Shown here: positions 1-64,000 of the stretch, one piece after another | How the letters are laid out: each line of letters begins with the position of its first letter | How positions within the stretch are numbered: position 1 is the first letter of the stretch | Source of the DNA: Deltaproteobacteria bacterium | GTDB lineage: Bacteria; Desulfobacterota; Desulfobulbia; Desulfobulbales; Desulfurivibrionaceae | DNA: 64,000 bases | Reading direction: 5' to 3' | Assembly: GCA_021847425.1 (NCBI GenBank) | Contig: JAJZRF010000007.1 | Location: 1 to 64,000, forward strand | Position numbers and translations under genes: made by a program | Notes under the pieces: model-generated | Databases searched by the model: none | What the model saw: only the letters and a program-made list of their open reading frames with translations | What the model was told of the DNA's origin: nothing

Positions 1-120
1 TCTGTACTGCCCGGAGACGAAGTGCCTCCCTGGCTTGATGACTCAGTTTTCTGCCGTCGAATTTTTCCATGGCGGCAGTATAGCATAACCCTGGATAATG
101 TCTAGTATTTTATGAACTTA

Positions 121-471
121 TTAGTAATTCTGAGCAGATGGTGCGAGGCCTGACTCTTGAAATCGTCCCAAATTTTGTCCTAGGAGGTCGACGCTGTCAT
201 TTAACAAATGAAGGATGAATCCGCGGCCATCGTCAAGCAGCTTAGCTGTGAGACATATCATCATCTCCGTTTTGCCGCTCTGTGGCTCGCCGTAGATAAC
301 GAAGGCTTTTCGGCCCACTCCGCTCAGATTGTTGAGTGCATCCCGAACGGCGGTCTCGATACAATCGACGTCTCGGCCGTTATTGATGAGGCGACGGAGT
401 TGTCTGTCATACTGATCAGGTGTAGAAGATGCTTGTTTGAAGCGCGATACATCAAATGTTCTCGTCACCAT
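121..471 (-). pseudogene. N-terminal fragment of a P-loop ATPase (possibly Z1-type), truncated
   Basis: 116-aa ORF with Walker A-like 'VIYGEPQSGKTEMMI' followed by 'LLNDSVDLLGQNL', then an early stop; no downstream ATPase domains in frame. Confidence 0.4.
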
Positions 472-642
472 TGCCCCCCTGAATCAGTGGTAAGAATTAC
501 TTTTGAGCCAGTGCCATTTTTTGAGCGGATTTGGCGACCTGTTCAAAATCCTGACTCATTTATGGTGGCTGGATTCATATAATGAGATCTGGCGCGAGAT
601 GTCAATACAGTATAGCCCAAACCGAATTACCCGCCACCATTT

Positions 643-987
643 TCACCCCAAATCCAGCACCTCCCGCAAGGCCTGATCCACCTCCGCCAGCAATGCTTCC
701 GGACAGCGCAGCAATGGCCCCTTGACCAGGCGGTTGTTGTCGATGGCCCGGAGCTGATCGAGGAGTAGGTCCGAATCCTGCGCCAGATCGCCGCCGGCCG
801 GAACACGCAGGCGCAGCGGGGCGGCATCGTCGATCAGTTTGGTGGTGAGCGGCACCACCAGGGTGGAGGGGTGGTCCACGTCGAGGAGGGGTTGGCACTG
901 CACGATGAGGACCGGCCTGGTTTTGCCGGGTTCCGTTCCCCGGCCGGGGTTGAGGTTGGCCAGCCAGATCTCGCCGCGTTCACGCAT
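643..987 (-). CDS. MazF/PemK-family toxin
   Basis: 'MRERGEIWLANLNPGRGTEPGKTRPVLIVQ...STLVVPLTT...LLLDQLRAIDNNRL' is typical MazF/PemK; start overlaps the upstream antitoxin by 8 bp. Confidence 0.85.
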   Translation of the reverse strand: MRERGEIWLANLNPGRGTEPGKTRPVLIVQCQPLLDVDHPSTLVVPLTTKLIDDAAPLRLRVPAGGDLAQDSDLLLDQLRAIDNNRLVKGPLLRCPEALLAEVDQALREVLDLG

Positions 988-1228
988 CCGGGGCTTCCTC
1001 GATGTCGGCGAACTCACGGTTGACCAGCATGCTTTCCGCCCGCACCTTTCGCGAGGCCTCCTGGAGGCGGTGCCGCCGGAGATCGCGGGCCACATTGTCG
1101 TTCATCTCGGCGATGGCCCGCCGGAGGTATTCCGTCCGGCTCAGGTGCAGCGCCTTTGCCTGACTGGTCACTTCGTCAAGCAGCGCATCGTCGATGCGCA
1201 AGGATATTGTGCCCATATCGTGCCTCAT
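980..1228 (-). CDS. Ribbon-helix-helix antitoxin of MazF-type TA pair
   Basis: 'MGTISLRIDDALLDEVTSQAKALHLSRTEYLRRAI' RHH pattern; directly upstream of and overlapping the toxin. Confidence 0.75.
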   Translation of the reverse strand: MRHDMGTISLRIDDALLDEVTSQAKALHLSRTEYLRRAIAEMNDNVARDLRRHRLQEASRKVRAESMLVNREFADIEEAPDA

Positions 1229-1471
1229 TTTTGTAGTTCAAAATAACTATACGTTTTGCACTACAAGAATGCAAGGTGGTTTGTGGATTATCGCGGCTGA
1301 AGCCGCTCCTACCTGGCCTCCCACCCTGCGCCTAACACGCAATATCTTTTCCCTGTTGAGCCTGCGCCGAAATCTTGCTAGGATAAACATACGCTGTTTC
1401 AGGCAGATGTGCGGTCGGGTTTTCCCAAACCCGACCTGAAGAGTCAACCCCAGGCGACGAGGAGAACCGTT

Positions 1472-2782
1472 ATGAGACTGATGCAGACCTTCTATTGGGA
1501 TTGTCCTCAAGCCGAGGGGAAGGGGGGTGGTTGGTGGAAGCACCTGCAAACCAAGATCTCCTCCCTGGCGGATATCGGTATCACCGGACTGTGGCTGCCG
1601 CCCTCGGCCAAATCAAGCCATATCGAGAGCATGGGCTACGCGCCCTACGATTATTACGACCACGGCGAGTTCGACCAAAAGGGCGGGGTCAAGACCTGGT
1701 TCGGCTCCACCGCCGAACTGCGGGATTTGATCCAAGCGGCGCACGATAAGGGAATGACCGTGCTTGCCGATGCGGTCTTGAACCACTGCGACATCGGCGA
1801 CGCCAAGGAGCTCAATCCCCTCACCGGCAAGGAACTGAAGACCAAATACACACCGAAATCCGGAAAGTTCGCCCGCGACTGGAGCTATTTTCACCCCTGC
1901 GAATATTCCGCCGCCGACGCCGGCGCTTTTTACGGCGACCTGGAGGGCTACGACCTCCCGGACCTGTGCCACGACAATCCTTACACCTACCTGGGCGTCA
2001 TGGAGTACATCCGCTATCTCAAGGACCGAGAGAACGGGATCGGCTACGACGGCTTCCGCTACGATGCGGTCAAATACTACGACTCCTGGATCGTGCAAAG
2101 CATTCAGGAATGGCAGAAGTGCTTCGGGGTGGTGGAATACTGGGACGGCAACAAGGAGGCGATCAAGGGATATCTCGATTACGTGCGCTGGTCCTGCGGG
2201 GCCTTCGATTTTCCGCTCTTCTACGCCCTGCGGGAGATGTGCGACAATCCCGGTTACGACCTGCGCAACCTCTGGGGCAGCGGCCTCATGTTCGATGCCC
2301 CCATGAATGCCGTCACCTTCTGCGACAACCACGACACGGACCGCAGTCAGCCCATTGTCACCGACAAGCTGCTTGCCTACGCCTTCATCCTCACCCACGA
2401 GGGCGTGCCCTGCATCTTCTGGAAGGATTATTACAACTACGGTCTGGCCCTGTCCGGCAGCGCCAACGGCATCGACCAGCTCTGCCGGGTGCACCGGGAC
2501 TATGCCGGAGGGGGGACCTCGCTGCTCCATAGCGACGAGCGGGTCTACATCGCGCAGCGTTCGGGATATCAGGGGCAGAAGGGGTTGGTGGTGGTGATCA
2601 ATACGGACCCGGAAAGGTGGCGGGGTGCCTGGGTGCGGAGCCAATGGCAGAATACCCCCCTCACCTGCGTTGCCTGGTGGGGCCATGACCTGAACCGGCC
2701 TGCGGACCAACGCGCCGACTCCGGCGGCTGGACCGAAGTGTATGCGCCGCCGCGAGGCTACGCGGTGTACGTGCCGGCCTAG
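1472..2782 (+). CDS. Alpha-amylase (GH13)
   Basis: 'MRLMQTFYWDCPQ...ITGLWLPPSAKS...VLADAVLNH...GYDGFRYDAVKYY...FCDNHDTDRSQ' GH13 conserved regions; AGGAG upstream of ATG 1472. Confidence 0.93.
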   Translation: MRLMQTFYWDCPQAEGKGGGWWKHLQTKISSLADIGITGLWLPPSAKSSHIESMGYAPYDYYDHGEFDQKGGVKTWFGSTAELRDLIQAAHDKGMTVLADAVLNHCDIGDAKELNPLTGKELKTKYTPKSGKFARDWSYFHPCEYSAADAGAFYGDLEGYDLPDLCHDNPYTYLGVMEYIRYLKDRENGIGYDGFRYDAVKYYDSWIVQSIQEWQKCFGVVEYWDGNKEAIKGYLDYVRWSCGAFDFPLFYALREMCDNPGYDLRNLWGSGLMFDAPMNAVTFCDNHDTDRSQPIVTDKLLAYAFILTHEGVPCIFWKDYYNYGLALSGSANGIDQLCRVHRDYAGGGTSLLHSDERVYIAQRSGYQGQKGLVVVINTDPERWRGAWVRSQWQNTPLTCVAWWGHDLNRPADQRADSGGWTEVYAPPRGYAVYVPA

Positions 2783-2870
2783 CCTTCCGCCTGCCTGCGT
2801 ACCTCTCATGCAACCCCGCGGGATTATGATTGCATAATTCCGCAGGGCTTGCTTTTCCTGCCTCTGAAAC

Positions 2871-5405
2871 CTACCACCCCTTCTCCGCGTACCCCTCGAT
2901 CCGGTCAAAATTGAGGTAGCGGTAGACCTCGTCCGCCTTGGGGGTCACCCGTTCGGCCAGGATGGTGTTGTATTCGGCCAGGGTGGGGATGCGCCCCAAA
3001 ACCGCGCAGACCGCGGCCAGCTCCGCCGAGCCCAGGAAGACCTTGGCGCCGGTGCCGATGCGGTTGTCGAAGTTGCGGGTGGAGGTGGAGAAGACCACGG
3101 CGTTGTCGCGGGTTCTCGCCTGGTTGCCCATGCAGAGCGAACATCCCGGAATCTCGGTGCGCGCTCCGGCCCGGCCGAAGATGCTGTAGATCCCCTCACC
3201 CTTGAGCTGCTCCTCGTCCATGCGGGTGGGCGGCGCCACCCAGAGGCGGCCCGCCACCTGGGGCTTGCCGTCGAGAATCCTGGCCAGGGCACGGAAATGG
3301 CCGATGTTGGTCATGCAGGAGCCGACAAACACCTCATCTATTGGTGTGCCCGCCACCTCGGAGAGCAGCTTGACGTCGTCCGGATCGTTGGGGCAGGCCA
3401 GGACCGGCTCGGTGATGGTGGCAAGGTCGATCGTCAGCACCGCCTTGTATTCGGCATCCGCATCCGGGACGAGCAACTCGGGCGCGGCCAGCCACGCCTC
3501 CATGGCCTTGATCCGGTTGCGGATGGCCGTAGCATCCTGATAGCCCCGGGTCTCCAGGTTTTTCAAGAGCTCCACATTGGAGCGGAGGAATTCGGCCACC
3601 GGCTCCTTGTTGAGCCGCACGGTGCAGGCAGCGGCGGAGCGTTCCGCCGAGGCGTCGGCCAGCTCGAAGGCCTGTTCCACCGCCAGGTCCGGCAGCCCCT
3701 CGATCTCAAGGACCGTGCCGGCAAAAAGGTTCTTCTTGCCCTTCTTCTCCACGGTCAAGAGCCCCTGCTGGATGGCCACATAAGGAATGGCGTTGACCAG
3801 ATCCCGCAGGGTGATGCCGGGCTGCATCTTTCCCGTAAAGCGGATCAGCACCGATTCCGGCATGACCAGGGGCATGGAGCCGGTGGCCGCGGCAAAGGCC
3901 ACCAACCCCGAACCGGCCGGAAAGGAGATGCCGATGGGAAAGCGGGTGTGGGAATCGCCGCCGGTGCCCACGGTGTCGGGCAGGACCATGCGGTTGAGCC
4001 AGGAATGGACCACCCCGTCGCCGGGGCGCAGACTGATCCCGCCCCGCTCGCTGATGAAACCGGGCAGGCTCTGGTGGGTCTTCACGTCCACCGGCTTGGG
4101 ATAGGCGGCGGTATGGCAGAAGGACTGCATGACCAGGGGGGCGGAAAATTTCAGGCAGGCCAGTTCCTTGATCTCGTCGCGGGTCATGGGGCCGGTGGTG
4201 TCCTGGGAGCCCACCGAGGTCATCTTGGGCTCGCAGTACATGCCGGGCCGCACCCCGGGAAGATTGCAAGCCTTGCCCACCATCTTCTGGGCCAGGGTGT
4301 ACCCCTTGCCACTGTCCTTGGGAACCTCCGGCTCCCGAAACAGGGTGGTGGGCGGCAGCCCCAACGCCTCGCGGGCCTTGGCCGTCAAGCCCCTCCCGAT
4401 GATGAGATTGACCCTCCCCCCGGCCTGAACCTCGTCGGGCAGGGTGGCGGGGGAGAGGTTGAAGCGACTGACAACCTGCCCGTCCCGGCTGATGGTGCCG
4501 GTGCGGGTGTTGATGGTGATGATGTCCCCGGTCTCCAGGGAGGTCACCTCGCACTGGATGGGCAGCATGCCCGAGTCTTCTGCGGTGTTGAAGTAGATGG
4601 GCGCGATGGTGGAGCCCAAGACCACCCCGCCGGTGCGCTTGGCCGGCACATGGGGGATGTCGCGGCCCATGTGCCAGAGCATGGAATTGACCCCGGACTT
4701 GCGGGAGGAGCCGGTGCCCACCACGTCGCCCACATAGGCCACGGGATGACCCTTTTTCTTCAGCTCCTCGATCTTCGCCAGCGAACCGGGCAGCCGGTTG
4801 CTCAACATGGACTGGGCGTGCAGGGGGATGTCCGGACGGCTCCACGCCTCGGAGGCCGGGGAAAGATCGTCGGTGTTGGTTTCGCCCGGAACCTTAAACA
4901 CGGTGACCGTGAGCTCCTCGGGCATGGGAGGCCGGGAGGTGAACCAGGTCGCCTCCGCCCAGTTGGCCACGACCTGCCGGGCATGGGGATTGGACTTTGC
5001 CTTGGCAGCCACATCCTTGAAGGAGTCGTAGACCAGAAGGGTGTTGGAAAGGGCGGCCACCGCATCCGGGGCCAGGGCTGCATCATCCAGCAGATCGATG
5101 AGCGGCTGCACATTATAGCCGCCCAGCATGGTGCCAAGCAATTGCACCGCCGCCTTTTTGCCGATGAGCGGCGAACCGATCTTCCCCTGGGCTATCCCGG
5201 CAAGAAACCCGGCCTTGACCCTGGACGCCTCATCAACACCCGGCGGAACCTGATTGCTGATGAGATCGAGCAGGGTTGCTTCCGTTCCAGCGGGCGATTT
5301 TTGCAGCAGCGCAACCAGAGCCGTGGTCTGGTCGGCGGAAAGGGGAAGAGGGGGTAGCCCTTGGGCAGCCCGCTCGGCAACATGTTTTTGATACGCCTCA
5401 AGCAT
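2871..5405 (-). CDS. acnB: Bifunctional aconitate hydratase 2 / 2-methylisocitrate dehydratase
   Basis: Long ORF starting '[22 protein letters not shown]' with AcnB features '[16 protein letters not shown]', '[22 protein letters not shown]', '[10 protein letters not shown]'. Confidence 0.95.
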
Positions 5406-5524
5406 GGGAACGACCTCCTTGCCTAATAAGAAACCGGGCAATCCGGTAATTTTTTCCAAACCAGATTCCTACCCTTGCCGGACGCGACCTGTCAAGCAGA
5501 ACCTGAGGCTGGAGGCCAGAATCG

Positions 5525-5760
5525 GGATATAGGGGGCGGCCAGTAACCCTGACTGCTCCCCTCCCACACCACCCGGCATGCGGGTCCGCACCGGGCGGCT
5601 GGAATAGTTGAGGTTAGCGCACTTGAGTCAAGCCAGGCACGCATCCTGAGGTTGATTGTTTCTGATCCGCCCGATTCAGTTTCTCGCTGCCAAGGTCTTT
5701 CGGGCTTCACCCTATCAACCATGCTGACGAGCTTCGCTGTTGCGAACACGAGAGTGCCAC
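5525..5760 (-). mobile_element. 3'-terminal remnant of a group II intron (domain V/VI region)
   Basis: Reverse complement reads '...CAACTATTCCAGCCGCCCGGTGCGGACCCGCATGCCGGGTGGTGTGGGAGGGGAGCAGTCAGGGTTACTGGCCGCCCCCTATATCCCGATT', resembling group II intron 3' ends; hairpin CCGCCCGGTGCGG...CGCATGCCGGGTGG at 5570-5598. Confidence 0.6.
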
Positions 5761-5761
5761 T

Positions 5762-6480
5762 ACCATGATGATCCTGTCGTCATGGTGCCGTGAGGAAACC
5801 TCGTCAATGAACAGTTGCATGCAGTCGCTGTTCACCTGCGGCAGAATCAACGTGTCGAGTTCTTTATCGGCCACGGAGACAGCGGCGTAAGCATATGTGT
5901 GCTTCTGTCCTGCGCCACCACATCGGCCTTTGGATGCATCGTGTCTGGCGCGAGTTTTCGCCAACCGTGGCGATGAAGAAGATTGTAGGCGGAGGCTAAA
6001 GACGGTTTGCGCCCCAATCGTTCATCCAGCGCCTTTTTGATCTCGCCGACGACCAGTATGCCGCCTTTGGCCGCCTTGTCGAAAAAGGGTGCGAGAAAGG
6101 CAGCCTTTTCTTCCTTGCTCATATTCTCTCGACGGCGTCCACCCCTTTGTCGTTTCTCCTGACTGCCCGCGCCGCCTGCCCGAATGAATGGCGTGCGCAA
6201 CTGACAAACCCAGCCCGGTGATACTCCGGTGACCGCAGCCACCTGTTCCATCGTAAAGCCAAACTCCAACGGCAGAACCATGGCCTGCGCTTGTCGGAGC
6301 TCCTCTATCGTGCGTGATTTTGCCTGGATGCTCTGTCGCCGAGCCGAGAGGATGACCTGCTCAACTACTTCGATGCGCCTATCGATAACGGCATCGTGAA
6401 AGGCCTCAACAACGGCGAGCTCCTGAAAATACGTCTTATATTTTTCCAGGCAATGCCGAGAAGATAAGTGAAAGCATCCT
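5762..6480 (-). pseudogene. IS630-family transposase remnant (frameshifted and truncated)
   Basis: ORF 5847-6569 contains HTH/winged-helix 'FTMEQVAAVTGVSPGWVCQLR...LLHRHGWRKLAPDTMHPKAD'; continuation 'KHTYAYAAVSVADKELDTLILPQVNSDCMQLFIDEVSSRHHDDRIIMVV' lies in another frame (5707-5964) and stops before the catalytic core. Confidence 0.75.
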
Positions 6481-6507
6481 GCAACCATCGGACAGGGGAA
6501 AGGAAAA

Positions 6508-6885
6508 ATGACCCAGGCGAACAGGCAGATCCTCATCGTGGACGATACGACGGTTCTCCGCAATATCATGAAAATGCAGCTGCAGCGGATGGGGTTTTCC
6601 CTTATTCATGAAGCCCCGGACGGCAGCGCGGCCATGAAGATCCTTCACGCCCGGAAGATAGATCTTGTGATCTCCGATTGGAACATGCCGGTGATGAACG
6701 GGGTTGAACTGCTGCGGGAAATACGCGCCAGCGAGGTTTTTAAAGACATCCCTTTCATCATGGTGACGGCGGAGGCCACCGAGGCCAGACTCAGCATGGC
6801 CTTGCAGCTCAAGGTGGACGAGTTGATCTTAAAGCCCTTCACCCTGGAGATTCTCGAACGGAAAATCATCCGGGTCATTCAATGA
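6508..6885 (+). CDS. CheY-like single-domain response regulator
   Basis: 'ILIVDDTTVLRNIM...DLVISDWNMPVMNGVELLREIR...FIMVTAEA...LILKPF' receiver-domain signature. Confidence 0.93.
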   Translation: MTQANRQILIVDDTTVLRNIMKMQLQRMGFSLIHEAPDGSAAMKILHARKIDLVISDWNMPVMNGVELLREIRASEVFKDIPFIMVTAEATEARLSMALQLKVDELILKPFTLEILERKIIRVIQ

Positions 6886-7427
6886 GACCGGTCCTGTTGC
6901 CGTAATTTCGGCGGGACCGGGTCCAGAGTTCGCAAGCTTGCCAACAGTGTATCCAGCGCAAAACCGGAGCAGACCCTCCGGTTTTGCTCCAGGGCCGCCA
7001 CTGCCCGTCCGGCCATTTTTGCTCCTGCCTCGAAATAGCCATACTCCCCCTTGATATAGAAGCCCGCCGCCCGGATCAGGGCCTGGAGAATCTCTTTTTC
7101 CGCGCCACGCGCCCCATGCCAGGCCTGCTCCAGAATTTCGTGGACCTCGAAAAAAAGCCCCAGATCCCAAAACACCAGCGCCCGGGCCAGGGCATCCCCG
7201 GCTCGAATGCGGGCGATTATGGCAAGGGCCTTGGCGTACCCGGCCAATCGCGCCTCGATATAGGCGACATAGGGGGGTGCCAACCCTGGTTGCAGATACC
7301 GTGCGGCTACGGCCCGGACCGGGGCAAGATCCATTTGGCGCAACGCCTGGGGCAGAGCGGCGGAAAGTTCATTTCTGATATCGCGGCTCAGGCGATCCTG
7401 AAACGGCTCAAAACGAGGGATAGTCAT
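6879..7427 (-). CDS. DUF309 family protein
   Basis: 'LFFEVHEILEQAWHGARGAEKEILQALIRAAGFYIK' DUF309 motif. Confidence 0.75.
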   Translation of the reverse strand: MTIPRFEPFQDRLSRDIRNELSAALPQALRQMDLAPVRAVAARYLQPGLAPPYVAYIEARLAGYAKALAIIARIRAGDALARALVFWDLGLFFEVHEILEQAWHGARGAEKEILQALIRAAGFYIKGEYGYFEAGAKMAGRAVAALEQNRRVCSGFALDTLLASLRTLDPVPPKLRQQDRSH

Positions 7428-7434
7428 GGGGCGA

Positions 7435-7938
7435 TTATTTATAGAGGTCCGGGTAGAGCTTTTTCAGGCAGTCCGGGCAGATGCTGTGGGTGAAATCGGC
7501 CGAGGTCTTGGCGGAGATGAATTTCTCAACGGTGGTCCACGAGGCAGGGTCATGGGGGTCGCCATCCGCGCTGCGGATTTTTTTGCAGGAGGCGCAGATG
7601 GGCAACAGACCCTGGAGAGTATTTTTTATCTCCAGAAGCATTCTGGTCTGGATGTGAAGGCCAAGGAGGACGAAGAGGGAGCCAAGGAGAAAAACGAGAC
7701 CAACGAGGAGTTCACCGACAAAGGGAAAGCGGAGGGAAAAGATCCAGGCCACCACGCAGTAACCCAGGAGAAAAAAGAACATCATACCGCGATGCAACCG
7801 CAGGGAACGGATGATTTCCTGTTTGCTGCGCTCGGGGATGAAAGGGGTGAGAACGTGCAGATCCCTGGCCTTGACAAGGTTGAAGAGCATGACAACTGCT
7901 CCGCTCAGGATCATGACGATGCTCAGGATGTGCTGCAT
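7435..7938 (-). CDS. Membrane protein with C-terminal CxxC...CxxC module
   Basis: Several hydrophobic N-terminal helices, then 'LLPICASCKKIRSADGDP...SICPDCLKKLYPDL', a tail usually seen on PAS/histidine-kinase proteins. Confidence 0.65.
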   Translation of the reverse strand: MQHILSIVMILSGAVVMLFNLVKARDLHVLTPFIPERSKQEIIRSLRLHRGMMFFFLLGYCVVAWIFSLRFPFVGELLVGLVFLLGSLFVLLGLHIQTRMLLEIKNTLQGLLPICASCKKIRSADGDPHDPASWTTVEKFISAKTSADFTHSICPDCLKKLYPDLYK

Positions 7939-8000
7939 GGCGGGGGCGGATATCCTCGTATTGAAAGTTAATGCTTGCCTTAAGTATAGGCATTTTTTGT

Positions 8001-9224
8001 TCAGGAGGCCATTTTTTTTCTGAAAAGGCCGTTGTTTTCGCAGACTGCTGGAGCAGGGTCGAGGGTAAGGGTGATGAGGCTGTTCGGGTTTGCCTGGGTG
8101 AGCATTCCGTCCTTACTGGACAGAGAGAGCACCGTGTGCTCTGTGTTGGTAAGGGTGCGGCCCAGGTATTCCAACCGGTCGCCCAGCGCGATGGGATTGC
8201 GGGTTTCAATAACCGGCTGGGGTCCGGCTTGGCGGACAATGCCCACCGGGGCATAGTCGTAACTGATCAGCGGCCCGTTGTAGAGCATGTCGGCTGTTCC
8301 TGGCGGCTGGGCGAAGAAGTTTTCCGTGTAGCCCCGCGAACCGATTTTCAGCAGCTCCTCCCGGAAGGATTCGGGCAGTGCGGCGGCAAGCCCCCGGGCA
8401 GCCCAGTAATCAAGGGCAGCCCGGTAGAGGCGGGTTATGGCCCCCACGTAGTAGACGCTTTTCATCCTCCCCTCGATCTTGAGGCTGTCCGCCCCGGCCC
8501 GGATCAGCTCGGGCAGCCGGTTGAGCAGGCAGAGATCCTTGGCGTTGAAGATATAGGTGCCGCGGCGGTCTTCCTCCACCGGGAAGAACTGGCCCGGCCG
8601 TTTTTCCTCTTCCAGACGGTAGTGGTAGCGGCAGGGGTGGGCGCAGTTGCCCTGGTTGGCGTCGCGGCCCGTGAGATAGAGGCTGAGCAGGCAGCGGCCC
8701 GAGTAGGAGATGCACAGCGCCCCGTGGACGAAAATCTCCAGCTCCGCCCCGGTGGCCTGCCGGATCTGAGTGATCTCGGCCAGGGAGAGCTCGCGGGCCA
8801 GATTGAGACGTTTGACCCCCTGGCCGGCCCAGAAACGAACGGACTCCAGATTGGTGACATTGGCCTGGGTGCTGAGATGGATCGGGAGCTCCGGCGCCAC
8901 CCGTTGGGCAACGGCGAGGATGCCCGGGTCGGAGATGATCAGGCCGTCCACCTTCGCCTCGCGCAGCCCGGTAAGATAAGCGGGCAGCCCGGCAAGATCG
9001 TCATTGTGGGCAAAGATGTTGAGGGTGGTGTATACTTTAACACCGTGGTCATGGGCATAGGCAACGGCCTGTCCGATTTCCTCTTCGGAAAAATTGGTGG
9101 CATGGGCCCGGAGGCTGAATTTCTTGTCGCCGAGATAGACTGCATCCGCGCCATAGTGGATGGCGGTCTGCATCTTTTCAAAATTGCCTGCCGGGGCAAG
9201 GAGTTCCGGGAGTTTCATCAACAA
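8001..9224 (-). CDS. Peptidase U32 family protein
   Basis: 'PELLAPAGNFEKMQTAIHYGADAVYLG...FVHGALCISYSGRCLLS...RDANQGNCAHPCRY...SLKIEGRMKSVYYVG' U32 hallmark motifs. Confidence 0.93.
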   Translation of the reverse strand: MLMKLPELLAPAGNFEKMQTAIHYGADAVYLGDKKFSLRAHATNFSEEEIGQAVAYAHDHGVKVYTTLNIFAHNDDLAGLPAYLTGLREAKVDGLIISDPGILAVAQRVAPELPIHLSTQANVTNLESVRFWAGQGVKRLNLARELSLAEITQIRQATGAELEIFVHGALCISYSGRCLLSLYLTGRDANQGNCAHPCRYHYRLEEEKRPGQFFPVEEDRRGTYIFNAKDLCLLNRLPELIRAGADSLKIEGRMKSVYYVGAITRLYRAALDYWAARGLAAALPESFREELLKIGSRGYTENFFAQPPGTADMLYNGPLISYDYAPVGIVRQAGPQPVIETRNPIALGDRLEYLGRTLTNTEHTVLSLSSKDGMLTQANPNSLITLTLDPAPAVCENNGLFRKKMAS

Positions 9225-9247
9225 GCCTTTTTCATGCTGGGGATCGG

Positions 9248-10315
9248 ATGGCAGAGAGTTTCGAGACGACTATACAACAAAAAAAGATTGTTGTCGCCAT
9301 GAGCGGCGGGGTGGATTCCTCGGTGGCCGCGGCTCTGTTGCAACAGCAGGGTGCGCGGGTAGAGGGCGTTTTCATGGCTCTGGCCCAGCCCGATCTGGCA
9401 GAGCAGCTGCACCGGGTCCGGGCGGTGGCCGATCTGTTAAGGATTCCCCTGACCGTGGTGGATCTGGGCGATGCGTTCCGAAGGTCGGTGGTGGATTATT
9501 TCTGCGCCAGCTATTTTGCCGGGAAAACCCCCAACCCCTGCATGGTCTGCAACCGGACCATCAAATGCGGCCAGCTGCTGGCCCAGGTGCGGGAGAGCCT
9601 GGGGGCAAAGCTGCTGGCCACCGGCCATTATGCCCGGCTCAGCGGGGATACGGCCACCGGGTATCGGCTGCTGCAAGGCGCTGATCCCAAAAAGGATCAG
9701 TCCTATTTTCTCGGGCTGCTCACCCAGGAGCAACTGGCGCATCTCTGCTTTCCCTTGGGCACCTTCCGGAAAGAGGAGGTCTACACCCTTGCCGCCGGCT
9801 TTGGCTTGGCTTTCCGGCACACGGCAGAGAGTCAGGACATCTGTTTTCTGAAACACCAATCGGTGGGGGAGTTTCTCGCCTCCCATGCTCCAGGGCAAGG
9901 GCGGCCCGGCCCGATGCTGACCTTGCAGGGCAAGGAGCTTGGCCAACATGCAGGCATCCATCATTATACCGTCGGCCAGCGTCGGGGGCTGGGGTTGCCG
10001 GACGCCACCCCCTGGTATGTGGCGGGGCTTGATCCGGAGAGCAACGCGGTGGTGGTCGGCAAGGATGCGGATCTCTGGCAGCAGGAGGTGGAGTTGCCTG
10101 GGGTGCATTGGCAAAATACCCAGCCCCCGACCTTGCCCCGCGTGTGCATGGTGAAGATCCGCTCCCGGCATCCACCCTGTCAGGCAGAGATCGCCGGGCA
10201 TGGCGGCGGGGTGCGGCTGACCTTTGCCGAGCCCCAGCGCGCTGTGACCCCCGGCCAGTTCGCGGTTTTTTATGAAGGCGAGGCGGTTCTCGGCTGCGGC
10301 GAGATTGCGAAGTGA
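9248..10315 (+). CDS. mnmA: tRNA-specific 2-thiouridylase MnmA
   Basis: 'VVAMSGGVDSSVAAALL', 'NPCMVCNRTIKCG', 'ATGHYAR', 'KKDQSYFLGLL', 'ESQDICFL', 'VGQRRGLGL'. Confidence 0.95.
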   Translation: MAESFETTIQQKKIVVAMSGGVDSSVAAALLQQQGARVEGVFMALAQPDLAEQLHRVRAVADLLRIPLTVVDLGDAFRRSVVDYFCASYFAGKTPNPCMVCNRTIKCGQLLAQVRESLGAKLLATGHYARLSGDTATGYRLLQGADPKKDQSYFLGLLTQEQLAHLCFPLGTFRKEEVYTLAAGFGLAFRHTAESQDICFLKHQSVGEFLASHAPGQGRPGPMLTLQGKELGQHAGIHHYTVGQRRGLGLPDATPWYVAGLDPESNAVVVGKDADLWQQEVELPGVHWQNTQPPTLPRVCMVKIRSRHPPCQAEIAGHGGGVRLTFAEPQRAVTPGQFAVFYEGEAVLGCGEIAK

Positions 10316-10447
10316 GGCAAAATTTGTGTTTGGCAGATGGACCGGAAAAACGATACACTGATGGGGATCCCGCGTTTGCCAAGCCCTTGTCTCCGTCTCC
10401 CGAGGGGGGCAAAAAATCCTGACCACCCGGAAAAGCCGAGGAGCATT

Positions 10448-11884
10448 ATGAACGCATTCATCTCCAAAACCAAGATCGTGGCCACCCTTGGGCCGGCCTC
10501 TTTCGCGGCTGCCGTGCAACGCCGGCTGATGAATGCCGGGGTCGATGGCTTTCGCCTGAATCTTTCCCATGGCGACCTCGAGGAGCATGCCGCGGTAATC
10601 GCCAGTCTGCGGAAAATCAGTGCGGAAATGGGGAGGCCGGTGGCCATCATTGTTGATCTGCCCGGGCCGAAAATGCGGCTGGGCAAGGTGCCGAAGCCGA
10701 TTACCGTGCGGCGGGGCGCCAAGGTCCGGTTTTTGCCGGAAGGGATTTCCCGTCCGGGGCCGGGCATCTTTCTGCCCCATGAAATTTCCGGGCTGGCCCA
10801 AGGGTTGCGGCCAGGCTCCATCATCTTTGTCGGCGACGGCATGATGCAGTTCAAGGTCAAGGCCATTCATGGCGAGATCGTCGAAACCGAAGCTCTGGTG
10901 GCCGGGGTTGTCCGTTCCAATAAGGGGGTCAATATCCCCGGCTATAACACCCCTGCCGGGGTGCTCACCGAGGAGGACAGGCGCGGCATCGGCTTCGCCA
11001 TCAAGCACCGGGCCGACGTGATCTGCATCTCCTTTGTCGGCGGTCCGGAGGATATGCTGGCCGCCCGCGCTCTTTTGCCGAAGGGTGGAAAGTACCACCC
11101 CTGCCTGCTGGCCAAGATCGAACGGCGGCAGGCGGTGGCCCATCTTGACGCCATTCTGGCGGCGGCCGACGCGGTGATGGTGGCCCGGGGCGATCTCGGC
11201 ATCGAGCTGCCCATTGAAGAGATCCCGGGGCTGCAGAAGGACATCATCCACCGGGCCAACCTGGCGGCAAAGCCGGTGATCGTCGCCACCCAGATGCTGC
11301 TCTCCATGGTGGACAACGCCCGGCCCACCCGGGCCGAGGTCACCGACGTGGCCAACGCTATTCTGGACGGCGCCGACGCCATCATGTTTTCCGAGGAGAC
11401 CGCCATTGGCCGTGATCCGGTGGCGGTGGTGCGGATTGCCAAGAAGATTGCCCGCCAGACCGAACGCGGCCTGGTCAAGAGCGGCGGGGTCGCGCTGGAG
11501 GTTCGGGCGGCGATCCGTTCCGAAGACAGCATTGATGATCTGATCAGCAGCGCCACCTGCGATGTTCTGGAGAACCGCACCGTGGACCTGGCCATAACCC
11601 CCACCGCTACCGGGACTACGGCCCGGCGCATCGCCCGGCTGCGGCCACGGCCCTGGATTGTGGCGATCACCGATAATCCAACGGTCCGCAACATCCTTAC
11701 CCTCTCCTCCGGGGTCTTTCCTCTGGGGGTGCCCTCCGTGGCCCTGTCGGACCTCGAATTGGCCAAGTTGCTGAAAGGCGCGAGCCTGCTCCGGCCAGGG
11801 ACGCGGCGGCTGGTGATCACCGCAGGCACCCTGTTCGGGGTGGCCGGCACCACCAACAGCCTGAAGATCATCGATGTTTCCTGA
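10448..11884 (+). CDS. pyk: Pyruvate kinase
   Basis: 'KTKIVATLGPAS...DGFRLNLSHG...MVARGDLGIELPIEEIPGLQKDII...KPVIVATQMLLSM...PTRAEVTDVANAILDGADAIMFSEETAIG'. Confidence 0.95.
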   Translation: MNAFISKTKIVATLGPASFAAAVQRRLMNAGVDGFRLNLSHGDLEEHAAVIASLRKISAEMGRPVAIIVDLPGPKMRLGKVPKPITVRRGAKVRFLPEGISRPGPGIFLPHEISGLAQGLRPGSIIFVGDGMMQFKVKAIHGEIVETEALVAGVVRSNKGVNIPGYNTPAGVLTEEDRRGIGFAIKHRADVICISFVGGPEDMLAARALLPKGGKYHPCLLAKIERRQAVAHLDAILAAADAVMVARGDLGIELPIEEIPGLQKDIIHRANLAAKPVIVATQMLLSMVDNARPTRAEVTDVANAILDGADAIMFSEETAIGRDPVAVVRIAKKIARQTERGLVKSGGVALEVRAAIRSEDSIDDLISSATCDVLENRTVDLAITPTATGTTARRIARLRPRPWIVAITDNPTVRNILTLSSGVFPLGVPSVALSDLELAKLLKGASLLRPGTRRLVITAGTLFGVAGTTNSLKIIDVS

Positions 11885-11941
11885 ATACCGGAAACCAGGC
11901 TTGTTGTTGCAAATCCGCGGCAAAAACAGTATGGCACAGGC

Positions 11942-13261
11942 ATGAACATCACGGGCCAGAGCAAGAAAAAAATCGGGGTCACCACCCTTGGCTGCAAGGT
12001 CAACCAGTTTGAGTCGGCCGCCTTCCTTTCGGAGCTTGCCCAGCGGGAGGTGGAGCTGGTTCCTTTTTCCCACCCGGCGGATATCTACATTATCAATACC
12101 TGCGCGGTTACGGCCAGGGCTGGCGCCCAGTCGCGCCAGCTGATCCGCCGGGCCTTGCGCGCCAACCCCGAGGCCCGGTTGATCGTGACCGGCTGTTATG
12201 CGCAGATTGCTGCTCAGGAGATCCTCGACATCGCCGACAGCCCCATCTGCATTGTGGGCAACGGCTGCAAGCACCGCTTGGTGGACGTGGCCCTGGCCGA
12301 CCGGCACTGTGATCTGGAAATGCACCTGGGCAATATCGCCGGGCAAAAGGAAATCTGCCCCCTTATTGCCACCGGTTTCGGGGAGCGGACCAGGGCCTAC
12401 CTCAAGGTGCAGGACGGTTGCAACAGCTTCTGTTCCTACTGCATCGTGCCCTATGCCCGGGGGCGCAGCCGAAGCCTTGGGCCGGACAAGGTCGTGGCCC
12501 AGGCCGAGATCTTTGCCGGCCAGGGGTACAAGGAACAGGTGCTCACCGGCATCCATCTCGGCCATTATGGCCAGGATCTCACCCCCCAAACCAATCTGCG
12601 CGCATTGCTGGCGCAGCTTTTGGCCCGGAACCTGCCGGTGCGTTACCGCCTGAGCTCCCTGGAACCGACCGAGATCAACGGCGAACTCCTGGACCTCATG
12701 GCTCAATCGCCGGCAATCATGCCCTATCTGCATATCCCCTTGCAGAGCGGGGACGACCAAATACTAAAAAAGATGAACCGCCGCTATCCGGTTGCCACCT
12801 TCGCCAAGGTGGTGGCACAGAGTGTGGCGCGGTTGCCCGATGCGGCCATCGGCGTGGACGTGCTGGTCGGTTTTCCCGGCGAGGATGAGGGGGCCTTCCG
12901 CAATACCTATAGCCTGATCGAGTCGCTGCCGGTGAGCTATCTCCATGTGTTCCCTTATTCGAAAAGGCCGGGAACCCCGGCCGCTGCCATGGCCAATCAG
13001 GTTGCCAAACCGGATAAGGAGGAAAGGGTTGCGCTCTTACGGGATTTGGATCATAAAAAACGGACCGGTTTCTACCGCAGTCATCTGGGCAGCACCCGGC
13101 AGATTCTGGTGGAAAGACGCAAAAAAGGGTGCTTGCTGCGGGGGTACACCGGAAATTATATCCCTGTCTCCTTCGAGGGGGACAGCGGCCTGGTCAACCA
13201 GCTGGTTACGGTGCGGTTGGAAGAACTCACCGAGGATGGGGTGCTGGGCAGGATTGTCTGA
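11942..13261 (+). CDS. mtaB: tRNA t6A37 methylthiotransferase MtaB
   Basis: 'VTTLGCKVNQFESAAF', radical SAM 'CNSFCSYCIVPYARGRSRS', TRAM-like C-terminus. Confidence 0.9.
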   Translation: MNITGQSKKKIGVTTLGCKVNQFESAAFLSELAQREVELVPFSHPADIYIINTCAVTARAGAQSRQLIRRALRANPEARLIVTGCYAQIAAQEILDIADSPICIVGNGCKHRLVDVALADRHCDLEMHLGNIAGQKEICPLIATGFGERTRAYLKVQDGCNSFCSYCIVPYARGRSRSLGPDKVVAQAEIFAGQGYKEQVLTGIHLGHYGQDLTPQTNLRALLAQLLARNLPVRYRLSSLEPTEINGELLDLMAQSPAIMPYLHIPLQSGDDQILKKMNRRYPVATFAKVVAQSVARLPDAAIGVDVLVGFPGEDEGAFRNTYSLIESLPVSYLHVFPYSKRPGTPAAAMANQVAKPDKEERVALLRDLDHKKRTGFYRSHLGSTRQILVERRKKGCLLRGYTGNYIPVSFEGDSGLVNQLVTVRLEELTEDGVLGRIV

Positions 13262-13398
13262 TTGATGATTCGCCACGTGTCAGTCATCGGCAGCAGTGCC
13301 GATAAATCCACAAAAGACACGAAAAAAAGGTGGTTGTTTTTGCTGGCGTATCGGCCATAGAGACTCAATTTTTCCGTTTTCTTTTTTACGAGACCATC

Positions 13399-14691
13399 AT
13401 GATTGGAGAAATAATTGCCATCGGCGATGAGCTTACCTCCGGGCGGGTACTGAACACCACCAGCCACTTCGCGGCCAGCCATCTTTTTGCCGCGGGCCAC
13501 GAGATTCTGGCCATGACCACCATCGGCGATGCCCCTGACCTCATCGGCCGCACCCTGCAACGGGCTTTGCAACGGGCGGATTTTGTCATTATCACCGGGG
13601 GGTTGGGTCCGACCAGCGATGATTTGACCAATGCCGCCGTTTCCTCGGCCCTGGCCCGGCCAGCCACCTTTTATCCGGAAATATTCAAGAAAATCCAGGC
13701 ATACGGCAAGACGCTGCCCTCCGGCCAGCAGACTTCCCTGGAAAAACTGGCCTGGTTGCCGGCGGGCGCCCATGCCCTGAACACGGAAGCAAAAATGGCC
13801 GGCTATTTTTTGGTCCAGGACGGCAAACCCATCTTCTTTTTGCCGGGGGTGCCCCAGGAAATGAAGGATCTGCTCCTGGAAACCGTGATCACCCGGCTGG
13901 CCGTCTGGGAAGGCGAGGAGGTCCGCCAGGTGCGCCAGAAGGTGTACAAGGTGGTGGGCTTGGCCGAGACCGAGATCAACCGGAAACTTGCCCACCTGGA
14001 GGGCCGTGACCCCCGGCTTCGGATCGGCTATTATCCCGTGTTCCCCGAGGTGCATGTCAGCCTCACCGTTACCGGGGACACAGGCCGGGAGGCCGAGGCG
14101 GCCTTTAAAAAATACGACGGGCAGGTGGCGGCGTTGCTTGGCGATTGCTGCTACGGCTCGGGGAGTGACACCTTGGAGTCCGTGGTTGGGAGTCTGCTTG
14201 CCAAGCGGGGCCAAACCGTGGCCGTGGCTGAATCTTGCACCGGCGGGCTCATCGGCCATACCCTGACCAAGGTAGCCGGAAGTTCCGCCTATTTTTTGGG
14301 AGGGGTGGTGGCCTACAGCGATGTTCTGAAGGAGCGGCTGCTCGGGGTCAACCGGGAGACCCTCCTGCGTTCCGGCGCGGTCAGTGCGGACTGTGCCAGG
14401 GGTATGGCCGAGGGAATGCGGCAGGTGACCCCCGTCGATCTTGCCCTTGCCGTAACGGGCATTGCCGGTCCCAGCGGCGGCAGTGAAGACAAACCGGTGG
14501 GCACGGTCTATTTCGGCCTGGCCAGTCCGGACAAAACCCAGACCTTTCTTTTCCGTTTTTCCGGAGACCGCGGCCAGGTGCAAGCCCAGGCCGGCCAGAC
14601 GGCGCTTGATCTTTTGCGCCGTCACCTGCTTGGGCTGAATAGCTTGGTCTTGATAATGGATGCAGGACAGAGTAAAAAGAACCGACTATAA
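13399..14691 (+). CDS. cinA: CinA family protein (molybdopterin-binding + nicotinamide-nucleotide amidase)
   Basis: 'MIGEIIAIGDELTSGRVLNTTS...IITGGLGPTSDD...FFLPGVPQEM...VAVAESCTGGLIGHTLT...VTGIAGPSGGSEDKPVGTVYFG'. Confidence 0.93.
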   Translation: MIGEIIAIGDELTSGRVLNTTSHFAASHLFAAGHEILAMTTIGDAPDLIGRTLQRALQRADFVIITGGLGPTSDDLTNAAVSSALARPATFYPEIFKKIQAYGKTLPSGQQTSLEKLAWLPAGAHALNTEAKMAGYFLVQDGKPIFFLPGVPQEMKDLLLETVITRLAVWEGEEVRQVRQKVYKVVGLAETEINRKLAHLEGRDPRLRIGYYPVFPEVHVSLTVTGDTGREAEAAFKKYDGQVAALLGDCCYGSGSDTLESVVGSLLAKRGQTVAVAESCTGGLIGHTLTKVAGSSAYFLGGVVAYSDVLKERLLGVNRETLLRSGAVSADCARGMAEGMRQVTPVDLALAVTGIAGPSGGSEDKPVGTVYFGLASPDKTQTFLFRFSGDRGQVQAQAGQTALDLLRRHLLGLNSLVLIMDAGQSKKNRL

Positions 14692-14699
14692 ATTTCTTA

Positions 14700-14858
14700 G
14701 GGTTAACGCAAAGGCGCAGAGACGCAAAGTTACAGGAAGAATCGGTTCGTCGAGGGAACCGCGAAAACCGTGCGGCTTGGGCCTTTCGAAGGCCCGGAAA
14801 ATGATGGCCTCGTTTCTGTAAAATATTTTTTTGCGCCTCCGCGCCTTTGCGTTATCTT
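14700..14858. repeat. MITE-like inverted repeat upstream of recA
   Basis: Left 'TTAACGCAAAGGCGCAGAGACGCAAAG' (about 14703-14729) and right 'TTTGCGCCTCCGCGCCTTTGCGTTATC' (about 14830-14856) are near-perfect reverse complements around a ~100 bp core. Confidence 0.7.
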
Positions 14859-14901
14859 TTTTTGTTTTTGCGATTTCCTCATACCTTGGGAGACATACAC
14901 C

Positions 14902-15945
14902 ATGGCTGTTGCCGACGAAAAGAACAAAACCCTTGATACCGCGATTTTCCAGATCCAGAAGCAGTTCGGCAAGGGATCGATCATGCGGCTCGGCACCGAC
15001 GAGCGGGAGGCGGTATCGGTCATCTCCACCGGCACCCTGAGTGTTGACATTGCCACCGGGGTCGGCGGCGTTCCCCGGGGGAGGATCACGGAGATCTACG
15101 GGCCGGAATCTTCCGGCAAGACCACCCTGGCCCTGCATATCATCGCCGAGGCCCAGAAGGCCGGGGGCAGCGCCGCCTTCATCGATGCCGAGCATGCCCT
15201 GGACATCGGCTATGCCGAACGCCTCGGGGTCAAGGTCGATGATCTTCTGGTCTCCCAGCCCGACTATGGCGAGCAGGCCCTGGAGATCGTCGAGATCCTT
15301 ATCCGCAGCGGGGCGGTGGATGTCATTGTCGTGGACTCGGTGGCAGCCCTGGTGCCCAAGGCGGAGATCGACGGCAACGCCGGGGACTCCCATGTCGGCC
15401 TCCAGGCCCGGCTCATGTCCCAGGCCATGCGCAAGCTCACCGGGGTGCTCAAACGCACCAACACCGCGATCATCTTTATCAACCAGATCCGGATGAAGAT
15501 CGGGGTCATGTTCGGGAACCCGGAAACCACCACCGGCGGCAACGCCCTCAAGTTTTACAGCTCGCTTCGCCTCGATATCCGACGCCAGGCCGCCATTAAA
15601 GACGGGCTGGAGGTGATCGGCAACCGGACCAAGGTCAAGGTGGTGAAAAACAAGATGGCTCCGCCCTTCAAGGAGGCGGAGTTCGACATCATCTATGGCG
15701 AAGGCGCCTCCAAGGTGGGGGATCTGCTCGACCTGGCCGTGGCCCAGGATATTGTCGAGAAAAGCGGGGCCTGGTACTCTTACAACGGCGAACGCATCGG
15801 CCAGGGCAGGGAGAACTCCAAGATCTTCCTCAAGGAGCATCCGGAGCTGTGCGATGACCTTGAAAGAAAGGTGCGCCTCGGGTATGGTTTGCCCGCAGTC
15901 GGAGAAAAAGGACCGGCTGCAAAGGCTGCTGCGGTCGCCGACTGA
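14902..15945 (+). CDS. recA: Recombinase RecA
   Basis: '[15 protein letters not shown]...[21 protein letters not shown]...[30 protein letters not shown]'; ATG at 14902. Confidence 0.97.
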
Positions 15946-15975
15946 TCCGTTTTACCCAGGGAAATATCGTGATCT

Positions 15976-16005
15976 AGAAGCGGGATGCGAAGGCGTCCCG
16001 CTTCT
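15976..16005. terminator. recA-alaS intergenic hairpin
   Basis: AGAAGCGGGA-N10-TCCCGCTTCT perfect 10 bp stem; weak U-tract so terminator role is uncertain. Confidence 0.5.
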
Positions 16006-16026
16006 GTAATTTGAAGGAATGCAACA

Positions 16027-18681
16027 ATGACCGGAAACGACATACGCAAGCGATTTTTGACCTACTTTGCCGGCAAGGGCCATACCGTGGTGGAAAGCTC
16101 GCCCCTGGTGCCCCACGACGACCCGACCCTGCTGTTCGTCAATGCCGGCATGGTGCAGTTCAAGCGCGTTTTCATGGGCGAGGACAAGCGGGATTACATC
16201 CGGGCCGCGACCTGCCAGCGCTGCGTGCGGGCAGGCGGCAAGCACAACGACCTGGAGAATGTCGGCTACACCGCGCGCCACCATACCTTTTTCGAGATGC
16301 TCGGCAATTTTTCCTTTGGCGATTATTTCAAAAAAGACGCCATCCACTATGCCTGGGATTTTCTCACCAAGGAGATCGGCCTCCCCCCGCAGAAGCTCTG
16401 GGTCTCGGTTTTTGAAGACGATGACGAGGCCTTCGGACTCTGGGAAAAGGTCAAGGATCTGCCCCAGGGCCGTATTGTCCGGATGGGGGAAAAGGACAAC
16501 TTTTGGGCCATGGGCGATACCGGCCCCTGCGGCCCCTGCTCCGAGATCCACATCGACCAGGGCGTCGAGGCGGGTTGCGGCAGGCCCGATTGCAAGCTTG
16601 GCTGCGATTGCGACCGGTTCCTGGAGATCTGGAACCTGGTGTTCATGCAGTTCAACCGGAGCGAGGACGGCACCCTGACCCCGCTGCCCAAGCCGAGCAT
16701 CGACACCGGCATGGGCTTGGAGCGCATTGCCGCTGTGACCCAGGGGAGATTCACCAACTACGACTCCGATCTGTTTACCGGCATCATCGCGGCCATCGCC
16801 AAAGCCGCCGGAGTACAATACGGAGAGAATGGTGCGGTCAACACGGCGTTGCGGGTCATCGCCGACCACAGCCGGGCCACCACCTTTCTGGTGGCCGACG
16901 GGGTGCTGCCCTCCAACGAGGGCAGGGGCTACGTGCTCCGCCGCATCATGCGGCGGGCCATCCGCTTCGGCCGCTCGCTGGGCTTGAAAAAGCCGTTTTT
17001 GGTTGGGATCACCGAGGCGGTCATCGCGGAGATGGGCGAGGCGTATCCCCATCTCCACGGGGCGCGGGAGCTGCTGGCCAAGGTGGTGCACAACGAGGAG
17101 GTGCGCTTCCTGGAAACCCTGGACCATGGCCTGGCCATGCTCCATCAGGAGATGAAGCGGTTGCGGGAGGGTGGGGAAAAGGCGGTGGCAGGGGAGTTCA
17201 TCTTCAAGCTCTACGACACCTACGGTTTCCCCGTGGATATCGTCAAGGATATCGCCATTGAAAAAGGGATGCTGGCGGACGAGGCAGGATTCAACGTAGC
17301 CATGGAGGTGCAGCGCAACCAGTCCAAAAAATCCTGGAAAGCCACCTCGCTTGCCGAAATGGGGCCAGGTATTCGCGCCTTGCTTGACAAGGGGATGCGC
17401 AGCCGCTTTGTCGGCTATGAGACGCGCCACCACCTTGGGGCCATCAGCGGTCTGGTGAGCAGTGGCGGTGCAAGCTTGGAGCAGGCGGGCACCGGAGAGC
17501 GGATTTCCCTGGTCTGTCCGGAAACCCCGTTTTATGCCGAGTCCGGCGGGCAGAGCGGCGACCGGGGCATGATCATCGGCCCCCATGGCAAGGCCAGGGT
17601 GGAAAATACCGTGACCGTGGGGGAGGGGCTTATCCTCCATCGGGCCGAGGTTATCGAGGGCAGCCTGGCCCTTGGCGAGAGCGTCGAGCTCAAGGTGGCG
17701 GAAGGCAAGCGCCAGCGCACGGCCAACAATCATACCGCCACCCATCTTTTGCAGGCCGCTCTGCGCGAGGTGCTGGGCGAGCATGTGAAGCAGGCCGGTT
17801 CCCTGGTTAATCCGGATCGGCTCCGCTTCGATTTCACCCATTTTTCTCCCCTCAGCCGTGAGGAGCTTGGACGGGTGGAAAAAATCGTCAATGAAGGTGT
17901 CCGGGCCAATGGACAGGTGTCCACCGCAGTGCTTGATCGGGAGGAGGCGATCCGGGGCGGGGCCACGGCCCTTTTTGGCGAGAAATACGAAACAAAAGTC
18001 CGGGTGGTTTCCGTGGGGGAAATAAGCAAGGAGCTGTGCGGCGGCACCCATGTGTCCGCGACCGGAGAGATCGGGCTGTTCAAGATCCTGACGGAAAGCG
18101 GCATCGCCGCAGGGGTGCGGCGGATCGAGGCGGTCACCGGCCCCGGCGCCATGGAGCGGTTTCAGCAGGTGGAGGCTCAGCTGGCAATGCTTGCCGCTAA
18201 ACTTAAGACCTCCCCGGAGGAGCTGGCTGGCAAACTGGAAAAAATGCTGGCCCGCCAGAAGGAATTGGAACGGGAGGTGAGCCGGTTGACCGCGGATCTT
18301 TCCGTCAACGATCTCGACGGCATGCTTGCCAACGCCCAGGAGATCTGCGGGGTGAAGGTGGTGGTCGCCCAGATCGCCATGGATTCGCCGAAAACCATGC
18401 GGGAGGTCGGCGACAGGGTGCGGGACGGGCTGGGCAGCGGTATCGCTGTTTTGGGCGGCGTGTTTGACGGAAAAGTGAGCCTGCTGGCCATGGTCACCAA
18501 GGATCTGTCCACCCGGTTTCATGCCGGCCGGATCGTGAAAGAGGTGGCCGGCATGGTGGGCGGCAGCGGCGGCGGGCGCCCGGATATGGCCCAGGCAGGG
18601 GGAACCTTGGCGGATAAACTGCCGGAGGCACTGGCGGCGGTGCATGATATTGTCATGGGGCAGGGAGCCGCAGCTTCATAA
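16027..18681 (+). CDS. alaS: Alanyl-tRNA synthetase
   Basis: 'IRKRFLTYFAGKGHTVVESSPLVPHDDPTLLFVNAGMVQFK', 'HTATHLLQAALREVLG', 'CGGTHVSATGEIG'. Confidence 0.97.
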   Translation: MTGNDIRKRFLTYFAGKGHTVVESSPLVPHDDPTLLFVNAGMVQFKRVFMGEDKRDYIRAATCQRCVRAGGKHNDLENVGYTARHHTFFEMLGNFSFGDYFKKDAIHYAWDFLTKEIGLPPQKLWVSVFEDDDEAFGLWEKVKDLPQGRIVRMGEKDNFWAMGDTGPCGPCSEIHIDQGVEAGCGRPDCKLGCDCDRFLEIWNLVFMQFNRSEDGTLTPLPKPSIDTGMGLERIAAVTQGRFTNYDSDLFTGIIAAIAKAAGVQYGENGAVNTALRVIADHSRATTFLVADGVLPSNEGRGYVLRRIMRRAIRFGRSLGLKKPFLVGITEAVIAEMGEAYPHLHGARELLAKVVHNEEVRFLETLDHGLAMLHQEMKRLREGGEKAVAGEFIFKLYDTYGFPVDIVKDIAIEKGMLADEAGFNVAMEVQRNQSKKSWKATSLAEMGPGIRALLDKGMRSRFVGYETRHHLGAISGLVSSGGASLEQAGTGERISLVCPETPFYAESGGQSGDRGMIIGPHGKARVENTVTVGEGLILHRAEVIEGSLALGESVELKVAEGKRQRTANNHTATHLLQAALREVLGEHVKQAGSLVNPDRLRFDFTHFSPLSREELGRVEKIVNEGVRANGQVSTAVLDREEAIRGGATALFGEKYETKVRVVSVGEISKELCGGTHVSATGEIGLFKILTESGIAAGVRRIEAVTGPGAMERFQQVEAQLAMLAAKLKTSPEELAGKLEKMLARQKELEREVSRLTADLSVNDLDGMLANAQEICGVKVVVAQIAMDSPKTMREVGDRVRDGLGSGIAVLGGVFDGKVSLLAMVTKDLSTRFHAGRIVKEVAGMVGGSGGGRPDMAQAGGTLADKLPEALAAVHDIVMGQGAAAS

Positions 18682-18766
18682 ATGCCGTTGAGAAAAAAAC
18701 AGGTCGGGTTGGTTTTCCGTAGAAATACCCAGGGGAAAATGGGAAAAAAAGCAACGGGAAAATGTA

Positions 18767-18795
18767 TTGACAGGCCAAAAAAATTCGATTAGAAC
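18767..18795 (+). promoter_or_regulatory. Candidate sigma-70 promoter of the atp operon
   Basis: TTGACA (18767) - 17 bp - TAGAAC (18790) about 90 bp upstream of the first atp ORF; followed by CCGTTCA/TGAACGG inverted repeat at 18795-18816. Confidence 0.45.
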
Positions 18796-18885
18796 CGTTC
18801 AATTGTTAATGAACGGAGATTCATTTCATACGTACATCCTAAGAATTTTTCACATAATAAATTGTAAAGAAAACGGGGGCCAGTC

Positions 18886-19311
18886 ATGATTACCATCGAC
18901 CTGACTATGTTCATTCAGATTGTCAATATGCTCTTGCTTATTGTCGTCCTGAATGCAGTCTTGTACAAACCGATCCGCTCAATTCTTGAAGAGCGGCAGA
19001 AGAAGATCGGCGGCCTTGACGAGGGCATTGACCAATTCAAGAAAAATACAGTGTTGCGTCTCGATGAGTTTGCCCAGAAGATGAAGGATGCCAGGATCAG
19101 GGCAAAAAAAGAGTACGAGGCTGCCAAAAATGCGGCCCTTGCCGAAAGCACGGAAAAACTGACTGGGATTCGCAAGGAGATTGATGCGCAGAAAGCCGGT
19201 CAGCTTGTTGAAATAGAAAAGGAGTTTGCCGCAGCCCGATCCGAGCTGCAGGGCCAGGTTGCTGGTTTTGCCAGCGAGATGGCGGGTAAGGTTTTGGGGA
19301 GGGCTCTGTAA
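18886..19311 (+). CDS. atpF': F0F1 ATP synthase subunit b'
   Basis: 'MITIDLTMFIQIVNMLLLIVVLNAVLYKPIRSILEERQKKI' with long charged helix; first of two tandem b-type subunits. Confidence 0.88.
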   Translation: MITIDLTMFIQIVNMLLLIVVLNAVLYKPIRSILEERQKKIGGLDEGIDQFKKNTVLRLDEFAQKMKDARIRAKKEYEAAKNAALAESTEKLTGIRKEIDAQKAGQLVEIEKEFAAARSELQGQVAGFASEMAGKVLGRAL

Positions 19312-19914
19312 ATGAAGAAAATGAATTGGAAAAAAGCTGGACCCGTTGCCGGAGCGCTACTGATGGTGCTGGCTTGCGTAGCCGTTGCCTATGCATCTGG
19401 CGAGGCCGGTGGACATGAAGCAGGCATCCCAAGGGCCAAGTGGCTTGATCTTTTGTGGCGGACCACGAATTTCGCCGGTCTGGTCATCATTCTGGTGGTT
19501 TTTCTGAAAAAACCCTTTGCTGACGGGTTGAGCAGCCGGCGGGAAGGCATTAAGGATCAGCTTGAGGCCCTGGAGGCCAGAAAGGCCGAAGCAGAGCAGT
19601 TGTACAAGGAAGCCGAGGCCAAAATAGCCAAGCTCGATGATGAGGTGAACGCTATCATCAACGAGGCGGTCAAGCAGGGCGAGGCGGAGAAGGAAAAGAT
19701 CATTGCCGATGCCGAGCGCAATGCCGGCGACATCAAGCGGCAGGCCGAAATGGCCGTGGCCTATGAGCTTGCCGAGGCCAAAACCCGCCTGAAGGGTGAG
19801 GTTGCCGAGCAAGCCGTGCTGCTGGCGGAAGAGCTGGTGAAAAAGAATATTCAGCCTGCGGATCAGAGCAGGATGGTTGAGCTGTCTCTTGAAAAGGTGG
19901 GAGGTATTCAGTGA
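19312..19914 (+). CDS. atpF: F0F1 ATP synthase subunit b
   Basis: TM helix 'LLWRTTNFAGLVIILVVFLKKPFADGLSSRREGIKDQLEALEARKAEAE'; in atp operon. Confidence 0.9.
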   Translation: MKKMNWKKAGPVAGALLMVLACVAVAYASGEAGGHEAGIPRAKWLDLLWRTTNFAGLVIILVVFLKKPFADGLSSRREGIKDQLEALEARKAEAEQLYKEAEAKIAKLDDEVNAIINEAVKQGEAEKEKIIADAERNAGDIKRQAEMAVAYELAEAKTRLKGEVAEQAVLLAEELVKKNIQPADQSRMVELSLEKVGGIQ

Positions 19915-20453
19915 AGAACACAGTAATAGCCAAACGGTACGCCAAGGCGTTGTTTGCGGTTGGCAAGGAAGGCAATGCCTTCGCGGATTTCACCAAGACC
20001 CTCAACGCCATGTCCGAGCTTTTCGTCGGGATGCCCGAGGTTGCCGATGCCCTGACCAATCCGCTCTATCCGGTTGAGGCGCGGGAAAAGGTCATGGAGC
20101 ATCTGCTCACCTCCATGCAGGTTTCCCAGGTTCTGGGTAATTTTTTCAAGCTGCTGGTGCAGAAAAAACGTGCGGATATCCTGCCCGACATCGCCGCGGT
20201 ATTTCAGGCGATGGTCGATGCGGATAACAATATGTGTCAGGGAACGGTGGTTTCGGCCATGGAGCTGACCCCCGAACTCAGTGCAAAGGTCAAGGCAACA
20301 TTGGAAAAAATAACCGGCAAGCAGGTCGTCCTTACGGCCCAGGTAGACCCGTCCATTATTGGCGGGATCGTGGCCAAGGTCGGTGATCTGGTGCTCGATG
20401 GAAGCATCAGGTCACAGCTGGCTGGTTTAAAAGAATCCATTAAGGGGAGTTAA
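19911..20453 (+). CDS. atpH: F0F1 ATP synthase subunit delta
   Basis: '[16 protein letters not shown]...[32 protein letters not shown]'. Confidence 0.94.
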
Positions 20454-20461
20454 TAAGACAA

Positions 20462-21985
20462 ATGCAGATCAAAGCCGAAGAGATCAGTCAAATCATCAAG
20501 GGGCAGATCAAGGATTACGAAAGTAAAGTTGATCTGAGTGAAACCGGCACCGTAATCTCCGTTGGTGACGGTATCGCTCGTGTGTACGGGGTTGAGAAGT
20601 GCATGGCCATGGAGCTGCTGGAATTCCCCAGCGGAATCCTGGGCATCGCCCTGAACCTTGAAGCGGACAACGTTGGTTGCGCGATTCTTGGCGACGTTCG
20701 TAAGATCAAGGAAGGCGACACCGTAAAACGTACCGGCCGTATCGCCGAGGTTCCCGTCGGTCCCGAGATGGAAGGCCGCGTCGTTGACGGCGTGGGCAAC
20801 CCCATTGACGGTCAGGGCCCCCTGAACGCCAAGCACAGCTCCAAGATCGAGGTTTTGGCTCCCGGTGTTATCGCCCGTAAGTCTGTTCACGAGCCCTGCT
20901 ACACCGGTGCCAAGGCGGTTGACGCCATGACCCCGGTTGGCCGCGGCCAGCGCGAGCTGGTCATCGGTGACCGTCAGATCGGCAAGACCGCTCTCTGTGT
21001 TGACGCGATCATCGCCCAGAAATACACCGACGTGCACTGCGTTTATGTGGCCATCGGCCAGAAGAAATCCACCGTGGCCCTGGTTGTTGAAGCGCTGCGT
21101 AAGCACGGCGCCATGGAATACACCACCGTGGTAGCGGCCTGCGCCTCCGATCCGGCGCCCATGCAGTATGTCGCCGCCTTTGCCGGTTGCGCCATGGGCG
21201 AGTACTTCCGTGACAACGGCCAGCATGCCCTGATCATCTATGACGATCTTTCCAAGCAGGCGGTTTCCTACCGTGAGCTCTCCCTGCTCCTTCGTCGTCC
21301 GCCGGGACGTGAAGCATACCCCGGTGACATCTTCTTCAACCACTCCCGTCTGCTGGAGCGTTCCTGCAAGGTGAACGATGCCCTGGGCGCCGGTTCTCTT
21401 ACCGCCCTGCCCATCATCGAGACCCAGGCCGGTGACGTTTCCGCCTTCATCCCGACCAACGTTATCTCCATCACCGACGGTCAGGTATACCTTGAGCCCA
21501 ACCTCTTCTTCGCCGGTGTTCGTCCGGCGATCAACGTCGGCCTTTCCGTATCCCGCGTAGGTGGCGCTGCCCAGGTCAAGGCCATGAAGCAGGTTGCCGG
21601 TACCCTTCGTCTGGATCTGGCCCAGTATCGTGAGCTCGCCGCCTTTGCCGGTTTTGGTTCCGATCTGGACGCCGCCACCCAGGCCCAGTTGACCCGTGGC
21701 GCCCGGCTGGTTGAGATTCTGAAGCAGCCCCAGTATCAGCCGCTGCCCATGGAAAAACAGATCTGCATCCTTTTTGCCGGTACCCGCGGTTATCTCGACA
21801 CCCTGCCCATTGACTCCCTGGCTGAGTATGAGCAGCAGCTCTATGCCCATATCGAGAAGAACCAGCCGAGCATCTATGATGACCTGAAGGAAAAGAAGGC
21901 CATCGACGCCGCTCTGGAAGAGAAGATCAGGGCCACTCTGCAGGCTTTCGGTGAATCTTTCAAGGCTGCCAAGGGCCTTAAATAA
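20462..21985 (+). CDS. atpA: F0F1 ATP synthase subunit alpha
   Basis: '[20 protein letters not shown]...[16 protein letters not shown]...[17 protein letters not shown]'. Confidence 0.97.
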
Positions 21986-22001
21986 GGGGGGGTAAGGTCT
22001 C

Positions 22002-22874
22002 ATGCCGAGCCTAAAAGATGTAAAAACGAAGATTGGTGGCGTGAAGAAGACTTCACAGATCACCAAGGCCATGAACATGGTTGCTGCGGCCAAGCTTCGC
22101 GGGGCACAGCAGAAGATGGAGGATTTTCGTTCCTATGCCGAGAAGTTCAACGCGGCCATGGGCAATCTCTCTTCGGCCATGGATTCCGGCGCTTTCCCGC
22201 TCATGGAAAAGCGCGAGGTCAAGACCGTGGAGATCCTGGTGGTCACCTCGGATCGCGGCCTGTGCGGCAGCTTCAACGCCAATATCCTCAAGATGACCGA
22301 GAAGATGATCGCTCGTCTTGAGGCGGAAGGCAAGAAGGTGTCTCTGGTCTGCGTCGGCAAGAAGAGCGCCAGCTATTTCCGGAAAACCGGCAAGGTTCGG
22401 CAGCGTCACGTCGATCTCATGGGCACCTTTCAGATGTTCAACGCCCGGGCCATTGCCCAGGATATTGCCGGAAACTTTCTCTCCGGCGACAGCGATGAAG
22501 TGCGCATTGTCTACGGCAAATTTCACAGCGTTGCCGTGCAGCGTCCGGCCGAGCAGATGTTTCTGCCCATCCAGCCGTCTGCCGTTGCGGCGGCCGAAGC
22601 GCCTGCTGCTGCATCCGGCGCCTATATTTACGAGCCGAGCACCGAGGAAATCATGGAAGTGCTTTTGCCGCTGTACATGAATGTCATGGTCTATCATGCC
22701 ATGCTTGAAGTCAGCGCCAGCGAGCATGCCGCCCGGATGACCGCCATGGATAACGCGACCAGCGCTTGTAAGGATATCATCCACAGCCTGACCCTGATTT
22801 ACAACAAGGCGCGGCAGGCTGGTATTACCGCGGAATTGATGGATATTGTCGGCGGCGCCGAGGCGTTGAAATAA
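22002..22874 (+). CDS. atpG: F0F1 ATP synthase subunit gamma
   Basis: 'MPSLKDVKTKIGGVKKTSQITKAMNMVAAAKLR...SDRGLCGSFN'. Confidence 0.97.
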   Translation: MPSLKDVKTKIGGVKKTSQITKAMNMVAAAKLRGAQQKMEDFRSYAEKFNAAMGNLSSAMDSGAFPLMEKREVKTVEILVVTSDRGLCGSFNANILKMTEKMIARLEAEGKKVSLVCVGKKSASYFRKTGKVRQRHVDLMGTFQMFNARAIAQDIAGNFLSGDSDEVRIVYGKFHSVAVQRPAEQMFLPIQPSAVAAAEAPAAASGAYIYEPSTEEIMEVLLPLYMNVMVYHAMLEVSASEHAARMTAMDNATSACKDIIHSLTLIYNKARQAGITAELMDIVGGAEALK

Positions 22875-22935
22875 CCAGGTGAAATCAGGCTGAATCATTC
22901 AGCTGTCATAGATTGTCAATGTAAGTACTAGCTGA

Positions 22936-24369
<1,434 letters not shown>

Positions 24370-24426
24370 GGAACTGACTGACTTGCCGAACCCCATTTGG
24401 GATCGGCAAGGACTTGAGGATTACCC

Positions 24427-24849
24427 ATGGCTGAAAAATTAAAGTTGGAAGTGGTAACTCCCAAAGGGGCCATAGTGAGCAAGGAGGTTGACATCGTCAC
24501 CGCTCCTGGCTATGGCGGTGAATTTGGCGTTCTTGCCAACCATGCGCCTTTTCTGAGTACGATCAAGATTGGCGTCCTGACCTATAAAATTGGGGCTCAG
24601 GAAGAAACCCTGATGGTGAGTGGCGGTTTTTGTGAAGTATCCAATAACAAGCTGACCTTTCTTGTTGAGTCTGCGGAGCGCGGGGCGGATATTGATGTCG
24701 ATCGCGCGATGCGGGCCAAGGAGCGGGCGGAAAAACGTCTGGCCGAAGCACAGGCCCAGAAGGAAAAACTCGATCGTACCAGGGCTGAGGCTGCCTTGCA
24801 GCGGGCTTTGAGTCGGCTGAAGGTTGCCGAGAGGCGTAAGCCGTCCTGA
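24427..24849 (+). CDS. atpC: F0F1 ATP synthase subunit epsilon
   Basis: '[48 protein letters not shown]'. Confidence 0.95.
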
Positions 24850-24865
24850 GAAGAAGGGCTATAAT

Positions 24866-24909
24866 GACAAAAAAAAAGCCGCTCGTTGCCGAGCGGCTTT
24901 TTTTTTGTC
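24866..24909. terminator. Bidirectional rho-independent terminator
   Basis: AAAAAAAAAGCCGCTCGTTGCCGAGCGGCTTTTTTTTT between convergent atpC and cheX. Confidence 0.93.
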
Positions 24910-24925
24910 CGGCGCTGTGGGGGAC

Positions 24926-25399
24926 TTACTGCTTTTCGCTGAGATTTGCCTCAACGACAAAGGAGCCGGCCACGGTCTCAAAGGGGATGACAATGGTTGG
25001 CGCCTTGGAATAGTAGGAGATCTCAACGCCCTTGCCAACGACCATGTTGGGGGTGGCCAGGTCGAACTTGTGATCAAGTTTGGCAAGCTGGGCCTTGGCG
25101 CCGCCGCAAATCATATTGGTCAGTTCGCCGACAGCGTCAACGACCTCATCGTCAATTTTGTCCTTGGGCTCTTCCATCAACATGTTTGCGACAATTTTCA
25201 GGATGCATTTCTCCGTAAAACTCACGATCATGGAGCCGGAGATCTCGGCGGAGGTCATGCCGATGATGCCGGTAACCTCGCCATAAGAAGTAGTCCCGTC
25301 TTTCAAGCGTGGTTTTTGCGGAGTTACCTGGGTCTGCGCCATTGTTTCCAAAACATTTTTGGCGGCAGACAAAAATGGATTAATGAATTCTGCTTTCAT
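24926..25399 (-). CDS. cheX: Chemotaxis protein CheX
   Basis: 'FINPFLSAAKNVLETMAQTQV...GIIGMTSAEISGSMIVSFTEKCILKIV...DDEVVDAVGELTNMICGGAK'. Confidence 0.9.
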   Translation of the reverse strand: MKAEFINPFLSAAKNVLETMAQTQVTPQKPRLKDGTTSYGEVTGIIGMTSAEISGSMIVSFTEKCILKIVANMLMEEPKDKIDDEVVDAVGELTNMICGGAKAQLAKLDHKFDLATPNMVVGKGVEISYYSKAPTIVIPFETVAGSFVVEANLSEKQ

Positions 25400-25649
25400 G
25401 GACGCCCGCTCGTATTTTTACTGCTGATTGTGGAAAGATATTTTTTAGAGTGGGGGATATCTCTTCAATTGTCAAGGGGCATTTGCCCAGTCCGCCGCAA
25501 TTGGCAGGCTTTTTTCCCTTTAGGAAGACGCCTGGCCCGCCGGTTTTTTCAGGCGTCAATCGGCAGGCAAGAGAATTTATGCATGAAATGCTTTTGAAAA
25601 CAGATTAACATATTAAAATATTGTCTAACATGTCGTTATTACGATAAAT

Positions 25650-25667
25650 ATCGGTACTTGTACCGAT
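25650..25667. promoter_or_regulatory. 18-bp palindrome ATCGGTACTTGTACCGAT upstream of glutamate synthase small subunit
   Basis: Perfect 8 bp arms with 2 nt spacer, about 27 nt upstream of the ORF start at 25695. Confidence 0.5.
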
Positions 25668-25694
25668 TGGTTTCAATTTTCCGGGTAGGAGGCA

Positions 25695-27104
25695 GTGATG
25701 GATGCAAAAGAACGAATGAACATTTCCCGTCAAACTTCGCGGGAATTGCCGGTTGCCGGGCGGATCACAAATTTTGCCGAGGTTGTTTCCGGCTATGAGG
25801 CCAAGGATGCCCAACTGGAGGCGGAGCGTTGCCTGCAATGCAAAAAACCAAAATGTCGGGAAGGCTGCCCCGTTCACAATGATATCCCCGGCTTTATCAA
25901 GCTGCTACGGGAAGGCAAGATCGAGGAGGCATACTGGCTGGATCGCCAGACCAACTCGCTGCCGGCCATCTGTTCCCGGGTCTGTCCCCATGAATTTCAG
26001 TGTGAGGGGCATTGCATCCGGGGGAAAAAGGGAGAGCCGGTGGCCATCGGCATGCTTGAGCGCTATATCGTTGACTGGATGGTGGCCAACAACAAAAATC
26101 TGCTCCAGCCCTGCGCCCTGCCCAAAGGGAAAAAGGTGGCCATTGTCGGTTCCGGCCCGGCCGGAATGTCCGCAGCCTTTTATCTTGCCCACGAAGGATA
26201 CCACTGCACAATTTTTGAAAGCCTGCCCGTCTTTGGCGGCATGCTGGCGGTCGGCATCCCGGCCTACCGTCTGCCGCGACAGATTATCGCCGCTGAATGC
26301 GAGGCTTTGAAAAGTTGCGGGGTTACCCTGGTGCATGGAGCGACCATCGGCCGGGATAAAACCCTCCGGGATCTGCGGGAGGAGGGATTTGCCGCGGTAT
26401 TTCTCGGACCGGGCGCCCATCGGAGCCGGAAGTTGGGTGTGGAAGGGGAAGATCTGCAGGGGGTGGTGCATGGGGTTGATTACCTGCGCAGGGTCAATAT
26501 CGGTGAAACGCTGAATCTCGGCAAAAACGTGGTGGTGGTCGGCGGCGGGAATGTGGCCATTGACTGCGCCCGGACCGCCCTGCGCACCGGTTCTGATAAC
26601 GTCTTCATCCTGTATCGGCGGAGCAAGGCGGAGATGCCTGCCTCCCAGGCCGAAATCCATCACCTGGAGGAAGAAGGGGTACGGATCGAGATGCTGGCGG
26701 CCCCGGTTGCAATCCATGGCGAAAACGGCAGGTTGCGCAAGATTGAATGCATCCGGATGGAGCTTGGGGCCTGCGATGCCTCAGGCCGCTGCCGGCCGGT
26801 GCCCAAGGAGGGCTCAAACTTCATGCTCGATGCCGACGCCATCATCCCGGCCATCAGCCAGGATGTGGATGTAACCGCCGGTTCCGGTCTTGATCTCACT
26901 TTGAGCCGCTGGGGAACCTATGTGGTGGATGAGGTGACCATGCAGACCTCCGAGGAGTGGATTTTTGCCGCCGGCGATGCGGTGCTTGGCCCCCAGACCG
27001 TGGCCAAGGCCGTGTTCCAGGCCAAGGAAGCCGCCGAGTCCATCAAGCGGTATCTTGAGGGCAAGGACCTCAAGGAAGGGCGGCAACCCTTTTCCCTCGC
27101 ATAG
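25695..27104 (+). CDS. NADPH-dependent glutamate synthase, small subunit / homotetrameric type
   Basis: 'EAERCLQCKKPKCREGCPVHNDIPGFIKLL...VAIVGSGPAGMSAAFYLAHEGY...VVVVGGGNVAIDCARTALR...FAAGDAVLGPQTVAKAV'. Confidence 0.92.
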   Translation: MMDAKERMNISRQTSRELPVAGRITNFAEVVSGYEAKDAQLEAERCLQCKKPKCREGCPVHNDIPGFIKLLREGKIEEAYWLDRQTNSLPAICSRVCPHEFQCEGHCIRGKKGEPVAIGMLERYIVDWMVANNKNLLQPCALPKGKKVAIVGSGPAGMSAAFYLAHEGYHCTIFESLPVFGGMLAVGIPAYRLPRQIIAAECEALKSCGVTLVHGATIGRDKTLRDLREEGFAAVFLGPGAHRSRKLGVEGEDLQGVVHGVDYLRRVNIGETLNLGKNVVVVGGGNVAIDCARTALRTGSDNVFILYRRSKAEMPASQAEIHHLEEEGVRIEMLAAPVAIHGENGRLRKIECIRMELGACDASGRCRPVPKEGSNFMLDADAIIPAISQDVDVTAGSGLDLTLSRWGTYVVDEVTMQTSEEWIFAAGDAVLGPQTVAKAVFQAKEAAESIKRYLEGKDLKEGRQPFSLA

Positions 27105-27130
27105 GCCTTGCGGCATAAAAGGATTGCCCG

Positions 27131-27166
27131 AACCTCATCCCGGCATCTGCTGGGATGAGGTTTTTC
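27131..27166 (+). terminator. Rho-independent terminator
   Basis: AACCTCATCCC...GGGATGAGGTTTTT downstream of the glutamate synthase ORF. Confidence 0.88.
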
Positions 27167-27236
27167 CATACGGCGCAGAAATGCAAGGGCGCTGACCAGC
27201 CAGAATCTGCGAGACTGTCCAAGCGACTGCGCCGGA

Positions 27237-29060
27237 TCAGCGGTTGAAATTGCGGGCCAGGCTCATGCTTTCGACATATTGGGCCACGCCGCCGGAGATT
27301 TGAGTGGCCACGTCGGTGAGGTAGGCTTCATTTTTAAGCCGTTTTTCCTCCTCAGGATTGCTCAAAAAAGCGATCTCCGTGAGAATGGAAGGCATCTGGG
27401 CGCCAATGAGCACCACAAAAGGCGCCTTCTTGACCCCAAGATTGGAGACATCGCTGAATTTTTGATTCAGGCCGTTGACCATTTTTTCCTGAACCAATCC
27501 AGCCAGCTTCAGGGATTCGTTTATTTTTGAATTCTGCATGAGATCCAGCAGGATGGATTGCAGGTCGCTGATTTGTTTGGCCGAGGTGGCGTTTTCCATG
27601 GCCGCCAACCGCATGGCCTCCTTGTTGCTGGCCAGGTCAAGGACATAGGTCTCGATCCCATGGGCGTCATGGTTCGGGGCGGCATTGACATGGATGGAAA
27701 GGAACAGGTCGGCTTCCTTGGCATTGGCGATGGCCGTTCGTTCCTCCAGGGGGACGAAGACGTCGCGGTCACGGGTGAGGATAACCTCGCAGCCGAGCTT
27801 TTCCCTGAGGATCTTGGCAACCTTGAGGGCCACATCAAGGACGATGTCTTTTTCCTTGAGACCGCTTGGGCTGCAGGTGCCGGGATCCTTGCCGCCATGG
27901 CCAGGATCGATGACGATTCTTTTTATCCCCAACCCCAATTGCCGGGCCAGGGTTGGGGTTTCCTCCTTGTTTGCCGCGAGAACGCCTTTCTTTTCCTTTC
28001 TGGCGAGTTTTTCCTTGCCCATGGATTTCTCCCCCTTGTCCGGGGCCCCGCCGCTGCTCATCACATCGATCACCACCCGGAAAGGATCCGAAAGGGTAAA
28101 GACCTTGTAGTTGGAAATATTGCTCTGGGTGTCAAGGACAACACGCACTGTTTTCGGGTCGAACTGGGCATTCCTGATCTGACGCAACAGGCCGTCGCCA
28201 ATGGGAATGTTCCTGACTGTTTCGGGACTGAGACGGCAGTTTTCCAGATCAATGTAAATCCGGCGCGGGGAAGCTTCGTTGCCGGTGAGGGTCTGGTGTT
28301 TGAAGGTTACCGGGCCGGTGGTCTCGACAACCACGCGGGTGTAGCGGTTGTTGGACCAGTGGTGGATGGGCAGCACTGTGGTCAGCCCGGTTTTTTCCGA
28401 TGGCAGGTCTTTTGACTGCGACTCATTTGTCGCTTGCGGAGTAATGCATTTTTCGCGGTCCGCTTCCTGTGCCGCCGGCACCTCTGGTGCGGCTGCTACG
28501 TGTTTGATCTGCAGCAGCTGTTCCTTGGCGGCGCCGGCCATGTCGCCCTCGGGGTAAATAGCGATGATTTTTGTATAGGCCAGCGCGGCCTTGTCCGGCT
28601 CCTTTTTGTCGACAAGATAGATGCGGCCCAGAATAAAAAAGGCGTCATCGGCCAGGGGACTTCTCGGATACCGGGAAGTCAGTTCTTCATAGGCAGAGAC
28701 GGCCTGGTCAAGATCCCGGGGTTTGCCGGACTGCGCATACATGGCTTGGAAGATCTTGCCCAGCATGAACAGGCATTTCGGGGCAACCTCATGATCGGGC
28801 GCGGCTTTGTATATGCGGCGGAAGGCGGTGACGGAGGTGAGCCAGCTGTTGCGGCTCTTGCCCTTGTCGCTGGCGGCCAGCTCCTGGGAATAGGCCTTGG
28901 CCTGCTCGTATTGCCGGGAGATGTCATCGGGGCGGGGATGGTGCTGGTGGGCCCAGGCCGGGGTGGCCAGGAGAAGCAAGACGGGAATCCAGAGCAACAA
29001 GCGGCAGGCGGAAAACGCAAAAGAACACCCTTGCCTCGCACTCCTTGTCCCTTGTCTCAT
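27237..29060 (-). CDS. N-acetylmuramoyl-L-alanine amidase with TPR and AMIN domains
   Basis: Signal peptide, TPR-like repeats, AMIN-like 'RIYIDLENCRLSPETVRNIPIGDGLLRQIRNAQF', Amidase_3 'IVIDPGHGGKDPGTCSPSGLKEKDIVLDVALKVAKIL...LFLSIHVNA'. Confidence 0.9.
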   Translation of the reverse strand: MRQGTRSARQGCSFAFSACRLLLWIPVLLLLATPAWAHQHHPRPDDISRQYEQAKAYSQELAASDKGKSRNSWLTSVTAFRRIYKAAPDHEVAPKCLFMLGKIFQAMYAQSGKPRDLDQAVSAYEELTSRYPRSPLADDAFFILGRIYLVDKKEPDKAALAYTKIIAIYPEGDMAGAAKEQLLQIKHVAAAPEVPAAQEADREKCITPQATNESQSKDLPSEKTGLTTVLPIHHWSNNRYTRVVVETTGPVTFKHQTLTGNEASPRRIYIDLENCRLSPETVRNIPIGDGLLRQIRNAQFDPKTVRVVLDTQSNISNYKVFTLSDPFRVVIDVMSSGGAPDKGEKSMGKEKLARKEKKGVLAANKEETPTLARQLGLGIKRIVIDPGHGGKDPGTCSPSGLKEKDIVLDVALKVAKILREKLGCEVILTRDRDVFVPLEERTAIANAKEADLFLSIHVNAAPNHDAHGIETYVLDLASNKEAMRLAAMENATSAKQISDLQSILLDLMQNSKINESLKLAGLVQEKMVNGLNQKFSDVSNLGVKKAPFVVLIGAQMPSILTEIAFLSNPEEEKRLKNEAYLTDVATQISGGVAQYVESMSLARNFNR

Positions 29061-29061
29061 C

Positions 29062-31707
29062 CTACTCGACATTGGTCAGCCTTTTGAGTTCATAAACCAA
29101 ATCCAGGGCCTCACGGGGCGACAATCCATCGGGATTGATCTCCCGCAACCGGCGCGTTGCCGGAGACTCACCCTCGCCAAACAGGGAGAGCTGGCCCGTG
29201 TGCAGGGGTTTCTTTTTTCTGGGCGAGGTGGCGATGCGCGGTTCGCCCTGCCGGTTGAATTCTCCCTGCTCGATATTATGCAATAATTCCTTGGCTCTGG
29301 CAACAACCCTGGCCGGAACCCCGGCCAGGGCGGCAACCTGAATCCCGTAGCTGCGGTTGGTTCCGCCGGGCAGCAGTTTGTGCAGAAAGATGATGGTGTC
29401 GTTCCACTCCCGCACCGCGATGTTGTAGTTCTTGACCCGATGGTTGGTGGCGGCCAGCTCGGTCAGTTCATGGTAGTGGGTGGCGAAGATGGTCTTGACC
29501 CCCTTGCCGTTTTTGTTGACCAGCTCCTCGGCCACGGCCCAGGCAATGGAGAGGCCGTCAAAGGTGGAGGTGCCCCGGCCTATTTCATCAAGGATCACCA
29601 GGCTCCGCTGGGTTGCATTGTTGAGGATGTTGGCGGTTTCGTTCATCTCCACCATGAAGGTGGACTGGCCTCTCCGCAGGTTGTCCGAGGCCCCGACCCT
29701 GGTGAAGATGCGGTCCACCACGCCGATTTCCGCTGCGGCGGCAGGCACGAAGCCGCCCATCTGGGCCATGAGGGTGATAAGCGCGGTCTGCCGCAGCACC
29801 GTTGATTTTCCGGCCATGTTGGGCCCGGTGATGATCAGAACCTCTTCGCTCTCCTGGTCAAGATGGATGTCGTTGGGCACAAAGCGGCCTGGCGGCAGGG
29901 CGCGTTCGATCACGGGATGGCGGCCTTCCCGGATGATGATCGACTCGCCGTCGGTGATCACCGGCTTGGTGTAGCGGTATTTCTGGGCAGCCTCGGCCAG
30001 ACAGCAGAAAAAGTCGATCTGGGCCAACCGTGCGGCGGTGCGCAGAATCCGGGAGGAGGCCTCGGCCACCGTGGCCCGGATCGCACCAAAGAGCCGGTAT
30101 TCCAGCTCCAGCCGTTTGTCCTGGGCGCCGGTGACCTTTTCCTCAAACTCCTTGAGCTCCTGGGTGATGAAGCGTTCGGCGTTGACCAGGGTCTGCTTGC
30201 GGATGAAGTCGTCGGGCACATGACCAAGCTGGCCCCGGCTGATCTCGATATAGTAGCCGAAGATCTTGTTGAAGCCGACCTTGAGGTTGTTGATCCCGGT
30301 GCGCGCCCGCTCGCGCGCCTCCAGGCCCAGGATCAGCGCCTTGCCGTCGCGCAGCAGGCTGACCAGCTCGTCAAGCTCAGCGTTGTAGCCGGGCTTGATC
30401 AGATTGCCTTCCCGCAGGGTCACCGGGGCGTCCTCGCGGATCCCGGCCTCCAGCAGGGCGCGAAGCTCGGCCAGCTCGTCCAGGCTTTCCCCGAGGGGGG
30501 CCAGCAGGCCATCGGCTGCGGCAAGCTTTTCTTTGAGCTGGGGCAGCTGGGCCAGGGAACACTTGAGGGCCGTGAGGTCACGGCCATTGGCCGTGCCCAG
30601 CACCACCCGGCCATTGAGGCGTTCCAGGTCATAGACCTTGGTCAGCAGCTGGCGGAGCTCTTCCCGCAACCGGGGGGCGAGATAGAGCTGTTCCACGGTG
30701 TCCAGCCGCTGCCGGATGGCCGCAACCTCCTGCAAGGGGAAGAGCAGGTTTTTTTTGAGCAGTCTTGCCCCCATGGGGGTTTCGCAGAGATCCAGGGTGT
30801 CCAGCAGCGAACCTTCCCGGGCTCCGCCGGTGAGGGTCTGGGTGAGCTCCAGATTGCGGCGGGAGGATTCGTCCATGAGCAGCACATGGTCGAATTCGAT
30901 GGGGGTGAGCCGTTCGATATGGTCAAGGGAGGTTTTCTGGGTTTCCTGCAGGTAGAGGAGCAGCCCGCCTGCCGCGCCAATCCCGGCCTTGAGCTCCTCG
31001 CAGCCGAACCCGGCCAGATTGGCCACCCGGAAATGTTCCAGCAACCCCTGCCGCGCCGTTTCCGGCTGAAAACCACCGGCCGGCCGTCTGGTCAGGCAGC
31101 TTTGGGGCAGATAGGCAAGCAGCTCGGTTGCCAGGCGCGAATCCTCGCCACCCTCTTCGGGCAACAGGGTTTCCGAGGGTGCCAGGCGGCCCAGTTCATC
31201 CAGCAGCGCGGCGAGCTCTTCCCGTTCACTGACCAGAAATTCGCCGGTGGAGAGATCGAGCAGGCTCAGGCCCCAGCTTTTACCCTTCTGGCAGATGGCG
31301 GCCAGATACCGGTTGTCCTTGTCGTCCAGCAGTTGTTCGTCGGTGACCAGCCCCGGCGTCACCACCCGGACCACCTCGCGCCGCACCACGCCTTTGGCCT
31401 CTTTCGGGTCCTCCACCTGTTCGCAGATGGCCACCTTGAAGCCCGCCTTGATCATCTTGGCCAGATAGGACGAGACCGCGTGGTACGGGATACCGCAGAG
31501 CGGCACCCTGTTTTCGTCGTCCTTGCTGTTGCGGGAGGTGAGGGTGATGCCCAGCACCTTGGCTGCGGTCACGGCATCGTCAAAGAACATCTCGTAGAAA
31601 TCGCCCAGCCGGTAAAAAAGGATTGCATCCTGATGCTGCGCCTTGATTTCAAGGTACTGCTGCATCATGGGGGTGATTTTAACGGAGGCGGGGATGGTGT
31701 CGGTCAT
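29062..31707 (-). CDS. mutS: DNA mismatch repair protein MutS
   Basis: 'TPMMQQYLEIKAQHQDAILFYRLGDFYEMFFDDA...ITGPNMAGKSTVLRQTALI...LVILDEIGRGTSTFDGLSIAWAVAE'. Confidence 0.97.
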   Translation of the reverse strand: MTDTIPASVKITPMMQQYLEIKAQHQDAILFYRLGDFYEMFFDDAVTAAKVLGITLTSRNSKDDENRVPLCGIPYHAVSSYLAKMIKAGFKVAICEQVEDPKEAKGVVRREVVRVVTPGLVTDEQLLDDKDNRYLAAICQKGKSWGLSLLDLSTGEFLVSEREELAALLDELGRLAPSETLLPEEGGEDSRLATELLAYLPQSCLTRRPAGGFQPETARQGLLEHFRVANLAGFGCEELKAGIGAAGGLLLYLQETQKTSLDHIERLTPIEFDHVLLMDESSRRNLELTQTLTGGAREGSLLDTLDLCETPMGARLLKKNLLFPLQEVAAIRQRLDTVEQLYLAPRLREELRQLLTKVYDLERLNGRVVLGTANGRDLTALKCSLAQLPQLKEKLAAADGLLAPLGESLDELAELRALLEAGIREDAPVTLREGNLIKPGYNAELDELVSLLRDGKALILGLEARERARTGINNLKVGFNKIFGYYIEISRGQLGHVPDDFIRKQTLVNAERFITQELKEFEEKVTGAQDKRLELEYRLFGAIRATVAEASSRILRTAARLAQIDFFCCLAEAAQKYRYTKPVITDGESIIIREGRHPVIERALPPGRFVPNDIHLDQESEEVLIITGPNMAGKSTVLRQTALITLMAQMGGFVPAAAAEIGVVDRIFTRVGASDNLRRGQSTFMVEMNETANILNNATQRSLVILDEIGRGTSTFDGLSIAWAVAEELVNKNGKGVKTIFATHYHELTELAATNHRVKNYNIAVREWNDTIIFLHKLLPGGTNRSYGIQVAALAGVPARVVARAKELLHNIEQGEFNRQGEPRIATSPRKKKPLHTGQLSLFGEGESPATRRLREINPDGLSPREALDLVYELKRLTNVE

Positions 31708-31921
31708 ATGCATCTGAGAAGGCGATCTTCCTTGCACGGCGTTGTGTCTGGGGAAGCGGTCATACTGCCGCCCTGCAGCGATTGATAGGAGGTTTTTCCC
31801 TAAAAGTCAAGCACAGCTCGCACATCCAACGGCGTAAGTGTTGAAATTACCTTGCTGATACGCTAGGGTGGAGTGCGGTATGGGAGCAAGGGCGGGCTTT
31901 TTCAAGCATCAGGAGGAAGAC

Positions 31922-32893
31922 ATGGGCTGGAAAGGAATAGTGGTTGTGGGCATGGCGTTGCTGCTTGGGGCGGGCAAGGTATCGGCGGAGATCATCACCA
32001 TTGACAGGGAACCGCCGCAGCTTGTGGAGTTGCGAAAGGCCCATGAGGCGGAACTGAAAAGCGCCGCCACCCCCGATGACATCGCGAAAGTCCAGGAGGA
32101 ATATGACCAGGCCAAGAAAAACCTTTCAAAAGCGGATGGATACGCCCAGAAGCTTTCCAGGCTAGAAGAGGCGAAGAGAAAAGAGATCGAGACGATCAAC
32201 GCCAGATATCTCAAGGAACAGGCCAAGCTGGACGCGGCAACCCGCAGTGCCATTGATGAGAAATATGGGAAAAAGATCGCGGCTCTGAATAGCCGGGGCG
32301 TGGCAAGGACCAACAGCAGCTATCAGGGCAAGCTGGAGAAACTGGAAAAAGAGCTCATCGGCAAGAATGATCTGGCTGGGGCCTTGGTGGTGCAGACCGA
32401 GCGCAAGAAGATGAGCACCGCTCCGGCTGTTGTCGCAACCGGGGCAGCGCCACCTCCCCCGGCAAAGGTTCTTCCGGCGGTTTCCGTCTCCGCTGCCGTG
32501 GGAGGGAAGGACAATCAGGTCTATGTCAACTCGGTCCATGGGATTGCCGGTGCCGAAGGCAATATCTCCAACAATATCTATGCCTTTACCCTGGACAAGA
32601 TCGGTGGGCAGACCAAGTTGGTTTTTTACGGCTATGGAAATCGTTCCGGCGATTCCTACGGCAGGGTCTATCTGATTGGCCCGGATAAGAATCGTACGGA
32701 AGTTGCCAGGTGGCAGCCCGATCTTCTCAAGGGGCCAAATGCTTCTGAATTTAAGTCCTACACCGAGGTTCGGGCGATCAGCGCGGATATCTCAAGCCAT
32801 GTCAAACAGCCCGGCCAGTACCGGGTGGAGTTTCAGTACACCGATGGAGATGAACCCCTCAATATCTACCGGGTAGAGATCCAGAGCTTGTAA
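31922..32893 (+). CDS. Secreted coiled-coil protein of unknown function
   Basis: Signal peptide 'MGWKGIVVVGMALLLGAGKVSA', charged helical middle, beta-rich C-terminus; no recognised family. Confidence 0.55.
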   Translation: MGWKGIVVVGMALLLGAGKVSAEIITIDREPPQLVELRKAHEAELKSAATPDDIAKVQEEYDQAKKNLSKADGYAQKLSRLEEAKRKEIETINARYLKEQAKLDAATRSAIDEKYGKKIAALNSRGVARTNSSYQGKLEKLEKELIGKNDLAGALVVQTERKKMSTAPAVVATGAAPPPPAKVLPAVSVSAAVGGKDNQVYVNSVHGIAGAEGNISNNIYAFTLDKIGGQTKLVFYGYGNRSGDSYGRVYLIGPDKNRTEVARWQPDLLKGPNASEFKSYTEVRAISADISSHVKQPGQYRVEFQYTDGDEPLNIYRVEIQSL

Positions 32894-32919
32894 TTTCCAC
32901 TCCCCGGAGGGAAGCATTC

Positions 32920-32960
32920 AACCCCGGCAGCGGAAAAAACCGCTGTTCCGGGGTTTTTTA
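32920..32960. terminator. Rho-independent terminator
   Basis: ACCCCGGCAGCGGAAAAAACCGCTGTTCCGGGGTTTTTTA. Confidence 0.88.
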
Positions 32961-33443
32961 TTGTGCCTGGAACTCCGGGAGCAGCCTGGCAAAGGTGCGG
33001 TTAATGTGTTCCGGAATGGTGCGCACCTCGGCCAGCACGGTCAGGAAATTGTGGTCCCCATGCCAGCGGGGGACGATATGCCAGTGCAGATGGGAGGCTA
33101 TGCCTGCGCCAGCCACCTCGCCCAGATTCAGGCCGAGGTTGAAGCCGTCCGGCTGGAGCTGGCGGCGCAGGATCGCGGTGCAGCGGGTGAGCATGGCGGC
33201 CAGGGCGTTGCCTTCCTCGCTGCTCAGTTCGCCGATATCCGCCACATGCCGGGCCGGGGCCACCAGCAAATGGCCGTTGGCGTATGGGAATCGATTCATG
33301 AGCACGACCAGCAGCCGGTCCCGGTGGAGGATGAGATCCTCGGCGGAATGCGGCAACTCCGGCGAGGCGCAGAAAAAACAGCCCGTGCCGCCCGCCTTGC
33401 CCTCGATATATTCCATCCGCCAGGGCGTCCAGAGCGTTTTCAT
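32958..33443 (-). CDS. HIT family hydrolase
   Basis: 'GCFFCASP...LVVLMNRFPYANGHLLVAPARHVADI...NLGEVAGAGIASHLHWHIVPRW'. Confidence 0.93.
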   Translation of the reverse strand: MKTLWTPWRMEYIEGKAGGTGCFFCASPELPHSAEDLILHRDRLLVVLMNRFPYANGHLLVAPARHVADIGELSSEEGNALAAMLTRCTAILRRQLQPDGFNLGLNLGEVAGAGIASHLHWHIVPRWHGDHNFLTVLAEVRTIPEHINRTFARLLPEFQAQ

Positions 33444-33445
33444 AA

Positions 33446-33531
33446 TTTAGGAGCCGTTACGCAAGAATGAGTGTTTTCTTGGCCTTTTCGTCACGGCGTT
33501 TGCCGTTTTGGCCATCCAGATGACTATATTG
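33446..33531 (+). repeat. Dispersed ~90 bp repeat, copy A
   Basis: TTTAGGAGCCGTTACG...CCTTTTCG..ACGGC...TGCCGTTTTGGC.AT.CAGA aligns with the reverse complement of 36865-36954. Confidence 0.8.
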
Positions 33532-34039
33532 TTTTGAACAGCGTCTTTGCCTGAATCTGATAAATTTGCGCCTGCAGGGTTTCCCCGACCTCAAGAATGG
33601 CAAAGGTGCCCCCTGCGCCGGAATAGCCCGTGCCGGTAAAACTGCCGGGATTGATGTAGAGAACGCCGCCGAGGCGGTGGCAGACCGGTTTGTGGGTGTG
33701 GCCGTAAACAATGCAGTCCGCCTCCGGAAAGATCTCGATCAGGCGGTTTTCAAAATCGTAGGTGCTGCCTGCCCGATGGATCAGGCCGATGGTGAAGCCG
33801 CCCACCTGTATTTCCTTATGGCTCGGCAGGTGCTGGCAGGTCAGGGCCGAGCACATATTGCCGTGCACCGCATGCACCGTCTTGCCGGAAAATACCGAGA
33901 GGATTGCCGGATCGGTCAGGTCTCCGGCATGGAGGATCATGTCCGTGTTATGGAAGCAGTCTTCCACGATCTTTTTAAACGTCTCGGTGGGACGGGAAAG
34001 ATGTGTGTCGGAAAGGATGCCAATCTTAACAGGATTCAT
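33524..34039 (-). CDS. YfcE/MJ0936-family metallophosphoesterase
   Basis: 'KIGILSDTHLSRP...MILHAGDLTD...VHAVHGNMCS...VYGHTHKPV...LYINPGS'. Confidence 0.92.
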   Translation of the reverse strand: MNPVKIGILSDTHLSRPTETFKKIVEDCFHNTDMILHAGDLTDPAILSVFSGKTVHAVHGNMCSALTCQHLPSHKEIQVGGFTIGLIHRAGSTYDFENRLIEIFPEADCIVYGHTHKPVCHRLGGVLYINPGSFTGTGYSGAGGTFAILEVGETLQAQIYQIQAKTLFKTI

Positions 34040-34190
34040 GGTTTGCGCACTGCACAAGCTCGGGGGCAAGGACTATCGGAATCGCCATACTCTACGAATA
34101 TCCCAGTGTAGATGAGAAAGGCTGCAAATCGCAAGCAGAGAAAAAAAGAGGCGCAAACCGCAAGGGCTCCCCTGACTTTCCGGCTGACCC

Positions 34191-34496
34191 CTATGGGCCA
34201 AGGAGGGGTTGCAGCACCGCCCGGGCCTGGGGGGCTGAAATTCCCGCGAGAATCAGGCGTTTGTCGCGGCTGGCTTCGCCGCTGACCAGGGTAACGGCTC
34301 CCTTGGGGATCTTGAAGAGTTTGGCGAAGAACTCGATGACCGCTGCATTTGCCTTGCCGTCCACCGGGGGGGAGGTTATGCAGAGTTTGACCGCATCGCC
34401 GTGAAGCCCGGCGATGCGGGTACGGGATGCTTTGGGCTGCACGTGGATGGACAGGCTGACCGAGACGCCGTCAGCCAGCTCTCGCAGATAGGTCAT
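34191..34496 (-). CDS. DUF167 (YggU) family protein
   Basis: 'VQPKASRTRIAGLHGDAVKLCITSPPVDGKANAAVIEFFAKLFKIPKGAVTLVSGEASRDKRL'. Confidence 0.93.
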   Translation of the reverse strand: MTYLRELADGVSVSLSIHVQPKASRTRIAGLHGDAVKLCITSPPVDGKANAAVIEFFAKLFKIPKGAVTLVSGEASRDKRLILAGISAPQARAVLQPLLGP

Positions 34497-35404
34497 AGGG
34501 GCGATTCATCGGGGTTGAAGCGGGCACTCTTTTTTTTCTTGGCCTCCTCCAGGCTTCCGGCAAAGGAAACCGACGGTTCGTGGTCTTCCAGGGGATCTTC
34601 AAGACTGAAGGCCATATCGCCGTCAAGGTCGGGGAGGATGGCATCCGGGTCCTCGTCGTCATCCATGACCAGGATATCTTTTGGGGCGGAGATCGCTGCA
34701 GACAGGGCGATGTCCCGGGGCGCGAAATCATCCTCCGCTGCCACGGCCATGCTGCCCATACCGTTGTCCGGGATGTCGATCTTGACGTAGAGGTCGGTAA
34801 GGTCCGCTTCCCCGGAGGAGACCGGGCAGCTGTCCGGCTGTTGGCTGGGTTCCGCCTGGGCTGCAGCGCGGCTCCGGGGGGTGGCGGCATACATGGGGGT
34901 GGGCCGGGGGGCCGGCCGGCGAGTCGAGGAACTGAAGTGCTCCGCGGCCCGCGCGTTGTCGGCGGGTTCTGTTTCCAGCATGTGCAGGTAGGATTTCAAC
35001 TGCTGGCGCAGATCTTCCCTGGCCTGTTCCCTGAGGGATTTCAGATTGTCGATTTTGCCTTTCAGCTCGGCAATCTCGCGGTTGGCGTCTTCCCGGCGCA
35101 ACCGGGCTTCTTCCTGGGCCTCGGCCACGATTGCTTCCGCCTCTTCCCTGCTTTTTTCCTTCATCCCGTCGGCGACATTCTGCGCCGCGATGATGGCGCT
35201 CTGGAAGGATTTCTGCTGGTTCTGGTAGGTGGCCAGATCCTTTTCCATGGTTTCCAGCCTCCCCTTGAGTTTCTGGTTTTCTTCGGAAACCGTCTGAAAA
35301 GCCGTGGCGATTTTTTCCAGAAAATCGTCCACCTCTTCAACATCAAACCCGCGAAAACGGACATGGAACTGCTGGGACTGGATGTCTTGCGCTGTGAGTA
35401 TCAT
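34493..35404 (-). CDS. DivIVA domain-containing protein
   Basis: 'LTAQDIQSQQFHVRFRGFDVEEVDDFLEKIATAFQTV' DivIVA N-terminus plus coiled coil; ATG at 35404; 4 bp overlap with DUF167 gene. Confidence 0.9.
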   Translation of the reverse strand: MILTAQDIQSQQFHVRFRGFDVEEVDDFLEKIATAFQTVSEENQKLKGRLETMEKDLATYQNQQKSFQSAIIAAQNVADGMKEKSREEAEAIVAEAQEEARLRREDANREIAELKGKIDNLKSLREQAREDLRQQLKSYLHMLETEPADNARAAEHFSSSTRRPAPRPTPMYAATPRSRAAAQAEPSQQPDSCPVSSGEADLTDLYVKIDIPDNGMGSMAVAAEDDFAPRDIALSAAISAPKDILVMDDDEDPDAILPDLDGDMAFSLEDPLEDHEPSVSFAGSLEEAKKKKSARFNPDESPL

Positions 35405-35489
35405 GCCTCGGCTCCTTGTTGGTAAGCGATCACAGGGGGGGGTGCCTCTGCTGCGCAGTCTCGCGCCTTGCGCCCGCTTAGCTGTCATC

Positions 35490-35533
35490 GGCCTGTCCGC
35501 CGCCATACCTGGTTGGTGGATAGCGGACAGGCC
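35490..35533. other. Inverted repeat in yggT-divIVA gap
   Basis: GGCCTGTCCGC (35490-35500) / GCGGACAGGCC (35523-35533), perfect 11 bp arms. Confidence 0.6.
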
Positions 35534-35693
35534 TCTTTCGCGCCTCTGTACCACCCTGCAATCGCTTGCAATTAGGGGGTTGCAGGTCGTTTTCAGTTCT
35601 TGTCCCGTGACCACCTACCCTTGTGTGTGCCTCAGAAGTTGATGGATTCGTGAAATGGAACGAAGACAGAGGTTCGCAACATAACGTCATCGC

Positions 35694-35993
35694 TCAGCCC
35701 AGGGTTCCCGCCAGACGCTGCAAGGTGGGAACCAGAAAGCTCCGCAAAAATATCAGGGCGAGAATAAGAATCATGGGGGAAAAATCGAGGCCGCCGCCAA
35801 AAAGCGGGATCACCCTCCGGATGCGGGAGAGCACCGGTTCGGTGATCTCGTAAAGAAAACGGACAATGGGGTTGTAGGGGTCGGCGTTCACCCAGGAAAT
35901 GATGGCCCTGCCGATGATGACCCACATGTAGGCGCTCAGGGCAAAGTCCACCAGATTGGCCAGGGCGCCTAAAAAATTACCGATGACGAACAT
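35694..35993 (-). CDS. YggT family membrane protein
   Basis: 'MFVIGNFLGALANLVDFALSAYMWVIIGRAIISWVNADPYNPIVRFLYEITEPVLSRIRRVIP'. Confidence 0.92.
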   Translation of the reverse strand: MFVIGNFLGALANLVDFALSAYMWVIIGRAIISWVNADPYNPIVRFLYEITEPVLSRIRRVIPLFGGGLDFSPMILILALIFLRSFLVPTLQRLAGTLG

Positions 35994-36061
35994 AACAATC
36001 CTCTTTGGTGAAAAAATATGGTTAACCGGGGTTGCGCCACGGCGCAAAGCCACCGGCCAGG

Positions 36062-36820
36062 TTACAGGGCGATGATGCGGTCAGCCACGGCGATAATCTC
36101 CAGGCTGGCCTTGCTCTCCGGCGCGCCTAGCAGGAAAGGCCTCTGCTGGCGGATGGCCATGGAGACATTTTTGTCCTGCGGCATGACGCCCAGGGCCAGG
36201 GGGGTGATCTTCAGGAAACGTTCGAGAACCATGCTCATATTGGCGAAGACGTCCTGGCCTTCTTTCTTGGATTGTACACTGTTTATCAGCAGGTGGAAGC
36301 GCTTTCTCTCATGCCGTGAATGGAGAACCTTGATCAGGGCGTAGGCGTCGGTGAGCGAGGTCGGGTCCGGGGTCAGGATGACGATATTTTCCTGGCTCCA
36401 GGTGTTGAACCAGAGCACCGAATCGCCGATCCCGGCCGCAGTGTCGATGAGGACATAGTCGAAGCGGTCGATGATTTCTTCCAGGCTGGAGGTAAGAAAG
36501 GCCTGTTCCTCGTAGGAGAGATTGGCCATTTCCGGCACGCCCGAACTGGCAGGCAGGACCTGAAATTTCGGGTTGATCTCCACCAGGGAGCTTGCCAGGT
36601 CACGCCCTTCTTCGATGGTTTCCCGGATGGTGTGGCGGACGTTGAGCCCCAGCACCACATCGACGTTGGCCAGCCCCAGGTCGCCGTCGATGAGGAGGAC
36701 GGATTTGTCTCTCTGGGAAAGGGCGGTGGCCACGTTCACCGAAAAGGAGGTCTTGCCGACCCCGCCTTTGCCGCTGCTGATACAGATTATTTTCGGAGAG
36801 CGCTTGGTTTTCGCGGTCAT
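36062..36820 (-). CDS. MinD/ParA-family ATPase (FlhG-like)
   Basis: 'ISSGKGGVGKTSFSVNVATALSQRDKSVLLIDGDLGLANVDVVLGL', deviant Walker A. Confidence 0.92.
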   Translation of the reverse strand: MTAKTKRSPKIICISSGKGGVGKTSFSVNVATALSQRDKSVLLIDGDLGLANVDVVLGLNVRHTIRETIEEGRDLASSLVEINPKFQVLPASSGVPEMANLSYEEQAFLTSSLEEIIDRFDYVLIDTAAGIGDSVLWFNTWSQENIVILTPDPTSLTDAYALIKVLHSRHERKRFHLLINSVQSKKEGQDVFANMSMVLERFLKITPLALGVMPQDKNVSMAIRQQRPFLLGAPESKASLEIIAVADRIIAL

Positions 36821-36864
36821 GGACGATTTTCCTCTGCAAGAAGCTGTAAGCCGTTGTTAAATGG

Positions 36865-36954
36865 CAATTTGGTTAGTCTGCATAGCCAAAACGGCATAAG
36901 AAGCCGTAGCGAAAAGGTTTAGAAAGTACAGGTTATTTCGTAACGGCTCCTAAA
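36865..36954 (-). repeat. Dispersed ~90 bp repeat, copy B (opposite orientation)
   Basis: Reverse complement TTTAGGAGCCGTTACGAAATAACCTGTACTTTCTAAACCTTTTCGCTACGGCTTCTTATGCCGTTTTGGCTATGCAGA matches copy A. Confidence 0.8.
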
Positions 36955-36956
36955 AG

Positions 36957-36987
36957 TGACGGACACCTCAAAAGGAGGTCCGTTAAA
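36957..36987 (-). terminator. Terminator-like hairpin downstream of GGDEF-like gene
   Basis: Minus strand ACGGACCTCCTTTTGAGGTGTCCGT followed by CACTTTT. Confidence 0.6.
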
Positions 36988-36999
36988 GCAGGCAGCAAA

Positions 37000-37764
37000 T
37001 TACGCCGCCATCCCCGCCGCCCGCGAGGTCTTTCTAGGTTGTTGCAGCCAAAGCTGGGCGCGTTCCTCCACCGTGACCTGACAGGAATCCTCGGCGCGGA
37101 CGGCAGTGCTTTGGCAGATGGCATCGTTACCCATCTTGGCGGCGCGGGCCAGCTCTGCTTCGGCAAGACCCAGAAGCTGGTCCGCGGCCATGGTCTCATA
37201 GGCATGGCAGACGGCAATGCCCAGGGCCAGACTTTGGCTGACGGCGGGCGCATCCTTGGTGAAAGCACCGTTGCGCAGGGTGGCCCGGATCTCTTCCGCC
37301 CTTTTCCTGGCCTTGCCCACCGTGGCGCCCGGCATGATCAGGGCCAGGGTGTTTTTCTTAAAACCGGAGAGCAGATCCCCCGGATGCAGGCAGGGCGCAA
37401 GCGCTGCCGCCGCCTGTCCGGCCAGGGCGCTGCTGCTCCCGGCAAGCGTGATCAGGACAAGGGCGCAGGGCAGCCTGGTCTGCTGGACCTGGGCAAGCTC
37501 CATTGCCAGCTGCTGGCGGAGCCAGGCGAGGTCCGGGAGTTTTCCGTCTCCTTGGCCGACCGAAGCGGTCCGGGGCTGGCCGGTAAAACGCAGTCCGGCC
37601 AGGACTGAAGCCACCTCCGGTTCGGGAATGGTATCGTCGATGAGCAGCAGACCCAGTGGCTCAACCCTTTTGCCGATAAGCCTGATGGCGCGGACAGGGT
37701 GGCGGCTGGCCTGCTCCTCAAGGCTGCGATACAGCCTGGCAATATCCGAGGTCTTCCGGCTCAT
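37000..37764 (-). CDS. Degenerate GGDEF-domain protein
   Basis: 'LPCALVLITLAG...LHPGDLLSGFKKNTLALIMPG...SLALGIAVCHAYETMAADQLLGLAEAELARAAKMGND' resembles a GGDEF fold with the signature loop replaced. Confidence 0.6.
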   Translation of the reverse strand: MSRKTSDIARLYRSLEEQASRHPVRAIRLIGKRVEPLGLLLIDDTIPEPEVASVLAGLRFTGQPRTASVGQGDGKLPDLAWLRQQLAMELAQVQQTRLPCALVLITLAGSSSALAGQAAAALAPCLHPGDLLSGFKKNTLALIMPGATVGKARKRAEEIRATLRNGAFTKDAPAVSQSLALGIAVCHAYETMAADQLLGLAEAELARAAKMGNDAICQSTAVRAEDSCQVTVEERAQLWLQQPRKTSRAAGMAA

Positions 37765-39701
37765 GCCACCCTGCTGCCCGGAGCGACCGGGCCGGAAAGC
37801 GCGGAAAGCACCAGCCGGTCGCCGTCCTTGGCGGCCAGCACCATGCCGTGGGAGGCCACGCCCATCAATTTGGCGGGCTTGAGGTTGGCGACAATGATCA
37901 CCTGGCACCCCACCAGCTCTTCCGGCTGGTAATGCTGGGCAATGCCCGCCACGATGGTGCGTTCCTCCGGGGCCTTGACCGTCAGCTTGAGGAGGCGGTC
38001 GGATTTGGCGATCTTTTCGGCCCCGATGATCTCCGCCACCCGCAATTCCAGCTTCTGGAAGGCGTCGAAGGTGACAAGCCCCTCGGCTTCGGGCGCGGTT
38101 TCCGGGGCGGATGCTTTGGCTACGGCTGGTTCTTTCATGGTTTTGTTCTTCGGCGGTTGGGGTTTGTCTTTTTCTTCCCGTTGTTGCAGCCTGGGGAAAA
38201 GCTGCGGACCGGGGGTGATGGGTGCGCCCACCACGAGCCTGCCCCAGACCCCACAGTCATTGAGATTGGCTTCGCCCGTCACGCCCAGGGCTTCGGCCAT
38301 CTTGGCCGCGGTTTCCGGCATGATGGGTCGCAGGGTCAGGGTGATGAGCCTCAGCGTCTCCAGCAGGGTATAGAGCACCGTGGTCAACCGGTCAGCCTGT
38401 TGTGGGTCCTTGGCCAGCTCCCAGGGCTGGGTGGTGACGATGTATTTGTTGGCCCGGCTGATCACCTCCCACACCGCAGCCAGCCCCCGGTGGAAGGCGA
38501 AATGGTCAAAGTGCTCGCAGTAGTGTCCCAGCATGGCCAGGGTGGCTTCGGCCAGCTCCCGGTCCTGGGCCGAGGGCGCGCCCGGCTGCGGCACGGAGCT
38601 TGCCGCGAAGTTTTTCACCATGGTCAGCGAACGGGAAAAGAGGTTGCCCAGGTCGTTGGTCAGATCGGAGTTGTGCCGCGCCACCATGGCTTCGTGCGAA
38701 AATCCGGCGTCCAGGCCGAAGGACATCTCGCGGAGCAGGAAATAGCGCACCGAATCCGCGCCGAATTCCGCCACCAGCTCGCCGGGCCGCACCACGTTGC
38801 CCAGGCTCTTGGACATCTTGGTCTCGTTCATGTTCCAGTAGCCGTGGACATGCAGCCGCTTGTAGGGCTCAAGCCCCATGGCCTTGAGCATGGTGGGCCA
38901 GTAGATGGCGTGGGGCTTGAGGATATCCTTGGCGATCACATGCTCGGCCGCGGGCCAGTAGTGGGCAAAATCCTTGCCTGCGGGGTAGCCCAGGCCGGAG
39001 AGGTAGTTGATCAGGGCGTCGAACCAGACGTAGGTGACAAAGCGGCTGTCAAAGGGCAGGGGGATGCCCCAGGTGAGCCGGGTGGTGGGCCGGGAGATGC
39101 AGAGATCCTCCAGGGGCTCCTTGAGGAAGGAAAGCACCTCGTTGCGGTAACGCTCCGGGGTGATGAATTCCGGGTTTTTGCTGATATGGTCGATGAGCCA
39201 CTCCTGGTACTTGCTCATCCGGAAAAAATAATTCTGTTCGCTGATCCGCTCCGGTTCGGTGAGGTGGTCCGGGCACTTGCCGTTTACCAGCTCCTTTTCG
39301 GTGAGGAACTGCTCGCACCCCTTGCAGTAGAGGCCGCTGTACTCGCTGAAATAGATGTCGCCCCGGTCGTACACCTGCTGAAGAATCCCCTGCACCACCG
39401 CCATATGTCCTTGGTCCGTGGTGCGGACAAAGGTGTCCGGCACAATGGAGAGCACCGGCCAGGCCGCCTTGAACATGGCGCTTATCTTGTCCACGTACTC
39501 CTTTACGGAAACCTCGGCATCCGTTGCGGCATGGACGATCTTGTCGCCGTGTTCGTCGGTGCCGGTCTGGAAGCGGACATCCTTGCCCAGCAACCGCTGG
39601 TATCGGCAGACAGCGTCCGCCACCACGGTGGAATAGGCATGGCCCAGATGGGGCTGGGCGTTGACGTAAAAAATCGGGGTGGTGAGGTAATAGGCGTTCA
39701 T
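37761..39701 (-). CDS. metG: Methionyl-tRNA synthetase
   Basis: 'YYLTTPIFYVNAQPHLGHAYSTVVADAVCRYQRL...KMSKSLGNVV', C-terminal tRNA-binding domain 'LELRVAEIIGAEK'. Confidence 0.96.
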   Translation of the reverse strand: MNAYYLTTPIFYVNAQPHLGHAYSTVVADAVCRYQRLLGKDVRFQTGTDEHGDKIVHAATDAEVSVKEYVDKISAMFKAAWPVLSIVPDTFVRTTDQGHMAVVQGILQQVYDRGDIYFSEYSGLYCKGCEQFLTEKELVNGKCPDHLTEPERISEQNYFFRMSKYQEWLIDHISKNPEFITPERYRNEVLSFLKEPLEDLCISRPTTRLTWGIPLPFDSRFVTYVWFDALINYLSGLGYPAGKDFAHYWPAAEHVIAKDILKPHAIYWPTMLKAMGLEPYKRLHVHGYWNMNETKMSKSLGNVVRPGELVAEFGADSVRYFLLREMSFGLDAGFSHEAMVARHNSDLTNDLGNLFSRSLTMVKNFAASSVPQPGAPSAQDRELAEATLAMLGHYCEHFDHFAFHRGLAAVWEVISRANKYIVTTQPWELAKDPQQADRLTTVLYTLLETLRLITLTLRPIMPETAAKMAEALGVTGEANLNDCGVWGRLVVGAPITPGPQLFPRLQQREEKDKPQPPKNKTMKEPAVAKASAPETAPEAEGLVTFDAFQKLELRVAEIIGAEKIAKSDRLLKLTVKAPEERTIVAGIAQHYQPEELVGCQVIIVANLKPAKLMGVASHGMVLAAKDGDRLVLSALSGPVAPGSRVA

Positions 39702-40684
39702 TGGTCCGACCCTTCCGGGGTTTTGTGCGGTTTGGATTTTTTTCTTCTCGCCGGGGCTTCCGGCTCCGGAGGTTGCGCCTGTGTCTGGGCCTGGCCTTGA
39801 GCGGGTTGCGGTGCTCTGGCCTGGCTCCATTCTTCCTTGCTGAGAATAATGTTTCTTTCCTGGCCTTCCAGCCAGGAGACCTCAAGGGTTTCCTCCAGGG
39901 CGTTCACCTTGATGATCTTGTAGTTTTTTTCGCCCACGGTGATGGTTTTGCCCGGTTTGGGCATGGTTTTCCGCATGGCATGGTAGGTGTCGTACTCGTA
40001 GGTGAGGCAGCAGAGCAGCCGGTTGCAGATCCCGGAGATCTTGGCGGGATTGAGCGGCAACCCTTGCTCCTTGGCCATCTTGATGGAAACCGGGGCGAAA
40101 TTCTTGAGATAGGACGAGCAGCAGAGTTCCCGGCCGCAGCAGCCCAGGCCGCCGATCATCTTGGTTTCGTGGCGGACCCCGACCTGGCGGATCTCCACCC
40201 TGGTGCGGAATTCCTGGACCAGATCCTTGACCAGTTCACGGAAGTCAACCCTGGTGTCGGCGGTGAAGAAGAAGATGATCTTGCTGCCGTTTAAAAAACG
40301 CTCCACCTTGATGAGCTTCATGGGCAAGCCATGGGAGGCGATGAAACGGGTGCAGACGGTAAAGGCCTCCTCTTCGCGTTCAAGGAGGCGGGCGAATTTT
40401 TCTATTTCATCCCTGGTCCCCCTCCGGACGATCAGATGGGTGGCCAGCCCTTGCGGCTCGGTCCGTCCAGGGCAGGGCAGGGTCCGGGCATGGACCGTGG
40501 CCGGTTCCAGGCCGTGTTCGGTCTGGGCCATGACCAGCTCATCGATTTTGAGGTTCTGGATGCGGGAGACGGCGGAGAAAAACTGGTCCCCTGGCCGGAA
40601 CTGAATGGTGTAGCAGGTTTCCGGTGCGTTGTGCTGGTCTTCGGGCACCAGCTCTTCAGGGGGTGTTTCCGGGGTTTCGTTCAT
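39698..40684 (-). CDS. ricT: PSP1 domain protein RicT/YaaT
   Basis: 'ELVKDLVQEFRTRVEIRQVGVRHETKMIGGLGCCGRELCCSSYLKNFAPVSIKMAKEQGLPLNPAKISGICNRLLCCLTYE'. Confidence 0.93.
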   Translation of the reverse strand: MNETPETPPEELVPEDQHNAPETCYTIQFRPGDQFFSAVSRIQNLKIDELVMAQTEHGLEPATVHARTLPCPGRTEPQGLATHLIVRRGTRDEIEKFARLLEREEEAFTVCTRFIASHGLPMKLIKVERFLNGSKIIFFFTADTRVDFRELVKDLVQEFRTRVEIRQVGVRHETKMIGGLGCCGRELCCSSYLKNFAPVSIKMAKEQGLPLNPAKISGICNRLLCCLTYEYDTYHAMRKTMPKPGKTITVGEKNYKIIKVNALEETLEVSWLEGQERNIILSKEEWSQARAPQPAQGQAQTQAQPPEPEAPARRKKSKPHKTPEGSDQ

Positions 40685-40739
40685 GTATTGCGCTCAAACA
40701 GCCCTCAGGCTGAAAAATAGTATGGTAATATTCATGGAA

Positions 40740-40847
40740 TGTAAGTGTTTCGAAGTGCCACAGATGCGAGAAAGAGGTCTGCGAAGTGTGCTGTTGCACA
40801 TGAGCAGGCCGATGACAAAGCAGATGTGGTGCTGCGGAACACTTACA
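40740..40847. repeat. ~108 bp long imperfect palindrome between ricT and holB
   Basis: Outer arms TGTAAGTGTTTCGAAGTGCCACA (40740-40762) / TGTGGTGCTGCGGAACACTTACA (40825-40847), inner hairpin GGTCTGCGAAGTGTGC-TGTT-GCACATGAGCAGGCC (40776-40810). Confidence 0.75.
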
Positions 40848-40863
40848 AAAGGCGATCATACCA

Positions 40864-41871
40864 TTAAAGCAGACCAAAGAAAAGTACTTCGCACACCGCA
40901 GTGGGGTTGCAGTTGCGGGCCAGTTGTTTCCGGGCGGTATCCAGCAGCTGCAGCCGCTCGGAGAGCTGGCTGCCGGACCAGCGGCGGCAGGCGGCCGGGA
41001 AGGTGGGGCTCAGATCGTGGTTGATGATCGAACCCGCCGCGCCATGGCCGAAGAGAAGCAGATCATGGAGCCAGGTGGTGAGCAGCTCCAGGAGCTCGCC
41101 CAGATCCTCCTTGAGCTTGGCTGCTGACTCGGCGAGTTCGCCAAGGGCCTGGATCGCGGCCGGGGTGTCCGGCTCAAGGTGCAGCAGGGTCTCGACAATC
41201 TCCCTCCGCAACCCCAGCAGATCCTTGGCCAGGAGCAGCCGGGCCCGGCCCAGGCTGCCTTCGGCCATGGCTGCCAGGGTGGCGGCGTTTTCCATCTCTA
41301 TGCCTGCCTCCAGCGTCAGGATTTTCGCCACCTCTGCTTGGGGGAGCGGGAAAAAAGGCACGGTCTGGCAGCGGGAAAGGATAGTGGGCAGGATAACGCC
41401 TGCCTCGTCACCGGTGAGGATCAGCATGGTCTGGTCGGGCGGTTCCTCCAGGATCTTGAGCAGGCTGTTGGCCGCTTCCCGCCGCATGGTGTGGATATCG
41501 CAAAGCAGCGCCACCCGGAGCTTTGCCTCGAAGGGGGGGAAGGCCAGGGCTTTTTTGAGCTCGCGCACCTGGTTGATCTTGATCGTCGCGCCATCCGGCT
41601 CGATCACAATGAAGTCCGGGTGGCTGCCGGAGCGGAACTTGCGGCAGGATGGGCATTGGCCGCAGGGTTCGTCCCCCTCGGGTTTGTGGCAGTTGAGAGC
41701 GGCGGCAAAGGTGCGGGTCAAGGTTTTCTTGCCCACCCCCATGGGACCTTTGAAGAGAAAGGCATGGCTCAGCCTCCCTTGTGCCACGGCACGCTGCAGC
41801 AGTTTTTTCGCCTTGTCCTGACCGATGATTTTGGCAAAACAAAGGGGGCTGTTTTCCTGGGGCTGTTTCAT
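40864..41871 (-). CDS. holB: DNA polymerase III subunit delta'
   Basis: 'IIGQDKAKKLLQRAVAQGRLSHAFLFKGPMGVGKKTLTRTFAAALNC...CGQCPSCRKFRSGSHPDF...LLKILEEPPDQTMLIL'. Confidence 0.93.
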   Translation of the reverse strand: MKQPQENSPLCFAKIIGQDKAKKLLQRAVAQGRLSHAFLFKGPMGVGKKTLTRTFAAALNCHKPEGDEPCGQCPSCRKFRSGSHPDFIVIEPDGATIKINQVRELKKALAFPPFEAKLRVALLCDIHTMRREAANSLLKILEEPPDQTMLILTGDEAGVILPTILSRCQTVPFFPLPQAEVAKILTLEAGIEMENAATLAAMAEGSLGRARLLLAKDLLGLRREIVETLLHLEPDTPAAIQALGELAESAAKLKEDLGELLELLTTWLHDLLLFGHGAAGSIINHDLSPTFPAACRRWSGSQLSERLQLLDTARKQLARNCNPTAVCEVLFFGLL

Positions 41872-42082
41872 GCCCGTATCATAAAGGCGTAAGGTGAAAG
41901 GCGCAAGGCGAAAGGCTGGCGGGAAAGTGTTGCGAGACTCCGAATGGCGGGGCTGGCAAGGCAAAGAGGTCTTTTTGCCGGGGCAACGCAATTTCCTGCG
42001 GAAAAAAGTGTGGTTTAATGATAGGTTGAATCCTTATTTGTTTTCGCCGTTATTTGTGCATACACAATTTTAGGATACAACC

Positions 42083-45000
42083 ATGGGAACGACAGTCCGC
42101 CAGTTATACCGCGCCATAGATGGCATTCGTGAATACTGTTTCAACATCGAAAGCACCACGCCCCTGACCGCAACCGAGCTGGACCGGCTCCGGCTGGTGC
42201 TGGCGGACGGTTTTTTGGCCGCAACGGTCACCGACACCCCCAATCTCGTAGGCGACCGGGTGGTGGAGCTTGGGCCGCGGCTCAATTTTGCCACGGCCTG
42301 GTCGTCGAACCTGGTCTCCATCTGCCGGGCCATCGGCCTTGATGCGGTGACCAGAGTGGAGCGCTCCCGCCGCTTTCTGGTGGATGCGGGCGATGATCTC
42401 CCCACCTTTGTCGCAGCCAGCCACGACCGGATGACCGAGTGCCAATACATTGCGCCGCTCACCACCTTTGAAACCGGGGTGACCCCGGAGCCGGTGTATA
42501 CAATCGACCTGATGAGTCAGGGGCCGGACGGCTTGCTGGCCATCCCCGGCATTTCCATGGACGAATGGGATCGGAATTTCTACTACGACTACTTTGTCAC
42601 CAAGCACAAGCGCAACCCCACCATCGTCGAGATCATGGACCTCAACAACGCCAACTCCGAGCATTCCAGGCACGGCTTTTTCAGGGGGCGGCAGATCATC
42701 GACGGCGAGGAGCAGAAGAGCAATCTGTTTCAATTGGTCACCGACACCCTCACCGCCCATCCCAAGGGCAGCGTTATCGCTTTCAAGGACAACTCCAGCG
42801 CCGTGGAGGGTCACAAGCTCACCACCCTCATCCCGGACGAGCCCGGCGCGCCGTCGCGGCTCTCCGCCCAGGAGGTGGTCTACCATGTGCTGCTCACCGC
42901 CGAGACCCATAACTTCCCCACCGGGGTGGCCCCGTTTCCCGGCGCCGAGACCGGCACCGGTGGCAGAATCCGCGACGTGCAGGGCACCGGCAAGGGCGGC
43001 TTTGTCATGGCCGGGACCGCGGGCTACTGCGTGGCCAACCTCCACATCCCCGGCTACGACCTGCCCTGGGAGAACCGCTACGACTGCCCGGATAACCTGG
43101 CTTCGGCCCTGACCATCGAGATCGAGGCCAGTAACGGCGCCTCGGATTACGGCAACAAATTCGGCGAGCCCCTGGTCCTGGGCTTTACCCGCTCCTTTGA
43201 CCTGCGGCTTGACGACGGCGAGCGGTGGGGCTTTCTCAAGCCCATCATGTTCACCGCAGGGGTGGGCCAGATCGATGCCCGCCACACCGCCAAGGCCAAG
43301 GAGGAAAAGGGCATGCTCATCGTCCAGGTGGGCGGCCCGGCCTACCGGGTGGGTTTTGGCGGCGGGGCCGCTTCCAGCATGCTTCAGGGCGAGAATGTTT
43401 CCGAGCTTGATTTCGACGCGGTCCAGCGCGGCGACGCCGAGATGGAGCAGAAGATGAACCGGGTGATCCGGGCCTGCAACGAGATGGGCGACAAAACCCT
43501 GATCGATGTGATCCACGACCAGGGCGCGGGCGGCCCGGCCAATGTCTTGAAAGAGCTGGTGGAGAAGTCCGGCGGCCGCATCGAGATCCGCAACATCCGG
43601 GTGGGCGACCCCACCATGAGCGTGCTGGAGATCTATGTCGCCGAGTACCAGGAGCGCAACGGCTTCCTGATCCGGCCCGAAAATATCGAAAAATTCCAGG
43701 GTATCTGCGCACGGGAAAAGGTGGCCTGCGAGGTGCTGGGCGAGGTGACCGGCGACCTCCGCTTTGTGGTGCATGATGCGCAGGACGGCTCCACCCCGGT
43801 GGATATCGAGCTCAACGAGCTGCTGGGCAATGTGCCGGTCAAGACCTTCAGCGACAACCGGCGGCAGCCGGGGCTTAAGCCCTTGGCGGTGCAGGATCTC
43901 AGCGTGAAAGAGGCGCTGCACAATGTCCTGCGTCTGGTTTCCGTGGGCTCCAAACGCTTCCTCACCAATAAGGTGGACCGGGCCGTAACCGGCTTGATCG
44001 TGCGGCAGCAATGCTGCGGCCCCTTGCAGCTGCCGGTGAGCGATGTGGCGGTTTTAGCGCAGAGCCATTTTGCCAAGTCCGGCGTGGCCACGGCCATCGG
44101 CGAGCAGCCGATCAAGATGCTGGTCAACCCGGCAGCCGGGGCGCGGATGGCCGTGGGCGAGGCGTTGACCAATCTGGTCTGGGCCAAGGTGGTTGAGCTT
44201 GAGCAGGTGAAATGCTCGGCCAACTGGATGTGGGCGCCCAAGCTGGAAGGCGAGGGCGCGGCCATGTACGACGCGGCCCTGGCCATGCGCGAGGCCATGA
44301 TCGGGGTGGGCATCGCCGTGGATGGCGGCAAGGACAGCCTCTCCATGGCCACCAAGGTGGGCAAGGAAACGGTCAAGTCGCCCAGGGAGCTGGTGATCTC
44401 GGTGTACGGCGCCGTGGCGGACATCACCAAGGTGGTGAGCCCGGACATCAAACAGCCCGGCTCCGCCCTGTTGTTCGTGGATTTGAGTGAAGGCAGGAAC
44501 CGGCTCGGCGGCACGGCCCTGGCCCAGACCCTGGGCAAGCTCGGCAACGAGTCGCCGGATATGGACAACCCAGGCTTGGTGAAAAAGGGGTTCTGCGCGG
44601 TGCAGGAACTGATCGACCAGGGTTTGGTCGCCGCAGGTCACGACCGCAGCGACGGGGGCTTGGTCACCACCGTGCTGGAGATGGCCTTCAGTGGCAACTG
44701 CGGTCTGGATCTGGCCATGACCGGCACGGCTTCTGCCATCGAAGCGCTCTTCAGCGAAGAGCTGGGGCTGGTGCTGGAATGCGCGGCCGACCAGGAACAG
44801 GCAGTGCAGGAGATCCTCGCCAAGTACGGGGTGCCTGTTGTCCTGCTCGGCACAACCACCCCGGCCAAGGAAATCCGCATCAGCTATAACGGCGCCATGG
44901 TGCTGATCGAGGACATGCGGGTTCTCCGCCAGTGGTGGGAGGAGACCAGCTACCAGCTGGAGCGGCTTCAGATCAAGCCCTCCTGCGCCGACGAGGAAAA

Positions 45001-45883
45001 GAAAAATATCTACGACCGCAAGGGCCCGACCTACCATTTGAGCTTCACCCCGGCCAAGACCGCACCCGAACTGCTGGCGAAAACCAACAAACCCAAGGTG
45101 GCCATCCTGCGCGACGAGGGCTCCAACTCCGACCGGGAGATGAGTTCGGCCTTTTACGCTGCGGGTTTTGAGCCCTGGGACGTGACCATGACCGACCTGC
45201 TGGCCGGGCGCATCACCCTGGACGGCTTCCGGGGGTTGGCCGCGGTGGGGGGATTTTCCTACGCCGATGTGCCCGAGTCCGCCAAGGGCTGGGCCGCCAC
45301 CATCCTGTTCAACGACCGGCTCAAGGCGATGTTCCAGGCCTTTTACGACCGGCCCGACACCTTTACCCTGGGCATCTGCAACGGCTGTCAGCTCTTCGGT
45401 CTGCTGGGGCTGGTGCCTTGGCAGGGGCGGCTCCCGGCGGAGCAGCAACCCCGCTTCATCCACAATCTTTCAGGCCGTTTCGAATCGCGCTGGGTCACGG
45501 TCAAGGTGCTCAAAAGCCCGGCCATGATGCTCAAGGGCATGGAGGATCTCACCTTCGGCATCCACGTGGACCATGGCGAAGGGTTCCTGCATTTCCCCGA
45601 CCCGGCCGTCAAGGCGCAGGTGTTGGCCGAGAACCTCGCCACCCTCGCCTATGTGGATGATGCGGGCCAGCCCACCGAGGCGTATCCCCTGAACCCCAAC
45701 GGCTCGCCCGGCGGCCTCACCGGTCTCTGCTCGCCCGATGGCCGTCATCTGGCCATGATGCCCCACCCGGAACGAGCCTTTTTGCCCTGGCAGTGCCACT
45801 GGCTGCCCGAGGAGATGAAGCAGCTTGAGGTCTCACCCTGGCTGAGGATGTTCCAGAATGCCTATGCGTGGTGCATGAAGTAG
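42083..45883 (+). CDS. purL: Phosphoribosylformylglycinamidine synthase (large, with glutaminase domain)
   Basis: 1266 aa; 'NNANSEHSRHGFF', 'AETHNFPTGVAPFPGAETGTGGRIRD', C-terminal GATase 'LGICNGCQLFGLLGLVPW' and 'MMPHPERAFLPWQC'. Confidence 0.96.
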   Translation: MGTTVRQLYRAIDGIREYCFNIESTTPLTATELDRLRLVLADGFLAATVTDTPNLVGDRVVELGPRLNFATAWSSNLVSICRAIGLDAVTRVERSRRFLVDAGDDLPTFVAASHDRMTECQYIAPLTTFETGVTPEPVYTIDLMSQGPDGLLAIPGISMDEWDRNFYYDYFVTKHKRNPTIVEIMDLNNANSEHSRHGFFRGRQIIDGEEQKSNLFQLVTDTLTAHPKGSVIAFKDNSSAVEGHKLTTLIPDEPGAPSRLSAQEVVYHVLLTAETHNFPTGVAPFPGAETGTGGRIRDVQGTGKGGFVMAGTAGYCVANLHIPGYDLPWENRYDCPDNLASALTIEIEASNGASDYGNKFGEPLVLGFTRSFDLRLDDGERWGFLKPIMFTAGVGQIDARHTAKAKEEKGMLIVQVGGPAYRVGFGGGAASSMLQGENVSELDFDAVQRGDAEMEQKMNRVIRACNEMGDKTLIDVIHDQGAGGPANVLKELVEKSGGRIEIRNIRVGDPTMSVLEIYVAEYQERNGFLIRPENIEKFQGICAREKVACEVLGEVTGDLRFVVHDAQDGSTPVDIELNELLGNVPVKTFSDNRRQPGLKPLAVQDLSVKEALHNVLRLVSVGSKRFLTNKVDRAVTGLIVRQQCCGPLQLPVSDVAVLAQSHFAKSGVATAIGEQPIKMLVNPAAGARMAVGEALTNLVWAKVVELEQVKCSANWMWAPKLEGEGAAMYDAALAMREAMIGVGIAVDGGKDSLSMATKVGKETVKSPRELVISVYGAVADITKVVSPDIKQPGSALLFVDLSEGRNRLGGTALAQTLGKLGNESPDMDNPGLVKKGFCAVQELIDQGLVAAGHDRSDGGLVTTVLEMAFSGNCGLDLAMTGTASAIEALFSEELGLVLECAADQEQAVQEILAKYGVPVVLLGTTTPAKEIRISYNGAMVLIEDMRVLRQWWEETSYQLERLQIKPSCADEEKKNIYDRKGPTYHLSFTPAKTAPELLAKTNKPKVAILRDEGSNSDREMSSAFYAAGFEPWDVTMTDLLAGRITLDGFRGLAAVGGFSYADVPESAKGWAATILFNDRLKAMFQAFYDRPDTFTLGICNGCQLFGLLGLVPWQGRLPAEQQPRFIHNLSGRFESRWVTVKVLKSPAMMLKGMEDLTFGIHVDHGEGFLHFPDPAVKAQVLAENLATLAYVDDAGQPTEAYPLNPNGSPGGLTGLCSPDGRHLAMMPHPERAFLPWQCHWLPEEMKQLEVSPWLRMFQNAYAWCMK

Positions 45884-46040
45884 CTCTGAAAAGCGATTGG
45901 CCCGGATGGCTCAAGGTCTCTGTTAGCGGGGTTACGATTGCAAAGAAACCAACAAACTGTTATATGTTTGTGCGATTGAGGGAGCTTGTAGCCTGTTGGG
46001 GAAAGCGATTTCGTATAATCATTTTTGATGAGACCAGATT

Positions 46041-46373
46041 ATGATGAAACGGGTGGGAATTTTGGCGTTTTGCGTGATTTCCAGTATCTCTGCTTCGGCA
46101 TTTGCTGATGGCGTGGATGGCAATGCAGTACTTGGCGGCGCCCTCGGTGGTGCTGCCGGGGCTGCGGTCGGTTCCGCCATCGGCGGGCGTGACGGCGCCA
46201 TGGTCGGCGCCGGTTTAGGCGGTGTGGCCGGGGTGGCGGTTGCTACCTCTGGGAGGAAAGCGCCGGTAAGAACCAGGGAAAGAGTGGTGTATGTCCATGA
46301 AAGGGAACACCATGATAATGGTCGTCATCTGGGCCACTACAAGCATCGCAGGGACCATGGGCATGATGACTGA
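46041..46373 (+). CDS. Glycine-zipper envelope protein
   Basis: Signal peptide, 'GNAVLGGALGGAAGAAVGSAIGGRDGAMVGAGLGGVAGVAVA', basic/His-rich tail. Confidence 0.75.
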   Translation: MMKRVGILAFCVISSISASAFADGVDGNAVLGGALGGAAGAAVGSAIGGRDGAMVGAGLGGVAGVAVATSGRKAPVRTRERVVYVHEREHHDNGRHLGHYKHRRDHGHDD

Positions 46374-46404
46374 TCGGCTATAGTCGGGAAATGTCGGCAT
46401 ATAA

Positions 46405-46438
46405 AAAAAGGCATCTTTTTGAGATACCCTTTTTTTAT
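46405..46438. terminator. Rho-independent terminator
   Basis: AAAAAAAGGCATCTTTTTGAGATACCCTTTTTTT. Confidence 0.75.
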
Positions 46439-46481
46439 GGAGTGGCCGGAAGAATAGCAAGCACGGGTGTCTAGTCAGCGG

Positions 46482-47528
46482 CTACAGGCCAAACAGCGTC
46501 CGCTGGCGCGGGTCAACCCCGTTATCCTGTCCTTGGTTCGAGGGGGATGCGCCATCATCGGTCCGATGCCCTTTGACAAAGAGAAAACGCTCCAGATTGC
46601 GCTGAAACTCCGTCCATTGATACCCTTCGCCCTTTGCCTGTCTGGCCAAGCGATCCAGGTAGTTGATCTTGGCATCGAGATCGTCCAGAAAGTTTAAGGC
46701 AAAGGCCTCCTGCATCATGGGCAGGGAGGGGGAGCCGAACTCATACCGGCCGTGATGGCTCAGAATAAGGTGCTTGAGCCGGTCGCCAAGATCTTCCGGG
46801 AACCCGGAGATTTCATTGATTTTTTCCTGAATCATCTCGATCCCCAGAACCATGTGCCCCACCAGCCGGCCCCGGTCCGAGTATTCAAAGGGGAAGGAGT
46901 CGAAATTGAACTCCTTGAGCTTGCCGATGTCGTGGAGGAGTGCCCCGGCCACGAGCAGGGAGCGGTCCAGGCCCGGGTAGAGGGCGCTGACGCTGTCTGC
47001 CAGCCGGGCCACAGCCAGGGTGTGTTCCAGCAACCCGCCCACATAGGCATGGTGCATCGCCTTGGCTGCGGGCGCTTTTTTTATGGCGGCCATGAGCTTG
47101 CGTTCTCCGAACAGGGAGAGGAGCAGCTCCTTTAAAAATGGATTCTCCACGCTGCCAGCCAGTTTGACCAGTTCCTTGGCCATGAGGGTGACGTTGCCCT
47201 GGGTGGAGGGGACAAACAGGGCCAGATCAACCTCGCTGTCTGCAGTCCGGCTGAGGGAATCGATCCGGAGCTGGAGGATGCCTCGGTAGGCCTGGGCCTG
47301 ACCGCTAACACGAACAATGGCCCCGGCCGGACATTCGTCCATGAGCTGCTCGGCATTTTCCCAGACCCGGCCCGAGATCTCGCCGGTGGCGTCCATCAGA
47401 ACCAGGCTCAGATAGGGCTTGCCCGCCTTGGTTTCGCCCCGGCTCATTTCCCGGACCAGAAAAAGGTCGTGGATTGGCTGGCCGTCGGTGATTTCTTTTA
47501 TCTGGATGGTTTTTTTTGCTGTTGTCAT
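46482..47528 (-). CDS. YhaM-like OB-fold/HD-domain nuclease
   Basis: OB-like 'SLVLMDATGEISGRVWENAEQL' plus HD 'HHAYVGGLLEHTLAVARLADSVSALYPGLDRSLLVAGALLHDIGKLKEF'. Confidence 0.88.
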   Translation of the reverse strand: MTTAKKTIQIKEITDGQPIHDLFLVREMSRGETKAGKPYLSLVLMDATGEISGRVWENAEQLMDECPAGAIVRVSGQAQAYRGILQLRIDSLSRTADSEVDLALFVPSTQGNVTLMAKELVKLAGSVENPFLKELLLSLFGERKLMAAIKKAPAAKAMHHAYVGGLLEHTLAVARLADSVSALYPGLDRSLLVAGALLHDIGKLKEFNFDSFPFEYSDRGRLVGHMVLGIEMIQEKINEISGFPEDLGDRLKHLILSHHGRYEFGSPSLPMMQEAFALNFLDDLDAKINYLDRLARQAKGEGYQWTEFQRNLERFLFVKGHRTDDGASPSNQGQDNGVDPRQRTLFGL

Positions 47529-47579
47529 GGAGTCATTGAATCAGGAGCAGCTATTGAAGGGTAAGGGGTAATTGCTTGT

Positions 47580-47981
47580 TTACAGGCGGGCGTCAATTTT
47601 CTGGTTTAATTGCTTCCATGAGAGAATTTTTTCGTCAGCCGTCATGAGCGTGGCTTCACTCTCAATGGCTGTGGCAACAATCATGCGGTCGGCGGGATCA
47701 CCGTGAAACAAGGGCGACTGGCCTGCATGAATCGCCGTTGTGCCGCGCAGAGGGATTTCAAGCAACCCGGCTTGCAGCAGCTCAAAGCGCCAGTCTGCAA
47801 GTTCCGTCTGCATGGTCAACCGCTTTTTTTCAATCAGCATGGCAACCTCCCAAAAACTGATGGTCGCTACGCCAAGCTGGCTGTTTGCCAGGGATTCGTT
47901 GATGGTTTGCAGCGCGGTTTTTCCCAGTCGCGGGTTCCCTTCGTCCAGCCAGACAAGAACATGGGTGTCAAGAAGCAGCAT
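47580..47981 (-). CDS. PIN-domain toxin (VapC)
   Basis: 'MLLLDTHVLVWLDEGNPRLG...STISFWEV-like GVATISFWEVAMLIEKKRL...FHGDPADRMIVATAI...LMTADEKI'. Confidence 0.9.
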   Translation of the reverse strand: MLLLDTHVLVWLDEGNPRLGKTALQTINESLANSQLGVATISFWEVAMLIEKKRLTMQTELADWRFELLQAGLLEIPLRGTTAIHAGQSPLFHGDPADRMIVATAIESEATLMTADEKILSWKQLNQKIDARL

Positions 47982-48205
47982 TATTCCGCATCCCAGGCAA
48001 TATCCAGCGGAGCAATCAGATCATCCTTGCTTACTATTTTCCCTTTATGCAGCCCAAAGAGTGTTGTCGGCGGGGTCCGGTACGGCTTCAGGATGGAGAC
48101 AGGTTTCCCATTCTTGGTAATCACGATTTCTTCGCCCGTCTGGTTCACTTCATCCATGAAATGCAAGCATTTTGCCTTGAATTCCGAAGCCTTGACTGTT
48201 TGCAT
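47981..48205 (-). CDS. Phd/YefM-type antitoxin
   Basis: 'MQTVKASEFKAKCLHFMDEVNQTGEEIVITKNGKPVSILKPY'; 1 bp stop/start overlap with toxin. Confidence 0.9.
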   Translation of the reverse strand: MQTVKASEFKAKCLHFMDEVNQTGEEIVITKNGKPVSILKPYRTPPTTLFGLHKGKIVSKDDLIAPLDIAWDAE

Positions 48206-48230
48206 GTTTTTCTCCTTCCCTTGTTCTGGT

Positions 48231-48295
48231 GGATATTATGACTATAGTCATCACCATGGTCATATGCAAGGTTTTTGTGGGATATTGTGACTACA
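48231..48295 (-). promoter_or_regulatory. Putative operator of the VapC/Phd operon
   Basis: Direct repeats GGATATTATGACTATA (48231-48246) and GGATATTGTGACTACA (48280-48295), the first embedding perfect palindrome ATGACTATAGTCAT (48238-48251). Confidence 0.6.
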
Positions 48296-48489
48296 CAAAC
48301 AGGGGGATACTTCTATTTTCTCTAAGGACAGAGATGATGGGTGTCACCTGGAGCCATACGTCACTGGTGCTCGTCCTGATGGTCGGATACAGAAGCAAAG
48401 TCTATGGCGGGCATTATTTTCGCTCTGTTTCCACTGCGTGTCGGCGAATCGCCTCAAGCACCGTAACCGCTTTTTCAATGGCAGATATA

Positions 48490-49659
48490 TCAAAGCTGCT
48501 CCGCCAGGATAGAGATATTCCGCCACGGGATCACGTTGACCCGCGTCCTTTGCTGGCTGTCATCTCCTGCATAGACAAGGTGGGCGGGCCCTGAGCTGCC
48601 GGCAGCAAGTTGAAGCCACTTGTCCAGGCCGGTAAAGTAATCGGCGGTAACCGTTCGTCCGGATTTAACCTCTATGGGAAGCAGACGTTCCCCCTGTTCG
48701 GCCAGTACGTCAACCTCATTGCCCGTACTATCTCGCCAGAAATAAAGGTTCGGTTGCAGTCCGCGGTTTAATCTCCCCTTGATAAGCTCGGCCACGACCC
48801 AGGTTTCAAAGAGGGCTCCCCGCAAGGAATGAATCGTTATCTGACTTTGCTCCTGGATCCCCAACAGCCACGAAACAAGGCCGGTATCGAAAAAATAGAG
48901 CTTGGGCGATTTGATCAACCGTTTGTTGAAATTCCGGCAATGGGGGTGAAGCAAAAAGACAATGTAGCTTGCTTCGAGCACGGAGAGCCAGGCTTTCGCT
49001 GTATTATGGGTAATTCCGCAATCATTGGCCAGAGAGGAAAGATTAAGTAACTGCCCGGTTCTGGCCGCACACATGCGCAGAAACAGTTGAAAGCTCTTCA
49101 AATCCCGGACCTGAATCAACTGGTGGAGATCCCGTTCCACATAGGTGCTGACGTAACCGGGGTACCAGTCGGCCGGGGAAACCTCCCTGTCATAGAGGGG
49201 AGGGTAGGAACCGCTATAAATCGTTGTTTCCAGCTCGGCATGGCTCCGTCCCGCATCAAGGAGTTCGCCGTGGCTGAATGGCAGCAATTGCACCATGCCG
49301 ACCCGCCCCGCCAGGGATTGGGTGATTTTTGAACGAAGGCCGAACTGCTGAGAGCCGGTCAGAATATACAGCCCCATCCTCTGGTCCTGATCAACGATGG
49401 CCTGGATATAGGAGAATAGATCCGGACAGCGTTGGACCTCGTCAAGGATCGCACCGTCAGGATAGCGGCCCAGAAAGGCCCTTGGGTCAGTATCGGCAAA
49501 GGCGCGGGTATCGGGATCTTCCAAGGATACATAGGGCTTTTCGGGAAAAACCGCCTGTGCCAAGGTTGTTTTTCCCGATTGACGCGGGCCGGTAATGGCC
49601 AAAACGGGAAATCCCTTGCACAACCGAAGAACGGTGTCGATCGCCTTTCTTTTGATCAT
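48490..49659 (-). CDS. AAA_14/DUF4143 ATP-binding protein
   Basis: 'VLAITGPRQSGKTTLAQAVFPEKPYVSLEDPDTRAFA...ILDEVQRCPDLFSYIQAIVD...YILTGSQQF...YVSTYVERDLHQLIQVRDL...LFETWVVAELIK...NEVDVLAE...IEVKSGRTV'. Confidence 0.93.
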   Translation of the reverse strand: MIKRKAIDTVLRLCKGFPVLAITGPRQSGKTTLAQAVFPEKPYVSLEDPDTRAFADTDPRAFLGRYPDGAILDEVQRCPDLFSYIQAIVDQDQRMGLYILTGSQQFGLRSKITQSLAGRVGMVQLLPFSHGELLDAGRSHAELETTIYSGSYPPLYDREVSPADWYPGYVSTYVERDLHQLIQVRDLKSFQLFLRMCAARTGQLLNLSSLANDCGITHNTAKAWLSVLEASYIVFLLHPHCRNFNKRLIKSPKLYFFDTGLVSWLLGIQEQSQITIHSLRGALFETWVVAELIKGRLNRGLQPNLYFWRDSTGNEVDVLAEQGERLLPIEVKSGRTVTADYFTGLDKWLQLAAGSSGPAHLVYAGDDSQQRTRVNVIPWRNISILAEQL

Positions 49660-49674
49660 GGTGGTATGGTAGCA

Positions 49675-49712
49675 GCTATTTTGTAAATTGGCAATTCAAT
49701 TTACAAAATAGC
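49675..49712. promoter_or_regulatory. 38-bp inverted repeat directly upstream of DUF4143 ATPase
   Basis: GCTATTTTGTAAATTG-GCAATT-CAATTTACAAAATAGC, perfect 16 bp arms, 15 nt upstream of the start codon. Confidence 0.85.
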
Positions 49713-49849
49713 AAAGCTCAGCGGGAAAGCCGGGTGGGGAGCGTGCAATAGAGAAATCGTGGCGCACTCGAAAAAAAGGAAAAATGTCACAGGATCGCAC
49801 AGAAAATCAACAAGTTACCAACAAATAAGAGGTATCCAGAATGGCGAGG

Positions 49850-50683
49850 TCATCGGCGCGGGGTTGCCTTCTTCGCAACGCGCACAACCTCAAGATGGGG
49901 CGGCTTCCATTCAAGCCTGAAAATTGGCCCGACATCGGGAATCGCAGGCAGATAGTCCGGGACGAGATCGGCCAATGCGGCAGGGGGCGCCCCTTTCCTT
50001 GCTTCGTAACGGCGGATGGCCTCAAGCGCCGTCACCGCCCTTTCAAACGCGGTGATCTCCCTGGCATACCGTTTTTTGACCTGCTCATCTTTTTCGGAGG
50101 CATACATGCCCCGCAACCCGATCAGCGCGGCATAAATATCTCCGCCCTCGGCCGAGAGGAGGTTTGCAAGGTGTTCCAAAATGGGGGGGCCATTGGGCTT
50201 TGCTGCGGCAAGGTGAAAGAGCCGTGCCGCTTCCAAGGGTTCGCCAAGGTAGTACATATCGTTGAAGCCGGCAAAAAACGGCAGGACAAAGTTGTCCGGC
50301 AGGGCGGCCATTCCTTGGGCAAGTACGCTGTTTGCGTAACGGGCGTAGTCCTTGTTGATATAGGGCAGAATTGCCTGGCAAAGAAAATAGGTGTCGATGA
50401 ACTGCGGATGCAAGGTAGCGGCGGCGGTAAAGTAGTGGGCAAGGGGGTCTGCATATTCCAAGGGATCGCGGCCTGGTTTGACTCCGCCATAAAAAACGCT
50501 TGCCTTGATAAACAGCATTTCGCCGCCCAGTTGGTGGAGATACCCCAAGGCGATTTTCTGGATTACCGGGGGCAAGGGTGGGGAGAGTTGCTGGCTGCTT
50601 TCGGAAAAACGACCCTCCTGGAGAGAAAAGAGCGCCCCATACAAGAAAAGCAGGAGAAAAAAGAGGGGCAACCTGGCGCTCAT
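49850..50683 (-). CDS. Membrane-anchored TPR-like protein in pilus/ABC cluster (PilG-like position)
   Basis: N-terminal TM and helical repeat-like sequence; overlaps ABC permease gene by 4 bp. Confidence 0.55.
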   Translation of the reverse strand: MSARLPLFFLLLFLYGALFSLQEGRFSESSQQLSPPLPPVIQKIALGYLHQLGGEMLFIKASVFYGGVKPGRDPLEYADPLAHYFTAAATLHPQFIDTYFLCQAILPYINKDYARYANSVLAQGMAALPDNFVLPFFAGFNDMYYLGEPLEAARLFHLAAAKPNGPPILEHLANLLSAEGGDIYAALIGLRGMYASEKDEQVKKRYAREITAFERAVTALEAIRRYEARKGAPPAALADLVPDYLPAIPDVGPIFRLEWKPPHLEVVRVAKKATPRR

Positions 50684-51507
50684 TGCAGATCCCGGCGCTG
50701 GTAGACAAGGCAGGCAAGCCAGAGAAAAAGGCCGACATAGGAGATGGTCAGGCCAAAATTGATCAACATGAGCGAGAGATCCGGCAACGGGACCGATGAG
50801 GCGATCATGTTCTTGAAGTCCAGCCGGTCAAAATCCGGGAAAACAGCGGTCAGCCACCGCAGCATGTTTTCCAAGCCCTGTTGCGCTCCTTCTCGGGCGG
50901 CTCGTTGACCCACGGCCTCCCGCACCACCGGCAACCCGGAGCAGATGGCGTAAAAGGACAGAGAGATGAGCAGTACCGGAAAGCTGCCGCGCACCAGGCC
51001 GGAGAACAGGAGGATGACGGAAAGCAGCATCAGCTCCATGGCAACAAGGCCGAACCAGGCTAAAAGATACGGGAACATATTGAACTGGCTGAAGTACACT
51101 GGCGCTACCAGCTGTTTGATGATCAGCAGGGCGCCCAACCCCAGCCCGCACAGGAGCAGATTCAGCAACAGGAGAAGGCCGGCAAGGCCGGAGAAGATGC
51201 CGAGGACATATTCGCCTCGCGAAATCGGCCGGGCCAGTAGGGAATAGATGACCTTTCGTTCCTCATCCAGGGCAATGACCTGCACCGCATGAAAAAAAAG
51301 AAAGATACAGCCCGAAAGCCACGCCAGGGAGAGGATGAAGTCCCCGGAGGCTCGGCCGATATCCCTGGGGATAAAATCAAAGAACAGGAGTGCCCCTGCC
51401 TGGGCTGCCACGGAAAGGACGATAAGGCCCAGGAGTGCATGACGGCGTAGGCCGTCGATGAGAACGAGGCGGGCAATTGCTGCAATGCGTTTGAGAGATT
51501 TAGTCAT
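50680..51507 (-). CDS. ABC-2 type transporter permease (PilI-like position)
   Basis: Six-TM pattern with 'EERKVIYSLLARPISRGEYVLGIFSG'; overlaps ATPase gene by 8 bp. Confidence 0.85.
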   Translation of the reverse strand: MTKSLKRIAAIARLVLIDGLRRHALLGLIVLSVAAQAGALLFFDFIPRDIGRASGDFILSLAWLSGCIFLFFHAVQVIALDEERKVIYSLLARPISRGEYVLGIFSGLAGLLLLLNLLLCGLGLGALLIIKQLVAPVYFSQFNMFPYLLAWFGLVAMELMLLSVILLFSGLVRGSFPVLLISLSFYAICSGLPVVREAVGQRAAREGAQQGLENMLRWLTAVFPDFDRLDFKNMIASSVPLPDLSLMLINFGLTISYVGLFLWLACLVYQRRDLQ

Positions 51508-52243
51508 TTTCGGTCACCTGCTGTACCAGGCTGAGATATCCCTCCACAAAGGTGGGGCATCCCTGCTTTTCCGCCAGGGCTTGGGGCTGGCCTTCAAAGA
51601 TTTTTTTCCCCTTGTGCAGCACAAGCACGTTGTCTACCAATCGGTCCACATCTTCCAGGATATGAGAGCAGAACAGAATGGTTCTTCCCTGGTCCTTCAG
51701 CTCGCCGATGAGCGCAAGAATATCGGCCCGGCCGATTGGGTCCAGGCCGCTCATGGGCTCATCCAAGATCAGCAGCTCCGGGTCATTGAGCAGGGCGATG
51801 GCGAAGTTGGCCCGTTGCTGCATGCCCTTGGAGTAGTTGCGCAGCGGTCGTTTGCGGGCATCCCAGAGGCCTAGACGCCGGAGCCATTTTTCAGAGGCGG
51901 TATGGACCTCCTGTGGCTCCATACTACAGGTGCTGCCGGTAAAATGCAGCATGTCCAAGACAGTGAGGTTCGAGGGGAAATTGGCGGTTTCCGGCAGATA
52001 ACCGACCCTGCGGCGGATTTCTGGTTTTTTGGGAGATGATCCTAATATCGAAATGGAACCGGCATCAGGTCGAATGAAATCCATGAGCAGCTTGATACTG
52101 GTGGACTTGCCCGCGCCGTTGGCGCCGATGAGGCCGATAGTTTCACCTTTGTCCAAGGAGAAGGAAACATTGGTGAGGGCAGCATGGGCCTTGGATGTGA
52201 TTTCTTGTGCGTATGTTTTTGAAACATTATCAAATCTAATCAT
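51500..52243 (-). CDS. ABC transporter ATP-binding protein (PilH-like position)
   Basis: 'IGLIGANGAGKSTSIKLLMDFIRPDAGSISILG...NYSKGMQQRANFAIALLNDPELLILDEPMSGLDPIGR'. Confidence 0.95.
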   Translation of the reverse strand: MIRFDNVSKTYAQEITSKAHAALTNVSFSLDKGETIGLIGANGAGKSTSIKLLMDFIRPDAGSISILGSSPKKPEIRRRVGYLPETANFPSNLTVLDMLHFTGSTCSMEPQEVHTASEKWLRRLGLWDARKRPLRNYSKGMQQRANFAIALLNDPELLILDEPMSGLDPIGRADILALIGELKDQGRTILFCSHILEDVDRLVDNVLVLHKGKKIFEGQPQALAEKQGCPTFVEGYLSLVQQVTEND

Positions 52244-52279
52244 ATGGGAAAGTTACAAGGCGAGCAATAAAAGTCAAAT

Positions 52280-52319
52280 AAAAAAAAGGCGTTGTCCCTT
52301 TTATGGGGCAACGCCTTTC
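52280..52319 (-). terminator. Terminator downstream of pilA
   Basis: AAAAAAAGGCGTTGTCCCTTTTATGGGGCAACGCCTTT; on the minus strand the stem is followed by a U-tract. Confidence 0.88.
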
Positions 52320-52344
52320 ATGTGTCATGTTGCTTGTGAAAAGA

Positions 52345-52950
52345 TTATTTTTTAACCCAGCCTGCAGTTTTATTTGCTGCAGTATCGAAGTCATCGGCAC
52401 CAACAGTTGCAGTTACTACAAGGTCAGCCCCAGTAAAAGCGGTTCCTGTTGCTACCAGGGTCGGATTTTGATAAACACTGGTTGAATCAGCGTCAACGCC
52501 AAAAAGTGTATCTCCCTGCGTATGTTTGGCCGCTGCGGTAAAAGTTGCTGCCGCAACTGTAGCGCTGGGGATGGCATCAACATTGGCTACGGCGACAACT
52601 CCATTACCTACAGCAATTTGAACGCCACGAGCAGCAACGTTGGTATCATTAGTGGCAATACCATCAAGGAGGCTGTTGCCCCCTACTGCGTCAGCACCAG
52701 CTGTGGCGGCAACTACTGCAGGGACAAAAGCACCCGCAGCCGCCATTTGTTGTGTAACACCGTAGCGCTGCCAATCTGCGAATAATGCGGCCTCTGAGGT
52801 GTTCAAGTTACGCACATCGCTCAGGGCGGAAGCATTATAGCCCCGGATCCGGTAGGCTGCGAACTGCGGGATGGCGATGGCCGCCAGGATGCCGATGATC
52901 GCGACAACGATCATCAACTCGACGAGGGTGAAACCTTTTTGGTTCTTCAT
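52345..52950 (-). CDS. pilA: Type IV pilin PilA
   Basis: Class III signal 'MKNQKGFTLVELMIVVAIIGILAAIAIPQFAAYRIRGYN'; 201 aa. Confidence 0.95.
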   Translation of the reverse strand: MKNQKGFTLVELMIVVAIIGILAAIAIPQFAAYRIRGYNASALSDVRNLNTSEAALFADWQRYGVTQQMAAAGAFVPAVVAATAGADAVGGNSLLDGIATNDTNVAARGVQIAVGNGVVAVANVDAIPSATVAAATFTAAAKHTQGDTLFGVDADSTSVYQNPTLVATGTAFTGADLVVTATVGADDFDTAANKTAGWVKK

Positions 52951-53030
52951 GATCCGCTCCTTTGTGTGTGGGTGGTGTCCGGTGAATATACAAGTAAATA
53001 CATTTTATGGTCTAACCATGGCTTAGGTCA

Positions 53031-53048
53031 ATTCCAATTTTCATGCCA
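53031..53048 (-). promoter_or_regulatory. Sigma-54-like promoter of pilA
   Basis: Minus strand TGGCATGAAAATTGGAAT, GG-N10-GG spacing against consensus TGGCACG-N4-TTGCW, about 80 nt upstream of the pilA start. Confidence 0.6.
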
Positions 53049-53184
53049 GGGGGAAGTCTATTTAGGAAATTTGAATTTGTGTTTTGATTTTGGGCTGTTG
53101 TCTTGATATGCAAAAAAAGGAGAGCAAATTGGATTCAATATGCTGACATATTTTGTCAATTTCCGATGACAGTATGTGTCAGAA

Positions 53185-53216
53185 TCGAGGGGGACGTTGC
53201 TTGCTAACTTGCTATT
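53185..53216 (+). repeat. REP copy 1
   Basis: TCGAGGGGGACGTTGCTTGCTAACTTGCTATT. Confidence 0.88.
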
Positions 53217-53263
53217 TTTACCTATGACCATCTTCCCCCAGTCAAGATCAACCCCCATCAGGC

Positions 53264-53536
53264 TCAATGCTTCAGGTCGCGGTAAAAATTTTCGTGTGGC
53301 CCAAGCGCCAGCAATACACGCTTGGTTTCATCCCACTGGTAGGCCAGCAGGTACTGTTGGTTGACGCAGTCGAATTTGTATACGAAGATGCCAAGGAGAT
53401 CACCTTTCTTCTCTTCGCCTAGTTTAGGATCGGCAACTACCGTGCGGATTACCGAGTGTACGGCTTCGCGCTGATTGTGATGTAGTTTCCTGTAGCCCCG
53501 TTTAAAGGCGGGCTTTTGCTCAAGCCGCACACTCAT
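53264..53536 (-). CDS. RelE-type toxin
   Basis: 'RGYRKLHHNQREAVHSVIRTVVADPKLGEEKKGDLLGIFVYKFDCVNQQYLLAYQWDE'. Confidence 0.8.
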   Translation of the reverse strand: MSVRLEQKPAFKRGYRKLHHNQREAVHSVIRTVVADPKLGEEKKGDLLGIFVYKFDCVNQQYLLAYQWDETKRVLLALGPHENFYRDLKH

Positions 53537-53745
53537 TATTCAGGTAGCTCGAAAGGCTCTGAATCTTCGTCCTTTGCTAATAGCGTGTCGCGTACGAACT
53601 CGATAGGCAAGTCTGGGTTGTCCAGCGCAGCACGGCCGATTTTTGCCCAGTAGCTCACCTGTTGTGGAACCGAACGCATCTCGGCTCTGGCGCGCGTCTT
53701 CGCGGTTTCATAAAGTGCATCATCGATCCGGATGGAAATGCTCAT
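53536..53745 (-). CDS. RHH (ParD-like) antitoxin
   Basis: 'MSISIRIDDALYETAKTRARAEMRSVPQQVSYWAKIGRAALDNPDLP'; 1 bp overlap with toxin. Confidence 0.85.
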   Translation of the reverse strand: MSISIRIDDALYETAKTRARAEMRSVPQQVSYWAKIGRAALDNPDLPIEFVRDTLLAKDEDSEPFELPE

Positions 53746-53841
53746 CGTCTTTCTCCTGTTGCAGATTGCCACAAATGTAGCATGCAGTATAGCAGTTGCC
53801 TAGTTTAATATGCAAGAACAATAATGCAGTAAGTTTAAGGA

Positions 53842-53873
53842 TCGAGGGTGACGTTGCTTGCTAACTAGCTATT
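53842..53873 (+). repeat. REP copy 2
   Basis: TCGAGGGTGACGTTGCTTGCTAACTAGCTATT. Confidence 0.88.
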
Positions 53874-54048
53874 TTCTTGTTTGCAAGCTCAGGGCTGGAT
53901 GTATTTTTCGTTTCCACGCGCCACATGCGAACAGAGTGTGGATGCGGCAATATTGAAAAGCAGATATTCAAGGATGCAGTATTGATTTTCTATGTATTCA
54001 GATGTATTCTAAAAAAATACAAATAAATTTTTCATACAGGAGGCATCA

Positions 54049-54288
54049 ATGAAAATGACGACTGTCAGAGTGGATGACCATCTTCTTGACCGGGTTGATG
54101 GAATAGCGAAATCACAGAGCCGCCCAAGATCATGGATAATCAATCAGGCCCTGGAGCGTTTCGTGGATTATGAAGAATGGTTTGAACTGGAAGTGAAAGC
54201 TGGGCTTACCGAGGTAGAACGAGGCGATGTCGCTCTTGATACAGAAGTAAGAAGCGCTTTCAATAAATGGGGCGTCGATGCAGGTTAA
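54049..54288 (+). CDS. CopG/RHH antitoxin
   Basis: 'MKMTTVRVDDHLLDRVDGIAKSQSRPRSWIINQALERFVDYEEW'. Confidence 0.88.
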   Translation: MKMTTVRVDDHLLDRVDGIAKSQSRPRSWIINQALERFVDYEEWFELEVKAGLTEVERGDVALDTEVRSAFNKWGVDAG

Positions 54289-54562
54289 GTGGACCAGGAA
54301 GGCCCTGATCAATCTCGATGATGCGGTTGAGTATATTGCCGGAGACAACCCGATTGCTGCCAGGAAGGTGGCCCAGCGAGTTTGGGATAGCTCTCAGTTG
54401 TTGGCTTTGCAGCCGTGCGCTGGTCGCCCCGGCAGAGTTCAAGGAACAAGAGAGCTTATAATCTCCAATCTTCCCTACATCCTGCCGTATATCCAGAAAG
54501 GGAACACCATCTATATCCTCCGGGTCATGCATACCTCCATGATATGGCCGGATAAATTTTAA
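54278..54562 (+). CDS. ParE/RelE-family toxin
   Basis: 'VKWTRKALINLDDAVEYIAGDNPIAARKVAQRVWDSSQLLALQPCAGRPGRVQGTRELIISNLPYILPYIQKGNTIYILRVMH'. Confidence 0.93.
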   Translation: MQVKWTRKALINLDDAVEYIAGDNPIAARKVAQRVWDSSQLLALQPCAGRPGRVQGTRELIISNLPYILPYIQKGNTIYILRVMHTSMIWPDKF

Positions 54563-54572
54563 TAATGTGCGG

Positions 54573-54604
54573 TCGCGGGGGACGTTGCTTGCTAATTAGC
54601 TATT
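54573..54604 (+). repeat. REP copy 3 (left end of RAYT unit)
   Basis: TCGCGGGGGACGTTGCTTGCTAATTAGCTATT. Confidence 0.88.
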
Positions 54605-54637
54605 GCCATACTCACAAGCTCGTGCTAACTTCGGCTT

Positions 54638-55636
54638 ATGCCACGCCAACCACGCCTTGACATACCCTACGTCCTGCATCACGTTATTGTTCGCGGCATC
54701 GAAAGACGCGATATTTTCGCTGATGACGCTGACAAGGAACGTTTCGTTTCCCGCCTTTCAGCTCTTCTGACAAAAGGTTCCACGAAGTGCTTTGCCTGGT
54801 CGCTGATGTCGAATCATTTCCACCTGTTGCTCATGCCGACCACGGTTTCTCTTTCAGAAACCATGCGCTGCCTGCTCACAGGGTATGCCGTCTATTTCAA
54901 TCGCAAATATCAGCGCTCCGGACACCTTTTTCAGAACCGATACAAGTCAATTCTCTGCGAGGAAGAGCCATACTTTCTCGAACTGGTTCGCTATATTCAT
55001 CTGAATCCGTTGCGAGCCGGTCTGGTGGCGAATTTGGATGGTCTTGATCACTACCAATGGAGCGGCCATGCAGCTCTGCTTGGCAATCGGACAGTGGAGG
55101 GACAAGAGAGAGACGAAGTGCTGGCGCGTTTTGGCAAGAGCAAGGCCCGTGCCTTGCGCGGGTATCGGCAGTTCGTTGCTGACGGGATTGCCGCAGGCCG
55201 TCGAGAAGATTTGATTGGCGGCGGACTTAAGCGAAGTCAATTCGGTTGCGGGGAGAACAGGGAGCTTGCTGCATACGACGAGCGGATCCTTGGCAGCGGC
55301 GGGTTTGTTGAAACGCTGATCCGTGGCGGCAACATACGGGAGCAGAAGAAATCACCACTGTCCCTTGCCGATCTTCTCCAAAATGTTTGCGGGATAACAG
55401 GCGTGGATGCTGTGATGATACGACGACCCGGCAAGGAAAGGACAGCTGCCAGGGCAAGGGCTATCTTCTGTTGTCTTGCCGTGCGTGAATACGGGTATAC
55501 TGGGAAAGAAGCCGGCGTGGCGACAGGACTCGGATCATCCGGTGTTTCCATCGCAGTGCAACGAGGCGAGAAGTTGATTAAAAGAGATCCATCACTGAGA
55601 GAAATGATTATGGGGATGGGGACGATAGCAAGATAG
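54638..55636 (+). mobile_element. REP-associated tyrosine transposase (RAYT, Y1_Tnp / TnpA_REP)
   Basis: 'MPRQPRLDIPYVLHHVIVRGIERRDIFADDADKERFVSRL...WSLMSNHFHLLLMP...MRCLLTGYAVYFNRKYQRSGHLFQNRYKSILCEEEPYFLELVRYIHLNPLRAGLV'. Confidence 0.95.
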
Positions 55637-55653
55637 CAAGCAACGTCCCCTCG
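55618..55653 (-). repeat. REP copy 4, inverted, overlapping the RAYT stop codon
   Basis: CGATAGCAAGATAGCAAGCAACGTCCCCTCG is the reverse complement of the REP motif; GGGGACG...CGTCCCC can form a stem. Confidence 0.88.
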
Positions 55654-55673
55654 TAAGACCCCGGAGGAGATGC

Positions 55674-57203
55674 ATGCGGGTCTGGAATTTGAAGGCGCAG
55701 ACGATTCTGACCTTTTTCTTGGTTCTTGCGGTCGGCATGCTGCTGGTGAACGTTGTCTCCATGCAGCTCTGGAAACGGCAGGCCTTGCGGGCCGAGCTGG
55801 ATCATAGCCGCAGTCTGCTTGCGGCCATGGCCAGGCTTGGCTTCGAGGGCGGCGGCGAAAGGGGGTTCGGGGATCAAGTCAGGCAGGTATTGCAGTCGGA
55901 CGGGACGATTGTCTGTGTCGGCTCGGTATCCGCGCAGGGCAAACCCATCATCCCCTCGCCCGGCTGTGATGATTTCGCTAAAGTTCTGGAAAATTCCCTG
56001 ACACATGCCGCCCGCTCCGGCATCGAAGAGAGCCGTCTTCTTTCTGCCCCTCCGAATAGCAAAGCGGGAAACCGGAATGTGCTGCTTGTTGCCCGGCCTG
56101 TTCGATTTCCGGACGGGGCAAGGGGCGCGGTGGCCATGGTCCGCTCCACCGATGGGATTGAGGCACGGGTGTGGGAAAATGAAAAGATCATCCTGGTCTA
56201 TCTCCTTGCCAATGCCGTGGTGCTTGCGGTTGTCGGTTTTTTTCGCATGGTCAAGCTCGTGGTCCGCCCCCTGGAGCGCCTTGCCGAACAGGCTGACGCC
56301 TATTCCCTGCGGCACGATTTTTTGCCCTTTTCGGGGCGGCCTGGCAATGAGTTCGGGCGTCTCTCCTCAAGCTTGAACCGGATGATGGCGCAACTCGAAG
56401 AGGATCGGAAGTCGCTTCTGCAGAAGGTGGACTCCCTGCGGCTGGCAAACGAGGAGTTGGAGCGGAATCGGCGCGAGATGGTCCGGGCGGAGAAGATGGC
56501 ATCCATAGGCAGGCTGGCAGCCGGGCTTGCCCACGAGATAGGAAATCCGCTGGGCGTAGTGCAGGGATATCTGGATCTTCTCGGGCAAGGGGGGGTATCT
56601 GCGGAGGAAAGGAAAGAGTTCGCACGACGCGCGGAGCAGGAGGTGGCGCGGGTGGGCAGATTGATCAGGCGATTGCTGGATTATGCCCGGCCAGCGGACG
56701 GAGTCTCGGCCCCGCTGCATGTGGGGGCGCTTTTGGCTGAATGCGTGGAGCTGCTTTGCCATGGAACAGTCCCCGGCCATATAGATTTTTCTCTCAAGCC
56801 GGAGGCGGACGAAGACCTGGTTCTGGCCGACGCCGACGGCCTGCGCCAGATTTTTGTGAATTGCTTCATGAATGCGGTGGATGCCGTGGGCTCGCTTCCG
56901 GCAGGGAGGGTCACGGCGCGGTGCTTTAACGTCAAGGAGGGGGAGCGGCGATATATCCGGATTGTTATCGCGGATAACGGTCCGGGAATTGCACAAGAAC
57001 ATCTGGAGAGCGTGTTCGAGCCTTTTTTCACCACCAAGGAGCCGGGCAGAGGCACAGGGTTGGGGTTGGCGGTGTCCTGTTCCCTTGTCGAAAAATGGGG
57101 CGGGAGGATGTGGGCTGAAAGCGGCCGGGCGGAAGATGGCGGGGGCGCCGCGCTCTGGATTTCGCTGCCGTTGGCTGTCCCCGCAGGAGATGAGCATGGC
57201 TGA
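55674..57203 (+). CDS. Membrane sensor histidine kinase (NtrB/PilS-like)
   Basis: Two TM segments, HAMP-like, 'MASIGRLAAGLAHEIGNPLGVVQGYLDLL', 'NCFMNAVDA', 'GPGIAQEHLESVFEPFFTTKEPGRGTGLGLAVS'. Confidence 0.93.
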   Translation: MRVWNLKAQTILTFFLVLAVGMLLVNVVSMQLWKRQALRAELDHSRSLLAAMARLGFEGGGERGFGDQVRQVLQSDGTIVCVGSVSAQGKPIIPSPGCDDFAKVLENSLTHAARSGIEESRLLSAPPNSKAGNRNVLLVARPVRFPDGARGAVAMVRSTDGIEARVWENEKIILVYLLANAVVLAVVGFFRMVKLVVRPLERLAEQADAYSLRHDFLPFSGRPGNEFGRLSSSLNRMMAQLEEDRKSLLQKVDSLRLANEELERNRREMVRAEKMASIGRLAAGLAHEIGNPLGVVQGYLDLLGQGGVSAEERKEFARRAEQEVARVGRLIRRLLDYARPADGVSAPLHVGALLAECVELLCHGTVPGHIDFSLKPEADEDLVLADADGLRQIFVNCFMNAVDAVGSLPAGRVTARCFNVKEGERRYIRIVIADNGPGIAQEHLESVFEPFFTTKEPGRGTGLGLAVSCSLVEKWGGRMWAESGRAEDGGGAALWISLPLAVPAGDEHG

Positions 57204-58575
57204 TGGAGGGCGGTTGCTGATAATCGATGACGAGGAAAGCATGCTGCAGATGCTTTCCGTTGTCACCTCCAAGGGGGGATATGCGGTAACCCTGGCGCGT
57301 AACGGCGAGGAGGGGCTTGTTGCTTTGGCGAAAGGGCCTTTTGACCTTATCCTTTGCGACCTGAAGATGCCGTGTCTTAATGGCCACGAGTTTCTAAAGA
57401 AAATCAATGAGCTGGGCGTCGAGGTGCCGATTGTCATGATGTCGGCTTACGCGGCCATCGAGGATGCCGTGGCCGCGATCAAGGGTGGTGCCTATGATTT
57501 TATCACCAAGCCTTTCAAGGCGGACGAAGTGCTTCTGACCCTGGAGCGGGCAGGCGAACACCTGCGCCTGCAACGGGAAAATCAGCGGCTGCGCCAGCAG
57601 ATCGACGATCTTCAGCGGGAGCAGGGGCTTGACGGCATGGTTGGCAAGAGCAGCGTCATGGTCTCCTTTCTGAAAACAGTAGCCAAGGTGGCGCAATACG
57701 ACACCACGGCGCTCATCACCGGCGAATCCGGCACCGGCAAGGAGCTGGTGGCGCGGGGTATTCATCAAAAAAGCGGCCGGGCCGGCAAGCTGTTTCTGGC
57801 CGTCAATTGCGGGGGGATGCCGGAAAGTCTGCTGGAAAGCGAGCTGTTCGGTTATGTGAAAGGCGCCTTTACCGGCGCGGAAAAAGACCGCAACGGCATC
57901 TTCCAGGAGGCGAATGGCGGCACCCTCTTTTTGGATGAAATCGGCGAACTTCCCCCCGAGGCACAGGTAAAGCTCTTGCGGGTCTTGCAGGAGCGGGAGG
58001 TTCGCCCGGTCGGCGGGGTGCGGACGGTGCGCGTTGATGTCCGGGTTCTTGCCGCCACGGCCCGCGATCTGGAAGAGGAGGTGGAGGCTGGCCGGTTTCG
58101 GGAGGACCTGTTTTACCGGCTTAATGTAATCCGGCTGCATGTGCCGCCGTTGCGCGAACGCATGGAGGATCTCCCCCTGCTCTGCGCTTGCCTGCTCGAC
58201 CGGATCGCAGCCAAACTCGACAGGCAGCCCCCGGAACTTCCCCCGGCCACCCTGGCGGTGCTGCTTCGCCACCGCTGGCCCGGCAACGTCCGGGAGCTGG
58301 AAAACGCCCTGGAGCGGGCGATGGTGCTGGCCGAGGGAAGCGTCATCAAGCCGGAGCATTTGCCGGAAAATTTGGCTGGATTGACAGAGCCGTGCAAAAC
58401 GGGCATCGAAAAGGTTCTGGGCACCTACTCCCTAAAAAAAGGGCAGCGGGAAATGGAACGCACCTTGATCGCCCAAGCCCTGGCCACGACCGGAGGCAAC
58501 AAGAGCAAGGCCGGCCTGCTGCTTGAGATCAGCTATCCTTCCCTGTTGAGCAAGATGAAGGAGTACGGGTTGTGA
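57190..58575 (+). CDS. Sigma-54-dependent response regulator (NtrC/PilR-like)
   Basis: Receiver 'LLIIDDEESMLQML', AAA+ 'ALITGESGTGKELVARGIHQKSGRAGK', 'ELFGYVKGAFTGAEKDRNGIFQEANGGTLFLDEIGELP', C-terminal Fis-type HTH. Confidence 0.94.
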   Translation: MSMADGGRLLIIDDEESMLQMLSVVTSKGGYAVTLARNGEEGLVALAKGPFDLILCDLKMPCLNGHEFLKKINELGVEVPIVMMSAYAAIEDAVAAIKGGAYDFITKPFKADEVLLTLERAGEHLRLQRENQRLRQQIDDLQREQGLDGMVGKSSVMVSFLKTVAKVAQYDTTALITGESGTGKELVARGIHQKSGRAGKLFLAVNCGGMPESLLESELFGYVKGAFTGAEKDRNGIFQEANGGTLFLDEIGELPPEAQVKLLRVLQEREVRPVGGVRTVRVDVRVLAATARDLEEEVEAGRFREDLFYRLNVIRLHVPPLRERMEDLPLLCACLLDRIAAKLDRQPPELPPATLAVLLRHRWPGNVRELENALERAMVLAEGSVIKPEHLPENLAGLTEPCKTGIEKVLGTYSLKKGQREMERTLIAQALATTGGNKSKAGLLLEISYPSLLSKMKEYGL

Positions 58576-58609
58576 CCGAGAATGGTGACAGTCAAAACTT
58601 GCCGCAGCC

Positions 58610-59338
58610 TCAATATGCGTATATCCCCGATAATCTGGCCTTTTCCCGTGAGCTTAGCGCGCTTTGGCCCTGGATGTCAGTCTGAAACAGATACGGGATA
58701 TGTGGCGGGGTAACCGTGCCGCTGGCGTTGTTGACCACCCCCCCCCCCACCAGGACGTTTGAAGAGGTGCCGCTGTTGCCGGGGCTTGTGCTTAAGATGG
58801 CGGTGTTCACGATTATATTGGGGGTTGGCGCCGTAAAGGCCAACGTCAAGGTCGCATCCGGGTTATTGGCAGGATAAACTCCGTCATTAACGTTGCCACT
58901 CGTCGTGAGTTTTTTGATGAAATTCGCGTCGGAAATAACCTGGGTCAATATCCCGTTGTACGTCCCCATGGCGCTCAGGGCAGTACCACCCATACCGTTC
59001 TGGATGATTTCCTTTGCAAAAAAATTCATGCCGCCGTAGGCGGCTTCCAGCGCCGTCTGATAGCGTTTTTTCGAGCCGCCCGTCCAAATGCCGGTTCCCG
59101 CCATATAGAGGAGAGATGCCATCATGAGCATGCCGATCAGGCCCAAAATCAAAGCCATGACCAATGCTACTCCTCTCTCGTTTCCAAGTATTGCCGGCGT
59201 CGCAGGGAAACGAAGCGCAGCCGGGACTCCGAAAAGCCGCTCCGCTGTCGCGGGCCTTGGCGCGCTTTCCATTTTTGCGGGGGTACCAGGTGTTCTTCGG
59301 TTAATCAGCCGCATACGGCCTTCCTCCATATTGGTCAT
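58610..59338 (-). CDS. PilX-like pilus assembly protein
   Basis: 'NERGVALVMALILGLIGMLMMASLLYMAGTGIWTGGSKKRYQTALEAAYGGMNFF'; 4 bp overlap with PilW-like gene. Confidence 0.75.
   Translation of the reverse strand: MTNMEEGRMRLINRRTPGTPAKMESAPRPATAERLFGVPAALRFPATPAILGNERGVALVMALILGLIGMLMMASLLYMAGTGIWTGGSKKRYQTALEAAYGGMNFFAKEIIQNGMGGTALSAMGTYNGILTQVISDANFIKKLTTSGNVNDGVYPANNPDATLTLAFTAPTPNIIVNTAILSTSPGNSGTSSNVLVGGGVVNNASGTVTPPHIPYLFQTDIQGQSALSSREKARLSGIYAY
58738..58748. repeat. 11-bp poly-C/poly-G homopolymer inside the PilX-like CDS
   Basis: gttgaccaCCCCCCCCCCCaccagg; codes 'VGGGV' on the minus strand. Confidence 0.9.
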
Positions 59339-60528
59339 TTTAAATTTCTCGGCGTCACCGCCAGGCCGTAGACCTTCCAGCGGTAGTTTGCCCAGGTTGG
59401 GCCGATGTTTGCGTTCAAGTCGAACGGCCGGCCAGCCAGCAGGGTAACCCCGTCCGCAGCTACTTCGCCGACATTGATTGTAGGGAGACCGGTGACCGGA
59501 TCGAGTGGCTGCGTGTACCTAGGATCCACGCCTCCTTCATGGGTGAGCACATAACACCGGATGGATTTCACCTGGTCGCGGATCTGCTGGGCTGTCAGCC
59601 CATTAAGACCACTGGCATCGGCTATCGTGTCCGCCCCCCCGTCGCCATTGGTGTCCAGATCATAGACCACCTGAAAATCGGCCACGCAGTCCACGATGGG
59701 CATGATGGTAAAGTTGTCGTCGGCCTGGTTTAGCGTTGCCTTGACCAGGGTTCCCGTGCCTGGCGCACATCGGGCCGGCAGCGGATTGGCAGCAGTGGGC
59801 GCGTTGATATAGTAATCGGTGCGATTGAATGGCCTTCTTGGGTCGATGTCATCAAGCCCGTAGAGGAGATACCGTAAGCCGTTGGGGTCTTGGGGCGTTT
59901 CGGGCGGGGCAAAGGGCGTCAAATCGGCTGGTATTGCATGAGCAAAATAGTCCGTTCCATTCATGACAAGCTGGCGGTTTTCTCCGGGGCTGACCTCGGG
60001 GCGGATGACGATTACTCTGTCCGTGCCAACGAAAGCACTGTCGCTCAAGGATTGAATGGAGACGCTGTGGTCGGCGGCCCGTCCCAGCAAGCCCCATTTT
60101 TGGCTGGTATCGCCAAGCACCACATTCAAGGCCTTGATTGCCAGATAATCGGAACCATTCATACTGAAGGCGGAGGCATCCTCGCTGATCACCGCCCTTG
60201 GCACATTGAGGGGATCGGCATTCGGCGCGCCAGGGGCATCAGCCAGGGGAGCCGGCTCAAAATAAGGACTTGGCGTGACCCCGGCCGGGAACTCCCATGG
60301 CAGGCCAAAGCCTGCATGTTCAAGGTCGGAGCGCAGCAAATCCAGGCCGACCCCTGTTTCAACCTTTGTTTTTGCAATCCGCCACTGCTGGGAGCTTGTT
60401 CGCATAACCGGGGTGAAGCTGCTAAACACCATGGTCATCAGGATTCCCAAAAGAGCCATATAGATGATCAGCTCTAGCAAGGAGAAGCCGGAATCATCCC
60501 GGCACAAAGTTTTACCGTGCTGTTCCAT
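59335..60528 (-). CDS. PilW-like minor prepilin
   Basis: 'DSGFSLLELIIYMALLGILMTMVFSSFTPVMRTSSQQWRIAKTKVETGVGLDLLRSDLEHAGFGLP'. Confidence 0.85.
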   Translation of the reverse strand: MEQHGKTLCRDDSGFSLLELIIYMALLGILMTMVFSSFTPVMRTSSQQWRIAKTKVETGVGLDLLRSDLEHAGFGLPWEFPAGVTPSPYFEPAPLADAPGAPNADPLNVPRAVISEDASAFSMNGSDYLAIKALNVVLGDTSQKWGLLGRAADHSVSIQSLSDSAFVGTDRVIVIRPEVSPGENRQLVMNGTDYFAHAIPADLTPFAPPETPQDPNGLRYLLYGLDDIDPRRPFNRTDYYINAPTAANPLPARCAPGTGTLVKATLNQADDNFTIMPIVDCVADFQVVYDLDTNGDGGADTIADASGLNGLTAQQIRDQVKSIRCYVLTHEGGVDPRYTQPLDPVTGLPTINVGEVAADGVTLLAGRPFDLNANIGPTWANYRWKVYGLAVTPRNLK

Positions 60529-60620
60529 GTCTGCCCCTTAATAATGATGGCGTCGCCCAAAAAGCCGCGCCGACATGAGTTTTCATGTGTGTAACCCTTT
60601 TCTTTTTTGCGAGGTCATCA

Positions 60621-61091
60621 TTAATCACTGCGTACGATTATGGTGCTTAAGGACACCTGGCGATTCTTGCCGGTGGCCGGCAGGGCAGCACCCCCTGCCG
60701 GGTCGTCCCAGCCCACGGCCACATCGATGCGCTTGAGCGCTGTGGCGGCAGTCGCCAGGTCGGTGACCTGCGTTGCTCGGGCAAAGGTAATGGTCCCCCC
60801 GCGTATATGGCTCAGCACGTTGACTGGGGGAGTAGTCCATTGGCCCGCTGTATCGGCCAGGTCACCCGAAGTGCCAAAGGTGGAAAACTGATCCCCCTTG
60901 AGCCGATTCAACTCATCCTCCGCCAGCCGGAGAGCCTCGTCGCGCACCACGTTTCCGCTGTTGGCCTTGATGGCGGCAATAAGCCCCCCAGCCACCCCCA
61001 GCATGATCACCATGAAGACAAGCATGGCGATCATGATTTCCACAAGGGTAAAACCCTGTTGCCCGTGTGAATGTTGTTTATTGTTGGTCAC
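60621..61091 (-). CDS. PilV-like minor prepilin
   Basis: 'QQGFTLVEIMIAMLVFMVIMLGVAGGLIAAIKANSGNVVRDEALRLAEDELNRLK'. Confidence 0.85.
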   Translation of the reverse strand: MTNNKQHSHGQQGFTLVEIMIAMLVFMVIMLGVAGGLIAAIKANSGNVVRDEALRLAEDELNRLKGDQFSTFGTSGDLADTAGQWTTPPVNVLSHIRGGTITFARATQVTDLATAATALKRIDVAVGWDDPAGGAALPATGKNRQVSLSTIIVRSD

Positions 61092-61611
61092 AATTTCCTC
61101 CCGGCCATGGTCCTGTCGCTCTCCATCGGCCCATATTGATACGGGTTGTCGCTACCGCGATACAGTCCACCCCAGGCGAGGCATTCGGGGAATAACCAGC
61201 AGGGTCAGCCACGGACCTTACTGGAATGACTATGGTCTGGAGATCGTTGGTGATGCCTCTTCTGTCGAAAACAATCGTCGCGGGAAGCCCCCCAGCTACA
61301 GTAGATTTTAGGACAAAACGGGGATAGGGGTTTGTTGTCGTGGGTTCGCCTGGGTCAACAACGCCATTACCGTTGGCATCTTGGAGGGTAGTCACCTGAT
61401 TAGCCGCCAACGTGACCAGATTCTGGGTGTTGGTGTTTGCCGCGTCGTTTCTGGCCTTCATCAAAATGGAGTAGATTTCTTTTGTGTAGGATTCCACGGT
61501 GTATTTATCATTCCATTGGGTGAAATTCATGGTTGCAATTGCCAGAATGATCCCGATTATGGCAACAACCACCATGAGTTCGGCCAATGTGAAGCCTGAT
61601 TGGGCCTTCAT
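61078..61611 (-). CDS. FimT/GspH-type minor prepilin
   Basis: 'QSGFTLAELMVVVAIIGIILAIATMNFTQWNDKYTVESYTKEIYSILMKARNDA'. Confidence 0.87.
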   Translation of the reverse strand: MKAQSGFTLAELMVVVAIIGIILAIATMNFTQWNDKYTVESYTKEIYSILMKARNDAANTNTQNLVTLAANQVTTLQDANGNGVVDPGEPTTTNPYPRFVLKSTVAGGLPATIVFDRRGITNDLQTIVIPVRSVADPAGYSPNASPGVDCIAVATTRINMGRWRATGPWPGGNCDQQ

Positions 61612-61689
61612 AGTGTTCCGCCTCGCATGGAAATGGGCTTTCCGCCCGCTTGCGTTGTTGCGCCTTGGTGTGTCATGGTGCCGCCTTCT

Positions 61690-64000
61690 TTATTGTTCCT
61701 GCACATGCATGAATTCTTTTATGGGGGTTGGAGGGATCTGCACGCTCTGTCCTCCTGTTGGCGGAATACCCGTGAACCCGACAGATTTACGGCCCCCATT
61801 CTCGGTGAGTGCATCGGACAGACTGAGCTCCTTGATCTCGCCGGTGGAGACCTGTATCAGAGCTTTCCCCTGCATGACATAAGTCACTTTGCCACCGGTT
61901 TTGTAGTCCACCGCCCAGAGATACGTGGTGCCGCCAAAGCTGCAGATATCGGCGGTCGGGGCAAACGACAGGAAATAAACGGCGCCAAGGGGGTCTGGCG
62001 TGGGGTTTGAAATAACTCGCTCCGCGCTCATCGGCGACACCGGTGCGGCAAGGTTGATATACCAGCCTTTTTGCGCGGTCGTTAATGGTAATGTCCCGCA
62101 GGTTTGTCCGCTTGGACAATCGGCTGTTGTGGTGCACGCCCCCCCTGACGAAGAGCACACCTGTGACAGCGTTGTCTGATCTTTCAGGTCGGTCAATGCC
62201 AACTTGTTCGTGCAGGTGGGAGATATGCTGTTGCCCGTCGCATCAAAGCATGGTTCTTGAATGCCGAACAGCTTGCGTTGCGTGGTCAGGTCATCCTGTT
62301 TGTAAAAATACCGGCCTTCGGCGAAATAGAGCCACAGTTTTCCGTTTCTCCGGTCAAGAAGATTCACCACGGAGGTGGTGACTGGTCCGATATTATCTAT
62401 TACCGTGCTTACCGTCCAATCGGCGGGATTGATATCGTCATTGATCACGAGCCGCAGCACCCCGCCGCTGGTGGTATTCTGGACATAGCCGATATAAACG
62501 GCATTATCCTGATAGTTGCCGCTAGCGCTGGGCCTGTCCTTTTGCAGGTCGAGCGCGCTGGTGGAGATGGAGCCGGCAAAGGCATTGGTGATGCCGGTGT
62601 CTATGGTGCGCAGTAACGTTCCGGTCTTGAGGTCGAGCACAAAGAGTTTCAAGTTCTGATCCGAGGTGCCCATGAATTGCTGGGTGGAAATGGGGCCGGT
62701 CGAGCCGGAAGCCAGGATGGCGAACCACCTGCCGTTTGTCTTGACGCAGGTGCCTGTCCCGCAAGCAAGGGCGGTTGCGCAGGTGATGGCGTTGTTGTTG
62801 GTGCATCGTTTGTCATTGCCGCCAACCTTGACGATCGCCGCGCCGACGTTGGTTGCACCCAGACCGGCATTGCCGAACTCCCACAATAGTTGGGGCGTCG
62901 CCTGGTCAGTCACGTCAAGGGCAAAGTATGATGACCAGCCAACCGGATTGCCCGAGACCGAAAGTGGCGTGCTGATTCGATTACTATCGGGGGTGGCGGC
63001 ATCGCCGGTGGCGCCGCCTATGCCCATGCTGCCGATCAGGGTGGTGCGCCAGCTTGTGTTCGTGAAATCCACATTGCCGCTGTTTGGAGCCGGTTGCATC
63101 GTGGTGAGCTTCGGGCAGTTCCAGTAATCAGTGAGTGTGCAGGTCGATGGCTTGTTTATGGAGGCGTCCGTTATTGCTATCGAGCCATCCACCATATAGA
63201 TGTGGCAGTAATTCATATCCTGAAGGTATTGCAGGTAAGGAAGGGTGTTTTTTGGTATAAAGGCATAGCTTTCAGAGCCCATCCCTCCCGCGCCGGTGCT
63301 GCCTTCCTCCTTGGCTGCTTCATACCATTGTTTCCCTGGCCATTTCTGGAGTAATTTGCCGATTTTGAAGGCATGCAGCATGCCGTCGTTGGTGCCCATA
63401 AAGACGAGTTGCCTGTTTGCGTAATCGTTACTTTTGATGAAAGCACTATAGGTTTGGTCGTTGTAGCCAAAGGGGGCAGGGCTATTGAAGTTGTCCAAAT
63501 ACCCTGGCCCCATGATGCGCGGGGTGGAGGAGATGATATCGCCCAATTTCCAGACATGCGTTTCCTGGGTGCAGGTTTCTCCGCTTGGACAATCGGCCGC
63601 GCTGTTGCACGGACTTCTTCTTGCAGAACAGGCTCCGGTGGTCACAGTCCTGCTTCTGCCCACGGTGGAACAATTGGTTGTTCCGCATACGCAGGCCGCG
63701 CCTGCGGCATCCACGCAATCATAGCCGCGAACGTAATTGATGGTTGCATTGGCGGTGGCGCTCGTGGTCTCTCCCAAATAACTGGCAAGCGTGGAGCTGC
63801 TTGTCGTGTCGAATGGTATCAGGGTTGATCCGTTCACCGAGGTGTAGATATTCCTGGCGGTTGGATCTGTCCACCAGAGGTTGAAGCCGGCGCGCCAGAT
63901 GGGAATGGTATTTTCTATCGGCACAGAGGGCAGGGCTGTAAGAACGGTGCCCGTGCCGCTTGAATCCATCCAACGCTGCGCCATTGTCTTGCCCTGGGTC
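61690..64000 (-). CDS. pilY1: PilY1/PilC beta-propeller C-terminal region (5' end runs off the window)
   Basis: 'WKLGDIISSTPRIMGPG...RQLVFMGTNDGMLHAFK...YAFIPKNTLPYLQYLQDMNYCHIYMVDGSIAITDA...WRTTLIGSMGIGGATG...YFALDVTDQATPQLLWEFGNAGLG'. Confidence 0.9.
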   Translation of the reverse strand, partial: TQGKTMAQRWMDSSGTGTVLTALPSVPIENTIPIWRAGFNLWWTDPTARNIYTSVNGSTLIPFDTTSSSTLASYLGETTSATANATINYVRGYDCVDAAGAACVCGTTNCSTVGRSRTVTTGACSARRSPCNSAADCPSGETCTQETHVWKLGDIISSTPRIMGPGYLDNFNSPAPFGYNDQTYSAFIKSNDYANRQLVFMGTNDGMLHAFKIGKLLQKWPGKQWYEAAKEEGSTGAGGMGSESYAFIPKNTLPYLQYLQDMNYCHIYMVDGSIAITDASINKPSTCTLTDYWNCPKLTTMQPAPNSGNVDFTNTSWRTTLIGSMGIGGATGDAATPDSNRISTPLSVSGNPVGWSSYFALDVTDQATPQLLWEFGNAGLGATNVGAAIVKVGGNDKRCTNNNAITCATALACGTGTCVKTNGRWFAILASGSTGPISTQQFMGTSDQNLKLFVLDLKTGTLLRTIDTGITNAFAGSISTSALDLQKDRPSASGNYQDNAVYIGYVQNTTSGGVLRLVINDDINPADWTVSTVIDNIGPVTTSVVNLLDRRNGKLWLYFAEGRYFYKQDDLTTQRKLFGIQEPCFDATGNSISPTCTNKLALTDLKDQTTLSQVCSSSGGACTTTADCPSGQTCGTLPLTTAQKGWYINLAAPVSPMSAERVISNPTPDPLGAVYFLSFAPTADICSFGGTTYLWAVDYKTGGKVTYVMQGKALIQVSTGEIKELSLSDALTENGGRKSVGFTGIPPTGGQSVQIPPTPIKEFMHVQEQ

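Follow-up and report, generated by a model that had tools for sequence, protein, structure and literature searches.

How do two toxin-antitoxin (TA) gene pairs come to lie between copies of one short repeat next to a transposase gene, and could the transposase have brought them there? The question is raised by a locus in a 64,000-nt stretch of DNA from a Deltaproteobacteria bacterium of the Desulfurivibrionaceae (assembly GCA_021847425.1, contig JAJZRF010000007.1; we call the whole stretch the window). Here an island flanked by a pilin gene on the left and a histidine kinase gene on the right has the order TIR1-TA1-TIR2-TA2-TIR3-RAYT-inverted TIR4, where TIR stands for terminal inverted repeat and RAYT for REP-associated tyrosine transposase. 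TA1, on the reverse strand, pairs a ParE-like_toxin (53264..53536, PF15781, Pfam 1.8e-34) with a ParD_like RHH antitoxin (53536..53745, PF11903, Pfam 1.5e-18). TA2, on the forward strand, pairs a CopG/RHH_1 antitoxin (54049..54288, PF01402, Pfam 1.9e-6) with a ParE_toxin (54278..54562, PF05016, Pfam 1.4e-15) whose stop codon lies about 15 bp ahead of TIR copy 3. The RAYT gene follows on the same strand (54638..55636, Y1_Tnp, PF01797, Pfam 7.2e-12). Open reading frames and Pfam matches thus bear out the placement of both pairs and the RAYT between the repeats in a preliminary description of this DNA. In each pair a toxin gene of a known family neighbours an antitoxin gene of a known family (PF15781 with PF11903, PF05016 with PF01402), and both are probably type II TA modules of the ParDE superfamily. 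None of the five island proteins matched a PADLOC defence-system label.

The repeats themselves were also described correctly, as three direct copies and an inverted one over the RAYT stop codon. A 32-mer recurs in direct orientation at 53185, 53842 and 54573 with 0, 2 and 3 mismatches (expected in 100 shuffles: 0), and 53190-53215 pairs with 55625-55650 over 26 nt at 96%, covering the stop codon (55636). The outer left copy, TIR copy 1, occupies 53189..53216 (+) and reads GGGGGACGTTGCTTGCTAACTTGCTATT; copy 2, placed by repeat search and pairwise alignment, occupies 53846..53873 (+). Copy 3 (54577..54604, +) and the inverted copy 4 (55625..55650, -, overlapping the stop codon) form the left and right ends of the RAYT element. 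Alignment confirms the similarity that the earlier account saw beyond the motif core: copy 1 matches copy 2 at 88% across 49 nt, and the right flank of copy 2 (about 53874-53895) carries a trace of the 5' leader of RAYT genes of the same group, matched as well by 4 of 500 shuffles. The right flank of copy 1 shows no such resemblance (466 of 500 shuffles as good). The leader trace suggests that TIR2 probably began as the left end of a RAYT element.

A genome-wide search found that the motif is not scattered. Allowing up to two mismatches, its 18-nt core occurs at 6 sites in the whole 2.7-Mb draft genome, namely the window's four and an inverted pair on contig C98. When one mismatch is allowed, 8 of 261 genomes of the class contain it, 7 of the 8 belonging to the window's genus. 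Judged by this distribution, the repeat is element-specific rather than a scattered REP. The C98 pair (L038:6182-6251; G000:C98:26180-26251), of the same subtype as the window's TIRs, is a MITE-like inverted pair of 72 bp with a Fic-family gene on one side and a long CRISPR-like array on the other, and a similar pair is found in G014:C59.

The label 'REP', which the preliminary description gave to these repeats, proved inapt. When 96 distinct TIRs were folded, no hairpin or palindrome rose above the shuffled background (mean z +0.1), and because the TIRs fold no better than shuffles we dropped the REP reading. Their head is GGGGACG, not a palindromic REP with a GTAG/GTGG foot as in REPtrons. 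Across the phylum, an inverted TIR pair flanks 103 of 136 RAYT loci, the left TIR mostly some 50-65 bp ahead of the start codon and its inverted partner at the stop codon. Almost all of these TIRs have GGGGACG as their head, and the tail differs by element, consisting of two 8-bp direct repeats that give a period of 8 (lag-8 z 12.5 vs shuffles; example CTTGCTAA-CTTGCTAT).

Such repeats have been described before. Di Nocera et al., 2013 (PMC3733652) introduced TIRtrons, whose transposases (TIRYTs) are associated with terminal inverted repeats; in the parts of that paper available to us, the consensus GGGGWSAS is given for some TIRYTs and not as a strict definition. The head of the window's TIRs, GGGGACGT, departs from this consensus in its last two letters. 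As GGGGWSAS held only for some published TIRs, the departure is compatible with TIRYT membership and marks a variant. Quentin et al., 2018 (PMC6006769), as far as available to us, equate subclass 2.1 of TnpA-Y1 with Bertels group 1, regard it as the probable counterpart of the TIRYTs in Di Nocera et al. (PMC3733652), and report that REPs were not found beside it.

The window transposase is such a subclass 2.1 or TIRYT HUH enzyme, with a C-terminal part resembling DnaA domain IV, and not the REPtron-type RAYT that had been supposed. In a predicted structure (mean pLDDT 83), Foldseek matched the first half to E. coli TnpA_REP (4er8, the best PDB match) and to IS608/ISDra2, and the second half to DnaA domain IV bound to DnaA boxes (3pvp and 1j1v, TMt 0.75-0.78). 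A sequence profile of the C-terminus likewise found the DnaA domain IV structures 1j1v (E 1.4e-4) and 2hcb in the PDB. The protein carries NHFH at residues 59-62, Y119 within YIHLNP, and the DnaA-domain-IV-like part at about residues 240-320; N59, H60, H62 and Y119-P124 are invariant across 14 aligned sequences, F61 being the varying hydrophobic position. The NCBIfam model for REP-associated tyrosine transposases, NF047646, scores it at 62 bits against a cut-off of 80. Compared with its counterpart in a relative, G006, the gene has a dN of 0.053 and a dS of 0.389 and so is under purifying selection. Plasmid carriage was considered and dropped, as a search of 72,556 plasmids at E 1e-30 returned 0 relatives of the RAYT.

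With TIRtrons as described in the sources available to us, the window shares NHFH, YIHLNP, a length of about 330 aa, the C-terminal DnaA-like HTH, TIRs starting with GGGG and low copy number. It differs in the head, GGGGACG(T) instead of the published GGGGWSAS. In those published descriptions we also found neither of two further features of TIRs of the window type, namely that they bound TA and other cassettes and that they contain a pair of 8-bp direct repeats. REPtrons (the E. coli-type TnpA_REP/RAYT with REP/REPIN) have in common with the window the Y1 HUH fold (4er8), repeats beside the gene, and solitary and paired copies elsewhere, whereas the window repeats are non-palindromic, without GTAG and few in the genome, and its RAYT has an extra C-terminal domain. 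The Y1 HUH transposase fold also links the window to IS200/IS605 elements (IS608, ISDra2); unlike these, the window element ends in inverted repeats rather than subterminal hairpins, has a long tail domain, and shows no tnpB beside its RAYT.

How the TA pairs came to be arranged in this way can be approached by comparing the same site in relatives, whose genomes are all draft assemblies, mostly in many contigs. In G006, the interval between pilin and kinase genes holds TIR-TA1-TIR-RAYT-inverted TIR, the RAYT being 90% identical in amino acids; it has exactly one TIR and TA2 fewer than the window genome, G000. G010 has a TIR, a truncated RAYT remnant and an inverted TIR, without TA genes, and G004, G007, G011 and G015 have no island between the two genes. 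Relatives thus offer a single TIR in place of TIR-TA2-TIR, the kind of state that the preliminary description had asked about, as well as empty sites. A single origin of the island was considered and set aside, as the island-bearing species do not form one clade in a mostly unresolved kinase tree, and we claim no order of gain and loss. The otherwise empty locus of G015 has a diverged solitary TIR (5 mismatches in 25) between its pilin and ABC genes (L101:3473-3497, G015:C13). In another family of the same order, a different RAYT lies where an ABC ATPase gene is truncated (L063, G038:C36) and adjoins a pilin gene resembling those at the window locus, so that insertions may favour the pilin-ABC site.

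TA1 has spread separately from its neighbours and more recently. Between G000 and G006, both TA1 genes have a dS of 0.07, whereas dS is 0.39 in the RAYT, 0.58 in the kinase, 0.78 in the pilin, and 0.56 and 1.07 in the two ABC genes; dN/dS against G006 is 0.029/0.070 for the toxin and 0.025/0.066 for the antitoxin. A block of about 95% identity starts at TIR copy 1 and fades around TIR copy 2. By these dS values and the limits of the block, the TA1 unit was exchanged after the neighbouring RAYT copies had diverged. One could instead suppose that the outermost TIR and the inverted TIR served as ends and that the whole island, TA genes included, moved as one, in the manner of a composite transposon. 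In keeping with this, the outer edges of the G006 island are breakpoints on both sides: to the right of the inverted TIR, identity to the sister species G015 is 97.5%, to the left of the island about 80%, and the outer TIR is abutted by a stray kinase-gene start from another lineage. Genes are also interrupted by RAYT elements (an RHS gene each in L119 and L221, an AbiEii gene in L192). However, the unequal ages of TA1 and RAYT in G000 and G006 imply that the last move was not a joint one, and the outer-edge junctions differ among G000, G006 and G010, so that we regard movement of the island as a whole as quite improbable. The duplicated kinase start in G006 had been considered as a target-site duplication; we dropped this because comparison with G015 traces the left copy to another lineage.

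TIRs do not accompany TA1 everywhere. That relatives might carry the same TA pairs without repeats, a concern attached to the original proposal, holds in part: G012 has a TA1 homologue without TIRs, the one case seen, but at another site and not at the same position. TIRs are therefore not the only vehicle of TA1. Near the TA2 relatives in G050 and G047, no GGGGACG was seen.

TIR edges also form sharp synteny breakpoints elsewhere in the genus. At the hisFH locus, conservation of G006 with G015 and G002 starts at the 5' edge of a TIR. Identity between G006 and G015 is 92% beginning at the TIR, whereas leftward the two are unrelated for 2.4 kb (G006) and 4.8 kb (G015), and the G015/G002 side holds MazF and HigBA-type genes. 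Similarly, a TIR-HigBA unit of 725 bp is 92% identical between G010 and G015, its left limit falling at the TIR, with only about 270 bp of the G015 contig to the left of the TIR.

The layout recurs with other cargo. We searched the RAYT loci of the phylum for extra TIR copies only, without reference to TA genes, and obtained 27 intervals of 0.3-3 kb; the reversed TIR sequence, used as a control, gave 0 matches in 892 kb. It weighs against the cassette idea that no gene-sized cassette was present at 76 of the 88 RAYT loci with scorable upstream DNA. Cargo includes HipB-HipA in L112, where the HipA gene ends 6 bp before the next TIR; VapBC (VapB with PIN, or PIN) in L122 and L204; and AAA_14-DUF4143 in L040, a locus of the window's own genome with a different TIR subtype. 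Two loci hold longer series: AAA / AAA-DUF4143 / HEPN-MNT (HepT-NTP_transf) / RAYT / VapBC (PIN) in L155, and PemK/MazF / RHH / RelE+HTH / RAYT / YoeB-YefM in L202. The remaining intervals contain truncated RAYTs (L105, L193), RHS host genes (L119, L221) or genes of other kinds. Packing is tight, with only 6-15 bp separating the end of several cassette genes from the following TIR, and extra upstream TIRs are direct in 22 cases and inverted in 4 (14 vs 3 loci). Discrete cassettes, repeatedly of TA type, are thus found between RAYT repeats in several lineages, as had been anticipated. The proposal that the repeats delimit RAYT-linked cassettes stands insofar as they belong to the RAYT, are unscattered and repeatedly bound TA modules; it fails in having called them REPs and the enzyme a REPtron-type RAYT.

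Other features of these loci may be recorded here. AAA_14-DUF4143 ATPases, recurrent as TIR-delimited cargo (L155, L040), also occur in RAYT flanks without extra TIRs. Where RAYT copies stand in tandem (L105:138-1729 and L193:5493-8276), the upstream copy breaks off where the following TIR begins or shortly ahead of it; in L105 the truncated copy is identical at 513 of 519 positions. Direct duplications immediately flank the RAYT element in L192 (G517:C31; about 760 bp of AbiEii-gene DNA, 99.6-99.7%) and L221 (G295:C4; about 256 bp of RHS-gene DNA, 100%), possibly as long, variable target duplications or as assembly effects. The RAYT element in L196 (G591:C7) lies between direct repeats of 107 bp (94%), which stand 8 and 41 bp away from its TIRs.

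TA genes are about 3 times commoner in TIR-delimited intervals than in ordinary RAYT flanks. Pfam-supported TA genes make up 14 of 27 short cargo ORFs, the G006 orthologue being excluded from the count. RAYT flanks lacking extra TIRs served as controls; of 78 short ORFs taken from them, 12, at most 16, are TA-like as judged from family lists (p about 0.0003-0.003). Counted per locus, TA genes are present in 8 of 12 vs at most 16 of 76 (p 0.003), or in 6 of 10 (p 0.016) when two weak loci are left out, L192 with its RAYT inside an AbiEii gene and L197 with a poor TIR match. These p values are indicative only, as ORFs within a locus are not independent and 16/76, which derives from the number of ORFs, is a maximum. 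Because the control flanks are rather TA-rich themselves (about 15-20% of short ORFs), part of the association between TIRs and TA genes is background.

This background could mean that the RAYT neither selects nor moves TA genes. RAYTs may insert repeatedly and decay in dispensable, TA-rich DNA, leaving TIRs behind, with host recombination between direct TIRs deleting or swapping what lies between them. Decayed RAYT copies, which this history explains well, are indeed common (the G010 remnant, the tandem truncated copy in L105, and L193), the leader trace at TIR copy 2 and the TIR-less TA1 in G012 fit such a history, and direct repeats of about 25-47 bp are usable by host recombination. Yet random insertion does not predict the 22:4 bias of upstream TIRs toward direct orientation, nor the gap of 6-15 bp to which several cassette genes approach the following TIR, nor a TA1 unit much younger than the adjacent RAYT, with its left limit at the TIR edge and non-homologous outer flanks. 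We take this neutral explanation seriously and lean against it only mildly.

The reading we prefer, which we consider about equally likely to be right or wrong, is that the island is a modular one of a TIR-associated HUH transposase, in which TIR-delimited TA cassettes were added beside a core element by the action of the enzyme. The core would be TIR-RAYT-inverted TIR, and the cassettes would have joined on the outer (5') side of its left TIR, one TIR per cassette. The DnaA-like domain may read the two 8-bp repeats of the TIR and the HUH domain may nick at the GGGGACG edge; insertion, excision or tandem duplication at the nick would then add or remove TIR-cargo units. TA genes would accumulate, being small and self-selecting as well as difficult to lose. 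Movement of the cassettes by the RAYT itself is our inference from the sequence comparisons above; the further suggestion of the preliminary description, that the TA pairs might stabilise the island, is conjecture. The recurrence of the same layout in unrelated relatives suggests that this RAYT family helps to collect small survival genes.

It is tempting to speculate further that subclass 2.1 HUH transposases run a cassette system, in which single-stranded [TIR-cargo] units, with mainly TA and AAA-DUF4143 genes as cargo, would be excised and inserted at the GGGGACG edge of other TIRs. This would amount to an integron-like array run by an unrelated enzyme class, and we think it doubtful. Chromosomal integrons carry TA-rich cassette arrays with attC folded sites and a tyrosine-recombinase-type integrase. 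The likeness, which we offer as a resemblance only, would lie in small TA-type cassettes with a single short site repeated directly between them and a recombination gene alongside, whereas TIR arrays are short and no attC-like folded site was found in them. Among the ORFs read there was no integron-type tyrosine integrase.

TIRtrons are already known, and TA cassettes between their TIRs appear to be new: a search of the open-access literature, with subscription journals outside its scope, found no report of such cassettes or of the 8-bp TIR repeats. In the sources available to us, group 1 or subclass 2.1 RAYTs are widespread, have no known function, and are described as lacking REPs and without IS features. 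If enzyme-driven addition of cassettes is correct, subclass 2.1 would gain a role, with a substrate that recurs and can be tested, the TIR and its two 8-bp repeats, and with TA and related modules as a payload that recurs likewise, and TA genes would have a route by which to spread between chromosomes without plasmids or integrons.
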